Notes under the pieces: model-generated | What the model was told of the DNA's origin: nothing | The model's database searches: none | Seen by the model: the letters and a program-made list of their open reading frames with translations, nothing else | Position numbers and translations under genes: made by a program | Origin: Candidatus Latescibacterota bacterium | Lineage (GTDB): Bacteria; Krumholzibacteriota; Krumholzibacteriia; G020349025 | Direction of reading: 5' to 3' | DNA length: 64,000 nucleotides | Assembly: GCA_020349025.1 (NCBI GenBank) | Contig: CP070763.1 | Span: forward strand, 3,525,479-3,589,478 | Shown: positions 1 through 64,000 of the stretch, piece after piece | Numbering within the stretch: the stretch's first letter is position 1 | Layout of the letters: each line of letters opens with the position of its first letter

Positions 1-1342
1 AGTCGAGGTGTCCCGCGGTTCCGGCGTAGATGCTCAGCACCTGATCCACGACGTGCATCGGCTTGTACTGCGGCTGCTTCAGGAGCTCCACCATGCGCGC
101 GCCGCGATCGAGCTTCGCCTGCGTCGCCGGGTCGAGCTCGGTGCCGAGCTGCGCGAACGCCTCGAGCTCGCGGAAAGCGGCCAGATCGAGGCGCAGCGAT
201 CCAGCCACCTGACGCATCCCCTTCACCTGCGCTTTACCGCCGACACGCGACACGGAGATGCCGACATCGACCGCGGGACGCACGCCGGCGAAGAAGAGAT
301 CGGGAATCAGGTAGATCTGTCCATCCGTGATCGAGATGACGTTGGTCGGGATGTAGGCGGAAACCTCCCCCTCCTGCGTCTCGATGATCGGCAACGCCGT
401 CAGGGAGCCGGCGCCGAGATCGTCGGAGAGCTTCACCGCGCGCTCGAGCAGGCGACTGTGCAGATAGAAGACGTCCCCAGGGTAGGCCTCGCGTCCCGGC
501 GGCCGGCGTAGCAGCAGCGCCAGCTGCCGGTAGGCGTGCGCCTGTTTGGTGAGATCGTCGTAGATCACCAACGTGTCACGATGATGGTTGTACATGAACT
601 CTTCGGCCATCGTGCAGCCGGAGTAGGGCGCGATGAACTGCAGAGGTGCCGGGTCGGAAGCAGAGGCGGAGACCACGATCGTGTAGTCCATCGCCCCGTG
701 CCGTTGCAGCGTGTCGACGACCGCGGCCACCGTCGACTCCTTCTGCCCGATGGCGACGTACACGCAGACGACGTTCTCGCTCTTCTGATTGATGATCGTA
801 TCGATGGCGATCGCGGTCTTGCCGGTCTTGCGATCCCCGATGATCAGCTCGCGCTGTCCGCGCCCAATCGGGGTCATGGCGTCGATCGCCTTGATGCCGG
901 TCTGCAGAGGCGTGTTCACCGGCTGGCGGTCGGCGATTCCGGGTGCGATCAGCTCGACGCCACGCGTGCGGTCGGCGCGCAGGGGGCCCTTCCCGTCCAT
1001 CGGTTGACCGAGGGGGTTGACGACGCGACCGATGAGCCCCTCTCCCACCGGAACCTCGAGGATGCGGCCGGTGCTGCGGACCGTCATCCCCTCCTTGATC
1101 TGCAGGTAGTCGCCGAAGATTGCGGCCCCGATCGAGTCCTCCTCCAGGTTCAGCACCTGGCCGTAGATTCCGCCCTCGAACTCCAGCATCTCGCTCGCCA
1201 TGGCGTTGGATAGACCGTAGATGCGGGCGATGCCGTCGCCGACCTCGAGCACGCGCCCGACCTCGGCGACATCGAGCTCCGTGCGGTATTCCTCGATCTG
1301 CTTGCGAATGACGGAGGTGATCTCCTCCGCTCTAATCTTCAT
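1..1342 (-). CDS. atpA: ATP synthase F1 subunit alpha (3'-truncated by window edge)
   Basis: Alpha subunit of the F1 catalytic head, which carries the non-catalytic nucleotide sites of F-type ATP synthase on the cytoplasmic face of the membrane. About 447 codons are visible and the C-terminal end lies outside the window. It opens [19 protein letters not shown]; the Walker A GDRKTGKT falls at residues 169-176, the same position as in E. coli AtpA. The start ATG at 1342 has a GGAG-type ribosome site about nine bases upstream and overlaps the atpH stop by 11 bases, so translation is probably coupled. It belongs to the atp operon to its right. Identity is certain; only the missing end limits the call. 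Confidence 0.97.
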
Positions 1343-1886
1343 AACCGCTGCTCCTCATCAATTCGTTGCGAAAGCGCTGCAACTGCGCACGCACCGAGCC
1401 ATCGTAGATGGTGTCACCGACGCTCAACACCAACCCTCCCAGGAGCTCGGGGCGCTCCGTAGCCTCCAGGATGCACTCGCTCTGCAGGCGCTCGTCCAAC
1501 AGCCCCACCAGGCGTTGGCGCTGGTCGGGCGACATCGGCGTTGCCGTGGATGCGAAGACTCTCTGACGGTTTGCCGCTTCATCCGCGAGCATGCGATACG
1601 CCTCGGCAATCGAGCGCAAAGCCCCGATTCGCTCCTTGTCGACCAGGAGGCAGATGAAATCGAGGACGACGTCGTCCACGGCACCCCGCAGCGAGCGCTC
1701 GAGCACGCGCGTCTTGACCTCGGCCTCGAGCGCCGGAGTCTCGAGAAAGACCCGGATGTCGTCGTGCTGTTCGACCCAGTCTGCCAGCTCCAGAAGGACG
1801 CTCCCGATCTCGTCCATCGAGTTGCGCTCGCGGGCAATTTCGAGCAGCGCCTCGGCCCAGGCGCGTGCGACCGGATGCACGTGCAT
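1332..1886 (-). CDS. atpH: ATP synthase F1 subunit delta
   Basis: Delta (OSCP-like) subunit, the peripheral-stalk protein joining F1 to the b subunits. The 184 residues match the family's usual 175-185. It has the delta N-terminal pattern ([18 protein letters not shown]) and a C-terminal region ending in [17 protein letters not shown], the conserved 'iDgSvr.qL..l' signature. The ATG start is preceded by GGAGGAGA. It lies 28 bases after atpF and overlaps atpA by 11 bases, as expected for an F-ATPase operon. Sequence conservation is low in this family, so position and the C-terminal signature carry the call. Confidence 0.93.
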
Positions 1887-1914
1887 ATCTCTCCTCCGAA
1901 CCAGACGGAGCGAC

Positions 1915-2538
1915 TCAGTCGCTGCTCGTCGGGCGCACGGATCGCAGCTCGTCGAGCACCTCGTCGACGAGTTTTCTGTGGTCTTCGCCGTTCAGACTAC
2001 GACGCAGGATGCGCTCCGCCAGCAAGGTCGAAAGGCGCGCGGACTCCTCCCAGAGCTCCTTCTTCGCCTGGTCGGCAGCGAGCTCCACCTCTTTTCGAGC
2101 GCGCTCCTTCGACTCCTCCGCGTCGGCCCGAGCCTCCTGCTTGATCTGCTCGCCGAGCCGCTGCGCGTCTGCTCTCCCCTCTTCGATGATCTGGTGCGCT
2201 TCCGCCTTGGCGGCGTCGAGCTGCTGCCGATGTCGCGCCAGTAGCTCCTCCCCCTCGTTGCGAGCGCGTTCGGCCTGTTCCACCGCTTCCTGGATGCGTT
2301 GCTCGCGCGCCTCGAGGGCAGCGATCAGAGGCTTCCACGCCACGAAGCGCAGAACCACGAGCAGGAGCGTGAAGGTGACGACGGTCCAGATCATGAGCCC
2401 CGGATTGACATCCATGATCCCGCCACCATGCTCCTCCTGCGCATGCTCCGTCGCGGTCTCCTCGGCGCGGCCGGTCTCGGCACCGTGCTGTGCCCAGACC
2501 GGTGTTGCCAGCAGCAGGAAGGCGCAGAACGCCGCCAT
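1915..2538 (-). CDS. atpF: ATP synthase F0 subunit b with signal-peptide-like N-terminus
   Basis: Subunit b, the membrane-anchored peripheral stalk. Counting from the ATG at 2538 it has 207 residues: a hydrophobic signal-like segment (FCAFLLLATPVWAQ), a charged His/Glu-rich stretch to about residue 40, a transmembrane helix (LMIWTVVTFTLLLVVLRFVA), then a long charged coiled coil and the C-terminal delta-binding part. Standard b subunits lack the first hydrophobic segment; an extended form is known in some phyla. The ATG has no ribosome site. A perfect GGAGG lies 7 bases before an in-frame ATT at 2577, which would add 13 residues (a basic n-region) and complete a classical signal peptide. Real initiation is therefore probably at 2577. 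Confidence 0.9.
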   Translation of the reverse strand: MAAFCAFLLLATPVWAQHGAETGRAEETATEHAQEEHGGGIMDVNPGLMIWTVVTFTLLLVVLRFVAWKPLIAALEAREQRIQEAVEQAERARNEGEELLARHRQQLDAAKAEAHQIIEEGRADAQRLGEQIKQEARADAEESKERARKEVELAADQAKKELWEESARLSTLLAERILRRSLNGEDHRKLVDEVLDELRSVRPTSSD

Positions 2539-2574
2539 CAGCCGCGCTGAACGCGATTGCTTGCGTTGGCTACG

Positions 2575-2589
2575 AATCGTGCAACCTCC
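2575..2589 (-). promoter_or_regulatory. Shine-Dalgarno plus ATT codon, likely true atpF start
   Basis: The minus strand reads GGAGG at 2589-2585, seven bases of spacer, then ATT at 2577-2575 in frame with atpF. No in-frame ATG, GTG or TTG lies between here and the atpE stop, and the downstream ATG at 2538 has no ribosome site. ATT is a rare but known bacterial start codon (infC). Confidence 0.55.
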
Positions 2590-2612
2590 GGAATGGGGAC
2601 GCGGGCTGCCAA

Positions 2613-2837
2613 TCAACCCTTGAGCTGGATCATGAAGCAGATGGCACATGCAAACAGCGCCACACCCTCGATCAGTGCCGCGGTGAGGATCATGTTGCCG
2701 CGAATCTCGCCGGCCGCTTCGGGCTGACGCGCGATGCTCTCCACCGAGCTTGCAGCAATGCGTGAGATCCCGAGTCCTGCACCGATCACGGCGATCCCAG
2801 CGCCGATGCCCGCCGACAGCATTCCCAGACCATCCAT
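2613..2837 (-). CDS. atpE: ATP synthase F0 subunit c
   Basis: Proteolipid subunit c, which forms the rotating ion-carrying ring. It has 74 residues in two helices: an N-terminal Gly-rich helix (GIGAGIAVIGAGLGI), the conserved polar loop ARQPEAAGEIR, and a second helix with the ion-binding glutamate in AALIEGVALFA. The residue after the glutamate is Gly rather than the Ser/Thr typical of sodium-binding rings, and no Gln is seen at the usual first-helix position, so proton coupling is likely (inference). AAGGAGGAG precedes the ATG. It sits 31 bases after atpB and directly before atpF. Confidence 0.96.
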   Translation of the reverse strand: MDGLGMLSAGIGAGIAVIGAGLGISRIAASSVESIARQPEAAGEIRGNMILTAALIEGVALFACAICFMIQLKG

Positions 2838-2868
2838 CGTGACTCCTCCTTCGAATCATCCGTCAAGC

Positions 2869-3630
2869 TCAATGCTCCGGATGCAGCGCCAACCCCATGA
2901 ACACGGCAGTCAAGTACGTGAACACGTATGCCTGCACCAGTGCCACGAACATCTCGAGCAGCGAGATCGCAACACCGCCAAACAGCGAGATCCCAACCAC
3001 ACCCCAGTTCTTGAACAGGAAGATGAATCCCATGATGACGAGCAAAACGATGTGGCCGGCGTTCATGTTCGCCCACAAGCGCACGGCCAACGCGAACGGT
3101 TTCGCCAGCAGCCCGATGATCTCCACGACCAGCATGAGGGGCCAAAGCCACAATGGTACGGGCGGCACAATCGCCTTCAGATAGTGCAACCCGCCGTTTT
3201 GTCGCACGCCCGCGAAGTGCGTGACCACCGCGCTGATGATGGCCAGCGTCGCCGTCACCGAGATGTTGCCCGTCGCGGTGGCACCGTTGGGAACGAGTCC
3301 CAACAGATTGCACGTCAAGATGAAGCAGAAAAGCGTCAGGAGGAACGGCAGGTAGGGCAATCCCGCCTCCCCCATGTTGGGAACCAGCACGGCGTTGCGG
3401 ACGAACAGGATCAACGGCTCGAAGAAGTTGCGCAGGCCGCGGGGCACGACCCCCTTCTGGCGCGCGGCGAGGCCGAGAACGATGATCAGAATGAGAGATG
3501 CGACCCACATCATGACGACGTGCTTGGTGACACCAAAGCGCGCGAGCATCGGCAGCGCCAACCCGAAGAGCTCGGCGGGCCCGTCGATCAGGTGGTGGAG
3601 GATGTCGATCTGATCCGGATCGTGCGGCAC
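2869..3630 (-). CDS. atpB: ATP synthase F0 subunit a
   Basis: Subunit a, the stator half-channel protein of F0. It has 253 residues, with five or six hydrophobic helices. The essential arginine lies in FALAVRLWANMNAGH, where most homologues read RLFGNM.AGH; the Phe-Gly to Trp-Ala change next to the arginine is a mild departure. The start is GTG with AGGGG upstream, one base after the stop of the preceding atpI-like gene. The loop around TGNISVTATLA matches the family's conserved first channel segment. Identity is certain from sequence and operon position. Confidence 0.96.
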   Translation of the reverse strand: MPHDPDQIDILHHLIDGPAELFGLALPMLARFGVTKHVVMMWVASLILIIVLGLAARQKGVVPRGLRNFFEPLILFVRNAVLVPNMGEAGLPYLPFLLTLFCFILTCNLLGLVPNGATATGNISVTATLAIISAVVTHFAGVRQNGGLHYLKAIVPPVPLWLWPLMLVVEIIGLLAKPFALAVRLWANMNAGHIVLLVIMGFIFLFKNWGVVGISLFGGVAISLLEMFVALVQAYVFTYLTAVFMGLALHPEH

Positions 3631-3631
3631 C

Positions 3632-4036
3632 TCACCCCTCCCGTAGGCGAGACCCGCGCATCTCGGCGGCCAGCTCCCAGGCCTCGACGACGACGAGAAC
3701 CATGTAGAAACTCACCATCCAGATGACGAGTTGGTTGAGATTCACGACGAGGGTGCTGGCGATCAGCGCCAACAGGCCGAACAGCATAGCGACACGGACG
3801 ACGAAGCCGCCCACCACGATCACCATCTGGATCTGCTTGGCGTTGCGAAACGCGAAAGCCAGGACCAGGTAGCTCAGCACGATCGTCATCAGGCTCAAGC
3901 CGGCTCCGAGGAGCATGCTTTGCAGACTCTCCCGGCCACCGAGCCGGTACGTGGGGTACGCGGCCAGGGCGCTGAGCCCCATCGTGATCCAGGTGAGTCG
4001 AACGGGTAGCCTTGCCCTACTTGCGTGGGATTTCAC
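3632..4036 (-). CDS. AtpI-like membrane protein of the ATP synthase operon
   Basis: A 134-residue protein with four predicted transmembrane helices, placed between atpZ and atpB where the assembly factor AtpI (subunit I) normally lies. Length, hydrophobicity pattern and position fit the ATP synthase I family, whose members assist c-ring assembly or magnesium handling; sequence identity is too low to decide by eye. The longest start is a GTG at 4036 inside the atpZ coding region (20-base overlap) with no clear ribosome site. The ATG at 3982 would shorten the protein by 18 residues. Confidence 0.7.
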   Translation of the reverse strand: MKSHASRARLPVRLTWITMGLSALAAYPTYRLGGRESLQSMLLGAGLSLMTIVLSYLVLAFAFRNAKQIQMVIVVGGFVVRVAMLFGLLALIASTLVVNLNQLVIWMVSFYMVLVVVEAWELAAEMRGSRLREG

Positions 4037-4286
4037 GGTACATCACATAGAAGCCGATTGCGGCGCCGGCGAAGATTGCCGCCAGCGTCACGAGGTTACC
4101 GGCCCCCAAGCGGCGGTCAAGCCACGCTCCTCCCAGGGCAAAAGCGATGAGTATGATGACGAACTGTATGCCGAGGTGGGAGTAGCGAAGGAAGTCGCGA
4201 GGATCCGGAGCGATGGAGCACCCCCCAGCATCCGCTCTTCTGTTCGCCACGTCGACCCGACCCACGCCCCGCGTCGATAAGCGCAA
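4017..4286 (-). CDS. atpZ: AtpZ/AtpI family small membrane protein
   Basis: First gene of the atp operon. Two transmembrane helices form a hairpin (GIQFVIILIAFALGGAWLD, then a glycine-rich helix ending IGFYVMYREI), the pattern of AtpZ/F0F1-ATPase subunit proteins. AtpZ with AtpI is proposed to form a Ca/Mg channel or assembly factor. The first in-frame start is a TTG at 4286; two GTG codons further in (residues 8 and 13) are equally possible because none has a good ribosome site. The membrane part begins only at about residue 38, so the N-terminal third is uncertain. Confidence 0.72.
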   Translation of the reverse strand: MRLSTRGVGRVDVANRRADAGGCSIAPDPRDFLRYSHLGIQFVIILIAFALGGAWLDRRLGAGNLVTLAAIFAGAAIGFYVMYREIPRK

Positions 4287-4330
4287 GTCGCTCAGACGCT
4301 TACGTGGCTTTCCCCGACCAAAACCACGTT

Positions 4331-4359
4331 AGGCTAGCCGCGGCCTGTGGAAAAATCAA
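4331..4359 (-). promoter_or_regulatory. Candidate sigma-70 promoter of the atp operon
   Basis: On the minus strand TTGATT is followed by a 17-base spacer and TAGCCT, about 45 bases upstream of atpZ. The -35 matches 4 of 6 consensus bases and the -10 only 3 of 6, but it lies in the short non-coding gap before the operon. Confidence 0.33.
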
Positions 4360-4402
4360 GGGGAATCTTGGAATCGGCGGTTCGCGCAACGCACGCGCCG
4401 CT

Positions 4403-5269
4403 TCAGCTGTTGCGCCGGCGCCGACTTTCATCGAGGAGAGTGTTCCAGTCCTCCTGAGAGAGGCTCTCCTTCCCCTCTCGCTGCATCTTGTCGAGGATGT
4501 CGTCGAGCTTTCGGCGCACCTCTTCACGCCGACGCGCTTCCACGTCGTGCTGCCGCTCCTCCCAGCGACGCCGCAGGCGGCTGCTGAAGGGCACACCACG
4601 CAGCATGACGTAGCCGGCGGCCATCCCACCCAGATGCGCCATGTAGGCAATGCCGTCCTGCGACGCCCCGGCTGCCGACATGAGGTTCACGAGGGCGAGG
4701 AAGATGACGATGATCTTGGCGGGGACCGGGAAGATGAAGAGGACGTAGATCGGCGCGTTCGGGTAGAAGATCCCGAACGCGGTCAACACCCCGAGGACCG
4801 CACCCGACGCGCCCACGGTGGGAGCGCGGAACGGCGGCAGGAGCTGTAGCACTGCACCCGCGATCCCGCAGATCAGGTAGTAGCGCAGAAAACGCTGAGG
4901 CCCCAGGCGTCGCTCCACCGGCCCGCCGAACATCCACAGCACCAGCATGTTGAAGCCAATGTGCCAGAGACCTGGGCCGTGCAGGAACATGTAGGTCACG
5001 AGCTGCCAGGGCCGCCAAGGCAAGACGTTGTCCGGGTTGAGAGCGAAGAGGTCCTCGAGGAGAGTGCTCCCGGCCGTGCGAAAAACGTACTGCAAGACCC
5101 ACACGGCGCCGTTGGCGATCAACAACTTGAGAACGACAGGTGTGACTTCGAGGCGGAAGCCGAACGACCCTTCTCCGAAACGTCCGCCGTGCACGATCCC
5201 TCCCCGCAGGCGCTGGCGCACTGCAACACGTGAAAAGACCGACATCGCCAATGCCGGTCCTTCCATCAT
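4403..5269 (-). CDS. Rhomboid family intramembrane serine protease
   Basis: Intramembrane serine protease that cleaves transmembrane substrates within the lipid bilayer. It has 288 residues with about six helices. The catalytic serine is in VGASGAVLG, the catalytic histidine in YMAHLGGMAAG, and the supporting His/Asn helix is WHIGFNMLVLW. The charged C-terminal tail (about residues 235-288, ending near LSQEDWNTLLDE) resembles the small cytoplasmic domain seen after many bacterial rhomboids. Two adjacent ATGs at 5269/5266 lack a ribosome site; the ATG at 5245 is another possible start. It follows spoVG by 18 bases and is probably co-transcribed with it. The substrate is unknown. Confidence 0.92.
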   Translation of the reverse strand: MMEGPALAMSVFSRVAVRQRLRGGIVHGGRFGEGSFGFRLEVTPVVLKLLIANGAVWVLQYVFRTAGSTLLEDLFALNPDNVLPWRPWQLVTYMFLHGPGLWHIGFNMLVLWMFGGPVERRLGPQRFLRYYLICGIAGAVLQLLPPFRAPTVGASGAVLGVLTAFGIFYPNAPIYVLFIFPVPAKIIVIFLALVNLMSAAGASQDGIAYMAHLGGMAAGYVMLRGVPFSSRLRRRWEERQHDVEARRREEVRRKLDDILDKMQREGKESLSQEDWNTLLDESRRRRNS

Positions 5270-5287
5270 AGCATGTCGTGGATCCCG

Positions 5288-5602
5288 CTAGCCGGTGACC
5301 TCGATGGGACGGATGGGTCGTGTGACGTCTTCGGTTCCCTCTTCGCGGGCACGGACCGCATCGTGATACGCCGTCATGACATGACTCTCGAGCCAAGCGC
5401 GGGTCTCGCGGTTGATTGGAAACGCGACATCCACGTAGACGTTCTCGGGGGTCTTGCGCGAAGGCATGGCGAGGAACGTCCCTTTGGCGCCCTCGATGAT
5501 CTTCATGCCGCGGACTGCGAACGCGTTGTCGAACGTGACGGAGACGAATGCTTTCAGCTTGTCGTCGTCACGCAGAAGGATCCGGATGTCCGTGATCTTC
5601 AT
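5288..5602 (-). CDS. spoVG: SpoVG family regulator
   Basis: Small site-specific nucleic-acid-binding protein of the SpoVG family. It has 104 residues from the ATG at 5602, chosen because CCAGGAGGTGG sits just upstream and because MKITDIRI is the canonical N-terminus. Diagnostic segments are LKAFVSVTFDNAFAV, the IIEG motif, and FLAMPSRKTPENVYVDVAFP. In Firmicutes SpoVG affects septation and virulence genes; in Gram-negatives such as this the role is unknown. It is the first gene of a likely two-gene unit with the rhomboid protease. Confidence 0.93.
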   Translation of the reverse strand: MKITDIRILLRDDDKLKAFVSVTFDNAFAVRGMKIIEGAKGTFLAMPSRKTPENVYVDVAFPINRETRAWLESHVMTAYHDAVRAREEGTEDVTRPIRPIEVTG

Positions 5603-5738
5603 TGGCCCACCTCCTGGTGCCCCAGCTGCGCTATCGAAGGCGACGACACGGGACCGTGGAACCAATGGCTCTCGTGACCCTGCGGCCGTCGCGGCGGATC
5701 GCTGCGAGGTACCACCTTCCTCCCACCAATCTAGGCCG

Positions 5739-5767
5739 ATCGTAGGAGAAAGGCAAAGAACACTCAA
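5739..5767 (-). promoter_or_regulatory. Candidate sigma-70 promoter of spoVG
   Basis: Minus strand: TTGAGT, a 17-base spacer, TACGAT (each element 4 of 6 to consensus). The predicted transcript would begin near 5732, giving spoVG a leader of about 130 bases. The rest of the 258-base gap between spoVG and the next gene holds nothing else I can identify. Confidence 0.4.
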
Positions 5768-5860
5768 GTTCGAGTACTGGAATCCGGCAACTCTTCGGCG
5801 CGCTCGGCCATCTCCGTATTTTCCACGATACGCAGCTCTAAAGTGACGAGACGCAACGTG

Positions 5861-7090
5861 TTAGCGCGTGTCCGCGAGGGACGACTCTGGCCGAGCGAGA
5901 ACAGCGTGAAGAGCAATCAGGAGATCGTGGTACGGCGTGCGGAAGTCACGTCTGGAGAGAATGCATGCGTCTTCGACATCGTGCGCATTGAGCTCGGCGG
6001 CCTCCGACCTGGAGCGAAGTGCGTGCACCAACTCGACGATGCGGTCCACGTCGGTCGCGCTGCTCTGCATATCGACCGACTCCGGCACGGCTGGTGCCGC
6101 GAACCGCGGGCGTGGCGGATGCGTCCAGCGAATCTCACGATCGCGTGTGGCGAGACCGAAACGCGCTGCAAAGTCGTGCACGCACCTTCGCATGTCGGCG
6201 TACGCCGCCGTCGCAGGCGACAACGCCACGGCCTCATCGAGACAGCGCAGTGCGGCGTGGAAGCGTCCGCGGCAACAAAGGTCGTAGGCGCACTCCGCCA
6301 GACCACGCGGGGTGAGGAAATCCCACTCGACCGAGAGCGCCAGCCAGGCGGCGGCGTCGGCCGATGGACCGACGAAGTAGTGCCCCGGAGCAAGCAGCTG
6401 GGCGAAGCGCCAACCGTCGACGCCCGCCGTGAAGCGCGTGTGGATCCTCTCGCGGCACCAGAGCTCCAGCTTCGCCCCCGGTGGAGCCCCCTCCTCGAGC
6501 CGCACGTCGAGCCGAAAACCGTCCAGGCCCACGATCTCGATCTTGCCGCGCAGCTCCCAGCTCGCGCCTCGGACCCGGAAATGCAGCTGCCGCGCAGCGG
6601 TGACGGCCCGCCGGCTGCTCGCGAGGTCGTTGAGATCGAGTCGCTGCACGAGGGTAGGCGCAACACCCAGGTCGAGCAGATCCGCACCGCTCACGATGTG
6701 AATCCCGAGGGCTGCGACGCGCAGGTCGAGATCGGGCGCACGCGTGGCCAGGAGCCGCATACTTCGAGCTTCCGCTTCGGCGAACACGTGACGCCTGCAA
6801 TCGTCGCACGCTCGCAGATGCTCCTGCACCCGGATCATCTGGCGCTCGCTCAGACCGCGCTTGCGGAAGTGCTGCAACTGAATCGATGTCGGGCACGCGT
6901 TGCGCGGCCCCGGTTCGGCGCTGCCGAACTCCTCGAAGAGAGACTCGCTGTGGCGCTTGACGCGGCCCAGCCGGTCGCGACAGCGCGCGCAGCGTTCGAC
7001 GTGCTGCTCGAGCTGCACGATCTCTTCGAGCTCGGCGAGATTCTGCACGTAGCGCGAGATGTGCGCGATATCCAGGCAGGTGCCTCGCAT
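5861..7090 (-). CDS. Double zinc-finger (anti-sigma-like) protein
   Basis: A 409-residue soluble protein. It carries two HxxxCxxC modules, H30/C34/C37 and H91/C95/C98, each the signature of the zinc-binding anti-sigma domain (ZAS, putative zinc-finger). The remainder (about 130-360) is a mixed region with a carbohydrate- or beta-sandwich-like stretch and a TPR-like helical part (about 275-315). There is no transmembrane helix and no sigma factor gene nearby, both unusual for a classical anti-sigma factor. The ATG at 7090 has AGGAG 8 bases upstream; an earlier start at 7135 is less likely. Function is unknown beyond the zinc fingers. Confidence 0.72.
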   Translation of the reverse strand: MRGTCLDIAHISRYVQNLAELEEIVQLEQHVERCARCRDRLGRVKRHSESLFEEFGSAEPGPRNACPTSIQLQHFRKRGLSERQMIRVQEHLRACDDCRRHVFAEAEARSMRLLATRAPDLDLRVAALGIHIVSGADLLDLGVAPTLVQRLDLNDLASSRRAVTAARQLHFRVRGASWELRGKIEIVGLDGFRLDVRLEEGAPPGAKLELWCRERIHTRFTAGVDGWRFAQLLAPGHYFVGPSADAAAWLALSVEWDFLTPRGLAECAYDLCCRGRFHAALRCLDEAVALSPATAAYADMRRCVHDFAARFGLATRDREIRWTHPPRPRFAAPAVPESVDMQSSATDVDRIVELVHALRSRSEAAELNAHDVEDACILSRRDFRTPYHDLLIALHAVLARPESSLADTR

Positions 7091-7169
7091 CGCCTCGCTC
7101 CTGGTGCGACGTTTTGGAGGCGGGAAGCATGCCACGCGCAGCCGCGAGCGTCAACGCCGTTGCGCTTGT

Positions 7170-8990
7170 TCACGAGTCCGCGATCGGCTCCACGGTGCGC
7201 ACGCTCCACAATCCATCCCCCCGCTCGCGCACCTCGAGCGCCGTCGGGTCCGGGATCGGGAGGTGCGACTCCAACTCGAACCGGTACAGGTGCGCGCCCG
7301 CCGCAAGCGGGACCTCCACCTCCCACGAGCCGCCGCGCAGCCGCATCGGATAGCCGCGCTGCGCCCCGCCGTCGACGTGCAGCAGCTGGACGCTGGTGAA
7401 GCCCACGTCCTTGAGACGAAACAGCGTCGTCCGATCCCCCGGACGTGGCTTGCGTGTCGTCGTGAACGCGGGCGGGTCGATCCGCGGTTGCAGGCAGGTC
7501 TCGATCATCAGCTCCAGCTGGCGGTTGCTTCCCCACTGCCCCAACCGGGGCCGGAGCTGCTCCGCCGCCTGGCGCGCCGCCTCAACCTGGCCGCTCCACA
7601 GCAGCGCCTGCAGGTAGCGCAGTCGCGGCCGCGTCACGAGCCACGCCTCGCCCGCGTCGTCGGCGTCGACGAGATCCCGCAGGTGTGATGCCGCGCGCTC
7701 GGGGTGACCCAGCCGGAGCTGCAGCAGACCGAGGGCGTATCGCGCGCGCCGCTCCACTTCGCGGTCCCGGGGCCCGCCCTTCTCCATCGCCGTCTCGAGT
7801 CGCGACGCCGCAAACCCGAGTTCCTCCCCCCACGCCAAGGTTGCTTCGGCCTCACGGACGATTTGCAGGAGCGAATCGTCGGAGCGCTCCAGCTCGCGCT
7901 TGGCGAAGGAGTGCGAGTCGGCGACCTCGGGCGCCGCGCAAGCAAGACGGAAAGAGCGTTGCGCTTCGTTCTCGCGTCCGAGCTGCGCATAGGAAACACC
8001 CAGGTAGTATGCGTGCCACCCCGCGAGCCACGACACGGACTGCAGTTGCGCCTCGGTGAAGCCTTCGAGCATCGCGATCGATTCCGCCGCGCGGCCGCTC
8101 GTCGCCAGCGTGCGCGCCACGAAGAAACGCGCCGCCGTGGCCTCCGGAGTTTCCTCGTCGCGCTGCACGCGGCGCAGTAATCCCACCGCAGCGTCGGGGC
8201 GTTCGAGCGCCAGCTGGACCGAGGCGAGCGCGACGGCGAAGCGCAGACTCTGTGGATGGGACGCGTGCATGCGAAGCGCCAGAGGCAGCGCCTCCAGCGG
8301 ATCGTCCTCGACGTTGGCGAGTATTTCGACGAGGAAGAAGGCCGCCTCCGCACGCTGCACTCCTGGCTGTGACGCGGCACGCCACAGCTCCTGCAGGCCA
8401 CGCGGGCGATCCGCCTGGACGCGGAGGAAGCGCGCCAGAAAGCGCAGGAATCCCGGCGCACGCGCGGCGTAGTAGTGGTAGACACCGAGCGACGCCAACG
8501 GTTCTGGGAGGTCCGGATCGAGCGCCAGTGCGCGCTCCAGCAGCGGTGTGCCACGGCGGTGGCTTCTCAGGGCAGCCCAACCTTCGCCACGAATCCCATG
8601 CAGTCGCCCCATCGTACAGTGCGCTTCCCCCAACGCGTACAACGCGCGCACGTCCGATCGATCGCGCTCGAGAGCGGCTTCCGCGCGCTCGCGCACGCGC
8701 TCGAGGTCGGCGACGAGCTCCGACTCGAAGTCGCCCTGCCCCTCCAAAACCGCCCACCACCAGACTTTCATGCGCAGGAGCGGCGCCAGGGGGTCCTCGG
8801 GGTGCTCGGAGTCGTAGCGCTCGAGGAGCGTCCGCGCCCTCTCGGAGTGCCCCGCATCGAGCGCCTCCAGACCGGCCAGCGCCAGCCGAGCCTGCGGATC
8901 CATCGGATCGAGAAGCGGCGCTGCCGACATGCGCGCCGGCACGCAGAGCAGCAGAAGGACGAGATGAAGCAAGCGGCGAGAGTGCGGCAT
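7170..8990 (-). CDS. Exported TPR protein with C-terminal CBM48-like domain
   Basis: A 606-residue protein with a clear signal peptide (RRLLHLVLLLLCVPARMSAA). Most of it is tetratricopeptide-like helices (about 35-490), for example ALDPDLPEPLASLGVYHYY and YALGLLQLRLGHPERAASHL. The last 90 residues form a beta-sandwich resembling the AMPK-beta/isoamylase-N (CBM48) fold: a YPMRLRGGSWEVEVPLAAG strand pair, then HLYRFELE and an IPDP turn. Such domains bind glucans or act as structural modules. The start at 8990 was chosen for GGAGG upstream and the signal peptide. The gene follows the zinc-finger gene's strand and a glycosyltransferase remnant lies upstream. Export is inferred; the partner is unknown. 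Confidence 0.78.
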   Translation of the reverse strand: MPHSRRLLHLVLLLLCVPARMSAAPLLDPMDPQARLALAGLEALDAGHSERARTLLERYDSEHPEDPLAPLLRMKVWWWAVLEGQGDFESELVADLERVRERAEAALERDRSDVRALYALGEAHCTMGRLHGIRGEGWAALRSHRRGTPLLERALALDPDLPEPLASLGVYHYYAARAPGFLRFLARFLRVQADRPRGLQELWRAASQPGVQRAEAAFFLVEILANVEDDPLEALPLALRMHASHPQSLRFAVALASVQLALERPDAAVGLLRRVQRDEETPEATAARFFVARTLATSGRAAESIAMLEGFTEAQLQSVSWLAGWHAYYLGVSYAQLGRENEAQRSFRLACAAPEVADSHSFAKRELERSDDSLLQIVREAEATLAWGEELGFAASRLETAMEKGGPRDREVERRARYALGLLQLRLGHPERAASHLRDLVDADDAGEAWLVTRPRLRYLQALLWSGQVEAARQAAEQLRPRLGQWGSNRQLELMIETCLQPRIDPPAFTTTRKPRPGDRTTLFRLKDVGFTSVQLLHVDGGAQRGYPMRLRGGSWEVEVPLAAGAHLYRFELESHLPIPDPTALEVRERGDGLWSVRTVEPIADS

Positions 8991-9077
8991 TCCAGCCCTC
9001 CAGAAACGGCGTTCGAATCCGGAAAGGGCCGGGCAGCAAGCCACATACCACGGCGTCACTCGCTGGCACGGGCAGAC

Positions 9078-9745
9078 TCAGCGAGAGGAGTCGGGAAGGG
9101 CCCGGGGACGCGTGGCGGCCGCTCGGCGATCCACGCGTAATGCCAGCCAGCCGGGGACGTTTCGTTGATCCGGGTCGGCGACACCGTCGATCTGGCCTGC
9201 GATGAGGTATCGCGCAGGAAACGCCCTTGGGATCCAATGGTGGTCCGCGACGTCGTCGATCCTGGCGCAACAGCTTCAAGGCGGAGGGATTCACCTTGCC
9301 ATCCAGGTTCAGTACGCGGCGATCCGAAGAAGGAGCCGATCGCGCCGCTGTTGAACACACCGACGCGCGCTTCGGGAGGAGTCTGCGTCTCGATCCAGCG
9401 CACGACGTTGAGAAGGATCGAGAGGAAGAAGATCGGATAGTCGTCGCGGTCGAGGAAGATGTAGCCGAAAACGACGAAACTGTGTGACAGCATGAGAAGA
9501 ACGGCAGAAAGAGGAGGTCGAAATCGCGTGTCGCCGCTGGGCCGCGTAGCCGTAGCCGCGGCGGTGTTGCGTGCGTTTCCCAAGCGGTAGGAGCTGTGGT
9601 CGTAGAGAGGACCACGCGTTGCAAGCACGCGCATGCCGTCCGCCACGAAGAAGAGGGGAAGCACCAAACAGGCGAGCAGAAGAAGGAGCGCTTTGTTCGA
9701 ACGTTGACACCTCGGGCAGGCTGTCGATATCGAGAACCGAAAGCG
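9078..9745 (-). pseudogene. Frameshifted remnant of a membrane glycosyltransferase (PMT/ArnT-like C-terminus)
   Basis: No single frame encodes a protein, but three minus-strand frames carry consecutive fragments of one family pattern. Frame one has a hydrophobic helix and then RWIETQTPPEARVGVFNSGA near 9350-9410. Frame two continues RRVLNLDGKVNPSALKLLR near 9275-9325. Frame three continues RIDDVADHHWIPRAF near 9220-9265 and stops at 9078. 'tP.darVGvfnsGiigyf ... vvNLDGkvN' is typical of the periplasmic end of GT39/ArnT-type transferases. At least two frameshifts are needed, so I read this as a decayed gene; sequencing error is the alternative. Confidence 0.65.
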
Positions 9746-10086
9746 TGCACGCTGCGGCGGACTTGCCCAGCGCGAGGGTGGCAAACGGCAACGTACAGCG
9801 GCGGCGGGAGAGGAGCACGAGCGGCACCGCGCCGTCAGCCGACGGCGGCTGCGCCGCCCACCACCCCTCCACCTGGCCAGGAAACGACCACCCTCCGCGC
9901 CCGTCCCGGCTCCTCGCCGCCACCACCCGACCACGCGCAACTCCGCTCCAGGAGCGGACACGCGCTCCAATGCTGCGGAACTGCACGAACCGAGACGACG
10001 TGCGGGTGTCGCTCCCGGGCCCGCACCGGGACTGCAACCGAGCCGGGTGGAGAGCGGAGCAACGCACGATTCCTGGCAAAAACTCC
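9746..10086. other. Non-coding stretch, nothing recognised
   Basis: About 340 bases between the glycosyltransferase remnant and the HU promoter. No frame on either strand shows a recognisable protein, and I see no strong inverted repeat. It may contain the decayed 5' part of the remnant. Confidence 0.5.
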
Positions 10087-10114
10087 TTGCAATGCGGGGA
10101 GCGCGCCCTAAACT
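10087..10114 (+). promoter_or_regulatory. Candidate sigma-70 promoter of the HU gene
   Basis: TTGCAA, a 16-base spacer, TAAACT on the plus strand (4 of 6 for each element). Transcription would start near 10121, about 60 bases before the HU start codon. Confidence 0.42.
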
Positions 10115-10179
10115 TCGGGCTGCCTTTGGCGAAGGCCGCGACAGTATGGGCCTCGTGTCGGGAAAGGGGGTGTGGTGGT

Positions 10180-10458
10180 TTGACAAAGGCCGAACTGGTC
10201 GAAAAGGTGGTGCAGGACATCGCACATCGTGAGCTCTCCAAAGCTGCGGTGAACGAGGTCGTGGACTGCGTCTTCGACAACATTGCCAAAGCCGTACGAA
10301 AGGATAAGCGCTTCACGTACCCGGGCTTCGGGACCTTCAGCGTACGTACGCGGAAGGCGCGCGTGGGACGCAATCCTCAGACGGGCGAAGAGATCCGAAT
10401 CAAGGCGAGCAAGACGGTGGGCTTCAAGCCGGCCCCGGTCTTGAAGGAGTCACTCTAA
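10180..10458 (+). CDS. HU/IHF family DNA-binding protein
   Basis: Small nucleoid protein that bends and compacts DNA as a dimer. It has 92 residues, the standard HU length, opening LTKAELVEKVVQDIAHREL. The beta-arm core FTYPGFGTFSVRTRKARVGR and the conserved NPQTGEEIRIKASKTVGFKP are present. The start is a TTG at 10180: it is the only in-frame start before the conserved TKAELV, with a G-rich stretch just upstream. One of the few plus-strand genes here, it is monocistronic, with its own promoter candidate and a strong terminator 20 bases downstream. HU versus IHF cannot be told apart by eye. Confidence 0.94.
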   Translation: MTKAELVEKVVQDIAHRELSKAAVNEVVDCVFDNIAKAVRKDKRFTYPGFGTFSVRTRKARVGRNPQTGEEIRIKASKTVGFKPAPVLKESL

Positions 10459-10478
10459 GAGCTCCCGAACCGCCTGAC

Positions 10479-10508
10479 AAAAGCCGGCACGTGCGTGCCG
10501 GCTTTTTT
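10479..10508 (+). terminator. Rho-independent terminator after HU
   Basis: A 10-bp perfect stem (AAGCCGGCAC/GTGCCGGCTT) with a GTGC loop, flanked by A residues upstream and a run of T at 10503-10508. It starts 20 bases after the HU stop. Confidence 0.93.
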
Positions 10509-10549
10509 CTGCCCACCCCAAGCAATCGGAATCCGCCCCTCCGGTGGAC

Positions 10550-10578
10550 CTGGCACTGAAGCGCCAAGCCGTTACTAT
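10550..10578 (+). promoter_or_regulatory. Candidate sigma-70 promoter of the tonB-like gene
   Basis: CTGGCA, a 17-base spacer, TACTAT (4 of 6 each), 37 bases upstream of the tonB-like start and directly after the HU terminator. Confidence 0.4.
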
Positions 10579-10614
10579 TGGAGTGGAGTGCCCGCGCGCC
10601 CACGGGGAGGAGCC

Positions 10615-11364
10615 ATGCACACGCTCCAGGATCACCGGGTCCAGCCGCGTCGGCTCGCCCTCTCCCTGGCCCTGGCTCTCGTGGCGCACCTGCTCCTGAT
10701 CCTGCTCCCGATGCCCGCTCTCAGGGGCTCTTGGGGGCTGCAGGGCGGCGCAGGAGGCGGTGCCTCGCGCGCCACCTCACGTTTCCTCGACGGAGCGCTG
10801 CGAGGGGCCGAGGTGGCGATCGAGCTCCCTGCGCCGATCGCGCCCGCCGAGCGGGTGCCGGTGCCGCCGCCGCAGACGACACCACAGGCGCCGAGGCTCG
10901 ACCTGGCGGACGTCCCGGAGCCGGCTCTCGTGATTGCCGACTCGCTGAGGCTCGTGGACCCGGCGGCCGCGGCCGCTGCGGCCGGGGGGATCGCCAGCGC
11001 TGCAGCCATCGGCGACGGGAGCGAGAGCGAGGGCAGCGGCGATGCGACTGGCGCGCCGGGAGGGGGGCTGCTGGCTGCGCGCCCCGAGCTGGCGGTCAAA
11101 CCGCGTGTGTACGTCCACCCACGCATCCCCGACGAGGTCGGCAAACGCAAGATCAACGACTACGTTCTCATCCAGGTTCTCGTGGGAACGAATGGACGCG
11201 TGCGCGACGTGCGCGTGCTGCGCTCGATCCGCGACTGCGAAGAATGCACGCAGGCCGCCGTGGAGGCGGCCCGGCGCTTGCAGTTCGATCCTCAATCGCT
11301 CGATGGACAGCTGATCGAGTGGTGGAACGAACCCGTAAGGTACGAGTTCACGGGTTCGAGGTGA
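10615..11364 (+). CDS. TonB family energy-transducing protein
   Basis: A 249-residue inner-membrane protein that should pass proton-motive energy to outer-membrane receptors. A single N-terminal transmembrane helix (about residues 16-34, LALSLALALVAHLLLILLP) is followed by a Pro/Ala/Gly-rich periplasmic linker to about residue 155. A TonB C-terminal domain at about 165-245 includes YVLIQVLVGTNGRVRDVRVL and AAVEAARRLQFDP. An internal CEEC pair could form a disulphide. ATG at 10615 has GGGAGGAG upstream. No exbB/exbD lie in the window. A TonB-dependent receptor at 53-55 kb is a possible partner (inference). Confidence 0.88.
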   Translation: MHTLQDHRVQPRRLALSLALALVAHLLLILLPMPALRGSWGLQGGAGGGASRATSRFLDGALRGAEVAIELPAPIAPAERVPVPPPQTTPQAPRLDLADVPEPALVIADSLRLVDPAAAAAAAGGIASAAAIGDGSESEGSGDATGAPGGGLLAARPELAVKPRVYVHPRIPDEVGKRKINDYVLIQVLVGTNGRVRDVRVLRSIRDCEECTQAAVEAARRLQFDPQSLDGQLIEWWNEPVRYEFTGSR

Positions 11365-11378
11365 AGGCCTCTACCTTT

Positions 11379-12428
11379 TCAGCGATAGAGCTCCTTGATC
11401 CGGCTCCAGCTCCGGCGACTCACCGAAGTGGAGCACTCGTTCTCCGCGCCGAGAGCACCACATCCACCCGGCACGCACAGACCGAACAGAGGCGAGTTCT
11501 GCGCCAACAGGAAGTTGTCGCTGCCGACGTCGACGTAGACCGGTTCGATGCTGTTGCTACCGCCCCCTCGCCCGGGGAAACAGGGATCACCCGGGTTGGT
11601 CCCGACCCACTCTCCGAGCTGGTTGTTCCAAACGTCGTTGCACCCGAGTGTGAAGCACACCCCCACGTCGTGGCGAATGATTCCCCCACCGTTGTTGTCC
11701 GTGATGATCGAGTTGCGCACCGTGACGTACGTCTTGGCCGCACCGAAGCCGCTCGTGATCTCCGCACGCACCCCGTCCCCGGAGTTGTAGGCAACGGTGC
11801 AGTTCTCGACAATCACCTCGGCCCCCTTGATGGCCGAGATCCCGAATCCCGTGTTGCGTACGACGTAGGTGTTGTAGATCTCCGCGACGTCGCCCACGCC
11901 ATCCCCATCGTGTGTCTCGACGAAGATGCCGCCCCCCTTGTTGTACCCGACCCAGCAGTCACGGATGAGAGGCTTCGAAAAGAAATACGCCGCCACGCCG
12001 CCGCCGGCGTTGGCGTCGTTGTCTCTCAGAATGCAGCGTTGAATCGTTGGTGAGCCCCGGTTGATGTAGATCGCCGTACCGACGCTCTCCGGGTGGACGT
12101 CGTTGAACAAACCACCCGTGATCGTCAGGTCCTCGATCACCATGTTGCGCGTGACGAACTCGAACGTCAGCACGTTCCCCTTCTGATTCGGAAGCCGGCC
12201 GTGGATCGTCGTGACCTCGGCGCCCATCTCGCCGCGCAGGACAATGTCCTTGCCGCTGAGCGAGAACCGCTCCTGATACGTCCCCGGCTCGACGAGGACG
12301 GTATCGCCCTCGCTGGCCGAGTTGACCGCGGCGGTCACGCTGCCCCCGGGCGACACACGGAGCGTGCGTGCCGACGCGGTCGCTTGCACGCAGAGCGCCA
12401 GAGCGACCACGACACCAAGTCGTGACAT
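11379..12428 (-). CDS. Secreted right-handed parallel beta-helix protein
   Basis: A 349-residue exported protein with signal peptide LGVVVALALCVQATASA after MSR. The body is the repetitive 'PGTYQERFSLSGKDIVLRGE ... TIQRCILRDN ... IVENCTVAYNSGDGV' pattern of DUF1565/NosD-type right-handed beta-helices, about 9 rungs. An N-terminal SVTAAVNSASEGDTVLVEPG segment is typical of extracellular pectate-lyase-like folds. No catalytic residues of a known lyase or hydrolase can be assigned. ATG at 12428 has GAGGA upstream. It converges with the tonB-like gene, leaving 14 bases between stops. Many such proteins in related phyla are surface or cell-envelope proteins of unknown role. Confidence 0.85.
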   Translation of the reverse strand: MSRLGVVVALALCVQATASARTLRVSPGGSVTAAVNSASEGDTVLVEPGTYQERFSLSGKDIVLRGEMGAEVTTIHGRLPNQKGNVLTFEFVTRNMVIEDLTITGGLFNDVHPESVGTAIYINRGSPTIQRCILRDNDANAGGGVAAYFFSKPLIRDCWVGYNKGGGIFVETHDGDGVGDVAEIYNTYVVRNTGFGISAIKGAEVIVENCTVAYNSGDGVRAEITSGFGAAKTYVTVRNSIITDNNGGGIIRHDVGVCFTLGCNDVWNNQLGEWVGTNPGDPCFPGRGGGSNSIEPVYVDVGSDNFLLAQNSPLFGLCVPGGCGALGAENECSTSVSRRSWSRIKELYR

Positions 12429-12629
12429 CAAAAGTCCTCCTCGAAGTTGCGGCGAGAACGAGTCGGCTGATGCTTCAATATAGGCGGCCCCCCAAGGCCG
12501 TGCAAGGAAGCCCCCCTCGGGCGCGTCGCCGCGCCGCGTCCACGCGGCCCGACCCCGCTTCAGCATCAATCGACGATAACACAATTGTTTGCAGGTGTCA
12601 GTTGAACAGGTTTCGAGGTGATTCGCCGG

Positions 12630-13847
12630 TCACAGTGACCAGACGTCGACTGGCGTTCCGGGTGAGACCGTCTCGAGCGTCGGTGGGAGGACGATCTGAC
12701 AGTCTGCCTGCGCGTAGGCGAGCAGATCCCCGGAGCCGCTGTAGGGCACCCGCTCCACTTCGGCCCCACCCGCAACGCGCCGTCCGGGAAGGAGAATCCA
12801 CTTCTTGGGCGAGCGCCTCTCCCAGTCGAAGCGCGCCAGTGCGCGCGCCCAAACGGGTCGCACCCGTCTGACGCCTTGCAGGCGCCTGAGGAGGGGGACC
12901 CCGAAGAGACGGAAAGTGGTGAGCGCGGACACCGGATTGCCTGGCAGGGCGAGGGCCGCACCCGCGGGATGCGTGCCGAACAGGAGTGGCTTGCCCGGTT
13001 GGAGTGCCACGCGATCGAAGTGCACCCGGACGCCGGCAGCGGCCAGGCAGCCCCCGACGAGATCGTACGCCCCCATCGAGACCCCGCCGGTGACGAGGAG
13101 GAGGTCGTACATCAGGCCGCGCGACACGGCCGCGCCCAGGTCGCGGCGCGAGTCGGCGGCGACCCCGATCGACTCCACCTCGGCTTCCGCTGCGGCCAGC
13201 GCGATCAACATCGGCCCGTTGGAGTTGCGGATCTGGGTGCGCTCCGGCGTGTGGTCGACCGGCACCAGCTCGTTCCCGGTCGAGAGCACAGCGGCACGCG
13301 GACGACGCGCGACCTCCACCTGGGTGGCTCCGACCATGGCGAGCGCCCCCACGTCGGCCGCCCGCAGCCGGTGACCCGCATCGAAGAGGAGATCGTCTGC
13401 CGCGCGCTCGACCCCGCAGCGGGCGATGTGCCGTCCCGGCGCGCTCGGCGACACGACGCGCACGCGGTCACTGCCGAACCCGGATGTCGACTCCACCGGA
13501 ACGATGGCGTCGCAGCCGGGCGGGACCGCTGCACCGGTCATGATTCGGATCGCTGTTCCAGGTGCCACGCTGTCGTCGGGCTCGCGCCCGGGCGTCGACT
13601 CCCCCACGACGGGCAGCGACACCGGCGACTCGTGGCTTGCGCTCTCGACGTCGGCAGCGCGCACGGCGAAGCCGTCCATGGCGGCGCGATCGAATGGGGG
13701 GTAGGTGCGGTCGGTGCGAACGGGCTGGGCGAGGACGCGCCCCACGGCCTGCGCGAGCCCCACGCGCTCAGACGGGAGCGTCTGAACCTGGCCCTCGATC
13801 TCCCGCCACGCCTCGCGGACGTCGATCCAGTCACTGCTCACGGCCAC
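12630..13847 (-). CDS. moeA: Molybdopterin molybdenumtransferase MoeA
   Basis: Inserts molybdate into adenylylated molybdopterin, the last step of molybdenum-cofactor synthesis, in the cytoplasm. The 405 residues match MoeA length. Motifs in order: PPFDRAAMDGFAVR near 50, MTGAAVPPGCDAIVPVE near 120, VLSTGNELVPV near 185, the MPT-binding LVTGGVSMGAYD near 250, and LPGNPVSALTTFRLF near 310. C-terminal domain IV is present. No other moa/mob/mod gene is in the window. It lies 19 bases after the TolC-like gene on the same strand, so it may share its transcript. Identity is secure. Confidence 0.96.
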   Translation of the reverse strand: MAVSSDWIDVREAWREIEGQVQTLPSERVGLAQAVGRVLAQPVRTDRTYPPFDRAAMDGFAVRAADVESASHESPVSLPVVGESTPGREPDDSVAPGTAIRIMTGAAVPPGCDAIVPVESTSGFGSDRVRVVSPSAPGRHIARCGVERAADDLLFDAGHRLRAADVGALAMVGATQVEVARRPRAAVLSTGNELVPVDHTPERTQIRNSNGPMLIALAAAEAEVESIGVAADSRRDLGAAVSRGLMYDLLLVTGGVSMGAYDLVGGCLAAAGVRVHFDRVALQPGKPLLFGTHPAGAALALPGNPVSALTTFRLFGVPLLRRLQGVRRVRPVWARALARFDWERRSPKKWILLPGRRVAGGAEVERVPYSGSGDLLAYAQADCQIVLPPTLETVSPGTPVDVWSL

Positions 13848-13866
13848 CCCTTCCGAGGCGACATGA

Positions 13867-15354
13867 TCACAGATCGGGACTCATCGTGACCAGGCGCAAA
13901 CGCGCCCGTGCTTGGTAGAGGTCCAAAAGAGCCCCGCTGAGACCGAGGCGAACGCTCGCGACCTCGGTCTGCGCCGAGAGGAAGCCATCCGTGTCGAGCA
14001 GACCGCGCTCGAAGCGCTCGGTGCTGATGCGAAGAGATTCCTCCGCCAGCGCTGCCGAGGCCTCGAAGAGGCGTCGGCGTCGTTGCGCGTCTTGCAGTTG
14101 CCGCACGGCGTCGCGCACCTCGAGCTCGATGTTGCGCGTCTGATCCTCGAGCTCGAGCTCGCGCAGACGAATGCCGGCGCGCTCCATCTCCTCTGCGAGC
14201 GTGGCGCGGCCCCCGTCCCAGATCGGGAACTGGAGCGACAGCTGGAACGACAGGTTGTTGGCGCTCAGCTCACGGATGGCGCGGTCCAGCGAGGACTCGG
14301 CGGCGCCGCCTCCGTACAGGATCGAAAGCGCGATCTGCGGGATCCAGGGTCGTCGTGCGCGTCGGTCCATCTCGAGGAGCGCAAGCTCGCGCTCGCCCAA
14401 GCCGATCTCGGTGCGGCGCCGCAGGGCGAAGCGCACGGCATCCTCGACCGCGAGGTCGAGCTCGAACGGCTCCAGCTCCTCGGAGAGGAGGAGCGAGTCG
14501 GAAAGGGCGACCCCGAGGAAGACCTTGAAGGCGTCCGATTGTCGCGCCAGCTGCGTTTCCGTCTCGGCCAGTCGCGCCCGGCGCTCGCTCAGAATGACCT
14601 GCATGCGCAGGAACTCCACCTCGGGCAACAAACCCTGCGCCACCTTGCGCTCTGCCTGGTCGTGTGCGCGCGCGGTCTGCTCCACCGCGGCGCGCACGAT
14701 CCCCAGCGACAAGCTGGCGCGCAGCAGCGACAGGTAGCGCGAGGTGGCCTCGAAGGTCAGCTGCGCGCGCGCCATCTCCTCACGCTCGAGCGCCATCTCG
14801 TGCTCGACGAGAGAGCGCTCGAGTTGGCGGCGATCGCTGTCGTCCCCGACGAGTGTGACATCGATCCCCACCTCGGCGTTCACCGTGTAGTCGTTGCGCG
14901 GATCACGGAAGTTCGGATCGGTCTCTTCGTCACGGTAGAAGATCGAGCTCGATGCATGCAGCATGCCGCGCCACGGCAACAGTTGGCGCAAGCGCAGCTC
15001 GGTGGCCGCGTTGGTGCGTGTCGTCGTCGTCTTGCCGAACACCTGGCGCGGGAATGTGACCGGCCCAGTTTCCGTTTGCACCGTGTCGGTCGGCCCCGGA
15101 ATGGACTCCACCGCGAACTGCTGCGACACCATCGGCGCCCGCATGTCGAGCGTCAGCTGCGGGTGCTGGGTGCGCCGCACCGCGGTGTAGGAGAGGTTGG
15201 CACGGCGTTCTTCCACAGCCAGCTTTCGTGCAGTCGGGCTGCGCTCCTGCGCCCGCCGCACGGCCTCTTCGAGATCGACTGCGACGACTTCGGCGCCGGC
15301 GTGCGCAGCAGCGCTCACGAAGCATGCGACTGCAGCGATCCAGATCCAGCGCAT
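13867..15354 (-). CDS. TolC-family outer-membrane efflux protein
   Basis: A 495-residue outer-membrane channel protein with signal peptide IWIAAVACFVSAAAHAGAE. It shows two long alpha-helical repeats characteristic of the OEP/TolC fold: RARLAETETQLARQSDAFKV in the first half, and LEVRDAVRQLQDAQRRRRLF with SLRISTERFERGLLDTDGFL in the second. It is the third gene of an export set (membrane-fusion protein, permease, OMP), 8 bases after the permease. ATG at 15354 has GTAGGAGGCAG upstream. It most likely forms the outer-membrane exit of a MacAB-type system; the substrate is unknown. Confidence 0.9.
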   Translation of the reverse strand: MRWIWIAAVACFVSAAAHAGAEVVAVDLEEAVRRAQERSPTARKLAVEERRANLSYTAVRRTQHPQLTLDMRAPMVSQQFAVESIPGPTDTVQTETGPVTFPRQVFGKTTTTRTNAATELRLRQLLPWRGMLHASSSIFYRDEETDPNFRDPRNDYTVNAEVGIDVTLVGDDSDRRQLERSLVEHEMALEREEMARAQLTFEATSRYLSLLRASLSLGIVRAAVEQTARAHDQAERKVAQGLLPEVEFLRMQVILSERRARLAETETQLARQSDAFKVFLGVALSDSLLLSEELEPFELDLAVEDAVRFALRRRTEIGLGERELALLEMDRRARRPWIPQIALSILYGGGAAESSLDRAIRELSANNLSFQLSLQFPIWDGGRATLAEEMERAGIRLRELELEDQTRNIELEVRDAVRQLQDAQRRRRLFEASAALAEESLRISTERFERGLLDTDGFLSAQTEVASVRLGLSGALLDLYQARARLRLVTMSPDL

Positions 15355-15362
15355 TCTGCCTC

Positions 15363-16583
15363 CTACTCGTGATGCAGGGCCTCGATTGCGTTGACCGTCG
15401 CGGCGCGGTGGGCTGGAACGAAGCCGGACACCACGCCCGTCGCGATGGCCATCCCGGTCGCCAGGAGCACCGAGCCCGGCGTCACCAAGATGGGCCAACC
15501 CGCGGTGCGCGTGACGATGAACGCCCCTAGAATGCCGAAAAGGACCCCGACGATTCCACCGGCACCCCCGAGCACCCCCGACTCGAACAGAAACTGCGTC
15601 AACACGTCGCGGCGCCTGGCCCCAACCGCACGGCGCACCCCGATTTCGGACGTCCGTTCGACGACGCTGGCAAACATGATGTTGGCGATCCCGATGCCAC
15701 CCACCAGCAAGCTGATCCCGGCAATGCTACCCATCACCAGCTGAAAGATGCGCTGCGTCCTTTGCTCCTTGCGGATCAGCTCGACGGGGATGATGACCGA
15801 AAAGTCGCGCGTACCGGAGTGGCGCCGTAGGAGTGAAGCGGCCACGACACGTCCAATCGAGCTCGGGTCGGCGTCGGCGGAGAGCCGGACGACGATCCGC
15901 TGCAGCTCGCGCGCATCCCGCTGGTGCGGCAGGATGCGCCACGCGGTGCTCAGCGGCAGGAACACCTGGGCGCGTGCATCGTCCCCGATCGCGACGCCGC
16001 GCACGACCCCAACCACCCGCAAGGCGTGTCCTGCAATGCGGATCACCGACCCGAGCGCTTGCCTTGCGGGCAGCAGCTGCGGCAGCAACGTTTCCGACAG
16101 CACGCACACGGCCGCGGCACGTTCCTGGTCGAGCTGCGAGATGAACCGACCGTGCACCAGCTCCAGGTCGAGGTAGCCGGCGTAGTTGGGCGTGACCCCG
16201 GTGACGGCGACGTCGGCACGCCGAGCTCCAACGCGAGCGCTCGCTTCGTGGACACGCTCGCCGGCACTCCCCTCGACGTGCGGCGCGAGCACCTTCGCCA
16301 GCGCGCGCGCGTCCGCGAGCACGAGACCGCTCGAGCCGCCCGCCCGCTCGGCGCGGCGCTCCTGCACGTGCAGGTTGCGTACGCCGAGGCGCCGCAGCTC
16401 CGCGAGCACGCGTTGCTCGGCGCCCTTGCCGATCGCGAGCATGCAAACCACGGCACCGACACCGAAGACGACCCCGAGAGTGGTCAGTGCCGTGCGTAGC
16501 CGGTGCGCATGGAATGCCTCGATCCCGAGCGCCACGTTGCGCCCGAAGGCACTCCACGCTCCACCGCGTCTTCTAGTTCGCAT
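15363..16583 (-). CDS. MacB-type ABC transporter permease
   Basis: A 406-residue inner-membrane permease. One helix near residues 25-50 (TTLGVVFGVGAVVCMLAIGKG) is followed by a large periplasmic MacB-PCD domain (about 50-270) and three C-terminal FtsX helices; the coupling region reads VVERTSEIGVRRAVGARRRDV. This is the LolC/MacB architecture without a fused nucleotide-binding domain. It overlaps the membrane-fusion gene by 11 bases and precedes the TolC-like gene. No matching ABC ATPase lies next to it, so the ATPase must come from elsewhere. ATG at 16583 has GAGGA upstream and avoids a longer, unsupported N-terminus. Confidence 0.9.
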   Translation of the reverse strand: MRTRRRGGAWSAFGRNVALGIEAFHAHRLRTALTTLGVVFGVGAVVCMLAIGKGAEQRVLAELRRLGVRNLHVQERRAERAGGSSGLVLADARALAKVLAPHVEGSAGERVHEASARVGARRADVAVTGVTPNYAGYLDLELVHGRFISQLDQERAAAVCVLSETLLPQLLPARQALGSVIRIAGHALRVVGVVRGVAIGDDARAQVFLPLSTAWRILPHQRDARELQRIVVRLSADADPSSIGRVVAASLLRRHSGTRDFSVIIPVELIRKEQRTQRIFQLVMGSIAGISLLVGGIGIANIMFASVVERTSEIGVRRAVGARRRDVLTQFLFESGVLGGAGGIVGVLFGILGAFIVTRTAGWPILVTPGSVLLATGMAIATGVVSGFVPAHRAATVNAIEALHHE

Positions 16584-17859
16584 CCACGTCCTCGGTAGGC
16601 GTGCGCAGCGCCAGCTCGTCGCCGGGCGACACACCGGACAAAAGCACCACGTGGAACTCGTTCTGGCGCCCGAGCGCGACCGGGACGCGCTCGAAACGTG
16701 AGCCACTGCGGCGATACACGAAGAAGCCCTGCGAATCCGAGTGCACCGTCTCGATCGGCGCGTAGGTCGCGTCGGCGATCTCGTCGACGTGCACCACGAG
16801 CGTTGCCGTCATGCCCGGTCGCAGATCAGGGTCACGACCATCGACCGTGACCTCGAAATCAAAGACCTTGACGCCCGGCGCATCGGGCAGCTCGCGCCCC
16901 AGCACGTTGATGCCGCTGACGCGGCCGGCATAGAGCGTGTCGGGGAAGGCGTCGACGCGCACCTCGCAGCGGCTGTCGACCTCGAGAAGGCTGACGCGCG
17001 CTTCGTTCAGGTAGCTGGTCACCCGCATCTGGGAGAGGTCCGGGAGCTCGATCACCGCGATGCCGTAGTGCAGCTCGTCGCCCACCTTGATCTTGGTGCG
17101 GCGGCCGGAGAACCAACGGGTGCCGTACACCACGAGACCGGCTGTGGGCGCAACCAGCGCGTGGTTGGCGAGCGCGTCCTGTTCCGAACGCAGGCGGCTC
17201 TCATACCCCGCGATCGTCACCTCTTGCTCGGTGCGTTCGGCGGAGTCGATCGAGCCTTGCGCGATCAGCTTGCTCTGGAGCTGTTCCAGATGCAGCTTGG
17301 CACGTTTCAGCGCCAGATCCGCTTTCTCCTGCTCGACGCGTGCCTCGTACGATACGTTGGCGGCGTTCAGCTCGGCGAGTCGCACGGCGGCGCGCTGATC
17401 TTCGAGGCTCGACTCCAGCTCGGCCGTGCGCGCGGCCTGCGTCACACGCAGCTTCTCCAAGTTGGCGCGCGCGCTCCGCAACTGGCTCTCGAGATCTTCG
17501 ATGCGGCGCAGGACGTCGGTGGTGTCGAAACGGGCGAGCGTGTCGCCCGCCGCGACCGTGGTGCCCTCCGGCACGAGAGCGATGATCTTGACGGTGTTCG
17601 TTTTCAGGCGCGGTACGGAGAGCACGGTGGAGTGCACGGCTTGCAGCTCCCCCACCGTCGTGACGTCGATGCGCAGTGGGCCGTGCTGCGCCCGCGTCGT
17701 CGGCACGCCGCGCGTGAAGCCGCGCCGGCGACTGGCGCCGACGGCGAGAACCACCACGACGAGCAAGGCTAGGACGACAAGCCACACCCACGGAGGCGCG
17801 AGCATTCGCCGGAAGCGTGTCGGTTGGCGCGGCACGCCGACCTCCCCGTTCGACCCCAT
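16573..17859 (-). CDS. Periplasmic membrane-fusion (HlyD/MacA-like) protein
   Basis: A 428-residue adaptor protein linking the permease to the TolC-like channel. One N-terminal transmembrane helix (WVWLVVLALLVVVVLAVG) is followed by a lipoyl half (IIALVPEGTTVAAGDTLARF), a long coiled coil of about 110 residues (EDLESQLRSARANLEKL onwards), the second lipoyl half (ANHALVAPTAGLVVYGTRW) and a beta-barrel (PGMTATLVVHVDEI). The start is uncertain: ATG 17859 has only a weak ribosome site, and a GTG at 17898 would add 13 residues. It follows the C25 peptidase gene by 54 bases, which hints at shared transcription. Confidence 0.88.
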   Translation of the reverse strand: MGSNGEVGVPRQPTRFRRMLAPPWVWLVVLALLVVVVLAVGASRRRGFTRGVPTTRAQHGPLRIDVTTVGELQAVHSTVLSVPRLKTNTVKIIALVPEGTTVAAGDTLARFDTTDVLRRIEDLESQLRSARANLEKLRVTQAARTAELESSLEDQRAAVRLAELNAANVSYEARVEQEKADLALKRAKLHLEQLQSKLIAQGSIDSAERTEQEVTIAGYESRLRSEQDALANHALVAPTAGLVVYGTRWFSGRRTKIKVGDELHYGIAVIELPDLSQMRVTSYLNEARVSLLEVDSRCEVRVDAFPDTLYAGRVSGINVLGRELPDAPGVKVFDFEVTVDGRDPDLRPGMTATLVVHVDEIADATYAPIETVHSDSQGFFVYRRSGSRFERVPVALGRQNEFHVVLLSGVSPGDELALRTPTEDVDAN

Positions 17860-17913
17860 CTTACGCCCGCGGCGCCGCAGCGACCACGTGCGATCCACGA
17901 CACGTCCGGGAGC

Positions 17914-20900
17914 TCAGCGGACCAGGACCATCTTGCGGTTCTGGATGATCCGGGGAGTCACGAGGCGGTAGAAGTAGACGCCGCTCGCCGTTGCACGTCC
18001 CGCGTCGTCGCGGCCGTCCCAGACCCGCGTGTGGCGCCCCGCCACGAGTGCGGCATCGACCAGCGTGCGCACGAGACGGCCCGAGGCATCGAAGATCTGC
18101 AGGCGCGCATGCTCTGCCGCAGCGAGCTCGAACTGGATGCGCGTGGACGGGTTGAACGGGTTCGGCACGTTGGCGAGAAGCTGCGTCCGTTGCGGCACAC
18201 CGACCTCGTCGGCATCGGTCGGATCCACGGACACGTACGCGCCGGAGCGCTGCATGTCCGCCCTGAACGTGCTCCAGGGAATGTGTCCCGGAACGTAGGC
18301 TCCCGTGAGATCGAAAACGTAGACCCGCTGGTCCCAGCACGACGCGACCAGATCCACGTCGGCGTCGAAATCCACGTTGGTGATTGCGGGCGTGGCGCGC
18401 AGCTCTGCGCCGAGCTGAATGGGGAATCCAGGCGCGGCGCTGCCGTCCGGAGCGAATGCGTGGATGATGCCGCTCTCGCCTCCGTAGATGATCTCCGGCA
18501 CCGTATCGCCGTCGAGGTCACCGATCACGGGCGACGCCTGCGAGGCACTCTCCAGGTCGACTGGCCATCCGGGGACCACGTTTCCCTGCCAATCGAACAT
18601 CCACAGCGCGCCATCCTCGGTCTTGCCCGTGTCACTCCCCCCCACCACGAGCTCCAGCTTGCCATCCGCATCGAAGTCGTGCAGCGCCACCGAGGGGCTG
18701 CGCGCGAACGTTCCCCAGTTCGTCTCGAATGCGATCGGCCACCCCGGCAGATCGCTGCCGTCCGACTGCAGCACGTAGAGGAAACCATCGATGGCGGGCA
18801 CCGCGATGTCGAGGCTGCCGTTGCCATCGATGTCGCCAATGCTGGGTGACGCCGTGACGTCGTCGCCCACGACGCGCGGCCATCCCGTCGCCACGCTGCC
18901 ATCGGAGCGCAGCACGTAGATGCGTTCGCTGCTGGTGGCAATGACGATCTCCGGATTGGCGTCGTCGGTGAGGAGATTGGCCACGGAAGGACCACCGCGA
19001 CTCCAATTCGAGCCGGGGGGGAGGGCGTAGAACACACCGTCGGTCATCGGATCGCTGTCGCCGTCGATGAACTCGCTGCCATCGGCGTTCCAGGCGTACA
19101 GGCGTCCATCGAGACCGAGGACCACGACCTCCGGGGTGCCGTTGAGATCGAGATCCACCACGCTCGGAGCGGCCCAGATGCCGAGGGTGGTTCCTTCCAC
19201 CAGCGGGCGCGGCCAACCCGGCAGCAGCGAGCCGTCGGCGTCGAAGATGAACACCTCACGCGTCTCCCAGGAGCAGGCGACGATCTCGGGGAGTCCATCG
19301 GCGTCCAGGTCACCGGCGGCGGGGCCGGCCGAGAAGTTCTCTCCTAGCGCCGAGAACACGCCGTCGGTGCTCGCGTCGCCGTCGCCATCGAGGATCTCCT
19401 TGCCATCGAAGGACCAGGCGTAGAGACGATCGGCGCCGACGAAGATCTCTCGCCGCTGGTCCCCGTCGGTGTCGACGACGAGCGGCGGAGATCCGGACCA
19501 CTCACGCATCACGCGGGGCCAGCCCACGGCCTGGACAGGGTTCGTGGTCACAGCGATCGCGGCCGTCTGCGCGCTCTCGTTGCCACTCGTGTCGATCGAC
19601 GCCACCGCGTAGTGGTAGGTAGTGCTGCCCTCGAGTCCGCGGTCGCCGAAGAAGCTCGCGCTCGTCACGACATCCTGGTTGGCGCGAGACCAGGGGCCGG
19701 AGGCGTCGGGTGCCCGGTAGACGTTGTAGCCGGCAACGTCACCCGAGGGGCTCGGCAACCAGCTCAAACGCACGAAGTCGGGACCACCGACGTCGGCGTG
19801 CAGGTCGGTGGGTGGGCTCGGCCGGCGCGTCTCGAGCGCGAAGGACCACGCATGTCCCTCCGTATCGACGAGCTGCACGTCGATCCAGTTGGGCGACGAC
19901 ACGTCCGTTTCGCGCAACTGGAACACCGCCGTGGCGCTCCCCAGGTAGGTCACGTCGCCGACCGTCGCGCTGCCGTCGAGAACCTGCACGTCCGGGTCCG
20001 TGGACCCCAGCGTTGCGCTGGCGCCGTTCAGCTGCGCGAAGCCGTAGTTCTTGAACTCGACGTGCAGATCGTACGCTTCGCCAGCTTCCGGCGTGCCGCT
20101 GCTGTCGGGATCGACCACCGTCAGATTCACCAGCCGGGGTCCCGCCTGCAGGAGATCGACGGCGATGCGGTCTGACCACGTTTGCGCTCCCGCCGACAGC
20201 GTCACGTCGATCTCCACATGGTGGCGATCGGGATGCATGTCGTGCAGGAGGACGCTCACCGCAACGTCCGCCAAGGTCTGACCCGGCATCAGGTCGCCCA
20301 CCGCGACCGTGGGACTCGGGAAACTCAGGAACGGATCGCTGGCGCTCAACGTCAGCGTGACATCGGCCGCGCTTGCATCCCCCTCGTTGCGCACGTCGAG
20401 CAGAAGCATGGCTTCCTCTCCCGCTTCCAGCGCTCCGTTGCCGTTGCCGACGGTGCCGGGTCCAGCGTCGTCGATCTGGACGCTCTCCAAGACGTGCAGC
20501 GCGGGCCCCACCGCCGCGCTGACCGGAACGTCGGCGCGGTAGACCGACAGACCCGGGCCGGAAACCGTGATTGCGGCGGAGCCCGCGGTCTCCGCACGGA
20601 CGTCGAAAGTCGCGCTTCCGGAGAGATCGGTCTTGGCGACGACGTAGAAGTCGCCCGGCTTCCACAGCGCCACGGTCGCCCCCGAAACGGGTGTGGCGGC
20701 AGCAGTCACCTGCACGGCGACGCCCTGCGATCCGATCGAGAGGCTGGTGTCGTGCGTCACCGTCGGTACGCTCGGCGCATTGCGCCAGATGTGGAGCGAG
20801 GGATCACCGAGGTACGCGGTGATCAGCGTGGTCCAACGCGTGACCGTGTCGAGGAGCGTTTGTCCGACGAGCCCGAGCCGCGCCTCGTCGAGCGCCGGGC

Positions 20901-22494
20901 CGGCCGCCATGTGCGGATCCGCGAAGATGCGTTCGAAGAACTCCTCGAGATAGAGCTGACTGCCATCGGGAAACGCTTCGCGCGAGGCGCCCACGACACC
21001 GACGGCACCCCCATCTGGACTGAGCAGAAACTGCTCCGCCAGACAGGGAAAATCGAAAGCGGAGGCGGTGCAGTTCAGCATGGCCAGGAAGAAGGGACGC
21101 TGCGAGTTGGTGAGCGACGAGGCGTGCACGTTGGTCAGCGAAAAGTCGCCGAGCGACATCGTGTAGCGGAAGCCGTGGCCGATATGGACGACCATCCCGT
21201 GTCCTGAGTTGATCGAATCGATTGCTGCGTCGCGCGTCAGGGTCTCGGCGCCGGCGTATCCTGCAGGCGCTTCGTAGAGCTTGGAGAGATCCCATGAGCC
21301 GTCGTCGAGGTCATTGAGCGCGATCAGTCTCTCGGCGCCGTCGGCACCATGCTTGAGAATCGTGCCACCCGAATAGTTGGCCGGCCACAGCACTTCCGCC
21401 AGGAAGAGCAATCGATCCTGGTAGTCGAGCAGCGCGGGAGAGGTGTAGGTGTCGAGCTTCGCCAGCAGCAGGTCGACCTGCGTCGGGTCGACGACGGGAA
21501 GGCGGCCCACCGCAACCTCCGGCGCCAAATCGGCGTTGTCGCCCTCGATGCCGAAATCCATGGCCTCGCCCCACAGGGCGTCCCCGTCCGCGTTCCAATC
21601 GCGATCCAGGCACGCATAGTAGAGATCAGTCGGCACCTCGGTCGGTGGCTGTGTGTAGGTGGAGTAGGCGTAGCGCGCCGGGATCACCTGTGTGTCGCCG
21701 CCGAGAAGCAGATAGCGGACCCCCCAGAGCTCGTACGCATCGCGTACGAACAAACGCAGCGTCTCCTGCAGGTCGGCCCCATGCGGGTAATTCTGCTCCA
21801 CCCACTCCACGGTTCGCACGACCGTCGGTACTCCGACGGCGGTGCGCGCATCTGCGTACTCCTGGAAGGCACTCTGCAGCGCGTCGTGCGTGAGGATCAA
21901 CATCTCGACCGGGCTGCCGTCGAGGCTGGGACGTTGCGTGGGTGAGAAGGTGATCACAGGCTCGCGTGGACCCACTTTTGCGATGCGTGCGTAGAGCTGG
22001 AGGTCTTGCGCATTGACGACGAGAGCCGCGATCTGTGCGCGGATCGACTGCATGCGCGTCGGATCGATTCGACGCGGGCGCGCGATGCGCTCGCGTACGG
22101 GTGCGGTGATCAGCTTCCACGAGGTCGCCGCCGACACACGCAGCGCGTCGTGCGAGTCGAAGACGACGGACGCGATCCCATACCCGTGGTAGAAGCGGGT
22201 CTCAAGCGCGCGAGGGGACACCGGCCCGATGATGTCGGTGAGTTCTTCGTCGGGCGCGAGCAGAAAGCGGAGGACGATCGATTCCGCGCCGTCGAGCGCC
22301 TGCTTCTGCGCTGCGAGCTGGGCGGCGATGGCGTCGCGCTCACGCGGGCCAGCGTGTAGCGTGCGCGCGGAGGCGTGGGTGGAGTGGACGCCCACGACCG
22401 CGATCGCGCAAACAGACAGAGCCGTTGCGCACGCGAGACGTCGCAGGCCGTGGAATGGGTGCAAGGCTGGGTCGGCCAACCACCTGAGGCGCAT
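17914..22494 (-). CDS. Gingipain-type (C25) cysteine peptidase with FG-GAP repeats and FlgD/Por-like C-terminus
   Basis: A 1526-residue secreted protein. A signal-like segment (SVCAIAVVGVHSTHASA) comes first. The peptidase C25 domain (about 195-580) has the catalytic histidine in VVHIGHGF (H440) and catalytic cysteine in AMLNCTASAFD (C475). CARDB/Ig-like and FnIII modules follow (about 600-960; FnIII near GDVAGYNVYRAPD). Then come about seven FG-GAP/VCBS-type beta-propeller repeats (GDIDGNGSLDIAVPAIDG and relatives, about 990-1400). The tail is FlgD-Ig/Por-like (PNPFNPSTRIQFEL ... GVYFYRL). In Bacteroidetes similar tails direct type IX secretion; here a secretion role is inference. Probably surface-attached or extracellular proteolysis. 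Confidence 0.93.
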   Translation of the reverse strand: MRLRWLADPALHPFHGLRRLACATALSVCAIAVVGVHSTHASARTLHAGPRERDAIAAQLAAQKQALDGAESIVLRFLLAPDEELTDIIGPVSPRALETRFYHGYGIASVVFDSHDALRVSAATSWKLITAPVRERIARPRRIDPTRMQSIRAQIAALVVNAQDLQLYARIAKVGPREPVITFSPTQRPSLDGSPVEMLILTHDALQSAFQEYADARTAVGVPTVVRTVEWVEQNYPHGADLQETLRLFVRDAYELWGVRYLLLGGDTQVIPARYAYSTYTQPPTEVPTDLYYACLDRDWNADGDALWGEAMDFGIEGDNADLAPEVAVGRLPVVDPTQVDLLLAKLDTYTSPALLDYQDRLLFLAEVLWPANYSGGTILKHGADGAERLIALNDLDDGSWDLSKLYEAPAGYAGAETLTRDAAIDSINSGHGMVVHIGHGFRYTMSLGDFSLTNVHASSLTNSQRPFFLAMLNCTASAFDFPCLAEQFLLSPDGGAVGVVGASREAFPDGSQLYLEEFFERIFADPHMAAGPALDEARLGLVGQTLLDTVTRWTTLITAYLGDPSLHIWRNAPSVPTVTHDTSLSIGSQGVAVQVTAAATPVSGATVALWKPGDFYVVAKTDLSGSATFDVRAETAGSAAITVSGPGLSVYRADVPVSAAVGPALHVLESVQIDDAGPGTVGNGNGALEAGEEAMLLLDVRNEGDASAADVTLTLSASDPFLSFPSPTVAVGDLMPGQTLADVAVSVLLHDMHPDRHHVEIDVTLSAGAQTWSDRIAVDLLQAGPRLVNLTVVDPDSSGTPEAGEAYDLHVEFKNYGFAQLNGASATLGSTDPDVQVLDGSATVGDVTYLGSATAVFQLRETDVSSPNWIDVQLVDTEGHAWSFALETRRPSPPTDLHADVGGPDFVRLSWLPSPSGDVAGYNVYRAPDASGPWSRANQDVVTSASFFGDRGLEGSTTYHYAVASIDTSGNESAQTAAIAVTTNPVQAVGWPRVMREWSGSPPLVVDTDGDQRREIFVGADRLYAWSFDGKEILDGDGDASTDGVFSALGENFSAGPAAGDLDADGLPEIVACSWETREVFIFDADGSLLPGWPRPLVEGTTLGIWAAPSVVDLDLNGTPEVVVLGLDGRLYAWNADGSEFIDGDSDPMTDGVFYALPPGSNWSRGGPSVANLLTDDANPEIVIATSSERIYVLRSDGSVATGWPRVVGDDVTASPSIGDIDGNGSLDIAVPAIDGFLYVLQSDGSDLPGWPIAFETNWGTFARSPSVALHDFDADGKLELVVGGSDTGKTEDGALWMFDWQGNVVPGWPVDLESASQASPVIGDLDGDTVPEIIYGGESGIIHAFAPDGSAAPGFPIQLGAELRATPAITNVDFDADVDLVASCWDQRVYVFDLTGAYVPGHIPWSTFRADMQRSGAYVSVDPTDADEVGVPQRTQLLANVPNPFNPSTRIQFELAAAEHARLQIFDASGRLVRTLVDAALVAGRHTRVWDGRDDAGRATASGVYFYRLVTPRIIQNRKMVLVR

Positions 22495-22632
22495 TTGGTG
22501 CTCCCGTCCCCGATTCGGATTGTTGATCTGGCCCGCCGCAGCGGACGTCGCGACTCCAGAGCTGTGACTCTCTACAGATCCTCCGACAAGGGGTCCAGGT
22601 GGGGGGCCGATGCAAGGTGCGCACCCGCATCC

Positions 22633-22917
22633 CTACTCTAGCAGACGTGAGCTCGCCCCGTCAACGCGGAAATCTTCATAATCCGTTGCCATCAAACGAA
22701 TTGCGCAGACAACGACAGCCCATTCCTCGGGTGTGCGCGCGCGGGCGACGCGGGGAGCGGGGCTTCGCACCGCACCCCGTGGCGTGCGTGGGATCCGGGC
22801 GGCCACACGCTTGCGCTCCAGCACAGGGAATCGAGGCACCGCCCGCAGCGAAGCTCGCGCCGGCTTCGCGTTGCGGCGAGGCGTCACCTTGCACCGCGAC
22901 GCGAAAGCACGCGCCAC
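22633..22917 (-). CDS. Small basic protein at end of ParA-CBM48 operon (hypothetical)
   Basis: A 94-residue open frame, strongly basic in its first 60 residues (RNAKPARASLRA, RKRVAARIPRTPRG), ending in a hydrophobic/acidic part (WAVVVCAIRLMATDYEDF). The GTG start at 22917 has GGAG five bases upstream. It begins 31 bases after the preceding small gene on the same strand. Codon usage near the end is more AT-rich than neighbours. I recognise no family. The frame could be fortuitous, but the ribosome site and spacing favour a real gene. Confidence 0.38.
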   Translation of the reverse strand: MARAFASRCKVTPRRNAKPARASLRAVPRFPVLERKRVAARIPRTPRGAVRSPAPRVARARTPEEWAVVVCAIRLMATDYEDFRVDGASSRLLE

Positions 22918-22948
22918 AACGGCTCCCAGTGTGGGAAAGAATGCGGAC

Positions 22949-23275
22949 TCAAGCAAGGGGTGGCGCAGTGGAGTCACGCAGCTGGACGTACTCACGCACG
23001 ACCACATCCAGCGCCTGCAGCGCAACCTCGTCGCTGCGAACGCGATATTCCACGGCCAGACCGGGCCCGACCCGAGCGATGAAGAGCTCACCGTAGAGCG
23101 ACAGCTCACACAGGACGCGCTCTTCGACGCGGAACCGCAAAGCGAACGGCTCGACCTCCGTGCGTACGTCCGGGCCGAGGGCGGCGATCTGATGCGCCAG
23201 CGTCTCGAGTACGGCCGCGGTGCGCATGTTGCCGGCGTCGGAGAGGAAGTCGTGCAGGTCAAGCACCCGGTCCAC
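22949..23275 (-). CDS. Hypothetical 108-residue protein, coupled to the ParA-like gene
   Basis: A mostly acidic 108-residue protein with no signal or membrane segment. The N-terminal half is helical (DRVLDLHDFLSDAGNMRTA, VLETLAHQIAALGPDV). The second half is an alternating strand pattern (FALRFRVEERVLCELSLYG, ELFIARVGPGLAVEYRV). It starts at GTG 23275 inside the 3' end of the ParA-like gene (17-base overlap in another frame), with GGAGG five bases before the GTG, a standard arrangement for translational coupling. I considered a frameshifted C-terminus of the upstream gene instead; the well-placed ribosome site argues against that. Family not recognised. Confidence 0.65.
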   Translation of the reverse strand: MDRVLDLHDFLSDAGNMRTAAVLETLAHQIAALGPDVRTEVEPFALRFRVEERVLCELSLYGELFIARVGPGLAVEYRVRSDEVALQALDVVVREYVQLRDSTAPPLA

Positions 23276-24224
23276 CTCGCCCTCCGAGGCCGGCAAACAG
23301 CGCCTGCACCAGGTTCTGGTAGATGCGCGCCGCCGGGTGCTCCGGATAGAGAGAGGATAGGGGCTGCCGCGGCGAGAGGCCGCGAGGGTAAGCGCGGATC
23401 CGCGCCCACGGACGTGGATCGAGATCAGCGCCCGAGTCACCCCACGCCACGACGTGGATGTGCGACAGCGGCAGCGTGTCGCGAAAGTGTGACACCACCC
23501 GGCGCGCGGAGGCGCCATCGCCGTGCGCGTGCACGCACAGGAGCGCGTCGATCGGTGGCGGCGAAGTCTCGCGCGCCTCCTCCCCGGGCGCGCGCCGCGC
23601 CGTCGCCAGCCAGTCGCCGAACATGCGGCTTCGGCTCCCCATCTCCGCCATCGTGGTGCCGCGCTCCGACATCTTGCCTGGCGCTGGAGGAGCATCGACG
23701 CGGCCCAAAGCGCCGCCGACGCGTTGCAGCGCTTCCACGGCGCCGTCATCGTACGTGGGGAGGTTGACGATGACGCAGTCGCTCTCCGAAAGCTCCCGTT
23801 GCATCGATTCGGGAAGCAGGCTCTCGCGCTCGTCGCGCGCAGCGATCCCCTCGACGACACGCAAGCCGAGGAGCCCACGTTCCACCCGCGGCTGCGCTTG
23901 GGGGCGTAGGTGTGCCATGTAGGCCGCGGCTTCGAGCCCGAGATGGAAGCCGGCGTTCGGCAGCATCGGATCGAGGTCGAGGACGAGAGTGCGCTTGCCG
24001 AGCCGGGCGAGTTGCACCGCCATGTTGCCGCACACGTCGGCTTTGGCCGGGCGATCGCCGTTGGCCACGAAGCCGAGACGGAGCTGGCGCGCGACCCGAC
24101 GCCTGGCGACCGGTTGGTTCCGGCGCGTCGAAATGTACAGATGGGAGATGTCGCGAAGCTGCTGCCGCGCGCGCTTCCCCGGCCGCGCGCGCGACCTGGA
24201 TTCGCCGTCCACGTCCGCCACCAC
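23259..24224 (-). CDS. ParA/MinD-like protein with degenerate Walker A
   Basis: A 321-residue SIMIBI-fold protein. The first beta-strand and P-loop region reads LRLGFVANGDRPAKADVCGN, where an active ParA would have KGGxGKT, so the signature lysine and the GK[T/S] are absent. Downstream elements persist: KRTLVLDLDPMLPNAGFHLG (Walker A'/switch I equivalent) and CVIVNLPTYDD (Walker B-like). It probably binds nucleotide poorly, as in TadZ/CpaE-type ParA relatives. A basic N-terminal extension (about 1-45) includes RDISHLYISTRR. It lies 49 bases after the ParA-CBM48 gene. The exact GTG start (24224, 24221 or 24212) is uncertain; GAGGA lies just before. Confidence 0.75.
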   Translation of the reverse strand: MVADVDGESRSRARPGKRARQQLRDISHLYISTRRNQPVARRRVARQLRLGFVANGDRPAKADVCGNMAVQLARLGKRTLVLDLDPMLPNAGFHLGLEAAAYMAHLRPQAQPRVERGLLGLRVVEGIAARDERESLLPESMQRELSESDCVIVNLPTYDDGAVEALQRVGGALGRVDAPPAPGKMSERGTTMAEMGSRSRMFGDWLATARRAPGEEARETSPPPIDALLCVHAHGDGASARRVVSHFRDTLPLSHIHVVAWGDSGADLDPRPWARIRAYPRGLSPRQPLSSLYPEHPAARIYQNLVQALFAGLGGRGGPGA

Positions 24225-24273
24225 TCCTCGACCCTAGGGCGAACCGCAGCTCACCCGTACACGCGGAGCGGGT

Positions 24274-25350
24274 TCACGCCTGCACGTTCACGACCGAATT
24301 CTCCTGCCCGAACTCGTTCGTGATGCACTCGTGGTTGTTCGGGTCCTTGACCCACACGCCATCGATGATGAAGCGGTATTCGTGCTGTCCATCGCCGATG
24401 TCGACGACGGTGCTCCAAACGCCATCATCACCGCGCTGCAGTGCGTACCCCTCGTACGACCAGTTGCAGAACTCGCCGGTCACCCGGACGTCCTGAGCAT
24501 GCGGCGCCTCGATGGCGAACCGCACTCCGCCCGGAACGATCTGAGGCCCCTGGAAGACGTTTCCGACCTCTCGCCTCTCGCTCACCTTGAAGAACCCCTC
24601 CTGGCCCACCAACTCCTCGGCGAGGGCGGAGAACTCCTTGGCGGCGCGATTCGACGGATCGAACTTAGCGATCGGCTGGCCGCGGCTGGCAGCCTCCTTG
24701 AGCTTGACCGTGTGACTGATCACGGTCCGCAGCATCGAGTCGCCATGGAAGTTCTCGATCTCGTAGAGGATGTCTCGAGAGAAGTTCGTGCGACTGTTGC
24801 AGTTGTTTGCCAACACACGAATGTGGATCTCGTGGCCGATCTCGTCGCGTAGGAGCTCGATCGTCTCGCGCACCTTGTGCAAGCCATGCAGCGAGAAGAA
24901 GCTCGGATCCACGGGGATGATCGTCTCGTTCGAGGCCGTGAGCGCGTTGAACGTGAGCAGCCCGATGCTGGGCGGACAGTCGATGATCACGTAGTCGTAC
25001 GTACGGCGCATGCGCATCAGCTTCGCCAAGAGTCGTTTCTCGCGTCCCGGCTTGTCTTTGAGCTCCTGCTCGACGGCGGCCAGCACCACCGACGCGGGAC
25101 AGACATCCAGGTGCTCGCTGACGGGAATCGTAGCCTGGTCGATCTCGACGCCGGAGTGCATCAGCACGTCGTACATGCTGCGGTCGTAGTCCTCCGGGTC
25201 GATGTTCAGGCCGAGCGAGGCGTGTCCCTGTGGGTCCATGTCGACCACGAGGACTTCCTTCTTGCGCTTGGCGAGCGCCGCCGCAAGGTTGATGGACACC
25301 GTCGTCTTACCGCATCCACCCTTCTGGTTCACCACCGAGAGGATCCGCAT
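24274..25350 (-). CDS. ParA ATPase fused to a C-terminal CBM48 (glycogen-binding) domain
   Basis: A 358-residue fusion. Residues 1-255 form a canonical ParA/Soj ATPase: deviant Walker A KGGCGKTT at 10-17 including the signature lysine, VVDMDPQGHAS at 35-45, DYVIIDCPPSIG at 119-130, and PVDPSFFSLHG switch II-like. Residues 275-357 form an AMPK-beta-type CBM48: VRVTGEFCNWSYEG, DDGVWSTVVDIGDGQHEYRF, IIDGVWVKDPNN and GQENSVVNV. The glucan-contact tryptophans and asparagine of AMPK-beta are conserved; the lysine in YKF is arginine. ATG at 25350 has AGGAGGGGC upstream. It heads the operon with a second ParA-like gene. No parB or parS is nearby, so a role in chromosome segregation is less likely than cargo positioning. 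Confidence 0.95.
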   Translation of the reverse strand: MRILSVVNQKGGCGKTTVSINLAAALAKRKKEVLVVDMDPQGHASLGLNIDPEDYDRSMYDVLMHSGVEIDQATIPVSEHLDVCPASVVLAAVEQELKDKPGREKRLLAKLMRMRRTYDYVIIDCPPSIGLLTFNALTASNETIIPVDPSFFSLHGLHKVRETIELLRDEIGHEIHIRVLANNCNSRTNFSRDILYEIENFHGDSMLRTVISHTVKLKEAASRGQPIAKFDPSNRAAKEFSALAEELVGQEGFFKVSERREVGNVFQGPQIVPGGVRFAIEAPHAQDVRVTGEFCNWSYEGYALQRGDDGVWSTVVDIGDGQHEYRFIIDGVWVKDPNNHECITNEFGQENSVVNVQA

Positions 25351-25437
25351 CGCCCCTCCTTCCGACTTCGGCCGTCACCCTTCCTCGGGACCCAAACCCT
25401 GGGCCGGTCGAAGGACTCAGGTGGTTGCCACCGACGC

Positions 25438-25467
25438 AGTTAAGGAGCGCGCTTGCGACAGTGTCAA
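25438..25467 (-). promoter_or_regulatory. Candidate sigma-70 promoter of the ParA-CBM48 operon
   Basis: Minus strand: perfect TTGACA, an 18-base spacer, TTAACT (3 of 6). It lies in the 148-base gap between the NlpC/P60 stop and the parA start and would give a leader of about 80 bases. Confidence 0.5.
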
Positions 25468-25498
25468 GAGTTTTGTCTGGAGCTGACGGCGCAGCGGG

Positions 25499-26062
25499 TC
25501 AGTCGAAGAACCGGCGGCTCGCGACGTGCGCCTGCGCGAAGGCGCGCTTCGAGAGCGACTCGACGCGCACGGCTCGAGCAGAACTCGAGACGTGCACGAA
25601 AACGTCCTGCCCCGCAAAGATCCCGACGTGGTCGGCGGGTCGCTTCTCGAATGCGAAGAACACCAGGTCGCCCGGCCGCAGGTGCTCCACGTCCACTGGG
25701 ATCCCCGACTCGAGTTGCTTGCCTACGGTGCGCGGCAGACCCTCTCCCACGCTCGCGTACAGGTCTTGCGCCAGCTTCGAGCAATCGAGCCCGCGCGCCG
25801 AGGCGCCGGCCATGGCCAAAGCGCTCTCGACGATCTGCCGGCGCGGCTGCGGCAGAACGGAGGCGTCGAGCGCCAGGTCTCGGAGCAGATGCTGGCTCGG
25901 CGAGGGAGAGGTCGCTCCCCTTCCGGGGAGCGGCGAGCGCGACAAGTCCGATTCGGGGTGGCTGCGAGCACGCGCATCTCGAGCCGTGATCGCTTTTCCG
26001 CAACCGGTCAGGCCAACTGCGACACAGAGCAGGAGAAACCGCGCGCACCACCGCGCCATCAT
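25499..26062 (-). CDS. NlpC/P60 family lipoprotein (cell-wall peptidase)
   Basis: A 187-residue putative lipoprotein: MARWCARFLLLCVAVGLTGCG has the lipobox LTGC. The NlpC/P60 (C40) domain occupies about 80-187, with the catalytic cysteine in GLDCSKLAQDLY, the catalytic histidine in PADHVGIFAG, and a third polar residue in the VFVHVSSS strand. The intervening LRPGDLVFFAF strand is characteristic. Such enzymes cleave D-glutamyl-diaminopimelate bonds in peptidoglycan. Two ATGs (26062, 26059) are adjacent. It lies upstream of the ParA-CBM48 operon on the same strand, but a separate promoter candidate lies between them. Confidence 0.88.
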   Translation of the reverse strand: MMARWCARFLLLCVAVGLTGCGKAITARDARARSHPESDLSRSPLPGRGATSPSPSQHLLRDLALDASVLPQPRRQIVESALAMAGASARGLDCSKLAQDLYASVGEGLPRTVGKQLESGIPVDVEHLRPGDLVFFAFEKRPADHVGIFAGQDVFVHVSSSARAVRVESLSKRAFAQAHVASRRFFD

Positions 26063-26197
26063 CGTCCACCCCCACGGCCACGGCGCCCCCTCGGCACCCT
26101 ACGCGCGCGGGGGCGTGGCCGCAAATGGAACCATGCGCGGGAGCGAGCAACCGCCACACCAGCCGCTTGAAAGTGACCTTGGATCAACGAATTGAGA

Positions 26198-26225
26198 GAG
26201 CCTCCTGAGACATCACAGGAGGCTC
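26198..26225 (-). other. Perfect 10-bp stem-loop downstream of the lipoprotein gene
   Basis: GAGCCTCCTG pairs with CAGGAGGCTC around an 8-base loop, 25 bases past the stop of the lipoprotein gene. No T-run follows on either strand, so it is at best a weak terminator; mRNA 3'-end protection is another possible role. Confidence 0.5.
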
Positions 26226-26249
26226 GGATGTGAAGATTTCAGGCAGCGA

Positions 26250-27761
26250 TCAATCACGATACTGGAAGAACGCCTGGTCAAAGAACTGCCCATCGACCAG
26301 ACACTGCCGCAACCTGGAGATGTCGAACTCGGAGATCCCGGTCACCTGCACCACCAGACCGATCCCGCGCATGAGATACAGATCCAGCTGCTGCGCCATG
26401 AACTCGACGGGCGCGCCAAGCGTCACGGTGACCCGGAACTTCACGACGTCGACGACCCCGTCCTGAGCGCCGTATACGCCGACGGTCGTCGTCCCGGACT
26501 TCCACGCCAGAAAATCGAGGGCCTCCTGCACTTCGAAATCGTAGCGTGCGAGGACAGACATGTGGATGGTCGGGAACGCGGGGTGGTCCATTGGAATGCC
26601 CGGCGGGATGGTTCCGGTTCCCGAACAGCGTACGAACTCGCGCTCCGTGCGACAGAGCCTGGGCGGATCTTCGGCTCGTGCTCTGTCACAAGTGTCCTTT
26701 GAATCCGGACAGTTGCCCACCACGTTGCAGCAAAAATCGATCAGCTCGGGGAACAAAGACGCGTTCTCGGTAAGGATGAACCCAAACGCGCGGCAGAAGA
26801 TCTCGGCCGGATTCGCCGTGACGTAGGTCCAGGTCACGAAGCGTTGGCCCACCTGCAGATCGGGCCCCGCCATCTGTACGGGAAAGAGTTCCACCTCACC
26901 CCAGAGTCCGTCCACGCACTGGTCGATGCTCGTGACTTCGCTCGCGTTCGGGTTCGCCTGGCCCAACGCGCCCTGCGCCACCCAGAGCAAAGTCGGGTTC
27001 CGTTGCCGGCGCGGCGCGCCAAAGCCGCGGGGCTCCTCGTTGCGTTCCGCCGTCAGTGTCCAACCGCGCAGGTGAATCCCGACGCCGGGAGTGACGCTAA
27101 CCGCGAGATCGGACTCGTAGGAGTTCGGCAGCCAGGTTGCCGGACTGCAGGTTTGCTCGCAAGCGGCCAGGCTGCTGAAGCTGCGCAGCAACCGTGCGGT
27201 CCCGGTGGTGGTCTGCACGGTACCCCGCAAGGAGTCCTTGCGCGCCCACCAGACCATGTGGTTGTAGTCCCACCAGGAGGGTCCGGCGCCGTCGAGTGGC
27301 CAGAACTCGTGCGAGCCCCCGACGAACTCACCCGGCCGGAAGCCGGGCGGATCTGGATCTGAGGACTGGATGCGCTCGAAACCGAAGAGGTAGGGCCGGG
27401 AGTAGACATCGCGCAGCACGTCGCCATCCGGGCCGGAGACCAATGTGGGGTTGCGGATCTGATCCGTCGTGGCGTTGCGAATCGAAAGCACTTCGCCGCG
27501 CCGGATGAAGCGCCTATCGGTTCCAGGAATCGCGGCGTAGGTCGCAAAGCGGCCCGAATCGAAATGGTACAGGGAGTCTGTGAACGACGAGGTCCCGAGC
27601 GCCACGCCGTCGGGAAGGAAGTCCGGGGGCAGCCCATCCTGGGGCACCACGAGTGTCGGAGGCATCCCCTCCTCGCACCCGGAATGCACGCACGCCGCGC
27701 ACACGAGCCCGACCAGGCTCAAGAGGCGCGCGAGCCGTGCAGTGGAACGGCTCAAACGCAT
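26250..27761 (-). CDS. Cysteine-containing lipoprotein of unknown function
   Basis: A 503-residue putative lipoprotein; signal RLLSLVGLVCAACVHSGC with the lipobox cysteine followed by EEG. The body is beta-rich with many Trp/Phe and scattered cysteine pairs (ACEQTCSP; FCCNVVGNC; DTCDRA; RLCRTE). This suggests disulphides in the periplasm or on the surface. The first third contains SWWDYNHMVWWARKDS. I recognise no catalytic motif or family. ATG at 27761 has GGAGG ten bases upstream; longer frames upstream lack coding character. It is divergent from the membrane-protein gene at 27885 and followed by a perfect stem-loop. Confidence 0.8.
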   Translation of the reverse strand: MRLSRSTARLARLLSLVGLVCAACVHSGCEEGMPPTLVVPQDGLPPDFLPDGVALGTSSFTDSLYHFDSGRFATYAAIPGTDRRFIRRGEVLSIRNATTDQIRNPTLVSGPDGDVLRDVYSRPYLFGFERIQSSDPDPPGFRPGEFVGGSHEFWPLDGAGPSWWDYNHMVWWARKDSLRGTVQTTTGTARLLRSFSSLAACEQTCSPATWLPNSYESDLAVSVTPGVGIHLRGWTLTAERNEEPRGFGAPRRQRNPTLLWVAQGALGQANPNASEVTSIDQCVDGLWGEVELFPVQMAGPDLQVGQRFVTWTYVTANPAEIFCRAFGFILTENASLFPELIDFCCNVVGNCPDSKDTCDRARAEDPPRLCRTEREFVRCSGTGTIPPGIPMDHPAFPTIHMSVLARYDFEVQEALDFLAWKSGTTTVGVYGAQDGVVDVVKFRVTVTLGAPVEFMAQQLDLYLMRGIGLVVQVTGISEFDISRLRQCLVDGQFFDQAFFQYRD

Positions 27762-27884
27762 CGTGTAATGTACCTCCCTCGAACCAGTTACGGGCACGGG
27801 CGCAGAAACCCGTCGAGGCCGTGGGCAAACACGCGCCGGCCCCTTTGGGACGCTCGCAAGCCCAGAAGCTCGAATAAGATAGAC

Positions 27885-28559
27885 ATGGAACCGAAGTCCG
27901 TCAACCGCGACACCGGAGCGCCTGAGGCCACCCCACGCTGGGCCGCACTGCTCCTGCTGGCGGCCGCCTTCGGTGTGATCGAGGCGCTCCTGGTCGTCGA
28001 GCTCCGAACCCTGCTCGACCCGGACGGCTCCTCCTTCCCCCTCGTTTCCTTCCCGGAAACGCTGCTCCACGTGGAGCGCACGCGTGAAGCCGCGACGCTG
28101 ATTCTCCTCGCCGCGAGCGCGGCGCTCGCCGCGAGCGGATGGGTGCCGCGCTTTGCCGCCTTCCTCTTTCTGTTCGGCGCATGGGACCTCGTCTACTACG
28201 TCACGCTCCGCACCGTCATGGGATGGCCGCACGATCCCGGGCAATGGGACCTCCTCTTTCTCCTGCCGGTGGCGTGGCTCGGCCCGGTCTACGCACCCGT
28301 TGCGATCTCCGTCGTGATGCTGGGCGTGGGGTTCGTCACGCTCCGGACTGGCGGTCACTTTCCGGTTCGCGCGCGTCACGTTGCGGCTGCGATCTTCGGA
28401 GGCGCGCTCTGTATCTGGAGCTTCACGTGCGATGCCGACGCACGCGCTCTCGTCGCGATCCCCGATCGCTATCGTTGGGAGCTTCTGATCGCGGGAATTC
28501 TCCTCGCCGCGGCCGGCTACGTCGACGCTTGGCGCCACGCACGTTCGTCGCCCGGCTGA
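27885..28559 (+). CDS. Conserved multi-pass membrane protein (unknown function)
   Basis: A 224-residue integral membrane protein with six or seven predicted helices, for example WAALLLLAAAFGVIEALLVV, FAAFLFLFGAWDLVYYVTL and WELLIAGILLAAAGYVDAW. The segment WPHDPGQWDLLFLLPVAWLG between helices is the most distinctive part; I have no function for it. The ATG at 27885 has no ribosome site, and a TAAGAT -10-like hexamer ends four bases before it, so the transcript may be leaderless. It is a rare plus-strand gene, and its 3' end overlaps the convergent acyltransferase gene by 43 bases. Confidence 0.78.
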   Translation: MEPKSVNRDTGAPEATPRWAALLLLAAAFGVIEALLVVELRTLLDPDGSSFPLVSFPETLLHVERTREAATLILLAASAALAASGWVPRFAAFLFLFGAWDLVYYVTLRTVMGWPHDPGQWDLLFLLPVAWLGPVYAPVAISVVMLGVGFVTLRTGGHFPVRARHVAAAIFGGALCIWSFTCDADARALVAIPDRYRWELLIAGILLAAAGYVDAWRHARSSPG

Positions 28560-29446
28560 GGCGGGGCCACGCTCGGCTGCAGCGTCTTCCAACGCCGGTG
28601 GTGCCACAGGTACTGTCCCGGATCCTCGCGGATCACGTCCTCCAGGGCGGCGTTGTAGCGCGCCAGCAGGTGGCGCACCCCCTCTTCCTGCGCAACGCCC
28701 ACGGGCGGCTCGATGGCGGCGCGCGCCACAAGCAGGTTGCGCCCATCGGGCAGCCGCCGAGCAAAGAGAGGAATGAACGGGACCCGCAAGCGCAAGGCGA
28801 GCTGCGCCGCACCCTTGTGCGTGGAGGCGGGCGTGCCGAAGAAAGGGATGAAGATGCCGCGCTGACGTGCATCTTGATCGCACATGATGCAGACGAGGCG
28901 ATTCGACTCCAGCTCCTGCCGCACCCGGCGCAACGCCATTCCGCGTTCCAGAACACGCACCCCGACGCTCTGCCGCGTACGACACAGCATGGCGTCGGCG
29001 CTGGCGTTGCGCATCCGTTGTACGACGAACGTCACCGGAAGACCGTGCGCCACGCCTCCGGCGCCGAGCACTTCCCAGTTGCCGTAATGGGCGCTGGCGA
29101 CGATCGCGCCGCGGCCGCGCTCGAGCGCCGCCTCGAGATGCTCGCGTCCATCGAAGAGGATCGAGGCGCGCCGCGCCTGAATGTCCATGTCCGCCAGCCG
29201 GAGCAACTCGACGAGCAGCATTCCGAGATGCTCGTAGGAACGCACCACGACGCGTCGCTGCTCCTGCGCGTCCAGCTCGCCTCCGAGAGCGCGCTCAAGG
29301 TTGGCGACACAGACACGACGTCGCAACCCGAAGCGCAGCGCCAGGCGCCCGGCTGCGCGCCCGCACGCCAGAGCAGCGGAGCGCGGTAGAGCCCGGACCA
29401 CGAGCTGGAACGAGCGCAAGCCCAGCATCTCGATCGCGTCGCGCAT
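28517..29446 (-). CDS. Lipid A biosynthesis-type (HtrB/LpxL family) acyltransferase
   Basis: A 309-residue peripheral inner-membrane enzyme that transfers an acyl chain to a lipid A-like precursor. The catalytic HX4E motif is SAHYGNWEVLG. Family segments are RVCVANLERALGG, VVRSYEHLGMLLVELLRL, FIPFFGTPASTHKGAAQLAL and the C-terminal DPGQYLWHHRRWKT. There is no strong transmembrane anchor at the start. ATG at 29446 has GGAGG five bases upstream. It lies 28 bases after dprA in a same-strand run and overlaps the opposite gene's 3' end by 43 bases. The substrate within the lipid A or glycolipid series is not determinable by eye. Confidence 0.93.
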   Translation of the reverse strand: MRDAIEMLGLRSFQLVVRALPRSAALACGRAAGRLALRFGLRRRVCVANLERALGGELDAQEQRRVVVRSYEHLGMLLVELLRLADMDIQARRASILFDGREHLEAALERGRGAIVASAHYGNWEVLGAGGVAHGLPVTFVVQRMRNASADAMLCRTRQSVGVRVLERGMALRRVRQELESNRLVCIMCDQDARQRGIFIPFFGTPASTHKGAAQLALRLRVPFIPLFARRLPDGRNLLVARAAIEPPVGVAQEEGVRHLLARYNAALEDVIREDPGQYLWHHRRWKTLQPSVAPPQPGDERAWRQAST

Positions 29447-29474
29447 ACCATCCTCCAGGTCGAACGGCAGTCTA

Positions 29475-30524
29475 TCAGGAAGGCGTGACGGCGCGCCGCA
29501 CACGCCCACTCGGCATGCGCTCGACGCTGCCAGCCAGCTCGAGCTCCAGCAGCACGCGCTGGAGGTGGCCCGCATCCCAACCGAGACGCTGCCGCAGCTC
29601 TTCGAGGCTGGCGGGGCGCTGCAGCTGCGCCAACAGGGTGGCGGAGGACGTCGCCGGGGAAGCAGCGAAGAGATCGCGTGGAAGCGGCATCCACCCCAGA
29701 GCCTCAAGAACGTCTGCGGCGCGCTCGACGAGCGCTGCGCCCTGTCGCAGGAGCGCATGCGGACCGCGGCTGCGTGGATCGAGAACTTCGCCGGGAACCG
29801 CCATCACCTCACGATTCTCGTGCAGAGCGTGTTTCGCCGTGATCAAGGCGCCACTCTTCGGCTCCGCTTGCACGACGACGACACCGCGCGTGAGGCCAGC
29901 GAGCACGCGGTTGCGGCTTGGGAAGTGCCATGCGCGCGGAGGCGTCCCCGGGGGGAGCTCGCTGACGACACAACCCGACTCGACGAGGCGCTGCTGCACT
30001 GCCTCGTTCTCGGGTGGATAGCTGACGTCGGTGCCCGAGCCCAAAACGGCGAGCGTCGCTCCGCCCGCGTCGAGGGCGCCCATGTGTGCGGCGGCATCGA
30101 CGCCGCGCGCGAGACCGCTCGCAATCACGACACCGCAGCGCGCCAGATCCGCCGACAGCGCGCGCGTCCACTCGCAGTACGATCGGGCCGCAGCGCGCGC
30201 CCCGACGATGGCCACGCTCGGCCGCTGCAACAGAGTGACGTCCCCCTCGACGAACAGGACCACGGGTGGACGCGCGATCTCGCGCAGCAGCGCCGGGTAG
30301 CGTGGGTCGTGAAATGGAATCAGCGCACCATCACGACGCGCTCGCCACTCCTGCAGACGGCTGCGCAACGCCTCGACATCCTCTGTGGCGGCAGGGCCGA
30401 GCCGAATCCTCGAGAGGCAATCGCTCTTCTGAAGCGCCTCGCGCGTGACGCGCGGCACGGGATACTGCGCAACCAGCAGCCGACAGAGCGTTCGCAGCTC
30501 GCCGCCTTCGGGCCAGGAATCCAC
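29475..30524 (-). CDS. dprA: DNA-processing protein DprA
   Basis: Loads RecA onto incoming single-stranded DNA during natural transformation. 349 residues: an N-terminal helical (SAM/HhH-like) part, the Rossmann-like DprA core (about 80-290) with VASGLARGVDAAAH-type motif (seen as IASGLARGVDAAAHMG), GSGTDVSYPPEN, FPSRNRVLAGL and GALITAKHALHENREVMAVPG. A DprA winged-helix domain at about 290-345 (RPASLEELRQRLGWDAGHLQ) completes it. The start is GTG 30524, 25 bases after obg. Together with the pilus genes and the ComEA-like gene it supports competence. Confidence 0.96.
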   Translation of the reverse strand: MDSWPEGGELRTLCRLLVAQYPVPRVTREALQKSDCLSRIRLGPAATEDVEALRSRLQEWRARRDGALIPFHDPRYPALLREIARPPVVLFVEGDVTLLQRPSVAIVGARAAARSYCEWTRALSADLARCGVVIASGLARGVDAAAHMGALDAGGATLAVLGSGTDVSYPPENEAVQQRLVESGCVVSELPPGTPPRAWHFPSRNRVLAGLTRGVVVVQAEPKSGALITAKHALHENREVMAVPGEVLDPRSRGPHALLRQGAALVERAADVLEALGWMPLPRDLFAASPATSSATLLAQLQRPASLEELRQRLGWDAGHLQRVLLELELAGSVERMPSGRVRRAVTPS

Positions 30525-30549
30525 AGGATCCGTTCCATTGGGAGACGGG

Positions 30550-31554
30550 TCAATCGGGGTCGGAGGAGCGGGAGAGGGCCGCGAGACGCTCGGCCGTGAC
30601 GCGGACGAGCGTGTCGACGCCTGCGCGCGTGCGCGCGGAGATCGCCACGACCTCCTCCTCCAGGGCGAGACGTGCGCGCATCGACTCGATCGTGGCCTCG
30701 TCCACCAGATCGATCTTGTTCAGCACGATGATCCGGTCGCGATCCGCCAACGCCTCCGCGTAGGTTTCCAGCTCTCGGCGCAGCATCGCCACGTCTTCTT
30801 CCACCTCGCCGGTGATGTCGACGACGAGGAGCAGCACGCGCGTGCGCTCCACGTGGCGCAGGAAGTCGTGTCCCAGGCCGCGGCCGGCGTGCGCTCCCTC
30901 CAACAATCCGGGGATATCCGCCAGAACGAAGCTGCTCTCGTCGTCGACACGCACGACGCCCAGAACAGGAGACAAGGTCGTGAACGGATAGTCGGCGATC
31001 TTCGGCGTCGCGGCGGAGAGCGCCGCCAGCAAGGTCGACTTGCCGGCGTTGGGACGCCCGACCAGGCCGGCGTCCGCGATCAGTTTGAGCTCCAGAACGA
31101 GCCGCCGCGTCTCCCCCGGCGCCCCCGGGTCGGCACGCCGCGGCGCTTGGTGCGTCGCACTCTTGAAGGCGGCGTTGCCGCGGCCCCCGCGCCCCCCGGC
31201 CGCCACCAGCAGCTCCTCCTCGGAACGCACGACCTCACCGAGCGTTTCCCCATCCGGGGTCTTGACGACGGTGCCGAGTGGAACGTGAAGTCGCGCCGGA
31301 CGACCGTCGCGACCGCGTTTGTCAGCGCCCTGTCCGTGTGTGCCGCGCTCCGCCTGAAAGCGCCGCCGGTAGGTGAAATCGAGCAGCGTGGCTCTGTGTG
31401 CATCTCCGACCAGGATCACACTACCCCCATCTCCCCCGTTGCCGCCGTCCGGCCCACCGCGCGGGACGTACTTCTCGCGACGAAAGCTCACACAGCCGTT
31501 GCCACCATCTCCGGCGCGGACCTCGATCTCGACCCGATCGATGAAGCTGAACAC
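30550..31554 (-). CDS. obg: GTPase ObgE/CgtA
   Basis: Essential ribosome-associated GTPase involved in 50S assembly and stress signalling. It has 334 residues. The glycine-rich Obg fold is at 1-158 (AGDGGNGCVSFRREKYVPRG, PDGGNGGDGGSV). The G domain has G1 GRPNAGKS at 166-173, DIPGLLEGA (G3), NKIDLVDE (G4) and SARTRAGV (G5). The start is GTG 31554, identified by GGAGGAGCC immediately upstream and by the canonical FSFIDRVEIEV. It is somewhat short and lacks an OCT domain. rplU/rpmA, its usual neighbours, are not here. Confidence 0.96.
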   Translation of the reverse strand: MFSFIDRVEIEVRAGDGGNGCVSFRREKYVPRGGPDGGNGGDGGSVILVGDAHRATLLDFTYRRRFQAERGTHGQGADKRGRDGRPARLHVPLGTVVKTPDGETLGEVVRSEEELLVAAGGRGGRGNAAFKSATHQAPRRADPGAPGETRRLVLELKLIADAGLVGRPNAGKSTLLAALSAATPKIADYPFTTLSPVLGVVRVDDESSFVLADIPGLLEGAHAGRGLGHDFLRHVERTRVLLLVVDITGEVEEDVAMLRRELETYAEALADRDRIIVLNKIDLVDEATIESMRARLALEEEVVAISARTRAGVDTLVRVTAERLAALSRSSDPD

Positions 31555-31629
31555 GGCTCCTCCAACTTGCAGGAGACGCACCACGGCCGCCCGCTGACCC
31601 CTCCGCGCTGCGTCACCGCTGCGATCGAG

Positions 31630-32838
31630 TCAGGAACGCTGTCGCAGGGCTTCGACGAGAATTCCCAAGCCGCGCCGGATCTCGTCGGGTGACAACGTAC
31701 ACGACACGCGCACGCCACCTTCGTGGTCGAACGCCGTGCCCGGCACCACGGCGATCCCGTGCTTTTCGAGAAGGTGATCCGCAAGACCCTCGCAGTCGTC
31801 GATGCGTTGGCCGTCCGACCACTCGCCGAAGAACGCATCGACCTCGAGGAAGAGGTAGAAGGTGCCTTCGGGACGCGTGCAGCGCAGCTCCGGGAGCGTG
31901 GCGAGCACCTCGAGCGCCACGTCGCAGCGCTCGCGGAAGTGGCGCCGCATCGGCTCGAGTTGCGCGTCGGTCACCGACAGGGCTGCCAGCGCGGCGCGCT
32001 GCGCCACGCTGTTCGGATTCCCGGTGATGTGGCTTTGCAGACTGATCATCGAGCGCACCACGGACTCGGGGCCGAGGCCGAAGCCAATGCGCCAACCCGT
32101 CATGGCAAAGCTCTTCGAGGCGCCGGTCGCCACCACGAAACGATCTTGGAGCTCCGGGTAGATCTGGAGCGGCGAATGGTGTTCCCCTTCGAACACGAGT
32201 CGTTCGTAGATCTCGTCCGACACCGCCCACACGTCGCTGTCGACGATGGGCTCGAAGAGATCCCGGAGTTCCGCCTCGGAGTAGACCGCGCCGGTTGGAT
32301 TGACCGGGTTGTTGAACAACACGGCGCGCGTGCGCGGCCCCAGAACGGTGCGGAGATCCTGACCGAGCGCCTTGTAGTTGCGCTCTCGCGGCGGCCGCAG
32401 GATGCGCGGCGTGCCTCCGAGAATCTGCACGTACGCCAGGTAGCTCGTCCAATACGGCGCGATTAGCACGACCTCGTCTCCGGGATCGACGGTCGCAGCG
32501 AGCGCGTTCCAGAGCACCTGCTTCGCACCCGCGGACACCATGACCTGCGAGGCTCGCCACGGCACCCGGTGCCGAGCGCTGTAGTGCTCCGCCACGGCCG
32601 CGCGCAGATCGGGAGTCCCGGCAGTCGCCGTGTAGCGTGTGTGGCCCTCGTCGATGGCGCGATGCGCGGCGGCAAGAACGACGTCGGGCGTGGGGTAATC
32701 GGGCTCTCCGACGGTGAAGTTGTAGATCTCGCGCCCTGCAGCGCGCAGCTCTCGAGCCCGCGCGGCTCGGCGTAGCGTGGCGGACTCCTGCACTGCGGTT
32801 CCCATGCGCGACAAGTGGGGCGCGGTCATTCTGCTCAT
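31630..32838 (-). CDS. Class I/II pyridoxal-phosphate aminotransferase (aspartate aminotransferase-like)
   Basis: A 402-residue fold-type I aminotransferase. The PLP lysine is in ATGASKSFAMTGWRIG. Other family motifs are YNFTVGEPDYPTPDVV, the FNNPVNPTGAVYS stretch, SDEIYERLVFEG and a C-terminal arginine in GGVRVSCTLSPDEI. This matches the aspartate/prephenate aminotransferase (AspC/PatB-like, group I-gamma) set. Proximity to aroC/aroK raises a role in phenylalanine/tyrosine synthesis (inference). ATG at 32838 has GAGGGAGATC upstream. It lies 34 bases after coaD in the same operon-like run. Confidence 0.93.
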   Translation of the reverse strand: MSRMTAPHLSRMGTAVQESATLRRAARARELRAAGREIYNFTVGEPDYPTPDVVLAAAHRAIDEGHTRYTATAGTPDLRAAVAEHYSARHRVPWRASQVMVSAGAKQVLWNALAATVDPGDEVVLIAPYWTSYLAYVQILGGTPRILRPPRERNYKALGQDLRTVLGPRTRAVLFNNPVNPTGAVYSEAELRDLFEPIVDSDVWAVSDEIYERLVFEGEHHSPLQIYPELQDRFVVATGASKSFAMTGWRIGFGLGPESVVRSMISLQSHITGNPNSVAQRAALAALSVTDAQLEPMRRHFRERCDVALEVLATLPELRCTRPEGTFYLFLEVDAFFGEWSDGQRIDDCEGLADHLLEKHGIAVVPGTAFDHEGGVRVSCTLSPDEIRRGLGILVEALRQRS

Positions 32839-32872
32839 GATCTCCCTCTCGGGCTCGAGCGCTGTGTGACAC

Positions 32873-33373
32873 TCACCTTTGCGTACCGGCGCGCGCGTCC
32901 TGCAGAAAACGGTAGACGTTCTCCGGGACGAAGTCGCGCACATCCCCTCCCAGCGAGTAGATCTCGCGAACCAGCGAGCTCGAAATGCACGTGTTGCGAT
33001 CGCTCGGCATGAAGAAGATGGTCTCGAACTGCGGGTGCAGACGTCGGTTCGCCTGTGCCTGTTGAAATTCGTACTCGAAGTCGGTCATCGAGCGCAATCC
33101 CTTGGCGACCGCCGTGATGCCGAGTGCGCCATATTCGGAGGCCAGAAGTCCACTGAAGGAACGGACGTCCACCTGGCTCAAGTCCGCGCAGGCGCCGCGC
33201 GCAAGATCGCAGCGCGTCTCGAGCGACAGCAGCGGCGCCTTCTTGGCGGAACCCGCAACCGCAACGATCACAGAGTCGAACAGCGCGCACGCTCTGTGCA
33301 CGATGTCGAGATGTCCGTTTGTGATGGGATCGAACGTGCCCGGATAGAGCACGACGCGATCACGACGCGTCAT
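32873..33373 (-). CDS. coaD: Phosphopantetheine adenylyltransferase
   Basis: Catalyses the penultimate step of coenzyme A synthesis, converting 4'-phosphopantetheine plus ATP to dephospho-CoA. The 166 residues match the family. The (H/T)xGH nucleotidyltransferase motif is PGTFDPITNGHLDIV near the start, with FEYEFQQAQANRRL, and the ISSSLVREI motif near 130. ATG at 33373 has GAGGAGG upstream and overlaps the rsmD end by 14 bases, as is common for the rsmD-coaD pair. Confidence 0.97.
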   Translation of the reverse strand: MTRRDRVVLYPGTFDPITNGHLDIVHRACALFDSVIVAVAGSAKKAPLLSLETRCDLARGACADLSQVDVRSFSGLLASEYGALGITAVAKGLRSMTDFEYEFQQAQANRRLHPQFETIFFMPSDRNTCISSSLVREIYSLGGDVRDFVPENVYRFLQDARAGTQR

Positions 33374-33932
33374 CGCTCGCCTCCTCACGAACCCAGAAAT
33401 CTACTGCCGTGTCTCCAAAAAGCCGCGTGCGCCACGCACGGAATCCGTTCGGCGCCTCGACGCTGCAAGAGCGTCGGCGCTGCAGGACGAAGCACCCCCC
33501 CGGACGCAAGCCGGACGTGGGCAACGCCGCCGCCAACGCCCGTTCGAGATCCGCGTCGTAGGGTGGATCGGCGAGCACCACGTCGAAGACCCGATGCGCC
33601 GAGCTGCGCAGGTAGCGTACGGCGTCGCCCGCAATCACTTCGACCTCCCGCTCCAACTCGAGACGCTTGACGTTGCTTGCAATCACCTGTCTGGCCCGAC
33701 TCGACTGTTCGACGAGGACCACGACGGCGGCACCTCTGGAGCACGCCTCCAGACCCAAGTTTCCCGTTCCGGCGAACAGGTCGAGGACGCGCCCACCGGG
33801 AATCCAGGCCTGCAGCACATTATATATGGACTCCTTCATGCGGTCGGCGGTCGGCCGCAGCCATCGACCCTCCGGGGCCTCCAGGCGCCGCCCTCGGAAG
33901 CGTCCCGCAACGATGCGCAACCTCGGTTTCAA
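33360..33932 (-). CDS. rsmD: 16S rRNA (guanine966-N2)-methyltransferase
   Basis: Methylates G966 of 16S rRNA. It has 190 residues with the SAM-binding motif VLDLFAGTGNLGLEA, the catalytic DPPYDADLE (DPPY motif) and the N-terminal LRPTADRMKESIYNVL typical of RsmD. The start is TTG 33932, which overlaps the aroK stop as TTGA; a G-rich stretch (GCGGGGGA) lies upstream and the protein then begins LKPRLRIVAGRFRGR as in homologues. It is followed by coaD with a 14-base overlap. Confidence 0.94.
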   Translation of the reverse strand: MKPRLRIVAGRFRGRRLEAPEGRWLRPTADRMKESIYNVLQAWIPGGRVLDLFAGTGNLGLEACSRGAAVVVLVEQSSRARQVIASNVKRLELEREVEVIAGDAVRYLRSSAHRVFDVVLADPPYDADLERALAAALPTSGLRPGGCFVLQRRRSCSVEAPNGFRAWRTRLFGDTAVDFWVREEASDDAS

Positions 33933-34447
33933 CGCGCATCCCCCGCCTTGAGCAAGCGCACGATCTCGCGGAAGGAGGCATCGCAAGTCTCCGGATGCGT
34001 GCGCACCACCGCGTGCGCGGCAGCGCGATAGAGCGGTTCACGGCGCACCCAGCGCCGACGCCACTCCTCCGGGTCGTCGAGGAGGGGACGTCGCCTGCGC
34101 GTGCGCGTCAGGCGGTCGACCGACGCTTGTGGATCGGCACGGAGCCAGATCACGCGACCCAACCTGCGCAGGAGCGGGGCCGCCTCGGCGCTCTCGACGA
34201 TGCCGCCCCCGGTCGCGACGACACAGCGCTCGGGGCGCGCCTCCACCAGCTCGCGCAGGCACTCCAGCTCCAGGCGCCGGAAAGCCGGCTCACCCTCTTG
34301 CGCCATGATGTCCCGGATCGACCGGCGCGAAGTCTGCTCCAGGTGCTCGTCGAGATCGACGAGTTGAAACCCGAAGTGTTCGGCGAGCCGGCGACCGAGC
34401 GTGCTCTTGCCGCTCCCCATGAATCCGATCAGGACGATCGGCTCCAG
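33929..34447 (-). CDS. aroK: Shikimate kinase, apparently initiated at CTG
   Basis: Phosphorylates shikimate in the aromatic amino acid pathway. It has 172 residues, the family size. The P-loop GFMGSGKST lies near residues 9-17, with DLDEHLEQ for shikimate binding, ATGGGIV, and the LID segment RTRRRRPLL. The usual ATG in the P-loop is internal and would delete the first strand. The only sensible start is CTG at 34447, seven bases after a perfect AGGAGG. It overlaps the 3' end of aroC by 19 bases, so translation may be coupled. It ends in a TTGA overlap with rsmD. Confidence 0.94.
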   Translation of the reverse strand: MEPIVLIGFMGSGKSTLGRRLAEHFGFQLVDLDEHLEQTSRRSIRDIMAQEGEPAFRRLELECLRELVEARPERCVVATGGGIVESAEAAPLLRRLGRVIWLRADPQASVDRLTRTRRRRPLLDDPEEWRRRWVRREPLYRAAAHAVVRTHPETCDASFREIVRLLKAGDAR

Positions 34448-35616
34448 CGCTCGACCTCCTGCATGTAGCGCTGCCAACTGGCGATGACGTCTTCGATCGA
34501 GTCGCCGGCGAACTTCTCCAACCAGGCGTCGGCGAGCACGAAGGCCACCATGGCCTCGGCGACAACGCCACAGGCGGGCACGGCGCACACGTCGCTGCGC
34601 TCGACCGCGGCACGTGACGCTTCCCCACTCCGCAGGTCGACCGTCTCGAGCGGTTTCATCAGCGTGGAAAGCGGCTTCATCGCAGCGCGAACGACGAGTG
34701 GTTCACCGTTGGTGACTCCCCCCTCGAGACCCCCGGCGCGATTGCTTCGACGCCGCAGCCGACCGCCTGGATCGCGCGATACCTCGTCGTGCACCTGGGA
34801 GCCGCGTCGAGTCGCGTGCGCGAACGCCTCTCCGATTTCGCAACCTTTCACCGCGGGGATGCTGAGAAGAGCATGCCCCAGTCGAGCGTCCAGCTTGCGG
34901 TCCCAGTGCACGTGACTGCCAATCCCCGCAGGCAGGCCGAGCGCGATGACCTCCACGACGCCTCCGAGCGTGTCGCCATCGCGGCGCGCGGACTCGATCT
35001 CCGCCACCATCGGCTCGTACGCCTGCGCGTCGAGAAGCGCAAGATCGTTCGCGGCGCTGCGGGCGCGCACCTCGTCGTAGGCGACATCTTCCGGGACACG
35101 CAGCGACACCTGCAGCGCACCGATCGAGCGCGTGTGGCCGACGACGTCGACACCGAAGACGCCCAGGAGCTGGCGCGCCACGCTACCGACGGCGACGCGG
35201 GCCGCGGTCTCGCGCGCACTGGCACGCTCGAGCACGTTGCGCAGGTCCATGAAACGATGCTTGGCGCCACCCGCCAGGTCGGCGTGGCCAGGTCGTGGGG
35301 CGGTCACGACCCGCTGAGGCGGCTCGGGTGGAGTGCCGAAGGGAGCCATGATCGACTCCCAGTTGCGGTGATCGAGATTCGCGATCTGGACCGCGATCGG
35401 GCTCCCGAGCGTGCGGCCATGTCGGACCCCGGCCGTGAACTGGGCGCGGTCCTTCTCGATCGTCATGCGGCCGCCACGCCCGTAGCCGCCCTGGCGGCGG
35501 CGCAGCTCGGCGTCCACGGCGGCAAGATCCAGCTCCAGGCCGGCTGGAACGCCATCCAGAATCGCGCTCAAACCGGGTCCGTGCGACTCGCCCGACGTCA
35601 GGAAGCGCAGCGCCAT
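34429..35616 (-). CDS. aroC: Chorismate synthase
   Basis: Final enzyme of the shikimate pathway; converts EPSP to chorismate with reduced FMN. It has 395 residues, the length of the longer AroC forms. Signatures are GESHGPGLSAILDGVPAG near the N-terminus, the APRPGHADLAGGAKH stretch and RASARETAARVAVG, plus TNGEPLVVRAAMKP near 300. ATG at 35616 starts MALRFLTSGESHG, as in homologues. It is the first gene of the aroC-aroK-rsmD-coaD-aminotransferase run and lies beyond the pilQ terminator. Confidence 0.97.
   Translation of the reverse strand: MALRFLTSGESHGPGLSAILDGVPAGLELDLAAVDAELRRRQGGYGRGGRMTIEKDRAQFTAGVRHGRTLGSPIAVQIANLDHRNWESIMAPFGTPPEPPQRVVTAPRPGHADLAGGAKHRFMDLRNVLERASARETAARVAVGSVARQLLGVFGVDVVGHTRSIGALQVSLRVPEDVAYDEVRARSAANDLALLDAQAYEPMVAEIESARRDGDTLGGVVEVIALGLPAGIGSHVHWDRKLDARLGHALLSIPAVKGCEIGEAFAHATRRGSQVHDEVSRDPGGRLRRRSNRAGGLEGGVTNGEPLVVRAAMKPLSTLMKPLETVDLRSGEASRAAVERSDVCAVPACGVVAEAMVAFVLADAWLEKFAGDSIEDVIASWQRYMQEVERWSRSS
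34445..34460 (-). promoter_or_regulatory. Shine-Dalgarno and CTG start codon of aroK
   Basis: Minus strand AGGAGG at 34460-34455, seven bases, then CTG at 34447-34445, all inside the end of aroC. No ATG, GTG or TTG in frame offers a full-length kinase. Confidence 0.7.
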
Positions 35617-35703
35617 TCACGGACCTCCGCGTGCAGACCTGCGGTTGAGCCTAGGGAACGCGCACGACGCGCGCAAGCAGACTGGGGAAGCGCATGCGAG
35701 CGT

Positions 35704-35739
35704 CGAAAACGCAAACGGCGCCCACCGAGTGGGCGCCGT
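35704..35739 (-). terminator. Rho-independent terminator of the pilMNOPQ operon
   Basis: An 11-bp perfect stem (ACGGCGCCCAC/GTGGGCGCCGT) with a 3-base loop, followed on the minus strand by T-rich TTTGCGTTTTC. It starts 25 bases past the pilQ stop and separates the pilus operon from aroC. Confidence 0.88.
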
Positions 35740-35764
35740 CTGGAGTGTGGAGCGGTGTGTCGGA

Positions 35765-37849
35765 TCAGCGCGGTTCGACGCCTGAGGTCTCGCCGTTGAG
35801 GCTCACGTCCGCTTCGATCAAGCGCGGCGTCACGAAGATGATCAGCTCGCGTTTGTCGTGTGAGCGGTTGCGGCTGCCGAACATCCACCCGAGTCCGGGA
35901 AGATCCTGAAGCACAGGAATCCCCACCTTGACCTCCGACTCGACGTCGCGGATGAGCCCGCCGATGATCGCGGTCTCGCCATCTTCGACGATGACGCGCG
36001 TGTCGGCTTCGCTCGTGTTGATGATGACGCCACCCTGCACGGTCGCCTGCGAGGAGAGTTCGCTCACCTCGGGATGCAGGTCGAGCGTGATGGTGCGATC
36101 GGAGTTCACATGCGGCGTGACGCGCATCTGGATCCCCACCGTGGTCAGCTGCGTGATGGCGTTTCCTGCTTCGTCCGCAACGATCAGCGGGATCTTGGCG
36201 CCGACGAGGATCTTCGCCTCGCGGTTGTTGACCGTGGTGATGTTCGGGTTCGAGACGATGTTCGCACGCTGGGTCCGTGCCAGGGCATCGAGCATCATGT
36301 CGAGCTGTGCCCACGACTGCACGGTCCCCACACGGATTCCACCGACCGCCCCAGGAGTCGGAGCGTTGACTCCAGCACCGCCGATGAACTCCCCAGCGGT
36401 CAAGTTGGTGATCGACCAGTTGATGCCGAGGTTTTCGCTGTCGTCGGCCGACACGTCGACGAGCTTCGAGACGATCTCCACCTGCGGCGTTCGGCTATCG
36501 AGCTCGCGCGCCATCTGGGCGATCATCTGCACCTTATTGGGGATGTCGCTGACGATGAGCGAGTTCGTGCGCTGGTCCACCTGCATGCGACCACGAGGCG
36601 TCTTCATTTCCTGCAGCGCGCCCTTCAGCTCGCCGGCGTCGGCGAAGTGCAGCGGCACGATCTCGGTGACGATCGGCAGCAGATCATCGCGCTTGCGCTC
36701 CGCTGCCTTCTCCTCGAGCTCCTCGGTGCGGATCTTGGCGAGCTCACCGACGCGAATGATGCCGTTCTCCTCGACGTAACCGTATCCGTGCGCCTTGAGG
36801 ATCGAGGCCAGCGCGTCGCGCCACGGCGCATCCTGGATGCGGGCGCTGACTTCACCCTGCACCTCTTTCGCCGCAATGATGTTGCGACCCGAGTAGTCTG
36901 CGAGCGTCCGCAGCACGGTGCGGATGTCTGCACCCTGCAGATCCAGGTTGATGCGTCGGCCGCGCGTCTCCTGCATGACGACGGGTGGTGTGTCTGGAGT
37001 CGTGTCCTCGCGCATCGCGAAGAAATCGCTCTGCAAGCGTGGGGATGCGCTCGTCTGCCGCGCCGGCTCCGGCGTCTTCACCGGGGCCGACTCACCCTTC
37101 GATACCCGCGCACTCGACTGCGTCGGCGTGGCCATGGCCGGGGGCAAGCTCGGCGCCGGCTCCGCGGGCGGAGCGACGTCGGGCACCGGTTTCATCTCGG
37201 CCATCGCGTCCCGGCTGGCGTCGATGAACGCCTCCGCCTCGGCAACCTTCTCCGGTTGCGCGACGACGGGCGGCTCCGCCACGACGGGCGCCTCGGCGCT
37301 CGGCATCTCCGGCATCGGAGCGGCTGCGTCTTCGACTGCCGTCGACATCGCCATGTCCTGGACCCGTGGCTCGGCGCTCGACGACGCCGTCACGGTCTTG
37401 GTCCCCGGCGTATTCTCGAGAACGACGTCGGGAGCGGGAAAGGCGGATGCACCCGCGGTCGGCATGACGACCAGAACCAGCTTGTCGCCGACCCGTTCCA
37501 CTTTGTGGGTCGATGGCTGGCGCAGGTCCGCGACCAGCCGCGTCACCATCTCGGGCTCACTCGCGAACTGCGCGAGGCGGAGCTGCCGCACCGGTCCGCC
37601 CGGGACACTACGCAATCCGACCTTGACGTCGTTCTTCACACCCACCAGATCGAGCACGACCCGATCCGGGTTCGGCAGCGTGAAGGACTTGTGAGAGACC
37701 TCACCCTGGAGATCCATGACGATACGGGTGCCGTCTCCGACGCCGCGAATCTCCACCTCTTTGAGGCTCTTTGCGGACACGGCCGTGGTCACCAGCAGCC
37801 ACAGGCCGGCCAGTACTGCGACCCGCATTCCGTGTGCTCGCTGAGTCAT
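35765..37849 (-). CDS. pilQ: Type IV pilus secretin PilQ
   Basis: Outer-membrane secretin through which the pilus passes. It has 694 residues: signal peptide (VAVLAGLWLLVTTAVSA), an AMIN peptidoglycan-binding domain (about 30-130, FTLPNPDRVVLDLVGV), a Pro/Ala-rich linker (about 130-290), STN/N0 (ADIRTVLRTLADYSGRNII), N1 (IVPLHFADAGELKGALQEM) and the secretin barrel (VEIVSKLVDVSADDSENLG, VGAKIPLIV, FVTPRLIEADV). One AMIN domain is visible where many PilQs have two. ATG at 37849 has GAGGAGC upstream. It is last in pilMNOPQ, five bases after pilP, followed by a terminator. Confidence 0.96.
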   Translation of the reverse strand: MTQRAHGMRVAVLAGLWLLVTTAVSAKSLKEVEIRGVGDGTRIVMDLQGEVSHKSFTLPNPDRVVLDLVGVKNDVKVGLRSVPGGPVRQLRLAQFASEPEMVTRLVADLRQPSTHKVERVGDKLVLVVMPTAGASAFPAPDVVLENTPGTKTVTASSSAEPRVQDMAMSTAVEDAAAPMPEMPSAEAPVVAEPPVVAQPEKVAEAEAFIDASRDAMAEMKPVPDVAPPAEPAPSLPPAMATPTQSSARVSKGESAPVKTPEPARQTSASPRLQSDFFAMREDTTPDTPPVVMQETRGRRINLDLQGADIRTVLRTLADYSGRNIIAAKEVQGEVSARIQDAPWRDALASILKAHGYGYVEENGIIRVGELAKIRTEELEEKAAERKRDDLLPIVTEIVPLHFADAGELKGALQEMKTPRGRMQVDQRTNSLIVSDIPNKVQMIAQMARELDSRTPQVEIVSKLVDVSADDSENLGINWSITNLTAGEFIGGAGVNAPTPGAVGGIRVGTVQSWAQLDMMLDALARTQRANIVSNPNITTVNNREAKILVGAKIPLIVADEAGNAITQLTTVGIQMRVTPHVNSDRTITLDLHPEVSELSSQATVQGGVIINTSEADTRVIVEDGETAIIGGLIRDVESEVKVGIPVLQDLPGLGWMFGSRNRSHDKRELIIFVTPRLIEADVSLNGETSGVEPR

Positions 37850-37854
37850 GCTCC

Positions 37855-38334
37855 TCACTCCTCACGCTGCAGACGAAGGGTTACCCGGCTCGTATGGCCG
37901 AAAACGCTCAATCGTGCGACCAGTTGTTCCTCTGTCACCGAAACGACACTGCCGTTCCGCACCCGATCGCCCGGGCGCAGGTTGTATCCGAAGCCCTGTG
38001 CGTCCTCCACGATCGCCAGGTGCTCCTCATCCTCCCAGAGCACGCCGACGAGTTCAGCGGTGTGCAGGTCAACGAGCTCCTGCAGGCGTGGCTCGAATTC
38101 GCCACCCACGAGGGCACGGAACGGGTCACGCGTACCGAAGGAACTGTAGAAGTATTTCTTCTCGCGCACGCGCTGCGCGCTCAGCGAGGCCCCGCCTCGT
38201 GCCGGCGCGATGACCTCCGTCTCGCGACGCGGCTGCGGCTCGCGCGGCCTTTTGGTCTGGGTGCTGCCCGACTCGGCCCGGACGGACCCCACGAGGAGGA
38301 GCAAAGCCAGACAGAAAACGCTCTGTGTTCTCAA
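37855..38334 (-). CDS. pilP: Type IV pilus inner-membrane lipoprotein-type protein PilP
   Basis: Periplasmic connector between the PilN/PilO platform and the PilQ secretin. It has 159 residues with signal VFCLALLLLVGSVRA, an unstructured basic region, then the PilP beta-sandwich domain (FGTRDPFRALVGG, LVGVLWEDEEHLAIVED, GYNLRPGDRV). There is no lipobox cysteine after the signal, although E. coli-type PilP is a lipoprotein. It overlaps pilO by four bases (ATGA). Confidence 0.93.
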   Translation of the reverse strand: MRTQSVFCLALLLLVGSVRAESGSTQTKRPREPQPRRETEVIAPARGGASLSAQRVREKKYFYSSFGTRDPFRALVGGEFEPRLQELVDLHTAELVGVLWEDEEHLAIVEDAQGFGYNLRPGDRVRNGSVVSVTEEQLVARLSVFGHTSRVTLRLQREE

Positions 38335-39026
38335 TGCGATCTCCCCCCCATCTGCGCAGCCGCGGCGCGCGGCTTCGGGCGCTGGATCTTGCGGCCCTGC
38401 TGCTCGGCAGGCGGTGCCTGCATCGGCGTGGCGGCAGGATCGCGTAGCGAGTACGCCGTCGCGGTGAAGTTCGCGGTCAGCACGTGCTCGCCGCGTCCGG
38501 CCTCGTCGGCCTCCTCACGCTCCCTCTCTTCGTAACCGTCGAGTTGGAGCCCCGAGACGTTGACGAGCCGGGACAGATTCGCCAGCCGCGAGAGGAAGAT
38601 GCCGAGCTGGTGGTAACCGCAGGCCACCTGCACTTCGATCGGGTTCTCGTTGTAGAACTCCTGCGGTCTCGGAGCCTCCGGCTTGAAGAGCTCGAAGTGC
38701 ACACCCGCCTGCTCCCCCGCCTGCGTGATCTGCGTCAGCAGGAGCGCGATCTCCTTGTCGCTCGGAAGCAGCTCCTGTGCTTCCTCCCAGCGCCGTTGCA
38801 GATCGGCATACTCGCGCTCCAGCCTCGGCAGGTTCCCGATCGTGCGACGCGCCTTTTCGAGCTCTGCGGTCAGCTCCTCGTGCTCCGTCTCGAGCTTCGA
38901 GATCTCCTCCGAACGGCGCGAGTAGCCGAACGGCAGGAGGTCGGAGATGAAGAAGGCCCACAGGATCGTCACACTCGCGAACGCCGTGAGCAGGATCTTC
39001 TGGATGCGTGGATCCCGTAGCGACAT
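38331..39026 (-). CDS. pilO: Type IV pilus alignment-complex protein PilO
   Basis: Inner-membrane protein that pairs with PilN. 231 residues: one transmembrane helix (KILLTAFASVTILWAFFIS), a coiled coil (SEEISKLETEHEELTAELEK), then a ferredoxin-like periplasmic domain (LLLTQITQAGEQAGVHFELF, PIEVQVACGYHQLGIFLSRL). A basic, Gln/Pro-rich tail follows (about 195-231). It shares ATGA with pilP and lies 19 bases after pilN. Confidence 0.94.
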   Translation of the reverse strand: MSLRDPRIQKILLTAFASVTILWAFFISDLLPFGYSRRSEEISKLETEHEELTAELEKARRTIGNLPRLEREYADLQRRWEEAQELLPSDKEIALLLTQITQAGEQAGVHFELFKPEAPRPQEFYNENPIEVQVACGYHQLGIFLSRLANLSRLVNVSGLQLDGYEEREREEADEAGRGEHVLTANFTATAYSLRDPAATPMQAPPAEQQGRKIQRPKPRAAAAQMGGRSH

Positions 39027-39045
39027 GGTTCCTCCGTGAGTGCGA

Positions 39046-39606
39046 TCAGGGCTGCGCGTTCGAGAACAACGTGAACTTCACGACCTCGATGTCGTCCATG
39101 TCGCCCTCTTCGGCGATGTCGAGGTCGACTTGCGTCCAGCGATCCGCCGATTCCAGGTTTTGCATGAATCGGGCGACGATGAAGTTCGAGAAGGTCACTC
39201 CATCGATCTGGAAGCGACGCTCGCTGAGCTCCTCGACCTGAGTCACCCACATGTTCTGCGGCATGCTCTTGGTGAGCTCGTCGAGCAACTGCACACGGTA
39301 GTAGCGCTGTCGATCCAGCTTCGCCACGATGTCGAGGTGCGAGCGCACTTCCTCGCGCTTCTGTGTGATCTGCCGGATCTGCTCGAGCTGCGGCTTGTAG
39401 CTCTCCGCCTCCCGGCGAGCGCTGACGATCTCCTCCTGCAACTTCGAGATCTTCCGGCTCTGAATGGTCGATACCGTGGCCACGGTGACCACGAGGGCAA
39501 CCAGCACCGCGAACGGCACGACGGCGCCCACCTGGGGAATCTTGAGCGCGGGCAGCTTGCGCCGCCGCACGCGTTCTTCCTGTGGAAGCAGATTGATCCG
39601 GATCAC
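39046..39606 (-). CDS. pilN: Type IV pilus alignment-complex protein PilN
   Basis: Inner-membrane partner of PilM (via its short cytoplasmic N-terminus) and PilO. 186 residues: the N-terminal IRINLLPQEER is the INLLP motif that binds PilM, followed by a transmembrane helix (VVPFAVLVALVVTVATVST), a coiled coil and a small periplasmic domain. The start is GTG 39606, seven bases after GGAG; the 12 upstream codons belong to the pilM end region. It is four bases after pilM. Confidence 0.95.
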   Translation of the reverse strand: MIRINLLPQEERVRRRKLPALKIPQVGAVVPFAVLVALVVTVATVSTIQSRKISKLQEEIVSARREAESYKPQLEQIRQITQKREEVRSHLDIVAKLDRQRYYRVQLLDELTKSMPQNMWVTQVEELSERRFQIDGVTFSNFIVARFMQNLESADRWTQVDLDIAEEGDMDDIEVVKFTLFSNAQP

Positions 39607-39610
39607 GGTA

Positions 39611-40675
39611 TTACTCCACGCGACGCAGCCCGAGTCCAACACCCACGCTCAGAAGCGGCGCCATCTCCTCCACCGGCTGCGTGGAAAACAGCTCGGGATC
39701 GTAAGAAATGGTGCGCAGCGGATCGAGCACCTCGACCGGCACGTCGTGCCTCTCGGCGAGATGCTTGCGCAACAAAGGCATTTGGGAGCCGCCCCCCGAG
39801 AGCACGATGGCATCCAGCTGTTTGCCACCCTCGCCGCCGCCCCTCAGGTACGCGAAGGAGCGCTCGAGCCCTCCGGAGAGTTCCTCTGCAGCGCGCCCTA
39901 CGACCTCGTCCAAAGTGGCTTCGTCCACGGCGTCGCTCGGCGACTCTGCGGTGAGAATCGTGGAAGCCTCCTCCTGGCCGACGTGGAACTCGCGCTGCAC
40001 ATCTTCGATGAAACGCGAGCGCCCGATCGACAGATCGCGCGTGAACTGCGGCATCCCTTCCTGGATGATGTTCAGATTGGTGACCTCGGCCCCGACATCG
40101 AGCAGACCGACGACGCGCCCCTGCTCGGTCTCGTAGTTCGCCTCGTAGCAGTTCTGCAGCGCGAAGGAATCGAGATCGATGATGCGTGGTTCCAGATTCG
40201 CATCGCGCACGAGGTCCGCGTGCTGATGGATCATCTCTTTCTTCGCGGCGACGAGCAGGACTTGCATCTGATTGCCACCGACGTCCTCGTCCAGAATCTG
40301 GAAATCGAGACTGACGTCGTCGATGTCAAAGGGAACGTGCTGCTCTGCTTCCCAGAATATCGCTTCGCGCGCGTCCTCCTGATCCATGCGATCCATGAGC
40401 ACTTTCTTCACGATGAGCGCGCGACCGTTTACGGCGCTCACCACTTCACGCCCCCGGATCCCAGCCTGTCCGACGCACTCGCGGATGGCGTCGAGAACGA
40501 GCAAACGGTCCATCACTTCTCCGTCGACGATCGCTTCGGGGGGCAGTGGTACAACCCCAAGGCGCTTGAGCGATGGTGCCGAGCGCGAGAAATCGATTTC
40601 GACGACTTTCACGAGGCTCGACCCGATGTCGAGTCCGACGGTGGACTTGGCTTTGCGCGTGAACGAGAACCGCAT
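39611..40675 (-). CDS. pilM: Type IV pilus actin-like ATPase PilM
   Basis: Cytoplasmic actin-like protein that binds PilN and docks the motor. It has 354 residues with the FtsA/PilM nucleotide fold: TVGLDIGSSLVKVVEI (phosphate 1), GLLDVGAEVTNLNIIQEG (phosphate 2), DAIVLSGGGSQMPLLRKHL (adenosine). ATG at 40675 has GGAGGCCATA upstream. It is first in pilMNOPQ, behind a sigma-54-like promoter about 130 bases upstream. Confidence 0.96.
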   Translation of the reverse strand: MRFSFTRKAKSTVGLDIGSSLVKVVEIDFSRSAPSLKRLGVVPLPPEAIVDGEVMDRLLVLDAIRECVGQAGIRGREVVSAVNGRALIVKKVLMDRMDQEDAREAIFWEAEQHVPFDIDDVSLDFQILDEDVGGNQMQVLLVAAKKEMIHQHADLVRDANLEPRIIDLDSFALQNCYEANYETEQGRVVGLLDVGAEVTNLNIIQEGMPQFTRDLSIGRSRFIEDVQREFHVGQEEASTILTAESPSDAVDEATLDEVVGRAAEELSGGLERSFAYLRGGGEGGKQLDAIVLSGGGSQMPLLRKHLAERHDVPVEVLDPLRTISYDPELFSTQPVEEMAPLLSVGVGLGLRRVE

Positions 40676-40802
40676 TATGGCCTCCGGACGTGTCGCGCTG
40701 CAGCGGCACGTCATGCATCCTGCATTCTTCTCGATTCCGGACGCCGCGCGACGCGATCGCGCGCGCCGACTTCGACTGTCCATGTTCGGAGACCCACGTA
40801 CC

Positions 40803-40817
40803 GCAAAGGTTGTGCCA
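40803..40817 (-). promoter_or_regulatory. Sigma-54-type promoter of pilMNOPQ
   Basis: Minus strand TGGCAC-N5-TTGC, exact to the -24/-12 consensus in both elements and spacing. Transcription should start near 40791, about 115 bases before pilM. PilR, a sigma-54 activator, is encoded in the same cluster. Confidence 0.75.
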
Positions 40818-40936
40818 TGGACCGACGAGACACAGCGCAGGATTCGACGCCATCCTGAGCCGCGACACGCCGTGGCTCGCCGATCCGCGTGAGTCTCACG
40901 GGAGGCAAGGAACTCAAGAACGCGCTGCGACTTCCG

Positions 40937-41701
40937 TCAGCGACGCAGAAGTGAGGCGTACCAGAAGGCGAGCGACTCGCCAAAGAAAAGGCTGAGAGCC
41001 GCACTCGCCGCCAGAAAGGTGCCGAAGGCCACCATGCTCTTGCGCGTACCGCCGCGCGCCACGACCCAGACGCCGTAGATCGACCCCAGCACGGAGGCAA
41101 GGAAGATGATGAAGAGCACGTGAATGGGGCCGAGGAAAGCGCCGATCATTCCAGCCAGCTTGACGTCGCCGAAGCCCATGCCCTCGGCGCCTCGCATCGC
41201 CTTGTAGGCGGCGGCCACCAACCAGATGAAGCCCGCGCCCGCAACCACGCCGAGAAGGGCTCCCACGAGCCCGAGGGGCAGCACCGTAGCGGCCAGCAAG
41301 ATCCCGAGGCTGAGCGCTCCGAGCGAGAGCTCGTCCGGGATGATCATGTGCTCCCAATCGATCCATGCGATCGCCAGCAGCGTCGCCAGAAAGAGGAAGT
41401 AGATCGTCCCCATCGCCGTCGGGCCGAAACGCTCCAGGCACGCCAGCGCCAGCGCTGCGGTCGCGAGCTCCACGAGCGGGTAGCGCCATGCGATGCGCCC
41501 GCGGCAGCCGGCGCAGCGGCCACGCAGTGCGAGGAACGACAGCAGCGGCACGTTCTCGAACCAGCGCACCGGGCGCCGGCAGTGCGGGCAACGGGAGCGC
41601 CCGAACCAAGGTGATTGATCGCGCGGCAAGCGGTGGATCAACACGTTCAGGAAGCTGCCGAGGATCAGTCCGAGAAGCGCTGCGGGGAGTTGCACACTCA
41701 C
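40937..41701 (-). CDS. pilD: Prepilin peptidase / N-methyltransferase PilD
   Basis: Aspartyl membrane protease that removes the prepilin leader and N-methylates the new N-terminus. It has 254 residues with about eight helices. The catalytic aspartates are in AWIDWEHMIIPDEL and GMGFGDVKLAG. The zinc-binding tetracysteine loop of the methylating form is present as CPHCRRP and CAGCRGR. The N-terminal LGLILGSFLNVLIHRLP is canonical. It overlaps the upstream TPR gene by four bases and is the last gene before the pilM promoter. Confidence 0.96.
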   Translation of the reverse strand: MSVQLPAALLGLILGSFLNVLIHRLPRDQSPWFGRSRCPHCRRPVRWFENVPLLSFLALRGRCAGCRGRIAWRYPLVELATAALALACLERFGPTAMGTIYFLFLATLLAIAWIDWEHMIIPDELSLGALSLGILLAATVLPLGLVGALLGVVAGAGFIWLVAAAYKAMRGAEGMGFGDVKLAGMIGAFLGPIHVLFIIFLASVLGSIYGVWVVARGGTRKSMVAFGTFLAASAALSLFFGESLAFWYASLLRR

Positions 41702-42411
41702 GGGTCCTCCTCTCGATTCGTTGCCGGCGTCGCTGGCTGCAACGCGCGCTCGCGCATCGCCGCTTCGATCTTGCGCAAGCTCTCCTCCGCCACGATGCGC
41801 AGCTCACGGTTGTCGGTTGTCTGCGCCAGATCGTTCCACAACACCCATGCCGTCTCCAGGCGGCCAAGCTTGCGATTCAGAAAAGCCTGGAACCGCAGGG
41901 CCCGATCGCGCCCCTCCGGATACTGGGCGGCGAAGTCGAAGTAGCGCGCCGCGGCCTCGTCGTTGGCGGTGGTCACGAAGGTGAGGAACCCCATTTCGAA
42001 CGGATAGACCCACGATTCCGGATTGGCTCGAGACCCACGGCGCAACACCTCGAGCGCCGCATCCAGATCCCCGCCATCCGTAGCCAGCACGACAGACCCC
42101 AGGACGTAAGCGTGCGCGTAGCGCGGATCCAGCGTGTTCACGGCGTCGAGATAGTGGCCGAACTCGGAGAGGTCGTTGCCGCCCTGGCGGTGTTCACCGT
42201 AGTACTGAACGCACTGCATCCAAGCCAGGTCTGCCGCAGCCTCGCGATACCCGAGCGCCAGAACTTCGAGGAAAGAAACGGCAGGAAGCGCAGAGACGCC
42301 GAGCGTCGCGCGCGCGCGCACGTGCGCTTGACCGACGCGCCCCGCCAGGAAGGTGGTCAACACGAGGAGACAGAGTGCTGCGAGCCGCGCGACGCGTTTG
42401 ACGATCTTCAT
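41698..42411 (-). CDS. Membrane-anchored TPR-like protein in the pil ABC unit (PilG position)
   Basis: A 237-residue protein with one N-terminal transmembrane helix (RLAALCLLVLTTFLAGRVG) and a helical, TPR-like body (DAVNTLDPRYAHAYVLGSVV, ALEVLRRGSRANPESWVYPF, RALRFQAFLNRKLGRLETAW). It shares ATGA overlaps with the ABC permease upstream and pilD downstream, so it is translationally tied to both. In M. xanthus the accessory gene next to the pilH/pilI transporter is pilG; this could be its counterpart, though I cannot establish sequence homology. Confidence 0.78.
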   Translation of the reverse strand: MKIVKRVARLAALCLLVLTTFLAGRVGQAHVRARATLGVSALPAVSFLEVLALGYREAAADLAWMQCVQYYGEHRQGGNDLSEFGHYLDAVNTLDPRYAHAYVLGSVVLATDGGDLDAALEVLRRGSRANPESWVYPFEMGFLTFVTTANDEAAARYFDFAAQYPEGRDRALRFQAFLNRKLGRLETAWVLWNDLAQTTDNRELRIVAEESLRKIEAAMRERALQPATPATNREEDP

Positions 42412-43169
42412 CGCAGGTCCCGCCGACGGAACACGAGCGCCGCAACGTAGAGCGCGGTCAAAGCGTAGATCCCAGCGTACGCCGCCGCGACCGCGAAGCG
42501 CTCCGGGTGCACGCTGACGCCGTGCACGACCTCGCCTCGAATGTTGAATAGACCGAGACTCGGAACCGCGAGGCTCATCCACTCGAGCGTGGGGTTGCCG
42601 CCGCTGGCGTCGAGAAAGCGCAGCATGTTGCCACTCAGGCTCCCCCCTACGTAGAGCGCCAGCGTGAACAGCGCCGCCAGCGTGGGGGAGGTGAAGGTGG
42701 AGAAGAGTACAGCGATACTCGCAACGACCAGCATGCCGAGCAGCGAAGCGAAGACCGCGTAGAGGTAAGTGAATCGCCAGCCGAAGCCGGCAGCCTCGAG
42801 GGTCAGCGCCAGGATTCCGGTCATGGCGATGGTGATGACACATAGAGTCGCGACCAGCCCCAGGAACTTCCCCGCCAGATACTCGAGTCGGGTCAGCGGC
42901 TTCGACAGCAGGACGTCGAGACTGCGGCGATCGAAATCGCGGCGGACGAGGGTCGAGCCGGAAAGCAGGATGACGAGAATCCCGAGCAGATCGATCGCCG
43001 CCAGGCCGAAATCGGCTACCACCTTCTTCTGCGCACCGGGCGCAAGTGGTGTGAGCACCGAGGAGCTGGCGACGAGCAACGCCGCGAAGAGCAGGACCAC
43101 GTAGAGGATGCGCTCACGCAACATCTCGATCGTGGTCCAACGTGCGATGGTGGCGATGCGGGTCCACAT
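42408..43169 (-). CDS. ABC-2 type transporter permease (PilI-like)
   Basis: A 253-residue inner-membrane permease with six helices (ILYVVLLFAALLVASSSVL, AIDLLGILVILLSGSTLV, LVATLCVITIAMTGILALTL and others). The cytoplasmic RRDFDRRSLDVLLSKPLTRLE segment is typical of the NosY/ABC-2 subfamily. It is coupled by one base to the ATPase upstream and by ATGA to the TPR gene. Its position between pilA and pilD matches pilI of M. xanthus, required there for PilA export or assembly (known from that organism). Confidence 0.9.
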   Translation of the reverse strand: MWTRIATIARWTTIEMLRERILYVVLLFAALLVASSSVLTPLAPGAQKKVVADFGLAAIDLLGILVILLSGSTLVRRDFDRRSLDVLLSKPLTRLEYLAGKFLGLVATLCVITIAMTGILALTLEAAGFGWRFTYLYAVFASLLGMLVVASIAVLFSTFTSPTLAALFTLALYVGGSLSGNMLRFLDASGGNPTLEWMSLAVPSLGLFNIRGEVVHGVSVHPERFAVAAAYAGIYALTALYVAALVFRRRDLR

Positions 43170-44143
43170 CAGCGCGCGCCCCCCGAGCCCACCGGCGCCA
43201 GCGGCCGTGTGTCGTGTGCCTCCACCTCGCGTCGCGTCGTGTCGAGGTAGACCTCCTCCAACGAGACGCGGCGCGGAACGATCGACTCGACGTTGCCCCC
43301 CGCCGCGAGCGTCGACTGCAGGAGATCGCGCACCTCCCGACCCGGCGCCACGGTGAACAGGACGCTGCCCGCCGCGTGGATGACGGAACGCGCTCGTGTC
43401 TGCAGCTGGCGCACGAGCGCATCGGGCAAGCCGCTCACCTCGACCTCGACGCTCTCCGATTGCAGCCGCCCGAGCTCTTCGAGCGACAGCTCGCGCACCA
43501 CCAGCCCCCCGCGCAGAATCCCAGCACGAGTGCAGACGACCTCGGCATCGCTCAGGATGTGGGTCGAGAAGAGAACGGTCTTGCCCGCATCGCGTTGCTC
43601 GACGATGAGATCGCGCACCAGCTTGCGTCCGGGTGGGTCCAGACCGGACATCGGCTCGTCCAGCACGAGCAGCTCCGGATCCGCGAGCAGAACCTGTGCG
43701 AGCCCGAGACGCTGCAGCATCCCCTTCGACATTTTGCGCAGTCGTATGTTGCGGGCATCTTCCAGCCGTACGCGCTCCAGGAGCTCGTCGACGCGCCTGG
43801 AGAGCGCTGCACTCCGCAGCCCGACGAGCTTGCCACAGTAGCTTAGGAACTCGCGCGCCGTCAGCTGTTCGTGGAAGGAAGGGTTCTCGGGCAGGTAGCC
43901 GAGGCGGGCGTGGACGACGCGATCGTCGAGCGGGCGACCGAAAAGGCGTCCTTCCCCGGCGTCGGCACGCGTGAGCCCCAGCAGAATGCGCAGAGTGGTC
44001 GACTTGCCGGCACCGTTCGCACCCAGGAGTGCGTAGGCGTCGCCGGCGTGGATGCCGAGTGAGACTCCACGCAGGACAGCCTTACGCTTCATCAGGAAAC
44101 CGGACGCGAAGGCCTTGCGGATGTTATCCAGACGAACGACCAT
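43169..44143 (-). CDS. ABC transporter ATP-binding protein (PilH-like)
   Basis: A 324-residue cytoplasmic ATPase. Walker A GANGAGKST, Q/P-loop YLPENPSFHEQL, ABC signature RKMSKGMLQRLGLAQ (MSKGM rather than LSGGQ, as in many ABC-2 exporters), Walker B LLVLDEPMSGLDP and the H-loop STHILSDAE. An additional C-terminal domain of about 90 residues (ELGRLQSESVEVEVSGLPDA) follows. ATG at 44143 has GCGGAG upstream, part of which lies inside a perfect hairpin. It works with the permease that follows; position corresponds to pilH. Confidence 0.93.
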   Translation of the reverse strand: MVVRLDNIRKAFASGFLMKRKAVLRGVSLGIHAGDAYALLGANGAGKSTTLRILLGLTRADAGEGRLFGRPLDDRVVHARLGYLPENPSFHEQLTAREFLSYCGKLVGLRSAALSRRVDELLERVRLEDARNIRLRKMSKGMLQRLGLAQVLLADPELLVLDEPMSGLDPPGRKLVRDLIVEQRDAGKTVLFSTHILSDAEVVCTRAGILRGGLVVRELSLEELGRLQSESVEVEVSGLPDALVRQLQTRARSVIHAAGSVLFTVAPGREVRDLLQSTLAAGGNVESIVPRRVSLEEVYLDTTRREVEAHDTRPLAPVGSGGAR

Positions 44144-44150
44144 GACCACT

Positions 44151-44171
44151 CCGCTTGCAATTCGCAAGCGG
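44151..44171 (-). promoter_or_regulatory. Hairpin overlapping the ribosome site of the PilH-like gene
   Basis: Perfect 8-bp stem CCGCTTGC/GCAAGCGG with a 5-base loop. On the minus strand the 3' arm supplies GCGG of the GCGGAG ribosome site, ending eight bases before the ATG. It could restrict translation of the transporter relative to the pilins. No T-run follows. Confidence 0.5.
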
Positions 44172-44209
44172 CGTGCCTCAGCTTGCCCACGTGGACGCGG
44201 GTGCCGACT

Positions 44210-44635
44210 TCAGATGCCATTGGTGAGCTGCAGGACGACGACTCCGTTGGTCCCTTGCCCGTCGATCACGTAGCGCTCGCCAGGCCCGGTGGCCGTGTCG
44301 TAGCCGACGCGTCCCTCAGCGTCCGCGGCACCGTTCCAAATGACCGGTGCTGCGTCGGCGGGGTCGAACGGATTGGCCAGATCCACGGGGACGAGGTCAC
44401 TGAGCGTGTCGCCGTTCGGGAGCGCGGTGGTGTCGTCGGTGGCGTAGACACCAGCGTTCTGGATGCCAAAGTCCTCGGCGACGAGCTGCACGGTGTGCGC
44501 GTTGGAACGTACGGCCGCCTCTTTCGCGCGGGACTGCATGCGGCGAAACGCCGGCAGCGCGATCGCCGCCAACGTGCCGATGATCACCAAGACGAGCATC
44601 AGCTCGATGAGTGTGAAACCTCGGTGCGCACGCAT
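44210..44635 (-). CDS. Second type IV pilin-like protein
   Basis: A 141-residue prepilin: leader MRAHRG, then FTLIELMLVLVIIGTLAAIA with the essential Glu5. The rest is parallel to the first pilin (RAKEAAVRSNAHTVQLVAED, GVYATDDTTALPNGD, WNGAADAEGRVGYDTATGPG), so the two arose by tandem duplication and then diverged. The mature part is slightly shorter and more acidic. The start ATG 44635 has only a weak GAAGAG ribosome site. It sits 87 bases after pilA, with a strong hairpin in between. It could be an alternative or minor subunit. Confidence 0.92.
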   Translation of the reverse strand: MRAHRGFTLIELMLVLVIIGTLAAIALPAFRRMQSRAKEAAVRSNAHTVQLVAEDFGIQNAGVYATDDTTALPNGDTLSDLVPVDLANPFDPADAAPVIWNGAADAEGRVGYDTATGPGERYVIDGQGTNGVVVLQLTNGI

Positions 44636-44665
44636 CTCTTCACCATGGCGGGGGTGAAAGCAGGA

Positions 44666-44695
44666 CGTGGGACGGCCGCAACCGACCGTCCCACG
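44666..44695 (-). other. Strong hairpin between the two pilin genes
   Basis: A 10-bp perfect stem (CGTGGGACGG/CCGTCCCACG) with a 10-base loop, starting about 28 bases after the pilA stop. Without a T-run it is not a clean terminator; a role in stabilising or partly attenuating pilA mRNA is likely (inference). Confidence 0.6.
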
Positions 44696-44722
44696 CTTTC
44701 CCACGTTTCGCTGCGTTCCGGA

Positions 44723-45166
44723 TTAGACACCGTTCGACAGCGTGATCACGACGTTGGCCCCGCGGCCCATGCCGTCGATCGTGTACGCAACGCCCGGGCC
44801 GGCGGCCGTGTCGTAGCCGCACTCGCCCTCGATCGTTGCCGCGCCCGTCCACAGGATCGCGTTGTTGGCGTTGTTGAACGGGTTGTTCAGGTTCGGGATC
44901 CCGTCGCCGTCCGGATCCGGCAGCAACAGGTCGATCGTGTTCCCGTTCGGCAGCAGGGTCGTATTGTCGGTGGCGTAGACACCGTCGTTCTGCACCGCGA
45001 AGTCCTCGGCCGCCAGCTGCACAGTGTGCGCGTTGGACTTCACCCCGGCTTCCTTCGCACGCGCCTGCATGGAAATGAAGTTGGGAATCGCGATTGCCGC
45101 CAGGATCCCGATGATCACGACGACGATCATGAGCTCGATCAGGGTGAAACCCTTATTGGAACGCAT
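44723..45166 (-). CDS. pilA: Major type IV pilin PilA
   Basis: Main pilus subunit, 147 residues. Leader MRSNKG, cleavage before FTLIELMIVVVIIGILAAIA (type IVa N-helix with Glu5), then the variable globular part (RAKEAGVKSNAHTVQLAAED, GVYATDNTTLLPNGN) with a Pro/Asp/Asn loop and a C-terminal strand. ATG at 45166 follows CCTGGAGGAAACTCGAA. It has a sigma-54-like promoter and a structured leader of about 155 bases upstream, and lies directly downstream of pilS/pilR, as in M. xanthus. Confidence 0.97.
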   Translation of the reverse strand: MRSNKGFTLIELMIVVVIIGILAAIAIPNFISMQARAKEAGVKSNAHTVQLAAEDFAVQNDGVYATDNTTLLPNGNTIDLLLPDPDGDGIPNLNNPFNNANNAILWTGAATIEGECGYDTAAGPGVAYTIDGMGRGANVVITLSNGV

Positions 45167-45189
45167 TTCGAGTTTCCTCCAGGAGAAAC

Positions 45190-45305
45190 GCGGATTTAGT
45201 ACCTACCGCATTGATGAGAGACCGCAGTCTCCCAGGTGCTTCCGGTTGCCCGGAACCGCGTCCCGACTCCCTTCGGGTCCGTCGGTCCCAGCCCGCCGGG
45301 GCTGG
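45190..45305 (-). ncRNA. Structured pilA 5' leader with five consecutive hairpins
   Basis: Between the promoter and pilA the minus-strand transcript can form five successive stems. They are 45288-45305 (CCAGCCC/GGGCTGG), 45263-45285 (CCGAC/GTCGG with inner CCC/GGG), 45240-45255 (TTCCGG, GCAA tetraloop, CCGGAA), 45218-45231 (GAGAC/GTCTC) and 45190-45209 (GCGG/CCGC, ending close to the ribosome site). A GNRA loop and tight spacing suggest a folded regulatory RNA. It does not match the c-di-GMP-I consensus when aligned by eye. Confidence 0.45.
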
Positions 45306-45333
45306 TGCGGCATTGGTCAGCCGCCCAGGTTTT

Positions 45334-45348
45334 GCATGGCCCATGCCA
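45334..45348 (-). promoter_or_regulatory. Sigma-54-type promoter of pilA
   Basis: Minus strand TGGCAT-N5-ATGC-AA: GG and GC at the exact -24/-12 spacing, with one mismatch in each element. The start would be near 45322, giving a leader of about 155 bases. Confidence 0.6.
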
Positions 45349-45459
45349 GCGTGCGGACACTCCTGACGCCATCGCGTCGAGGAGCATGCTTCCTTACACC
45401 TGCGTGCATTCTCCTGACCATGCGAATTCGATCTGCAGCTTGCGAAAGTGATGCCGCTT

Positions 45460-46842
45460 TCATCCCTCGCCGCCCCGATCCTTGTCCAGGCCGTAGCGCT
45501 GGATCTTGCGATAGAGCGTCGAGGCGTTGATGCCCAGAATGGAGCTCGCCTTCTTCTTCTGCCAGCCGGTCTCGTTGAGCACCGTGACGAGATACTCCTT
45601 CTCCAGCTCCTCCAGCGTGACGTTGGTTCCCTCGAACAGCTTGGCTCGCGACGCCGACTTGCGCTGTCGCACAATATCGGGGAGGTCGCCCACCTCGAGG
45701 ACGTCGCCCGACTGGAGAATGACCGAGCGCTCGACGATGTTCTCCAGCTCACGGACGTTTCCCGGCCAGTCGTAGTCGACCATGGCCTGCAGGGCGTCTT
45801 GCGCGATGGCTTGCGTGACGTCCGGATGCTCCGGACGGCACTTGCGCAGGAAGTGATAGACGAGGAGCGGTATGTCCTCACGCCGCTCGCGCAGCGGCGG
45901 AAGACGCACGGGAATCACGTTGAGCCGGTAGTAGAGGTCGGGACGGAAACGCCCCTCGTCCACCTCCTCTTCGAGATCGCGATTGGTGGCGGCGATCACG
46001 CGCACGTCGATCTTGATCGGGCTCGTGCCCCCAACCGGGATGATTTCCTTCTCCTGGAGCACACGGAGCAGCTTCACCTGGATTGCGGGCGATGTCTCAC
46101 CAATCTCGTCCAGGAGGAAGCTGCCTCCCGTCGCCACCTTGAACAGCCCCTCCTTGTCGCGGATGGCACCGGTGAAGCTCCCTTTGACGTGTCCGAACAG
46201 CTCCGATTCCAGAAGGCTTTCCGGCAAGGCGCCGCAGTTGATGCTCACAAACGGTCCGCCCGCACGTGTGGAACGGAAGTGAATGGCGCGCGCAATGAGC
46301 TCTTTCCCCGTGCCGCTCTCGCCGTGAATCAGAATGGTGCTGTCGGTGGCCGCGACCTTCTCGACGAGGTGGAAAACACGCTGCATGGCTGGACCCTTGC
46401 CGATGATCATCTTCGGGTCGCTGTTCTCCTTGCGCCCCTGCGGGCGGCTCGGCGGCGTCATCTCCCGCTTCATCCGACGCATTTCGATCGCGTTGCGCAC
46501 GACCATCTTGATTTCGTCGTTCTTGGCGTGCTTGATCAGGTAGTGGAAAGCACCCTTGTTCACCGCGTCGATCGCACTCTTCTGAGATGCGTACGCGGTC
46601 ATGATCACCACGGGGAGGTCCGGGCTGATCGCCTTGAGGCCGGAGAGAACCTGGATGCCGTCCATCTCACGCATCTTGACGTCGGTGATCACCAGATCGA
46701 ATCGACGTGACTTCGCCTCGCGCAGCGCATCGACACCTCGCTGCACCGCGGTCACGTCGTACCCCTCTTTCTGCAGCATGATTGTCAGGTATTGGCACAT
46801 GCTCTGTTCGTCATCGACAATGAGGATCTTCTCACCGGGCAT
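45460..46842 (-). CDS. pilR: Sigma-54 response regulator PilR
   Basis: NtrC-family activator. 460 residues: receiver (1-120) with phospho-acceptor D54 in LVITDVKMREMDG; AAA+ domain (about 145-385) with Walker A GESGTGKE at 174-181, the sigma-54-contact loop GSFTGA (a variant of GAFTGA) at 221-226 and GGSFLLDEIGE; and a Fis-type HTH at the end (KKASSILGINASTLYRKIQR). The receiver has YLIKHAKNDE where KP is usual after the conserved lysine. It overlaps pilS by 11 bases and precedes pilA. It should act at the sigma-54 elements of this cluster. Confidence 0.96.
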   Translation of the reverse strand: MPGEKILIVDDEQSMCQYLTIMLQKEGYDVTAVQRGVDALREAKSRRFDLVITDVKMREMDGIQVLSGLKAISPDLPVVIMTAYASQKSAIDAVNKGAFHYLIKHAKNDEIKMVVRNAIEMRRMKREMTPPSRPQGRKENSDPKMIIGKGPAMQRVFHLVEKVAATDSTILIHGESGTGKELIARAIHFRSTRAGGPFVSINCGALPESLLESELFGHVKGSFTGAIRDKEGLFKVATGGSFLLDEIGETSPAIQVKLLRVLQEKEIIPVGGTSPIKIDVRVIAATNRDLEEEVDEGRFRPDLYYRLNVIPVRLPPLRERREDIPLLVYHFLRKCRPEHPDVTQAIAQDALQAMVDYDWPGNVRELENIVERSVILQSGDVLEVGDLPDIVRQRKSASRAKLFEGTNVTLEELEKEYLVTVLNETGWQKKKASSILGINASTLYRKIQRYGLDKDRGGEG

Positions 46843-48223
46843 TCCTGGTCTCCTCCGTGGCCAGACCCCAGACCTCCGTGTCCAACAGGGCGTCGCTCTC
46901 CGACGTCTCGGACTCCGGGCTCTCCAGCGAGCGCTTGGCATCCGGAATGACAGACGAATCCGTTGGCCCGGTTACCTCGGGTAGATAGATACTGAACTCC
47001 GCGCCCCCCTGCGGTTGGTTCGCCGCCTCCAAACGACCCGCGTGGCTCTCGACGATCTTGGCGGCGATCGACAAGCCCAAGCCCGTACCCTGCGGCTTCG
47101 TGGTGTGAAAGGGCTCGAAGATGATCGCTTCCTCCCCCGCCTCCACGCCGGGACCGGAGTCTTGAAAAGCGAGGCAGAGAAAGGACGCCTCCGGCAGCCC
47201 CAGCTCCTCGCCCGAGCGCCGTTCCACGATGATGCGGAGCGAGCCACGATGCTCCATGGCCTCGAACGCATTCAATGCGAGGTTCACGTACACTTGCTTC
47301 ATCTGCTCCGAGTCGATGCACGCGAGCGAGGTTCCGTCCGTCCGATCCTGGAGCACGATACGGATCTCGCTGCCGATATCGGGATGCCGGCGCATGAGCC
47401 GCACCACGTCTTCCAACCCGGCTCGGATCGGCACCACCTGCCTGTCGAGTGGACGGGAGCTCGCGTACTCGAGAAAGTCGTCGAGGATATGGTTCAGACG
47501 CTCGCTCTCCTTGACGACGAGATCCATCAACCGACGTTGCTCACCCTGCACCGGCAGCTCCTCGCGCAGCATGTCCACGCTGTTGGCGATCGCAGCCAGA
47601 GGGTTGCGGATCTCGTGGGCGATGCTCGCGGCCAGCTGTCCTACCGCCGCGAGCCGGTCGGCACGGCGCACGCGCTCCTGCATACGTCGCACCTCGGAGA
47701 GATCCTGGAACGTCGCCAGGATGCCATGCCACTCGCCGTCCGGTGCGCGTAGCAGCGATGTCGACAGACCGATCGGTCGCGGTGGAGCATCCGGTTGCGA
47801 AAGCTGCACCTCGAAGCGGTGGATCGGTGCTCCCTCCTCAAGCGAGTGGCGCAGCTTGTCGAAAAGCAGCGGTGCCCGCGTGGCAAAGAGATCCTTCAGC
47901 TCGCGTCCGTGCAGGTCTTGCGGCTGAAGCCCGAGGATGCGCTCGGCTGCAGGATTGAAGCGCGTCACGTGTCCGGAGCGATCGATCGTGATCAGGCCGC
48001 TGACGAGACAGCGCAGCACCGATTCCGTGTCCAGGCGCAGGTGATCGAGGGCGCGGCGCGAGGCGTCGAAACGCAGCATCAGGATGGCTGCACCGCACAG
48101 ACCCATCCCCGCTGCCAGGCCCGCCGTCGTCGTGTGCCCGAAGACGGCGGCCAGCAACGCCACCGCATAGGCGGCCAGCGTTGCACCACCCCACCACACC
48201 ACGTCATTCCTCCGTGCGCTCAT
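46832..48223 (-). CDS. pilS: Sensor histidine kinase PilS
   Basis: 463-residue kinase paired with PilR. Two N-terminal transmembrane helices (about 8-52), a PAS domain (about 65-175, SGLITIDRSGHVTRFNPAAE), the HisKA phospho-acceptor H203 in SIAHEIRNPLAAI, and HATPase_c with N-box YVNLALNAFEAM, DSGPGV and GTGLGLSIA. A 40-residue acidic tail follows. It has fewer membrane helices than the six of Pseudomonas PilS. ATGA overlap with pilC; 11-base overlap with pilR. Confidence 0.95.
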   Translation of the reverse strand: MSARRNDVVWWGGATLAAYAVALLAAVFGHTTTAGLAAGMGLCGAAILMLRFDASRRALDHLRLDTESVLRCLVSGLITIDRSGHVTRFNPAAERILGLQPQDLHGRELKDLFATRAPLLFDKLRHSLEEGAPIHRFEVQLSQPDAPPRPIGLSTSLLRAPDGEWHGILATFQDLSEVRRMQERVRRADRLAAVGQLAASIAHEIRNPLAAIANSVDMLREELPVQGEQRRLMDLVVKESERLNHILDDFLEYASSRPLDRQVVPIRAGLEDVVRLMRRHPDIGSEIRIVLQDRTDGTSLACIDSEQMKQVYVNLALNAFEAMEHRGSLRIIVERRSGEELGLPEASFLCLAFQDSGPGVEAGEEAIIFEPFHTTKPQGTGLGLSIAAKIVESHAGRLEAANQPQGGAEFSIYLPEVTGPTDSSVIPDAKRSLESPESETSESDALLDTEVWGLATEETRNAR

Positions 48224-49431
48224 CCCGAGATCACCGAGATCAGCTTGAACATCGGCAGGTACATGGCGACCAGCATCCCACCGACCACGACACCCATGAT
48301 CACGATCATCGCCGGCTCGATCACCGACGTCATGGCCTCGACCGCCGCGTCGACCTCGTCGTCGTAGAAGTCGGCGATCTTGTTCAGCATCTCATCCAGC
48401 GCCCCGGTCTCCTCGCCGACCGCCACCATCTGGACGACCATCGGAGGAAACACGTCGCACGAGCGCAACGGCTCGGCGATGGTGTTTCCTTCGCTGATGC
48501 TGCCTCGTGTGTCCTGGATCGCTTTCTCCACGACGGCGTTCCCCGACGTGCGTGCGGTGATGTCGAGCCCCTCGAGAATCGGCACACCGGAGCTGATCAA
48601 CGTACCCAGGGTGCGCGTGAAGCGCGCCACCGACGACTTGCGGATCACAGACCCCAGAACCGGCATCCGCAGCATCATGCGATCGATCACCATGCGTCCG
48701 TTTTCGGTCGCGTAGTAGCGTTTGATGGCGTAGACGATTCCGGCCACGGAACCACCCAGCGCCCACCACCAGCCGCGCATGAAATCACTGAGCCCCAACA
48801 CCACCCGGGTCGGGAGTGGCAGCTCGCCACCGAAGTCCATGAACATCTTCGCGAAGGTCGGGATGATGAAGAGCAGCATGAAGGACGTGGCGCCCACGGC
48901 CACGAGGACCACGATGGCCGGATAGGTGAGCGCTCCCTTCACCTTGCGTTTGAGCGCTTCCGCCTTCTCGAGGTAGACGGACAGCCGCTGGAAGATGACG
49001 TCGAGCACACCACCCGATTCGCCGGCGTCGACCATGTTGCAGTAGAGCCGCGAGAAGGCGCGCGGGTGCTTCTGGAGCGCCTCCGAAAGGGTCGCTCCCC
49101 CCTCGACCTGCTGCATGACGTCGGTGATCACCTTCTTGAAGTAGGGATTGTCCGCCTGTTGCCCGAGAATGCTCAGACATTGCACCAGCGGCAGTCCCGC
49201 GTTGATCATCGTGGCGAACTGGCGCGTGAAGATTCCGAGCTCGCGTGTCGAGACCCCGGGCCTGCGGAGATAGATTTCCCTCCGGGCCGAGCTCTTCGGA
49301 TTGACGGAAGTGATCAGGATACGGCGTTTGCGCAGCTGATTGATGAGCTCCTGCTTGTCTTCTGCAGCGAGCTCTCCACTCAGCACCTCTCCTGCCGGTG
49401 TGCGGCCCTTCCACACGAATGTCGTCGGCAT
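48220..49431 (-). CDS. pilC: Type IV pilus platform protein PilC
   Basis: Polytopic inner-membrane platform on which PilB/PilT act. 403 residues with two GspF repeats: the first around FTRQFATMINAGLPLVQCLS, the second around FTRTLGTLISSGVPILEGLD, and three helices, the last being EPAMIVIMGVVVGGMLVAMY. It ends LPMFKLISVISG, typical of PilC. It lies 24 bases after pilT and overlaps pilS by four bases. Confidence 0.96.
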   Translation of the reverse strand: MPTTFVWKGRTPAGEVLSGELAAEDKQELINQLRKRRILITSVNPKSSARREIYLRRPGVSTRELGIFTRQFATMINAGLPLVQCLSILGQQADNPYFKKVITDVMQQVEGGATLSEALQKHPRAFSRLYCNMVDAGESGGVLDVIFQRLSVYLEKAEALKRKVKGALTYPAIVVLVAVGATSFMLLFIIPTFAKMFMDFGGELPLPTRVVLGLSDFMRGWWWALGGSVAGIVYAIKRYYATENGRMVIDRMMLRMPVLGSVIRKSSVARFTRTLGTLISSGVPILEGLDITARTSGNAVVEKAIQDTRGSISEGNTIAEPLRSCDVFPPMVVQMVAVGEETGALDEMLNKIADFYDDEVDAAVEAMTSVIEPAMIVIMGVVVGGMLVAMYLPMFKLISVISG

Positions 49432-49455
49432 CGCGGCCTCCTGGAACTGGATCTT

Positions 49456-50565
49456 CTACCTGGCACCCACTCGGGTTCGCGTGCGGCTGGGCGACTGGAC
49501 GAGACCGGACGCGCTCAGCATCTGCTCGAGCTCCTGTGTGTCATGGCTGCGGGTCATGGCTTCGTTCATGGTGATCAAACGATTCACGACGGCAGCATGC
49601 AGCGCCTGGTTGAACGTCTGCATGCCGTGCTTCTGTCCCGCTTGCATGAGCCCGTAAATCTGATGGATCTTGCCGTCGCGGATGACCGCCCGGATGGCGG
49701 GGGTGCACACCATGATCTCGGCAACCAACGTGCGTCCGCGCCCACCCGCGCGCGGCAGCAGCTGCTGCGTGACGACACCGTTCAACACGAAGGCCAGCTG
49801 CGCGCGAATCTGCGGCTGCTGCTCCGGTGGAAAGGAATCCACGATACGGTTGATCGACTCGAATGTGCTGTTGGTATGCAGCGTCGCAAGGGCCAAGTGA
49901 CCCGTCTCCGCAATCGTCAACGCGGCTGACATCGTCTCGCGATCGCGCATCTCACCAATCAGAATGATGTCCGGGTCCTGTCGCAGCACGTGTTTCAGCG
50001 CCGCATGGAAGCTCTCGGTGTCGGCACGGACTTCGCGCTGATTGACGATGCAGCGCTTGTGCTCGTGGATGTACTCGATCGGATCCTCGATGGTCACGAT
50101 GTGTCCGCGCCTCTGCTGGTTGATCATGTCGATCAAGCTCGCGAGCGTCGTCGACTTGCCGCTTCCCGTCGGCCCGGTCACCAGAATCAGGCCCTTGGGA
50201 CGCATCGCCAGCTCGACGACCGTCTTCGGAAGACCGAGATCGCGCCAGCCGAGGATCTCGTACGGAATCTGACGGATGGCCATCGTCACGACGCCGCGCT
50301 GGAGGAACACGTTGCAGCGGAAGCGCGCCAGCCCGCTGACACCGAACGACAGGTCCAGCTCCTTGTCGTTCTCGAAACGACGCTTCTGCTCCTCGTTGAT
50401 CACGCTGTATGCGAGACGCGCGCACTCCTCAGGCGTGAGCCGCTCGTATTCGCTGCTCGTGATTTCACCGTCGACACGGAACTGCGGCGGCAGGCCTGCG
50501 GTTAGGTGCAGGTCGCTCGCCTTCAACTGCAGCATTCTCTCCAGCAGTTCTCGGAGATTGATCAC
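49456..50565 (-). CDS. pilT: Pilus retraction ATPase PilT
   Basis: Hexameric retraction motor, 369 residues. N-terminal PAS-like part (LKASDLHLTAGLPPQFRVDG), Walker A GPTGSGKST at 131-139, Asp box and Walker B (RQDPDIILIGEMRD), the His box (GHLALATLHTNS), and the PilT-specific AIRAVIRDGK near the C-terminus (AIRNLIRE in others). It lies 28 bases after pilB. PilT rather than PilU is favoured by the AIR motif and length. Confidence 0.96.
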   Translation of the reverse strand: MINLRELLERMLQLKASDLHLTAGLPPQFRVDGEITSSEYERLTPEECARLAYSVINEEQKRRFENDKELDLSFGVSGLARFRCNVFLQRGVVTMAIRQIPYEILGWRDLGLPKTVVELAMRPKGLILVTGPTGSGKSTTLASLIDMINQQRRGHIVTIEDPIEYIHEHKRCIVNQREVRADTESFHAALKHVLRQDPDIILIGEMRDRETMSAALTIAETGHLALATLHTNSTFESINRIVDSFPPEQQPQIRAQLAFVLNGVVTQQLLPRAGGRGRTLVAEIMVCTPAIRAVIRDGKIHQIYGLMQAGQKHGMQTFNQALHAAVVNRLITMNEAMTRSHDTQELEQMLSASGLVQSPSRTRTRVGAR

Positions 50566-50593
50566 GGCTTCCCTTCCTTGATGAAGCGCATCC

Positions 50594-52291
50594 CTACTCG
50601 AACTCGTCCAACGCCGTCTCTTTCAGCACCTCTTCGACCGTAGTGATCCCCTCCTGGATCTTGGTGATCGCGTGCATGCGCAGGGTCACCATGCCCTCCT
50701 GAATCGCCACCTTCTTGATGTCGCTGGAGGAGGCACGGTCGAGAATCATTTCGCGAATCGTCGGGGTCAGCATCAACACCTCGTAGAAGCCGAGGCGCCC
50801 CGCGTAACCGGTCATGTTGCAGTCGGGACATCCTCTGCCTTTGTACATGCTGAACGTGCCTTTGGCCGGGTCCCAGCCGAGCTCGCGCAGCACCTCTTCG
50901 GACGCGGGCCCCACCTCCGCTTTGCACTTCTTGCAGATGCGCCGTCCGAGGCGCTGGGCCAGGATCAGGTTCAGCGAGCTCGCCACCAGAAAGGGCTCGA
51001 TTCCCATGTCCACGAGGCGGTTGATGGTGCTCGAGCTGTCGTTGGTGTGCACCGTCGAGAGCACGAGGTGACCGGTCAGCGCCGCCTTCACTGCGATCGA
51101 CGCGGTGTCCAGGTCGCGGATCTCGCCAACCATGACGATGTTCGGATCTTGACGCAGGAACGCTTTCAGCGCTGCCGCGAACGTCAGTCCGATCTCCTCA
51201 TTCACGAGCACCTGGTTGATCCCTTCGAGGTTGTACTCGACCGGATCCTCCGCGGTCATAATGTTCGTGTCGGGTGTGTTGATGCGTGCGAGAGCCGAGT
51301 AGAGCGTGGTCGTCTTACCGCTCCCGGTCGGTCCGGTCACAAGCACCATCCCGTACGGCGATGCAATGGCACGCAGGAGGTTCTGCAGGCCGACGGGATC
51401 GAACCCGAGCTTCTTGAGATCGAGCTGCAGGTTGGAGGCGTCGAGGATGCGGAGAACGACCTTCTCACCGAAGATCGTGGGCACGGTCGAGACACGCACA
51501 TCCACCTTCTTGCCCTTGATCTTGATCTTGATGCGACCATCCTGCGGAACACGCCGTTCGGCGATGTCGAGCTCCGACATGATCTTGAGGCGCGAGATCA
51601 CGGCATTCTTGAGCCGCATCGGCGGATTCATGATCTCGTGCAGGACACCGTCGATGCGGTAGCGCACGCGCATCCTCGTTTCGTACGGTTCGATGTGCAC
51701 GTCGGAGGCGACGCGCCGCAGCGCTTCGGCCAGCAGCGAGTTCACCAGCTTGACGACGGGTGCATCCTCGTCCATGGCGGCGGCGAGGCCGAGATCTTCA
51801 TCGGTGGCGTCTTCGACGACCTCGACATCCTCGTCCATCTCCTTGATCACCGAAGCCAGCGAGTCGGCTGAGTCGTAGTACTTGTCGATGGCACGCTTGA
51901 TCGCCATCTCCGAGCACACGACAGCGGTGACCTCGAGTCCGGTGATGAACTTGACGTCGTCGATGATGAAGATGTTCGTGGGGTTCGCCATCGCCAGCGT
52001 CAGCTGGCGCCCCGCGCGCTCGATCGGGATCACCTGGAACTTGCTGGCCACCTCGGCGGGCACCAACGACACGACGTCGGGGGGAATCTTGCGATCGTCG
52101 AGCTGCGCGGCGGGCACTCCGTAGACCTGCGCCAGCATCTGCTCGTACTCCGGCTCGGCGATGAACCCCATGCGCACGAGCGAAGCACCGAGCGAGCTCT
52201 TGTTCTGAGCGCTCAGCTTCTGAGCGTCGGCGAGCTGCTCCTGGCTGATGCGGGAGGACTCCAGGAGCTGTGTCGCGATGCGATCATCCAC
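50594..52291 (-). CDS. pilB: Pilus extension ATPase PilB
   Basis: Hexameric assembly motor, 565 residues. T2SSE N-domain (about 1-150, ISQEQLADAQKLSAQNKSSL), SDVHIEPYE, Walker A GPTGSGKTT, Walker B FLRQDPNIVMVGEIRD, His box GHLVLSTVHTND, and the zinc-binding tetracysteine CKKCKAEV ... CPDCNMTG. The start is GTG 52291 (VDDRIATQLLESSRI), nine bases after GGGGGAGG; upstream codons do not look coding. It is first of pilB-T-C-S-R, 60 bases after a predicted sigma-54 start. Confidence 0.96.
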   Translation of the reverse strand: MDDRIATQLLESSRISQEQLADAQKLSAQNKSSLGASLVRMGFIAEPEYEQMLAQVYGVPAAQLDDRKIPPDVVSLVPAEVASKFQVIPIERAGRQLTLAMANPTNIFIIDDVKFITGLEVTAVVCSEMAIKRAIDKYYDSADSLASVIKEMDEDVEVVEDATDEDLGLAAAMDEDAPVVKLVNSLLAEALRRVASDVHIEPYETRMRVRYRIDGVLHEIMNPPMRLKNAVISRLKIMSELDIAERRVPQDGRIKIKIKGKKVDVRVSTVPTIFGEKVVLRILDASNLQLDLKKLGFDPVGLQNLLRAIASPYGMVLVTGPTGSGKTTTLYSALARINTPDTNIMTAEDPVEYNLEGINQVLVNEEIGLTFAAALKAFLRQDPNIVMVGEIRDLDTASIAVKAALTGHLVLSTVHTNDSSSTINRLVDMGIEPFLVASSLNLILAQRLGRRICKKCKAEVGPASEEVLRELGWDPAKGTFSMYKGRGCPDCNMTGYAGRLGFYEVLMLTPTIREMILDRASSSDIKKVAIQEGMVTLRMHAITKIQEGITTVEEVLKETALDEFE

Positions 52292-52362
52292 GTGTCTGGG
52301 CCTCCCCCGCGCGAGTCCAGTCTGGAGCGAAGCGGAGAGTTGCAGTTCGGGTCGTCGACGCT

Positions 52363-52377
52363 GCAATCCACATGCCC
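52363..52377 (-). promoter_or_regulatory. Sigma-54-type promoter of pilB
   Basis: Minus strand GGGCAT-N5-TTGC-A: correct -24/-12 spacing, consensus TTGC, two mismatches in the -24 element. Start near 52351, 60 bases before pilB. The rest of the 299-base gap between comEA-like and pilB shows no gene. Confidence 0.58.
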
Positions 52378-52590
52378 GCCCACGCCGCACGGATGTCGTT
52401 ACACCGTGCGGTGTTTCGGGCGCCGCCTTCGTTGAGAGCCAGCGGGCGTCGGAGTCGATCGTGCAGTCGGCAACGTAGGAGCGACCTGCTCGAGGCGAAA
52501 ACACGCGGCTTGGCGCACCGGGATCGAGACGATGCGACCCGATACGCCCTTTCGAGGCGCGACGTGAATTCGCGGTGACTGCGACGCGGG

Positions 52591-53055
52591 TCAATCGAAG
52601 CGCACGAGCGGTGCCAGTCGTGCCGCAGTGCTCGCCCCGATTCCTCGCACCTTCTGGAGGTCACCCAGCGAACGAAACGGACCGTTTGCGTCACGATGTG
52701 CCACGATTCGGGATGCGAGCACAGGGCCCACACCCGGCAATCGCTGCAGCTCGCGAGCCCCCACGACGTTGATCGCCACCGTGCCGGAAGAGTCGGAGCC
52801 CATGCTCTTCGGAGGTATCGGCGCTCGCGTCGAACCTTCGTCAGTTCCTCCCGACGCCGACGGCGTCTCGGTGTGGGGGAAGAGTGCATCCTGCGGTGTG
52901 GAGTTCGTTTCCGCCGGACTGCCCGCCGTCTCGAACTCCCGGCGTTCGAACGGAAGGTCGAGCGCATCGAGTAGGCGACCGAGGCCGAGCAGGAGCAGCA
53001 GCCACAAGGCGCCGCGTTGGCGCGAAGACATCGAAGTGTCCCGTCCGGGAGTCAT
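52591..53055 (-). CDS. ComEA-like helix-hairpin-helix DNA-binding protein
   Basis: A 154-residue protein with an N-terminal transmembrane/signal helix (GALWLLLLLGLGRLLDAL), a Ser/Thr/Pro-rich linker and a C-terminal ComEA-type double HhH domain (INVVGARELQRLPGVGPVLA, RSLGDLQKVRGIGASTAARL). This is the architecture of the periplasmic DNA receptor of natural transformation. The start is uncertain (53055 or 53031; neither has a strong ribosome site). It follows the TonB-dependent receptor by 10 bases and precedes the pilus cluster; DprA at 29.5 kb is a functional partner. Confidence 0.85.
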   Translation of the reverse strand: MTPGRDTSMSSRQRGALWLLLLLGLGRLLDALDLPFERREFETAGSPAETNSTPQDALFPHTETPSASGGTDEGSTRAPIPPKSMGSDSSGTVAINVVGARELQRLPGVGPVLASRIVAHRDANGPFRSLGDLQKVRGIGASTAARLAPLVRFD

Positions 53056-53065
53056 CGGGGATGGA

Positions 53066-54856
53066 TCAGTTGATCAGCGTGGCGCGGACACCGAAGAGGG
53101 ACCAGCGCTGCGGCATCAGGACACCGGGGTGGATCTCCCAGCGCGTGTCGGTGACGTTGATCACGCGCCAGAAAAGAAGCAGACGCTGCAGCAAACGGAC
53201 GTCGATCATGACGTCACCGGTGGCGACGGCCGGCAGCGACACCGTGTCGGTGAAGACGCGCCGGGTTTCGAGCCGCCAGATCGTCTGCAACGTCACCTCG
53301 AGATCTCCTTGAAACAGATCCCAGCGCATGAAGCGACCGGTGAGCTCGGCATGCAGGTCCGCCATGCCGCCACGGTCTCCCGCAGTCCACGGCGTCCAGG
53401 CGAGCCGACCTTCGAGCGCCCAGGAGAGGTGCTCGTACTTCGGGGCCAGGATCACATCGACGAGCGCTGCGCCGATCCGCCGCGGTCCAAGACCCAACGT
53501 CGGGAAGAAGAGCTGGGCGGCGCTGCTCTGTTTCTGCAGATCCTTGTAGTAGCCGCGGCATCCGAGCTCCAGCGACGGGCCGGCGTGTCGCACGCCCGCC
53601 GCGGCATACGTGCCTGGACGCGTGCCGGCGCTGCTCTCCTCCTCACCCCAGCCGCGAAAGGTGACGCCACGCCCCGCCTCGACATCGAATTCCCAGGCGT
53701 CGCGGCGCGACAGCAACTGGGCCTGCGCGCTCCAGCTGTTGCCGAAGCGCTCATCCCGGTGCCAACCGACGCCTGCGTTCCAGAAGAGGTCGCTGCCTCG
53801 GCGTGTGAAGAGCTCGACGTCGTAGCGCGCATAATCGGCGCGTTGCACCATGTCGTCCTGGAAGCGCTCTCCCTCCACGTCGTTGACGCGCATGTAAAGA
53901 GCCGTACGCTGCAGGTTGCCGTGCGGCAGCTCCAGGTCGAGTGCCGCGCGTCCACGCACCTCGCTGATCGTCTGCGGAATCGCGTTGATCCGGCGTTCGC
54001 GGTTCCATCCCTGGTGCGATACGTCCAACGTCAGGTCGAGCCCGCGCACCCCGCGTTGCCAGCGCAACGCATTGAGGACGCGGCTCGAAGTGCTGAAGTC
54101 GTTGACGCTCTCGAAGCTCCCATGCGCCGTGTCGAGGTAGTCTTCGAAACGGTAGAGCAGACGTTCCCCCGTGGGGCGCTGGAATCCCACGTCGACGGCG
54201 CGGCCGCGCCCGTTGTAGGTGCCGAGATCGGCGGGCGCGGAGGTGAGCCGTTGGGTGCGGAAGTCGTGGAAGCCGCGGAGCAGTTCGTCGTAGCGAAAAC
54301 CCACCCACCAGCTTTGCGTCGGAGTGTGCAGCTGCACGCGCCGCGTGCGCGTGCCGACCTCGCCGCGACCGAGGTCGATCTCGGTCACGGGTGCATCCGC
54401 ATCCGGCTTGCGAGTCCAGATCTCCAGGCGCGCGGGCTCGACGCTGCGGTGCAGCTCGATACGATCGATCTCGACCAGGAGCATGCTGAAGACGCGTGGC
54501 CACTGGAACTCCGATTCTGTGTAATCCACTCCATCCACGAGCACGCGAATGCGGCCGGTGACCGAGCCCGCAACGTTGAGGTAGACGTGCGAGCCGAGCC
54601 CGCCGCGGCGCGCGACCACCACACCCGCTTGCTGTCGCAGCAGGTCCTCCACCGAGACGAGCTCCATCCCGACCCAGTCATCCCTGCGCAAGACGATGTC
54701 CGCCTGGCGCGCAGTCCCCCCAAGCGGCGTCACCTGCGCCTCCGCGCCCGCCGCAAGCGTGATCCAGAGAATCGCACTGACGCACGCGATTCGGTTGCGG
54801 CGTCGCGGGTCTCTGCGGCGCATCGCGGCGTGCCCGGTTTGCGCTACGCACTTCAA
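53066..54856 (-). CDS. TonB-dependent outer-membrane receptor
   Basis: A 596-residue outer-membrane protein. Signal CVSAILWITLAAGAEAQ after a basic N-terminus, a plug domain (about 50-150, VSVEDLLRQQAGVVVARRGG, RIRVLVDGVDYTESEF), then a beta-barrel of alternating strands to LFGVRATLIN. It is at the short end for TonB-dependent receptors. The start is ambiguous: TTG 54856 overlaps the upstream stop (TTGA) with GGAG eight bases before, while ATG 54823 gives a tidier signal peptide. Next to an ECF S-component, it is probably a vitamin or cofactor uptake receptor (inference). Confidence 0.8.
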   Translation of the reverse strand: MKCVAQTGHAAMRRRDPRRRNRIACVSAILWITLAAGAEAQVTPLGGTARQADIVLRRDDWVGMELVSVEDLLRQQAGVVVARRGGLGSHVYLNVAGSVTGRIRVLVDGVDYTESEFQWPRVFSMLLVEIDRIELHRSVEPARLEIWTRKPDADAPVTEIDLGRGEVGTRTRRVQLHTPTQSWWVGFRYDELLRGFHDFRTQRLTSAPADLGTYNGRGRAVDVGFQRPTGERLLYRFEDYLDTAHGSFESVNDFSTSSRVLNALRWQRGVRGLDLTLDVSHQGWNRERRINAIPQTISEVRGRAALDLELPHGNLQRTALYMRVNDVEGERFQDDMVQRADYARYDVELFTRRGSDLFWNAGVGWHRDERFGNSWSAQAQLLSRRDAWEFDVEAGRGVTFRGWGEEESSAGTRPGTYAAAGVRHAGPSLELGCRGYYKDLQKQSSAAQLFFPTLGLGPRRIGAALVDVILAPKYEHLSWALEGRLAWTPWTAGDRGGMADLHAELTGRFMRWDLFQGDLEVTLQTIWRLETRRVFTDTVSLPAVATGDVMIDVRLLQRLLLFWRVINVTDTRWEIHPGVLMPQRWSLFGVRATLIN

Positions 54857-55383
54857 GCCAGGCTCCAGCGCTCAAGGCTTCGGCGGACGGCGGGCACGAT
54901 CAACGCGAAACCCACAGCGTTCCCGAGTGCATGCGCGAGAGGGAAGGGAAAGCTCAAGCCCCCGATGACGACTGCGGCCCAGGAGGAGGATTCGCGCACG
55001 GAGAGATAGACGGCGGAGTTGGTGAGAACGTCGTAGAAAAGCGTCAGCAGCAGACCGCTGATTCCGGCGAGAAGCGCTTGTCTCGGCCACGATTGCGTGC
55101 GCACGACCGCCGCGAAGACGCCGCCGGCGCCGCCGACGATCGCCATGGCGACCACCTGAGCCAGAAACAGGGGTGGCGCGGAGGCGCCCATCGGGTTGAA
55201 ACCGGCATAGATCGTCTCCGCCAGGAGCCCGATCACGACGCCTCGTCGCACGCCGGTCAAGACCCCGGCGGTGAAGATCGCAGCGCTGATGAGCTCGAGA
55301 TTCGGGACGAAGATCATCAGATAGCCGAGCGCGACGCAGAGCGCCACGAGAAGAGACGTCTGGATCAGGTCACGCGTTTCCAT
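54853..55383 (-). CDS. ECF-type transporter substrate-binding (S) component
   Basis: A 176-residue integral membrane protein with five or six helices (LLVALCVALGYLMIFVPN, LISAAIFTAGVLTGVRRGVV, AIVGGAGGVFAAVVR, ISGLLLTLFYDVLTNSAVYL). The N-terminal 'ALG..l..ip..ei...' and the central GVRRGVVIGLLAETIY region resemble ECF S-components for thiamin precursors, cobalamin or tryptophan-type substrates. No EcfA/EcfT genes are in the window. It overlaps the PHP gene by 14 bases and the receptor gene by four, so all three are one operon. Confidence 0.75.
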   Translation of the reverse strand: METRDLIQTSLLVALCVALGYLMIFVPNLELISAAIFTAGVLTGVRRGVVIGLLAETIYAGFNPMGASAPPLFLAQVVAMAIVGGAGGVFAAVVRTQSWPRQALLAGISGLLLTLFYDVLTNSAVYLSVRESSSWAAVVIGGLSFPFPLAHALGNAVGFALIVPAVRRSLERWSLA

Positions 55384-56203
55384 TCCACCCCGCCGCGTCG
55401 CGCAGCCGCTCCAACTCCTCGCGAGTCACGCCGACGTCGCCCGGCAGGATACCGCCAGGCGTCTCGCGGTGGAAGTCGCTGCCTCCGGTGGGGACGAGAT
55501 CGAGGTCTCGTGCGAGTTGTAGATAGCGTGCAACCGCCTCGTCGTCATGCGTCGGATGCCACACCTCCAATCCGCGCAGCCCTTGCCGAGCCAGGCTCGG
55601 GATCAGCCCGGCACCTCGACTCACCTCCGGGTGTGCGAGAACGGGCACGGCACCCGCACGCTCGAGGAGGGCGACACCTTGCGCGAAGCTCAACGCATGT
55701 CGCTGCAGGTAGGCCGGCTTGCCCGTCCCGAGCCAACGCTGAAACGCAGTGTGCACATCGGCGACGTAGCCTCGCGAGACCATTTCGTCGGCGACGTGCG
55801 GGCGCCCCACGACGCGCCCCCGGGCACGACGCCGCACCGCTTCGAGATCGATCGGCATCCCGAGATGATGCAGGCGCTCGACGATGCGTTCGACGCGCTC
55901 GAGGCGTGCCTGCCGCATGCTGGCCAAGGGCTCGCCGAGGATTTCGGTGTGGCGCACGAAGTAGCCCAGGACGTGCAGCTCGCGCTCTTCGTGGCGAACG
56001 GAGAGCTCGATGCCGGCGACCACCTCGAGACCCACGGCCGTACCCTGCGCGCGGGCCTCTTCGATTCCGTCGACGCTATCGTGATCGGTGAGCGCGAGCG
56101 CCTGCACGCCGCGTGAAGCCGCAAGCGACACCAGCGCCTGCGGCGAGAGGGCGCCGTCGGAGTGGAGGGTGTGTGCGTGCAAATCGCACGTGGGAGAGCG
56201 CAT
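55370..56203 (-). CDS. PHP-domain phosphoesterase (YciV/TrpH-like)
   Basis: A 277-residue metal-dependent phosphoesterase. PHP motifs: CDLHAHTLHSDGALSP (I), ALTDHDSVDGIEEA (II), VVAGIELSVRHEERELHVLG (III), VPVLAHPEVSRG and GSDFHRETP (IV), forming a trinuclear metal site. Family members are 3',5'-nucleotide bisphosphate phosphatases or 5'-3' RNases (RNase AM). It lies 24 bases after the TPR gene and overlaps the ECF gene. Confidence 0.92.
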   Translation of the reverse strand: MRSPTCDLHAHTLHSDGALSPQALVSLAASRGVQALALTDHDSVDGIEEARAQGTAVGLEVVAGIELSVRHEERELHVLGYFVRHTEILGEPLASMRQARLERVERIVERLHHLGMPIDLEAVRRRARGRVVGRPHVADEMVSRGYVADVHTAFQRWLGTGKPAYLQRHALSFAQGVALLERAGAVPVLAHPEVSRGAGLIPSLARQGLRGLEVWHPTHDDEAVARYLQLARDLDLVPTGGSDFHRETPGGILPGDVGVTREELERLRDAAGWNGNA

Positions 56204-56227
56204 CGATGAAGCCGTTCACCGGGGATG

Positions 56228-58213
56228 TCAGAAGCGCTGCAGTCGGGCCTGCACGTCGCGGTAGCCGCTGTCGACGAGCGCGACGGCCTCGAAGTGCCGA
56301 CGCGCCTCTTCTCGACGCCCCAGCGCCTCGTACGCCACGCCCATCGTATAGCGCAGACCCAGCCCGACGCCTGCCGATTCTGCCGAACTCAGAAGTGGCG
56401 TCAGCAAGGCCACGATGTCGGCATGGCGCCCCTGCATCGTCAGGCAGGCTGCCATCATCTCGAGACACTGCTCGCGGATCGAAGCCTTGCGAACGGCGAC
56501 CTCGAACTCGGCGAGCGCCTCATTATAGAGCCCCATCTCGTAGTAGGCCACGCCGAGGTCGTAGCGTGCCGATGCGTCGTCACCGAGCGCCTGAGCCATC
56601 TGCTCGCGAAACGTCCCGATGACGTCCTCGAGCTCGTGCACCCGGCCCCCTTCCGCTCGCTTGAGCTCCGGGTCGTCGGTGTCGGAATCGGGGATCCAGA
56701 CCGGGTGGCGGAACCCGGAGCCCCAATCGGGATCGGTGGCGGGCGTGGACGCCGGCGCAGCCGCCGTCAGGGTGGCCGGTGGCGGCGGGGGTGCGGGTGC
56801 AGTCGGCGGCTCGCTCCTCACGGTCTGGCCGGCTGTTGGCGGCGCGGGCACAGACTTCGGCGGCGGTGCCGGCGAAGTCGCCGGCGGCGCGACCGGCACG
56901 ACCGGCGGCGGTTGTGGCGTTGGCGGCGCGGGATCGACGCTGCCGGAGGGCTCCGGCGGTGTCGTTGCCCCTGGCGGCGGCGGCGGCGGGGGCGAGAGCG
57001 CGTCGACAGGTCTTGGAGGACTCGGCTCGACCGGGGGCGCCGGGGATTCCTCACCGATCAACGCGGCGACGTCGTCGAGGGAGGTCTCCGGAATCTCGTA
57101 CTCGGGAACGTCCTCCTCCGGCGCATCGATCTCCGGCTCGGCGTCGACGCGGGCGGGATCGAGCGGCTCGACCCCCGTGTCGGTGGTCTGTGCTTCCAGG
57201 AAGGCGTCGAGCGAGTCGCCCTTCTCTTCAGCGACCGCTTCCTCCGCCGCTGCCAAAGCGCCGCTTTCGGGTGCGGACTCGATCGACGGCAACGCCGTTT
57301 CCGCGACATCGAAATCGATCTCGACTTCTTCCTCCCCCGGGCTCGGCGCCGAGGACGGGGGGGAGTCGAACCTCTGCGTCTGGCTCGGCGCGCTGTCGGC
57401 GAGGTACGCCTGCAGATCGATTTCGGGAGCTTCGCTCTCCGCCGCTGCCACGGCCGCCTCGCCGCTCGGCGGCTCCGGCCCGACTCCCGAGGCATCGATC
57501 GACGCAGCGTCGGCGTCGATCTCGACCGGGGGGCTCTCCTCGACGTCCGGGGCGACGGCGTCCGCAACGCCAGCCGCGCTCTCGCTGAGGATGTCGCCGC
57601 CGCCAGCCCCTTCGACGAGCACGCGCAGGGAGCGCATCTTCTCGGTGTAGCGCGCCGCGGCCGCGTCGTCCCCGGCATCGGCGGCGCGTTGCGCCAGGCG
57701 CTGCACGATCTCGAAGGCAGTGCGGAAGGACTGCGCCTGCTCGAGCCTCTCCAAAATCTTGCCGACGGGAGCGGCATCGGAGTACACCTCGACGATCTCG
57801 CGGCAGCGCTCCTCGAGGGTCAGGACGTCCTCTTCGGAGCTGGTTGGTTGCTGCCGCAGGTAATCGAGGAAGGAGGCGACGGCGTCCGCGTTCAGACCCT
57901 GGTCGAAACGCAAACGCGCCAGGCGATAGCGCACCTCGACGCGTGACGGACAGAGGCGCATCACCTTGCGGCACAGTGCGACGGCGTTGTTGTGGAGTCG
58001 GAGGTCGGCGTAGAGATCGATCGCCTGCTCGAAGTGCTTGCAGGCGCGGGTGATCTCCTCCTTGCGCAGGAAGATGTCACCCATCTGGTTGTGGAGCGTC
58101 GGGTTCGAGACGTCCATGCCGATCGCGGCGCGCAGCTCCGACAAGGCCTCGTCCCACTGCTCACGCTGGATGAAGTCGCGCGCACGCCGCTGATGCGTCG
58201 ACAGCTTCGCCAA
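56228..58213 (-). CDS. TPR protein with long acidic/proline-rich linker
   Basis: A 661-residue cytoplasmic-looking protein without signal peptide. N-terminal TPR array (1-200: REQWDEALSELRAAIGMDV, PTLHNQMGDIFLRKEEITRA, VEVRYRLARLRFDQGLNADA). A low-complexity linker follows: acidic (220-400), then Pro/Ala-rich (400-515). A C-terminal TPR set (545-661: ARYDLGVAYYEMGLYNEALA) ends in MGVAYEALGRREEARRHFEA. The layout resembles FrzS/FimV-like or gliding scaffold proteins only in general terms; no family is assigned. It lies 30 bases after hutI. Confidence 0.82.
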   Translation of the reverse strand: MAKLSTHQRRARDFIQREQWDEALSELRAAIGMDVSNPTLHNQMGDIFLRKEEITRACKHFEQAIDLYADLRLHNNAVALCRKVMRLCPSRVEVRYRLARLRFDQGLNADAVASFLDYLRQQPTSSEEDVLTLEERCREIVEVYSDAAPVGKILERLEQAQSFRTAFEIVQRLAQRAADAGDDAAAARYTEKMRSLRVLVEGAGGGDILSESAAGVADAVAPDVEESPPVEIDADAASIDASGVGPEPPSGEAAVAAAESEAPEIDLQAYLADSAPSQTQRFDSPPSSAPSPGEEEVEIDFDVAETALPSIESAPESGALAAAEEAVAEEKGDSLDAFLEAQTTDTGVEPLDPARVDAEPEIDAPEEDVPEYEIPETSLDDVAALIGEESPAPPVEPSPPRPVDALSPPPPPPPGATTPPEPSGSVDPAPPTPQPPPVVPVAPPATSPAPPPKSVPAPPTAGQTVRSEPPTAPAPPPPPATLTAAAPASTPATDPDWGSGFRHPVWIPDSDTDDPELKRAEGGRVHELEDVIGTFREQMAQALGDDASARYDLGVAYYEMGLYNEALAEFEVAVRKASIREQCLEMMAACLTMQGRHADIVALLTPLLSSAESAGVGLGLRYTMGVAYEALGRREEARRHFEAVALVDSGYRDVQARLQRF

Positions 58214-58243
58214 GCTTCCGCCTCCTGCGACTCCGCTTTCCGC

Positions 58244-59512
58244 TCAGGTGTCCGTTCCCGATTCACTCCAGGCGATGCGCCCACCCGTGACAACGATCGC
58301 AGCGTTGTTCACGCCGAAGTGGTACGGAACCTCGCGATAGTCGTTCCCCTGCGTGACCACCAGGTCGCAGCGACGACCCGGCTCCAGACTCCCGACGCTC
58401 TCACCCTCTCCGATCGCGTAGGCCGCATTCAAAGTGCAGGCCGTCAGGGCTTCGTCTGGCGTCATTCGCATCATCGAGCAAGCGAGCGACCAGATTGCCT
58501 GCATGCTCGGGCAATGACTCGACCCCGGGTTGAAGTCGGTCGCCAGTGCCACGATCGCGCCCGCCTGGACCAGCGCACGCGCGGGTGCGTAGTCGCGCAT
58601 TGCCAACCCGAAGCTCGTCCCAGGCAGCAACACGGCAGCCGTTTCCGAGCCGGCGAGCGCCTGGATCCCGCCCGGCGACACGCGAATCAAATGATCCGCC
58701 GACGTGGCTCCGAGTCGACACGCGAGCTCCGCGCCGCCATACGCTTCGAGCTCGTCTGCGTGCAGCTTGGGGGCCAGCCCGTGCCGCACACCCGCACGCA
58801 GGATCTCCTCGCTCTCCCCCAGCGTGAAGACGCTCGGCTCGCAAAACACGTCGTTGAACGTAGCCAGACCTGCCGCCTGCGGCAGCATCTCCTCCACGAC
58901 CAGACGGATGTACTCTGCGCGCCGCTCGCGATACTCGGCTGGGATCTCGTGCGCACCCAGAAACGTCGGGACCACGCGAATCGGCACTTCGGCTGCGGCA
59001 CGCTGGATCACCCGGAGCGACTTGAGCTCGTCCTCCAGAGTGAGTCCGTAGCCGCTCTTGATCTCGACCGTCGTCGTCCCGTGCGCCAGCATGCGGCGCA
59101 GGCGCGAAACCGTCAGCTGGACGAGCTCCTCCTCGCTGCGCCGTCGCAGATCACGCACGCTGGAGTGGATTCCGCCCCCCGCTGCCGCAATCTCGATGTA
59201 GCTCTTGCCGGCGATGCGCGCGGCGTACTCCGCCGGACGCGCGCAACCGAAGATGGCGTGGGTGTGGGGATCGACGAAACCTGGAATCACGCTGCCTCGT
59301 CGCGCATCGACCTCGACACACTCCGGTGCGCGTTCGATTTGTCCGAGGACTTCTCGCTCCGCTCCACACGCGACGATGACGCCGCCCCGCGCAGCGAGCG
59401 CCGCGCGTTCGATGCGTCGCACGCGTCCGAGCTCTTCGCCGCGCCGCGGGCGGCCACCCGTTGGCGAGACGATCTCGCTGCAGTTGAACAGCAGAAAATC
59501 GACACCCGTCAC
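58244..59512 (-). CDS. hutI: Imidazolonepropionase
   Basis: Third step of histidine degradation; hydrolyses 4-imidazolone-5-propionate to N-formimino-glutamate. It has 422 residues. Amidohydrolase motifs: GFVDPHTHAIFGCARPAEY (HxH metal pair), EIKSGYGLTLEDELK, FLGAHEIPAEYRE, KLHADELEAYGGAELA, SADHL and ATDFNPGSSHCPSM. The start is GTG 59512, five bases after GGAGGATGGT. It lies 87 bases after hutU. Confidence 0.96.
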   Translation of the reverse strand: MTGVDFLLFNCSEIVSPTGGRPRRGEELGRVRRIERAALAARGGVIVACGAEREVLGQIERAPECVEVDARRGSVIPGFVDPHTHAIFGCARPAEYAARIAGKSYIEIAAAGGGIHSSVRDLRRRSEEELVQLTVSRLRRMLAHGTTTVEIKSGYGLTLEDELKSLRVIQRAAAEVPIRVVPTFLGAHEIPAEYRERRAEYIRLVVEEMLPQAAGLATFNDVFCEPSVFTLGESEEILRAGVRHGLAPKLHADELEAYGGAELACRLGATSADHLIRVSPGGIQALAGSETAAVLLPGTSFGLAMRDYAPARALVQAGAIVALATDFNPGSSHCPSMQAIWSLACSMMRMTPDEALTACTLNAAYAIGEGESVGSLEPGRRCDLVVTQGNDYREVPYHFGVNNAAIVVTGGRIAWSESGTDT

Positions 59513-59599
59513 ACCATCCTCCGAGGTCGCTCGACCCACGCGGCGCGGAATGGCAACGGCGTCGACAAACACAGACGCGCTTGCACGCGTCGCGTGTCG

Positions 59600-61291
59600 T
59601 CACCGCTCGGCCATCGGCAGCCGCAACCCGTGTCGTTGTGCGGCATGCAACGCCTCGGAGTATCCGGCGTCGGCATGTCGTGCAATTCCCATGCCCGGGT
59701 CACAAGTCAGAACTCTGCGCAACCTTGCGGTCGCTTCGGGAGTCCCGTCGGCAACGATCACCATTCCGGCGTGGATCGACAAGCCCATGCCGACACCGCC
59801 GCCGTGATGGATCGACACCCACGTCGCGCCGCTGACGGCGTTCAGAAGCGCGTTCAACAACGGCCAGTCGGCGACGGCATCGCTGCCGTCGCGCATCCCC
59901 TCGGTTTCGCGATAGGGGCTCGCAACCGATCCAGAATCGAGGTGGTCGCGACCGATGACGATCGGTGCGCGCAGCTCCCCGCGCGCGACCAGCTCGTTGA
60001 GAGCCACACCAAAACGCTCGCGCTGACCGTAGCCGAGCCAACAGATACGCGAAGGAAGCCCCTGGAACGTCACCTGCTCGCGCGCCATCCGGATCCAGCG
60101 GCAGAGTGATTCGTCCTCTGCGAAGAGCTCGAGCACAAGCTCATCGGTACGCGCGATGTCCGCTTCCTCGCCGGACAGCGCCACCCAGCGGAACGGGCCG
60201 CGGCCCTCGCAGAAGAGGGGCCGCACGTACGCCGGAACGAAGCCGGGGTAGTCGAATGCCTCGCCGACGCCGGCGCGAAGCGCTTGTCCACGCAGGTTGT
60301 TGCCGTAGTCGAAGACGACGCTGCCGTGCTTCTGGAAATCCAGCATGGCGCGACAGTGCCGAGCCATCGACTGCAGGCTGCGCTCGATGTAGGCGCTCGC
60401 GTCGCTCTGGCGCAGCGAGCGCGCTGCTTCCAGATCGAGCCCCTGAGGCACGTAGCCGTTGAGCTCGTCGTGCGCCGAAGTCTGGTCGGTGACGACGTCG
60501 GGATGAAAGCCGCGTCGAACGAGCTCGGGAAGAACGTCGGCACAGTTTCCCACCAAGCCGATCGAAAGCGGCGCGCGCCGGCGTCGCGCCTCCTCGGCAC
60601 GCTCGACCGCGGCGTCGACCGACGTCTCCATCACCTCGCAATAGCGCATCTGCACGCGGCGACGCACGCGCTCCGGGTCCACCTCGACCGCAATACACAC
60701 GCCACCGTTCATGGTCACGGCCAGGGGCTGCGCGCCACCCATGCCACCCAGTCCGCCGGTGAGGACGATCCGCCCCGCCAGGCTGCCGCCGAAGTCCTGG
60801 CGTCCGCAAGCTGCAAGCGTTTCGTACGTGCCCTGCAGAATCCCCTGCGTGCCGATGTAGATCCAGCTCCCCGCCGTCATCTGCCCGTACATGAGCAGAC
60901 CCTTGCGATCGAGCTCGTGGAAATGCTGCCAGGTCGCCCACTGCGGCACCAGGTTCGAGTTGGCCAGCAGCACGCGCGGCGCATCCGCATGCGTGCTGAA
61001 GACGGCCACCGGCTTCCCCGACTGGACGAGCAGCGTCTCATCGGCCTCGAGCGTCGAAAGCGACTGCAGGATTGCACGCGCGGCCTCCCAGTTGCGCGCC
61101 GCTTTGCCGATGCCGCCGTAGACGACGAGATCTTCCGGCTTCTCCGCCACCTCGGGGTCGAGGTTGTTGCAGAACATGCGCAACGCCGCCTCCTGCGGCC
61201 ACCCTTTGCAGGAAAGCGTCGTCCCGCGTGGCGCCCGCAAGCGGCGTGAAGAAATACCCGCTTCGATGTCGAACACCTGGGTTCGGCTCAT
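59600..61291 (-). CDS. hutU: Urocanate hydratase
   Basis: Second step of histidine degradation, NAD-dependent. 563 residues. Signatures: the N-terminal [40 protein letters not shown], the NAD-binding [34 protein letters not shown], and [16 protein letters not shown] at 61291 with GGGAGGTGTGCC upstream. It lies 22 bases after hutH. Confidence 0.97.
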
Positions 61292-61313
61292 GGCACACCT
61301 CCCATTGGACGCG

Positions 61314-62858
61314 TCAAATCGCAGTCTGCAACGCTCCGCCGCACGCCGACTCCACGGCAGCGACCACCTCGCGCAACGTCGTTTCCTGTGCGAGCGTCTC
61401 GATGTCCGCCGCCAACACGCGATCTTCCTGCAGGCGCGGGACGTGCCAGCGCACCGCATCGAGCCCCGCTCTCGTTCCGCGCCCGCACGCGAGCGGAGCA
61501 TGAAACTCGAGTGCCTGGGATGCCGCCAACAACTCGGCACCCACCACCCCGCGCACGTTGCGCAGGACGCGCGGCAGGCGTGCTGCGGCAACGCTTCCCA
61601 TACTGTTGTGATCCTCGGTCCCGCCTCCGGTCACGACGTTGTCGAGGGTGGCAGCGTGCCCCAGGGTTCGGTTCTCCGACACCAACGCAGCAGCCAGATA
61701 CTGCGACATCATCAGACCCGACTGCACGCCCGGGTTGTCGACGAGGCAGCGTGGCAGCGCCTCGACGTCGTTGTCGTAGAGAAGGTGGAAGAGCCTGCGC
61801 TCGGCGACGCTGCCGATCTCAGCCAGCGCCACGCCGAGATGATCCAGCGCCATGGCCACGGGCTGGCCATGGAAGTTGCCGCCGGAGACCACGCGACCAT
61901 CTTCCGGAAACACGAGCGGGTTGTCGGTGACCGCATCCGCCTCGACCTGCAAAACACCCTCGACGTAGCGCAGCGCATCCTGTGAGGCGCCGAGAATCTG
62001 CGGCATGCAACGCATCGAGTATGCATCCTGCACACGCTGGCAGCCTGCGTGGCTCGCCACAATCTGGCTGCCTTCGAGGAGACGCGCGAGGTTGGCGGCG
62101 ACGGCGCGCTGACCCGGATGCCCGCGCAGGGCGTGCAGCCCCGCGTCGAAAGCGGTCACGCTGCCGAGCATCGCCTCCAGCGACATGGCGCCTGAGACTT
62201 GCGAAGCGAGCAATACGACCTGCGCCTCGGCGCAGGCGAGGATGCCGAACGCGGTCATGTACTGCGTGCCGTTGATGAGCGCCAGACCCTCCTTCGGTCC
62301 CAATCGATACGGCTCGAGGCCGGCACGCGCCAGCGCCCGGGCCGTGGGCATGCGCTCGCCGGCATGCAACACCTCTCCTTCACCGAGCAGCGCCAGACCG
62401 ATGTGCGCGAGAGGCGCGAGGTCGCCGCTCGCGCCCACCGAGCCCTTCTCCGGCACGACGGGCGCAAGATCGTGATTCAGAAGCGCCAGAAGCGCCTCCA
62501 CCAAGCCGACGCGGACGCCCGAGTAACCGCGTGTGAGAGAGTGGGCGCGCAACACCAGCATCGCGCGCACGACTGGAATCGGGATGGGATCGCCGTAGCC
62601 GACCGCATGGCTGCGGATGAGATTCACCTGCACCTTCTGGATGTCGGAGTCGGAGATGCGTCGACGCGCGAACGGACCAAAGCCGGTGGTGATCCCGTAG
62701 AGTGCTTCTCCACTCGCGACCGCCGCCTCCAAGGCGGCCGCGCCGCGCTGCAGCTGGTGGCGCGCCGTGTCCCCCAGCGTCACGCGCGCGCCGGCGGCCA
62801 CGGCGCAGACGGCATCGATCTCGAGGTGGTGGCCATCGAGCGTGATGCGGTCGGGCAT
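61314..62858 (-). CDS. hutH: Histidine ammonia-lyase
   Basis: First step of histidine degradation; eliminates ammonia to give urocanate. 514 residues. The MIO cofactor triad Ala-Ser-Gly is at 143-145 in [17 protein letters not shown]; also [22 protein letters not shown], and [17 protein letters not shown] at 62858 ([14 protein letters not shown]) with GGGAGGAAGA upstream. It is the first hut gene, 50 bases after the sirtuin gene. hutG/ftcD and hutC are not in the window. Confidence 0.97.
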
Positions 62859-62908
62859 TCTTCCTCCCGGGCTTGTGTTTGCATCGTGCGCCGACGCCGT
62901 GGGCGGCG

Positions 62909-63754
62909 TCAACTGCGCCGACGCTGCCGATCCGCGTCGGCGCTGGCGCGAAACGCCCGCACCAGCTCGGGAAGCACCCGCGCTGCCGGACCCGCGACGT
63001 GCACGCCTGCAGCCTGCGCCAGGCGCGAGAAGGGGTTCGTTTCCGGATTGACGTCGATGATCGCGACGCCGCGGTTCGCCGCGATCATTCCCATCTGCAT
63101 GGGAAGAGTGGTGGCACCCGACGTGCCCACCACGATGAGCAGCGCTGCGTCACTCACCGCGCCGATCGAGCTTTCGTAGCGGTAGCGAGGCTCGTCGTAG
63201 GTCTCGTCGAACCACAACACGTGCGGACGCAACCAACTGCCGCAGTGCCGACAGTGCAGCGCTTCACGCTCGCGTGGTCCGAGCGTGCAACCGCGCGCCC
63301 AGGCGCCGTGCAGCGGCATCGGCACGAGCTCGTTCACACACTCCGCAGCGCAGCGTGCAAAGTCGAGGTTGCCATGGATGGAATACGTGCGCTCGGCGCT
63401 GTTCCCGGCCCGAAGGTGCAGTCCATCCACGTTCTGTGTGACCAGACGGAAACGATCCTGCAGCAGCGTTTCCAGGTCGACCAGCGCCCGATGACCTGCG
63501 TTCGGCTGCGCCTGCTGGCAGATGCTGCGGCGGTAGAGGTACCAGCTCCACACTGCGTCCGGCTGACGCTCGAAGAAGCCCCAGGTGGCAATCTCCTGGG
63601 GCTGATACTCACGCGATCCGATCGTCCAAAGGCCCTCGGGACCGCGAAAGGTCGGGATGCCGCTCTCCGCCGAGATCCCGGCGCCGGTGAGAACGACCAC
63701 GCGCGCGCCCCGCGCACGCTCCAGAATCGCCTGCAACTTCGATGCTGCCGTCAC
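62909..63754 (-). CDS. Sirtuin (Sir2-family NAD-dependent protein deacylase)
   Basis: 281 residues. GAGISAESGIPTFRGPEGLW (NAD site), TQNVDGLHLRAG, the catalytic histidine in YSIHGNLDFARC, and a zinc ribbon CAAEC ... CRHCG. The helix after the NAD loop contains WYLYRRS; a Tyr-x-x-Arg pair in this place marks class III (SirT5/CobB) sirtuins that accept succinyl and malonyl lysine. The start is GTG 63754, nine bases after GGGGGGAGG, five bases past the helicase stop. It may be co-transcribed with the hut genes. Confidence 0.93.
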   Translation of the reverse strand: MTAASKLQAILERARGARVVVLTGAGISAESGIPTFRGPEGLWTIGSREYQPQEIATWGFFERQPDAVWSWYLYRRSICQQAQPNAGHRALVDLETLLQDRFRLVTQNVDGLHLRAGNSAERTYSIHGNLDFARCAAECVNELVPMPLHGAWARGCTLGPREREALHCRHCGSWLRPHVLWFDETYDEPRYRYESSIGAVSDAALLIVVGTSGATTLPMQMGMIAANRGVAIIDVNPETNPFSRLAQAAGVHVAGPAARVLPELVRAFRASADADRQRRRS

Positions 63755-63759
63755 TTGGA

Positions 63760-64000
63760 TCAACCTCCCCCCTGGAACCACTCGACGACGTGCTCGACGA
63801 GAGCGTCGGGGTCCTCGAATCTCTGCGCCGGGGCCGGGAGCGAGTCGACGAAGGAATCCCCGTACCCGTGCGTCTCGAGCCGTCCGTCGAGGAGCAGCAC
63901 CGCACCGCGATCGCGCCGTGAGCGGATGAGGCGCCCGAAACCCTGGCGAAAACGCAGCACCGCTTCCGGCAGGACGAAGTCATGGAACGGATCCTCGCCG
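63760..64000 (-). CDS. DinG/YoaA-type ATP-dependent DNA helicase (C-terminal fragment)
   Basis: Only the last 79 or so codons are in the window; the start lies beyond the right edge. Visible: VLPEAVLRFRQGFGRLIRSR, which is helicase motif VI (QGxGRLIRS) of the XPD/DinG superfamily 2 group, then DRGAVLLLDGRL and a tail to WFQGGG. The catalytic motifs I-V are off the edge. DinG-like helicases unwind R-loops and repair intermediates. Confidence 0.85.
   Translation of the reverse strand, partial: GEDPFHDFVLPEAVLRFRQGFGRLIRSRRDRGAVLLLDGRLETHGYGDSFVDSLPAPAQRFEDPDALVEHVVEWFQGGG

Follow-up and report, generated by a model that had tools for sequence, protein, structure and literature searches.

Partner proteins of ParA/MinD ATPases act in general through a positively charged N-terminus, the rest of the protein serving the cargo (PMC10241942, PMC12204374). 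In M. xanthus, the ParA-binding motif of ParB spans residues 11-19, with contacts made by L11, R13, L15, L18 and I19, and R13 is required for stimulation of the ATPase (PMC12462528). The glycogen-binding domain (GBD) of AMPK beta, which contacts glucan through W100, K126, W133, L146 and T148, is an allosteric glycogen sensor (PMC2642990). Glycogen in E. coli undergoes phase separation, gathers at the old pole through inheritance, pushes the nucleoid aside and renders division asymmetric (PMC12706056). The two accounts of ParA/MinD cargo systems cited above do not mention glycogen, and the passages retrieved from a large review of prokaryotic alpha-glucan enzymes have no relevant mention of ParA. 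A search of open full text returned no prior description of a ParA-CBM48 protein or of a ParA-like ATPase with a glycogen granule, and no active system for glycogen positioning or partitioning was found described in the open full-text literature searched.

The locus analysed here (Table 1) lies in a 64,000-nucleotide stretch of DNA, referred to as the window, from a Candidatus Latescibacterota genome that consists of a single 3.84-Mb contig and whose relatives are Krumholzibacteriota. The original prediction, made from the letters of the window, described a canonical ParA ATPase with signature lysine K10 fused to an AMPK-beta-type domain, and Pfam, PDB matches and invariant motifs all agree with that description. 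The ATPase part of the 358-residue fusion was assigned by Pfam to PF13614 (E 1.8e-53, residues 1-176), and a PDB sequence search returned ParA/Soj chains as the best solved relatives of the N-terminal part. Following the criteria for A/D ATPases of the Soj branch, the deviant Walker A with its signature lysine, the Walker A' and the Walker B were all found, and K10, K15, T16, D37, D39 and D124 were invariant in an alignment of 72 sequences. In the same family residue 216 is K or R in 63 of 72 sequences and residue 218 in 72 of 72; these two positions we take to correspond to the DNA-binding region of Soj, and DNA binding by the fusion is on this basis putative.

Table 1. Positions in the window of the ParA-CBM48 unit, its parts and its upstream neighbour.
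Feature	Position	Strand	Description
parA-CBM48	24274..25350	(-)	358 aa; Soj/ParA-type ATPase residues 1-250 and AMPK-beta-type CBM48 residues 274-357
CBM48 portion with putative glucan-contact residues W297, R326, W333, N351	24277..24540	(-)	AMPK beta alignment and conservation
Partner protein (protein 2)	23259..24224	(-)	MinD/ParA-fold body (predicted) without P-loop; N-terminal motif QQLRDISHLYIS conserved
Conserved N-terminal motif of protein 2, residues about 23-39 (LRDISHLYIS and flanks)	24108..24158	(-)	Counterpart of LGRGLxxVSRFxLS elsewhere
Third gene, 108-aa acidic protein	22949..23275	(-)	Small alpha/beta fold (predicted), no close solved relative; profile E 4e-17
ORF of the predicted 94-aa basic protein	22676..22948	(-)	Not supported as a gene
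Upstream neighbour, NlpC/P60 lipoprotein-like gene	25499..26062	(-)	Pfam PF00877

The C-terminal part of the fusion was assigned by Pfam to AMPK1_CBM (PF16561, E 7e-13, residues 285-357, 49 bits against a cut-off of 26.8), and its best solved relatives in the PDB sequence search were AMPK beta chains (E 1.5e-10). When aligned with AMPK beta, W297, R326, W333 and N351 of the fusion are equivalent to W100, K126, W133 and N150, the last being a further contact residue in the crystal structure. Among 72 distinct ParA sequences, W297 is W in 70, W333 is W in 65 and N351 is N in 64, and the eight exceptions are two ParAs without a CBM and six copies of a paralogue (copy A) from a small phylum, that of G081, in which W333 and N351 are both lost. 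Every copy that is followed by the partner gene described below keeps W297, W333 and N351, in line with the earlier reading that the tryptophans and asparagine of the glucan face are intact. In 69 of 72 sequences the position of K126 holds R or K, and those of L146 and T148 vary; the window protein has R at the K126 position and Q at the T148 position, which counts against glucan binding. The domain may bind alpha-glucan; unlike the GBD of AMPK beta, it is joined to a ParA and is not part of a kinase complex.

The fusion was found in 62 of 80 Krumholzibacteriota genomes, nearly always at full length and with 41-79% identity, and this full-length conservation excludes a chance origin of the fusion. 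With the bare protein as query, 84,980 genomes gave no match; the scan that succeeded used a profile of the ParA-CBM junction together with the CBM, and it returned two genomes outside Krumholzibacteriota with the fusion, most of the other matches being CBM48-only proteins. A profile search across phyla had been proposed with the original prediction, and searches around these two genomes showed the fusion in two phylum-level groups beyond Krumholzibacteriota. In one of these, labelled Deltaproteobacteria by its depositor, about 12 of 297 genomes have the fusion (16 exceed the threshold, a number that includes ParAs without the CBM), and the small phylum has it in seven of eight genomes, mostly in two copies. 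A match in Chitinivibrionia (L078) was set aside, since only the CBM end lay in an open frame, probably through a binning or sequence fault. No full-length match to the C-terminal ParA-CBM stretch was found among 72,556 plasmids, where two partial matches were an esterase and GlgB, and a plasmid origin or a role as a plasmid partition ParA was rejected on this ground. In a maximum-likelihood tree of ParA domains, 13 of 13 canonical Soj proteins fell in one clade (100/100) apart from the fusions, and the Krumholzibacteriota fusions formed one clade (100/99); the deep order of the tree is weak, and its deep branches do not decide between a single and a multiple origin of the fusion. As had been claimed for the unit, neither a local ParB nor parS was found: the window has no parS-like site at up to three mismatches, and the genome's only ParB_N match adjoins its soj elsewhere than in the window. 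Since the soj-parB pair is separate and the Soj clade is separate as well, the fusion is an orphan ParA and not the ParA of chromosome segregation.

The second protein of the unit gave a weak CbiA trace alone in Pfam (E 0.001). Its AlphaFold model (pLDDT 74.9, pTM 0.72) matched MinD (1hyq, best E 1.5e-8), FlhG, FleN and Soj in a fold search, and the earlier call of a second ParA-like protein that has lost its Walker A is therefore correct, the P-loop being absent. By alignment, the body of protein 2 is strongly diverged (13-22% identity) and its N-terminus is conserved. The motif there, in our view the most telling feature of the unit, had been missed by the original prediction; it reads QQLRDISHLYIS in the window and NLRDVSHLFLS, HIRDIAHLYIS or HISSIAHLFF in relatives, and the same position in the other two phyla is occupied by KLGRGLSDVSRFFLSG or RLGRGLADVSHVFLSG, with the GRGL-like pattern LGRGLxxVSRFxLS. 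Of 38 ParAs with an intact CBM, 36 are followed by a partner with this motif (37 with the variant HIRSIGHYFLSG of L054 included), as are none of nine ParAs whose CBM is missing or eroded; the motif was seen in three of 348 background ORFs. The counts are not independent because the loci are related by descent. The paralogue that has lost W333 and N351 also lacks the motif partner. The partner of the small phylum retains a P-loop-like GVRGKTT, and its MinD/ParA domain can still be recognised (PF01656, E 1.1e-10), which suggests the route by which the dead partner arose. At L181 the N-terminal motif sits on an unrelated HTH/coiled-coil body, and the motif thus behaves as a transferable tag, as expected for an adaptor.

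The partner motif matches L11-R13-L15-L18 of M. xanthus ParB, with the shared spacing L-x-R-x-L-x-x-V, and the window genome's own ParB begins MTRKALGRGIEALIPK. We took 8ray_B, from its length and its mutation, to be M. xanthus ParA D60A, and the ParB-peptide pocket was mapped onto the fusions through an alignment with it. Equivalents of the pocket core L150, L152, L155 and L187 are hydrophobic in essentially all fusions and that of Y81 is kept in 60 of 70, whereas the rim equivalents V116, E117, D110 and L192 have diverged, which counts against docking, as the loss of the GRG of the motif in the window's phylum counts against an activator. The N-terminus of protein 2 thus resembles the ParA-activating peptide of ParB, and by this resemblance it may activate the ATPase of the fusion.

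Several loci hold related arrangements. In the small phylum, L188, L190, L191, L192 and L198 carry a second ParA-CBM paralogue with an eroded glucan face and no motif partner downstream. Where the fusion has its CBM, the ParAs of L184, L185, L186 and L187 have an acidic tail of about 80 residues; they carry KGGCGKTT, are relatives of the fusion family and have no motif partner. The gene upstream of the B copies (L193, L194, L196, L197) had been called GalT by eye, a call that was dropped, the N-terminal 160 residues matching no Pfam family.

The third gene overlaps that of protein 2 by 17 bases. The claim that it encodes a real protein of 108 residues stood: a profile HMM of the family built without the window had a single match among 585 ORFs, the third gene itself (E 4e-17). 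Its model has a pLDDT of 88, and a fold search with it gave nothing below E 0.17, the best being frataxin/DUF1801-like. The family occurs at the same place in Krumholzibacteriota families f1, f2, f3, f6 and f7, and a different, longer third gene occupies this place in the other phyla; in L110 (9260-9835) and L174 it encodes about 190 residues that match no Pfam family and that, by eye, look like a catalytically dead PD-(D/E)XK nuclease fold. The predicted 94-residue basic protein had no homologue in the relatives' loci examined, the nearest relative included. A neighbourhood survey bore out the linkage of the motif partner and, in five families, of the third gene, but not that of a fourth. Nor did the promoter said to head the unit hold up: the scan found no consensus site there, just a -35-like TTGACA at 25467-25462 (-) with a poor -10. 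In 14 of 20 Krumholzibacteriota loci (L037, L047, L049 and others) the gene before the unit is a DUF212 membrane gene (PF02681, divergent PAP2-like), and the window has the NlpC/P60 gene instead. At 17914-22494 (-) the window encodes a secreted protein of 1526 residues that combines peptidase C25 with FG-GAP repeats, fn3 and an FlgD-Ig C-terminus, and about half of the Krumholzibacteriota loci have large secreted proteins of a similar kind downstream of the ParA unit.

Three lineages (L110, L043 and L181) have glycogen genes next to the unit. At L110 the gene that ends immediately upstream codes for a glycogen synthase-phosphorylase fusion, and a GT4 gene lies farther out; at L043 (Krumholzibacteriota f6) the fusion is followed within 9 kb by genes for a CBM48-only protein, a starch-synthase-like GT, a second GT4 and a phosphorylase, the first two of which are also found at L045; and L181 is flanked by a branching enzyme gene (GlgB), an alpha-amylase-like gene (by eye) and a gene for another CBM48 protein. 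No glycogen gene is adjacent to the unit in the window or in most Krumholzibacteriota. The window genome encodes a GlgA-type synthase and a phosphorylase. Presence of the fusion did not track GlgA, which was found in 51 of 62 genomes with the fusion and 12 of 18 without; because GlgA is nearly everywhere, phyletic co-occurrence with glycogen synthase was discarded as an uninformative test of function, and the presence of phosphorylase across the genomes was mixed. In MAGs that are mostly Omnitrophota (L097, L100, L101, L103, L105, L111), one ORF joins an XRE-type HTH to AMPK1_CBM (Pfam shown for L100 and L111), and its product is a candidate glycogen-responsive transcription factor.

In comparison with ParABS (Soj-ParB), the unit shares a Soj-type ATPase with a deviant Walker A, a partner with a candidate activator peptide, LGRGLxx(L/V), at its N-terminus and the core of the peptide pocket. 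It differs in that protein 2 has a MinD/ParA fold and not that of ParB, in lacking parS, in carrying a glucan-binding domain on the ATPase and in the placing of the fusions in clades apart from the genomes' own Soj (100/100). McdAB and the other ParA/MinD cargo systems (PMC10241942, PMC12204374) likewise pair an orphan ParA with a small-operon partner that has a basic N-terminal peptide, and a cytoplasmic body is the presumed cargo in the unit as well; here, in contrast, it is the ATPase that carries the putative cargo-binding domain, the partner is a dead MinD-like protein and not McdB-like, and the presumed cargo is a polysaccharide.

We see nearly an even chance that the unit is a dedicated, vertically kept orphan ParA system in which the ATPase would bridge glycogen to the chromosome and protein 2 would bring about release, so that glycogen is spread over the nucleoid. 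ParA-CBM48 would lie on the nucleoid as an ATP-bound dimer, like Soj, and its C-terminal CBM48 would bind intracellular alpha-glucan (glycogen), so that the ATPase on its own would link glycogen particles to the chromosome. In its simplest form the model has ParA-CBM dimers on DNA and glucan together, as a bridge between nucleoid and glycogen. The amphipathic, basic N-terminal peptide of protein 2 (LGRGLxxVSxxxLS, eroded to LRDISHLYIS in the window's phylum) would dock where the ParB peptide binds a ParA dimer, triggering ATP hydrolysis and release, and the dead MinD-like body together with the small third protein may anchor or regulate. Through repeated grip and release, glycogen would be spread over the nucleoid and each daughter would receive a share, with no collection at one pole. 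Against the bridge, the known systems bind their cargo by the partner, whereas the fusion unit has its cargo domain on the ATPase. More broadly, a ParA-type positioning system with a polysaccharide cargo, in which the ATPase grips glycogen and the partner combines a ParB-like peptide with a dead MinD-like body, might provide for active placement and inheritance of glycogen in several phyla, a proposal that is possible but on balance somewhat doubtful.

The main rival is that the unit senses glucan and does not move it: glycogen on the CBM would alter the ATPase or dimer state of ParA, and the pair would pass on the state of energy stores to transcription, replication or cell division, in the way that the GBD of AMPK beta serves its kinase and FleN or Soj their regulator targets. 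Sensing and moving both predict glucan binding and differ in whether glycogen is moved or spaced. The allosteric sensing by the AMPK domain (PMC2642990), the MinD/FlhG-like fold of the partner body, the distance of the window unit from glycogen enzymes and an HTH protein as partner (L181) or just upstream (L182, MerR-like by eye) at two Desulfobacterota-like loci all speak for a sensor. The ParB-like activator motif, however, implies a cycle of ATPase turnover, and across the three phyla no regulator or division gene is conservedly linked, and we regard a sensor as unlikely. Less likely still is a CBM48 that has given up glucan binding and acts in protein interaction or in shaping the dimer, within an orphan ParA that positions another cargo. 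CBM48-type domains can be structural, and two contact residues are gone from copy A of the small phylum, but no partnered copy lacks W, W or N while the sequence around them falls to 35-45% identity, and glycogen genes are linked in three lineages.

A role as regulator of polysaccharide synthesis or export, like that of BcsQ in cellulose operons, is the least probable of these readings, and we think it very unlikely. BcsQ is a ParA-fold ATPase tied to a glucose polymer, the DUF212/PAP2-like gene stands before the unit in the 14 of 20 loci given above, and polymerase-like, GT4 and WecA-like genes (by eye) come after the unit in Krumholzibacteriota f4 and f5. The ParA domain does match the BcsQ equivalog TIGR03371, but weakly (87 bits, below the curated cut-off of 157.85), and it aligns better to Soj than to BcsQ. 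Further, no Bcs genes were seen, export genes are missing from most families and from the other phyla, and the CBM is cytoplasmic and of the alpha-glucan, not the beta-glucan, type. As for the original idea of a system that positions or senses alpha-glucan stores, the glucan face, the nearby glycogen genes of three lineages and the ParB-like motif favour it, and the units of most Krumholzibacteriota, the window included, without an adjacent glycogen gene do not; it is partly supported, a reasonable hypothesis that has been strengthened, and the observation behind it was mostly right.

Taken together, the ParA-CBM48 operon is common to several uncultured bacterial groups and suggests a means, not described in the open full text searched, of holding or placing glycogen stores on the chromosome. 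The partner would show that unrelated bodies, a dead MinD-like protein among them, can acquire a ParB-like activator peptide, and such a grafted-peptide partner is a useful lead to the adaptors of other orphan ParAs. If the ParA-CBM bridge proves true, it would counter a polar collection of glycogen as seen in E. coli (PMC12706056), and a conserved ParA with a glucan-binding domain makes the active distribution of carbon stores in some bacteria a directly testable question.
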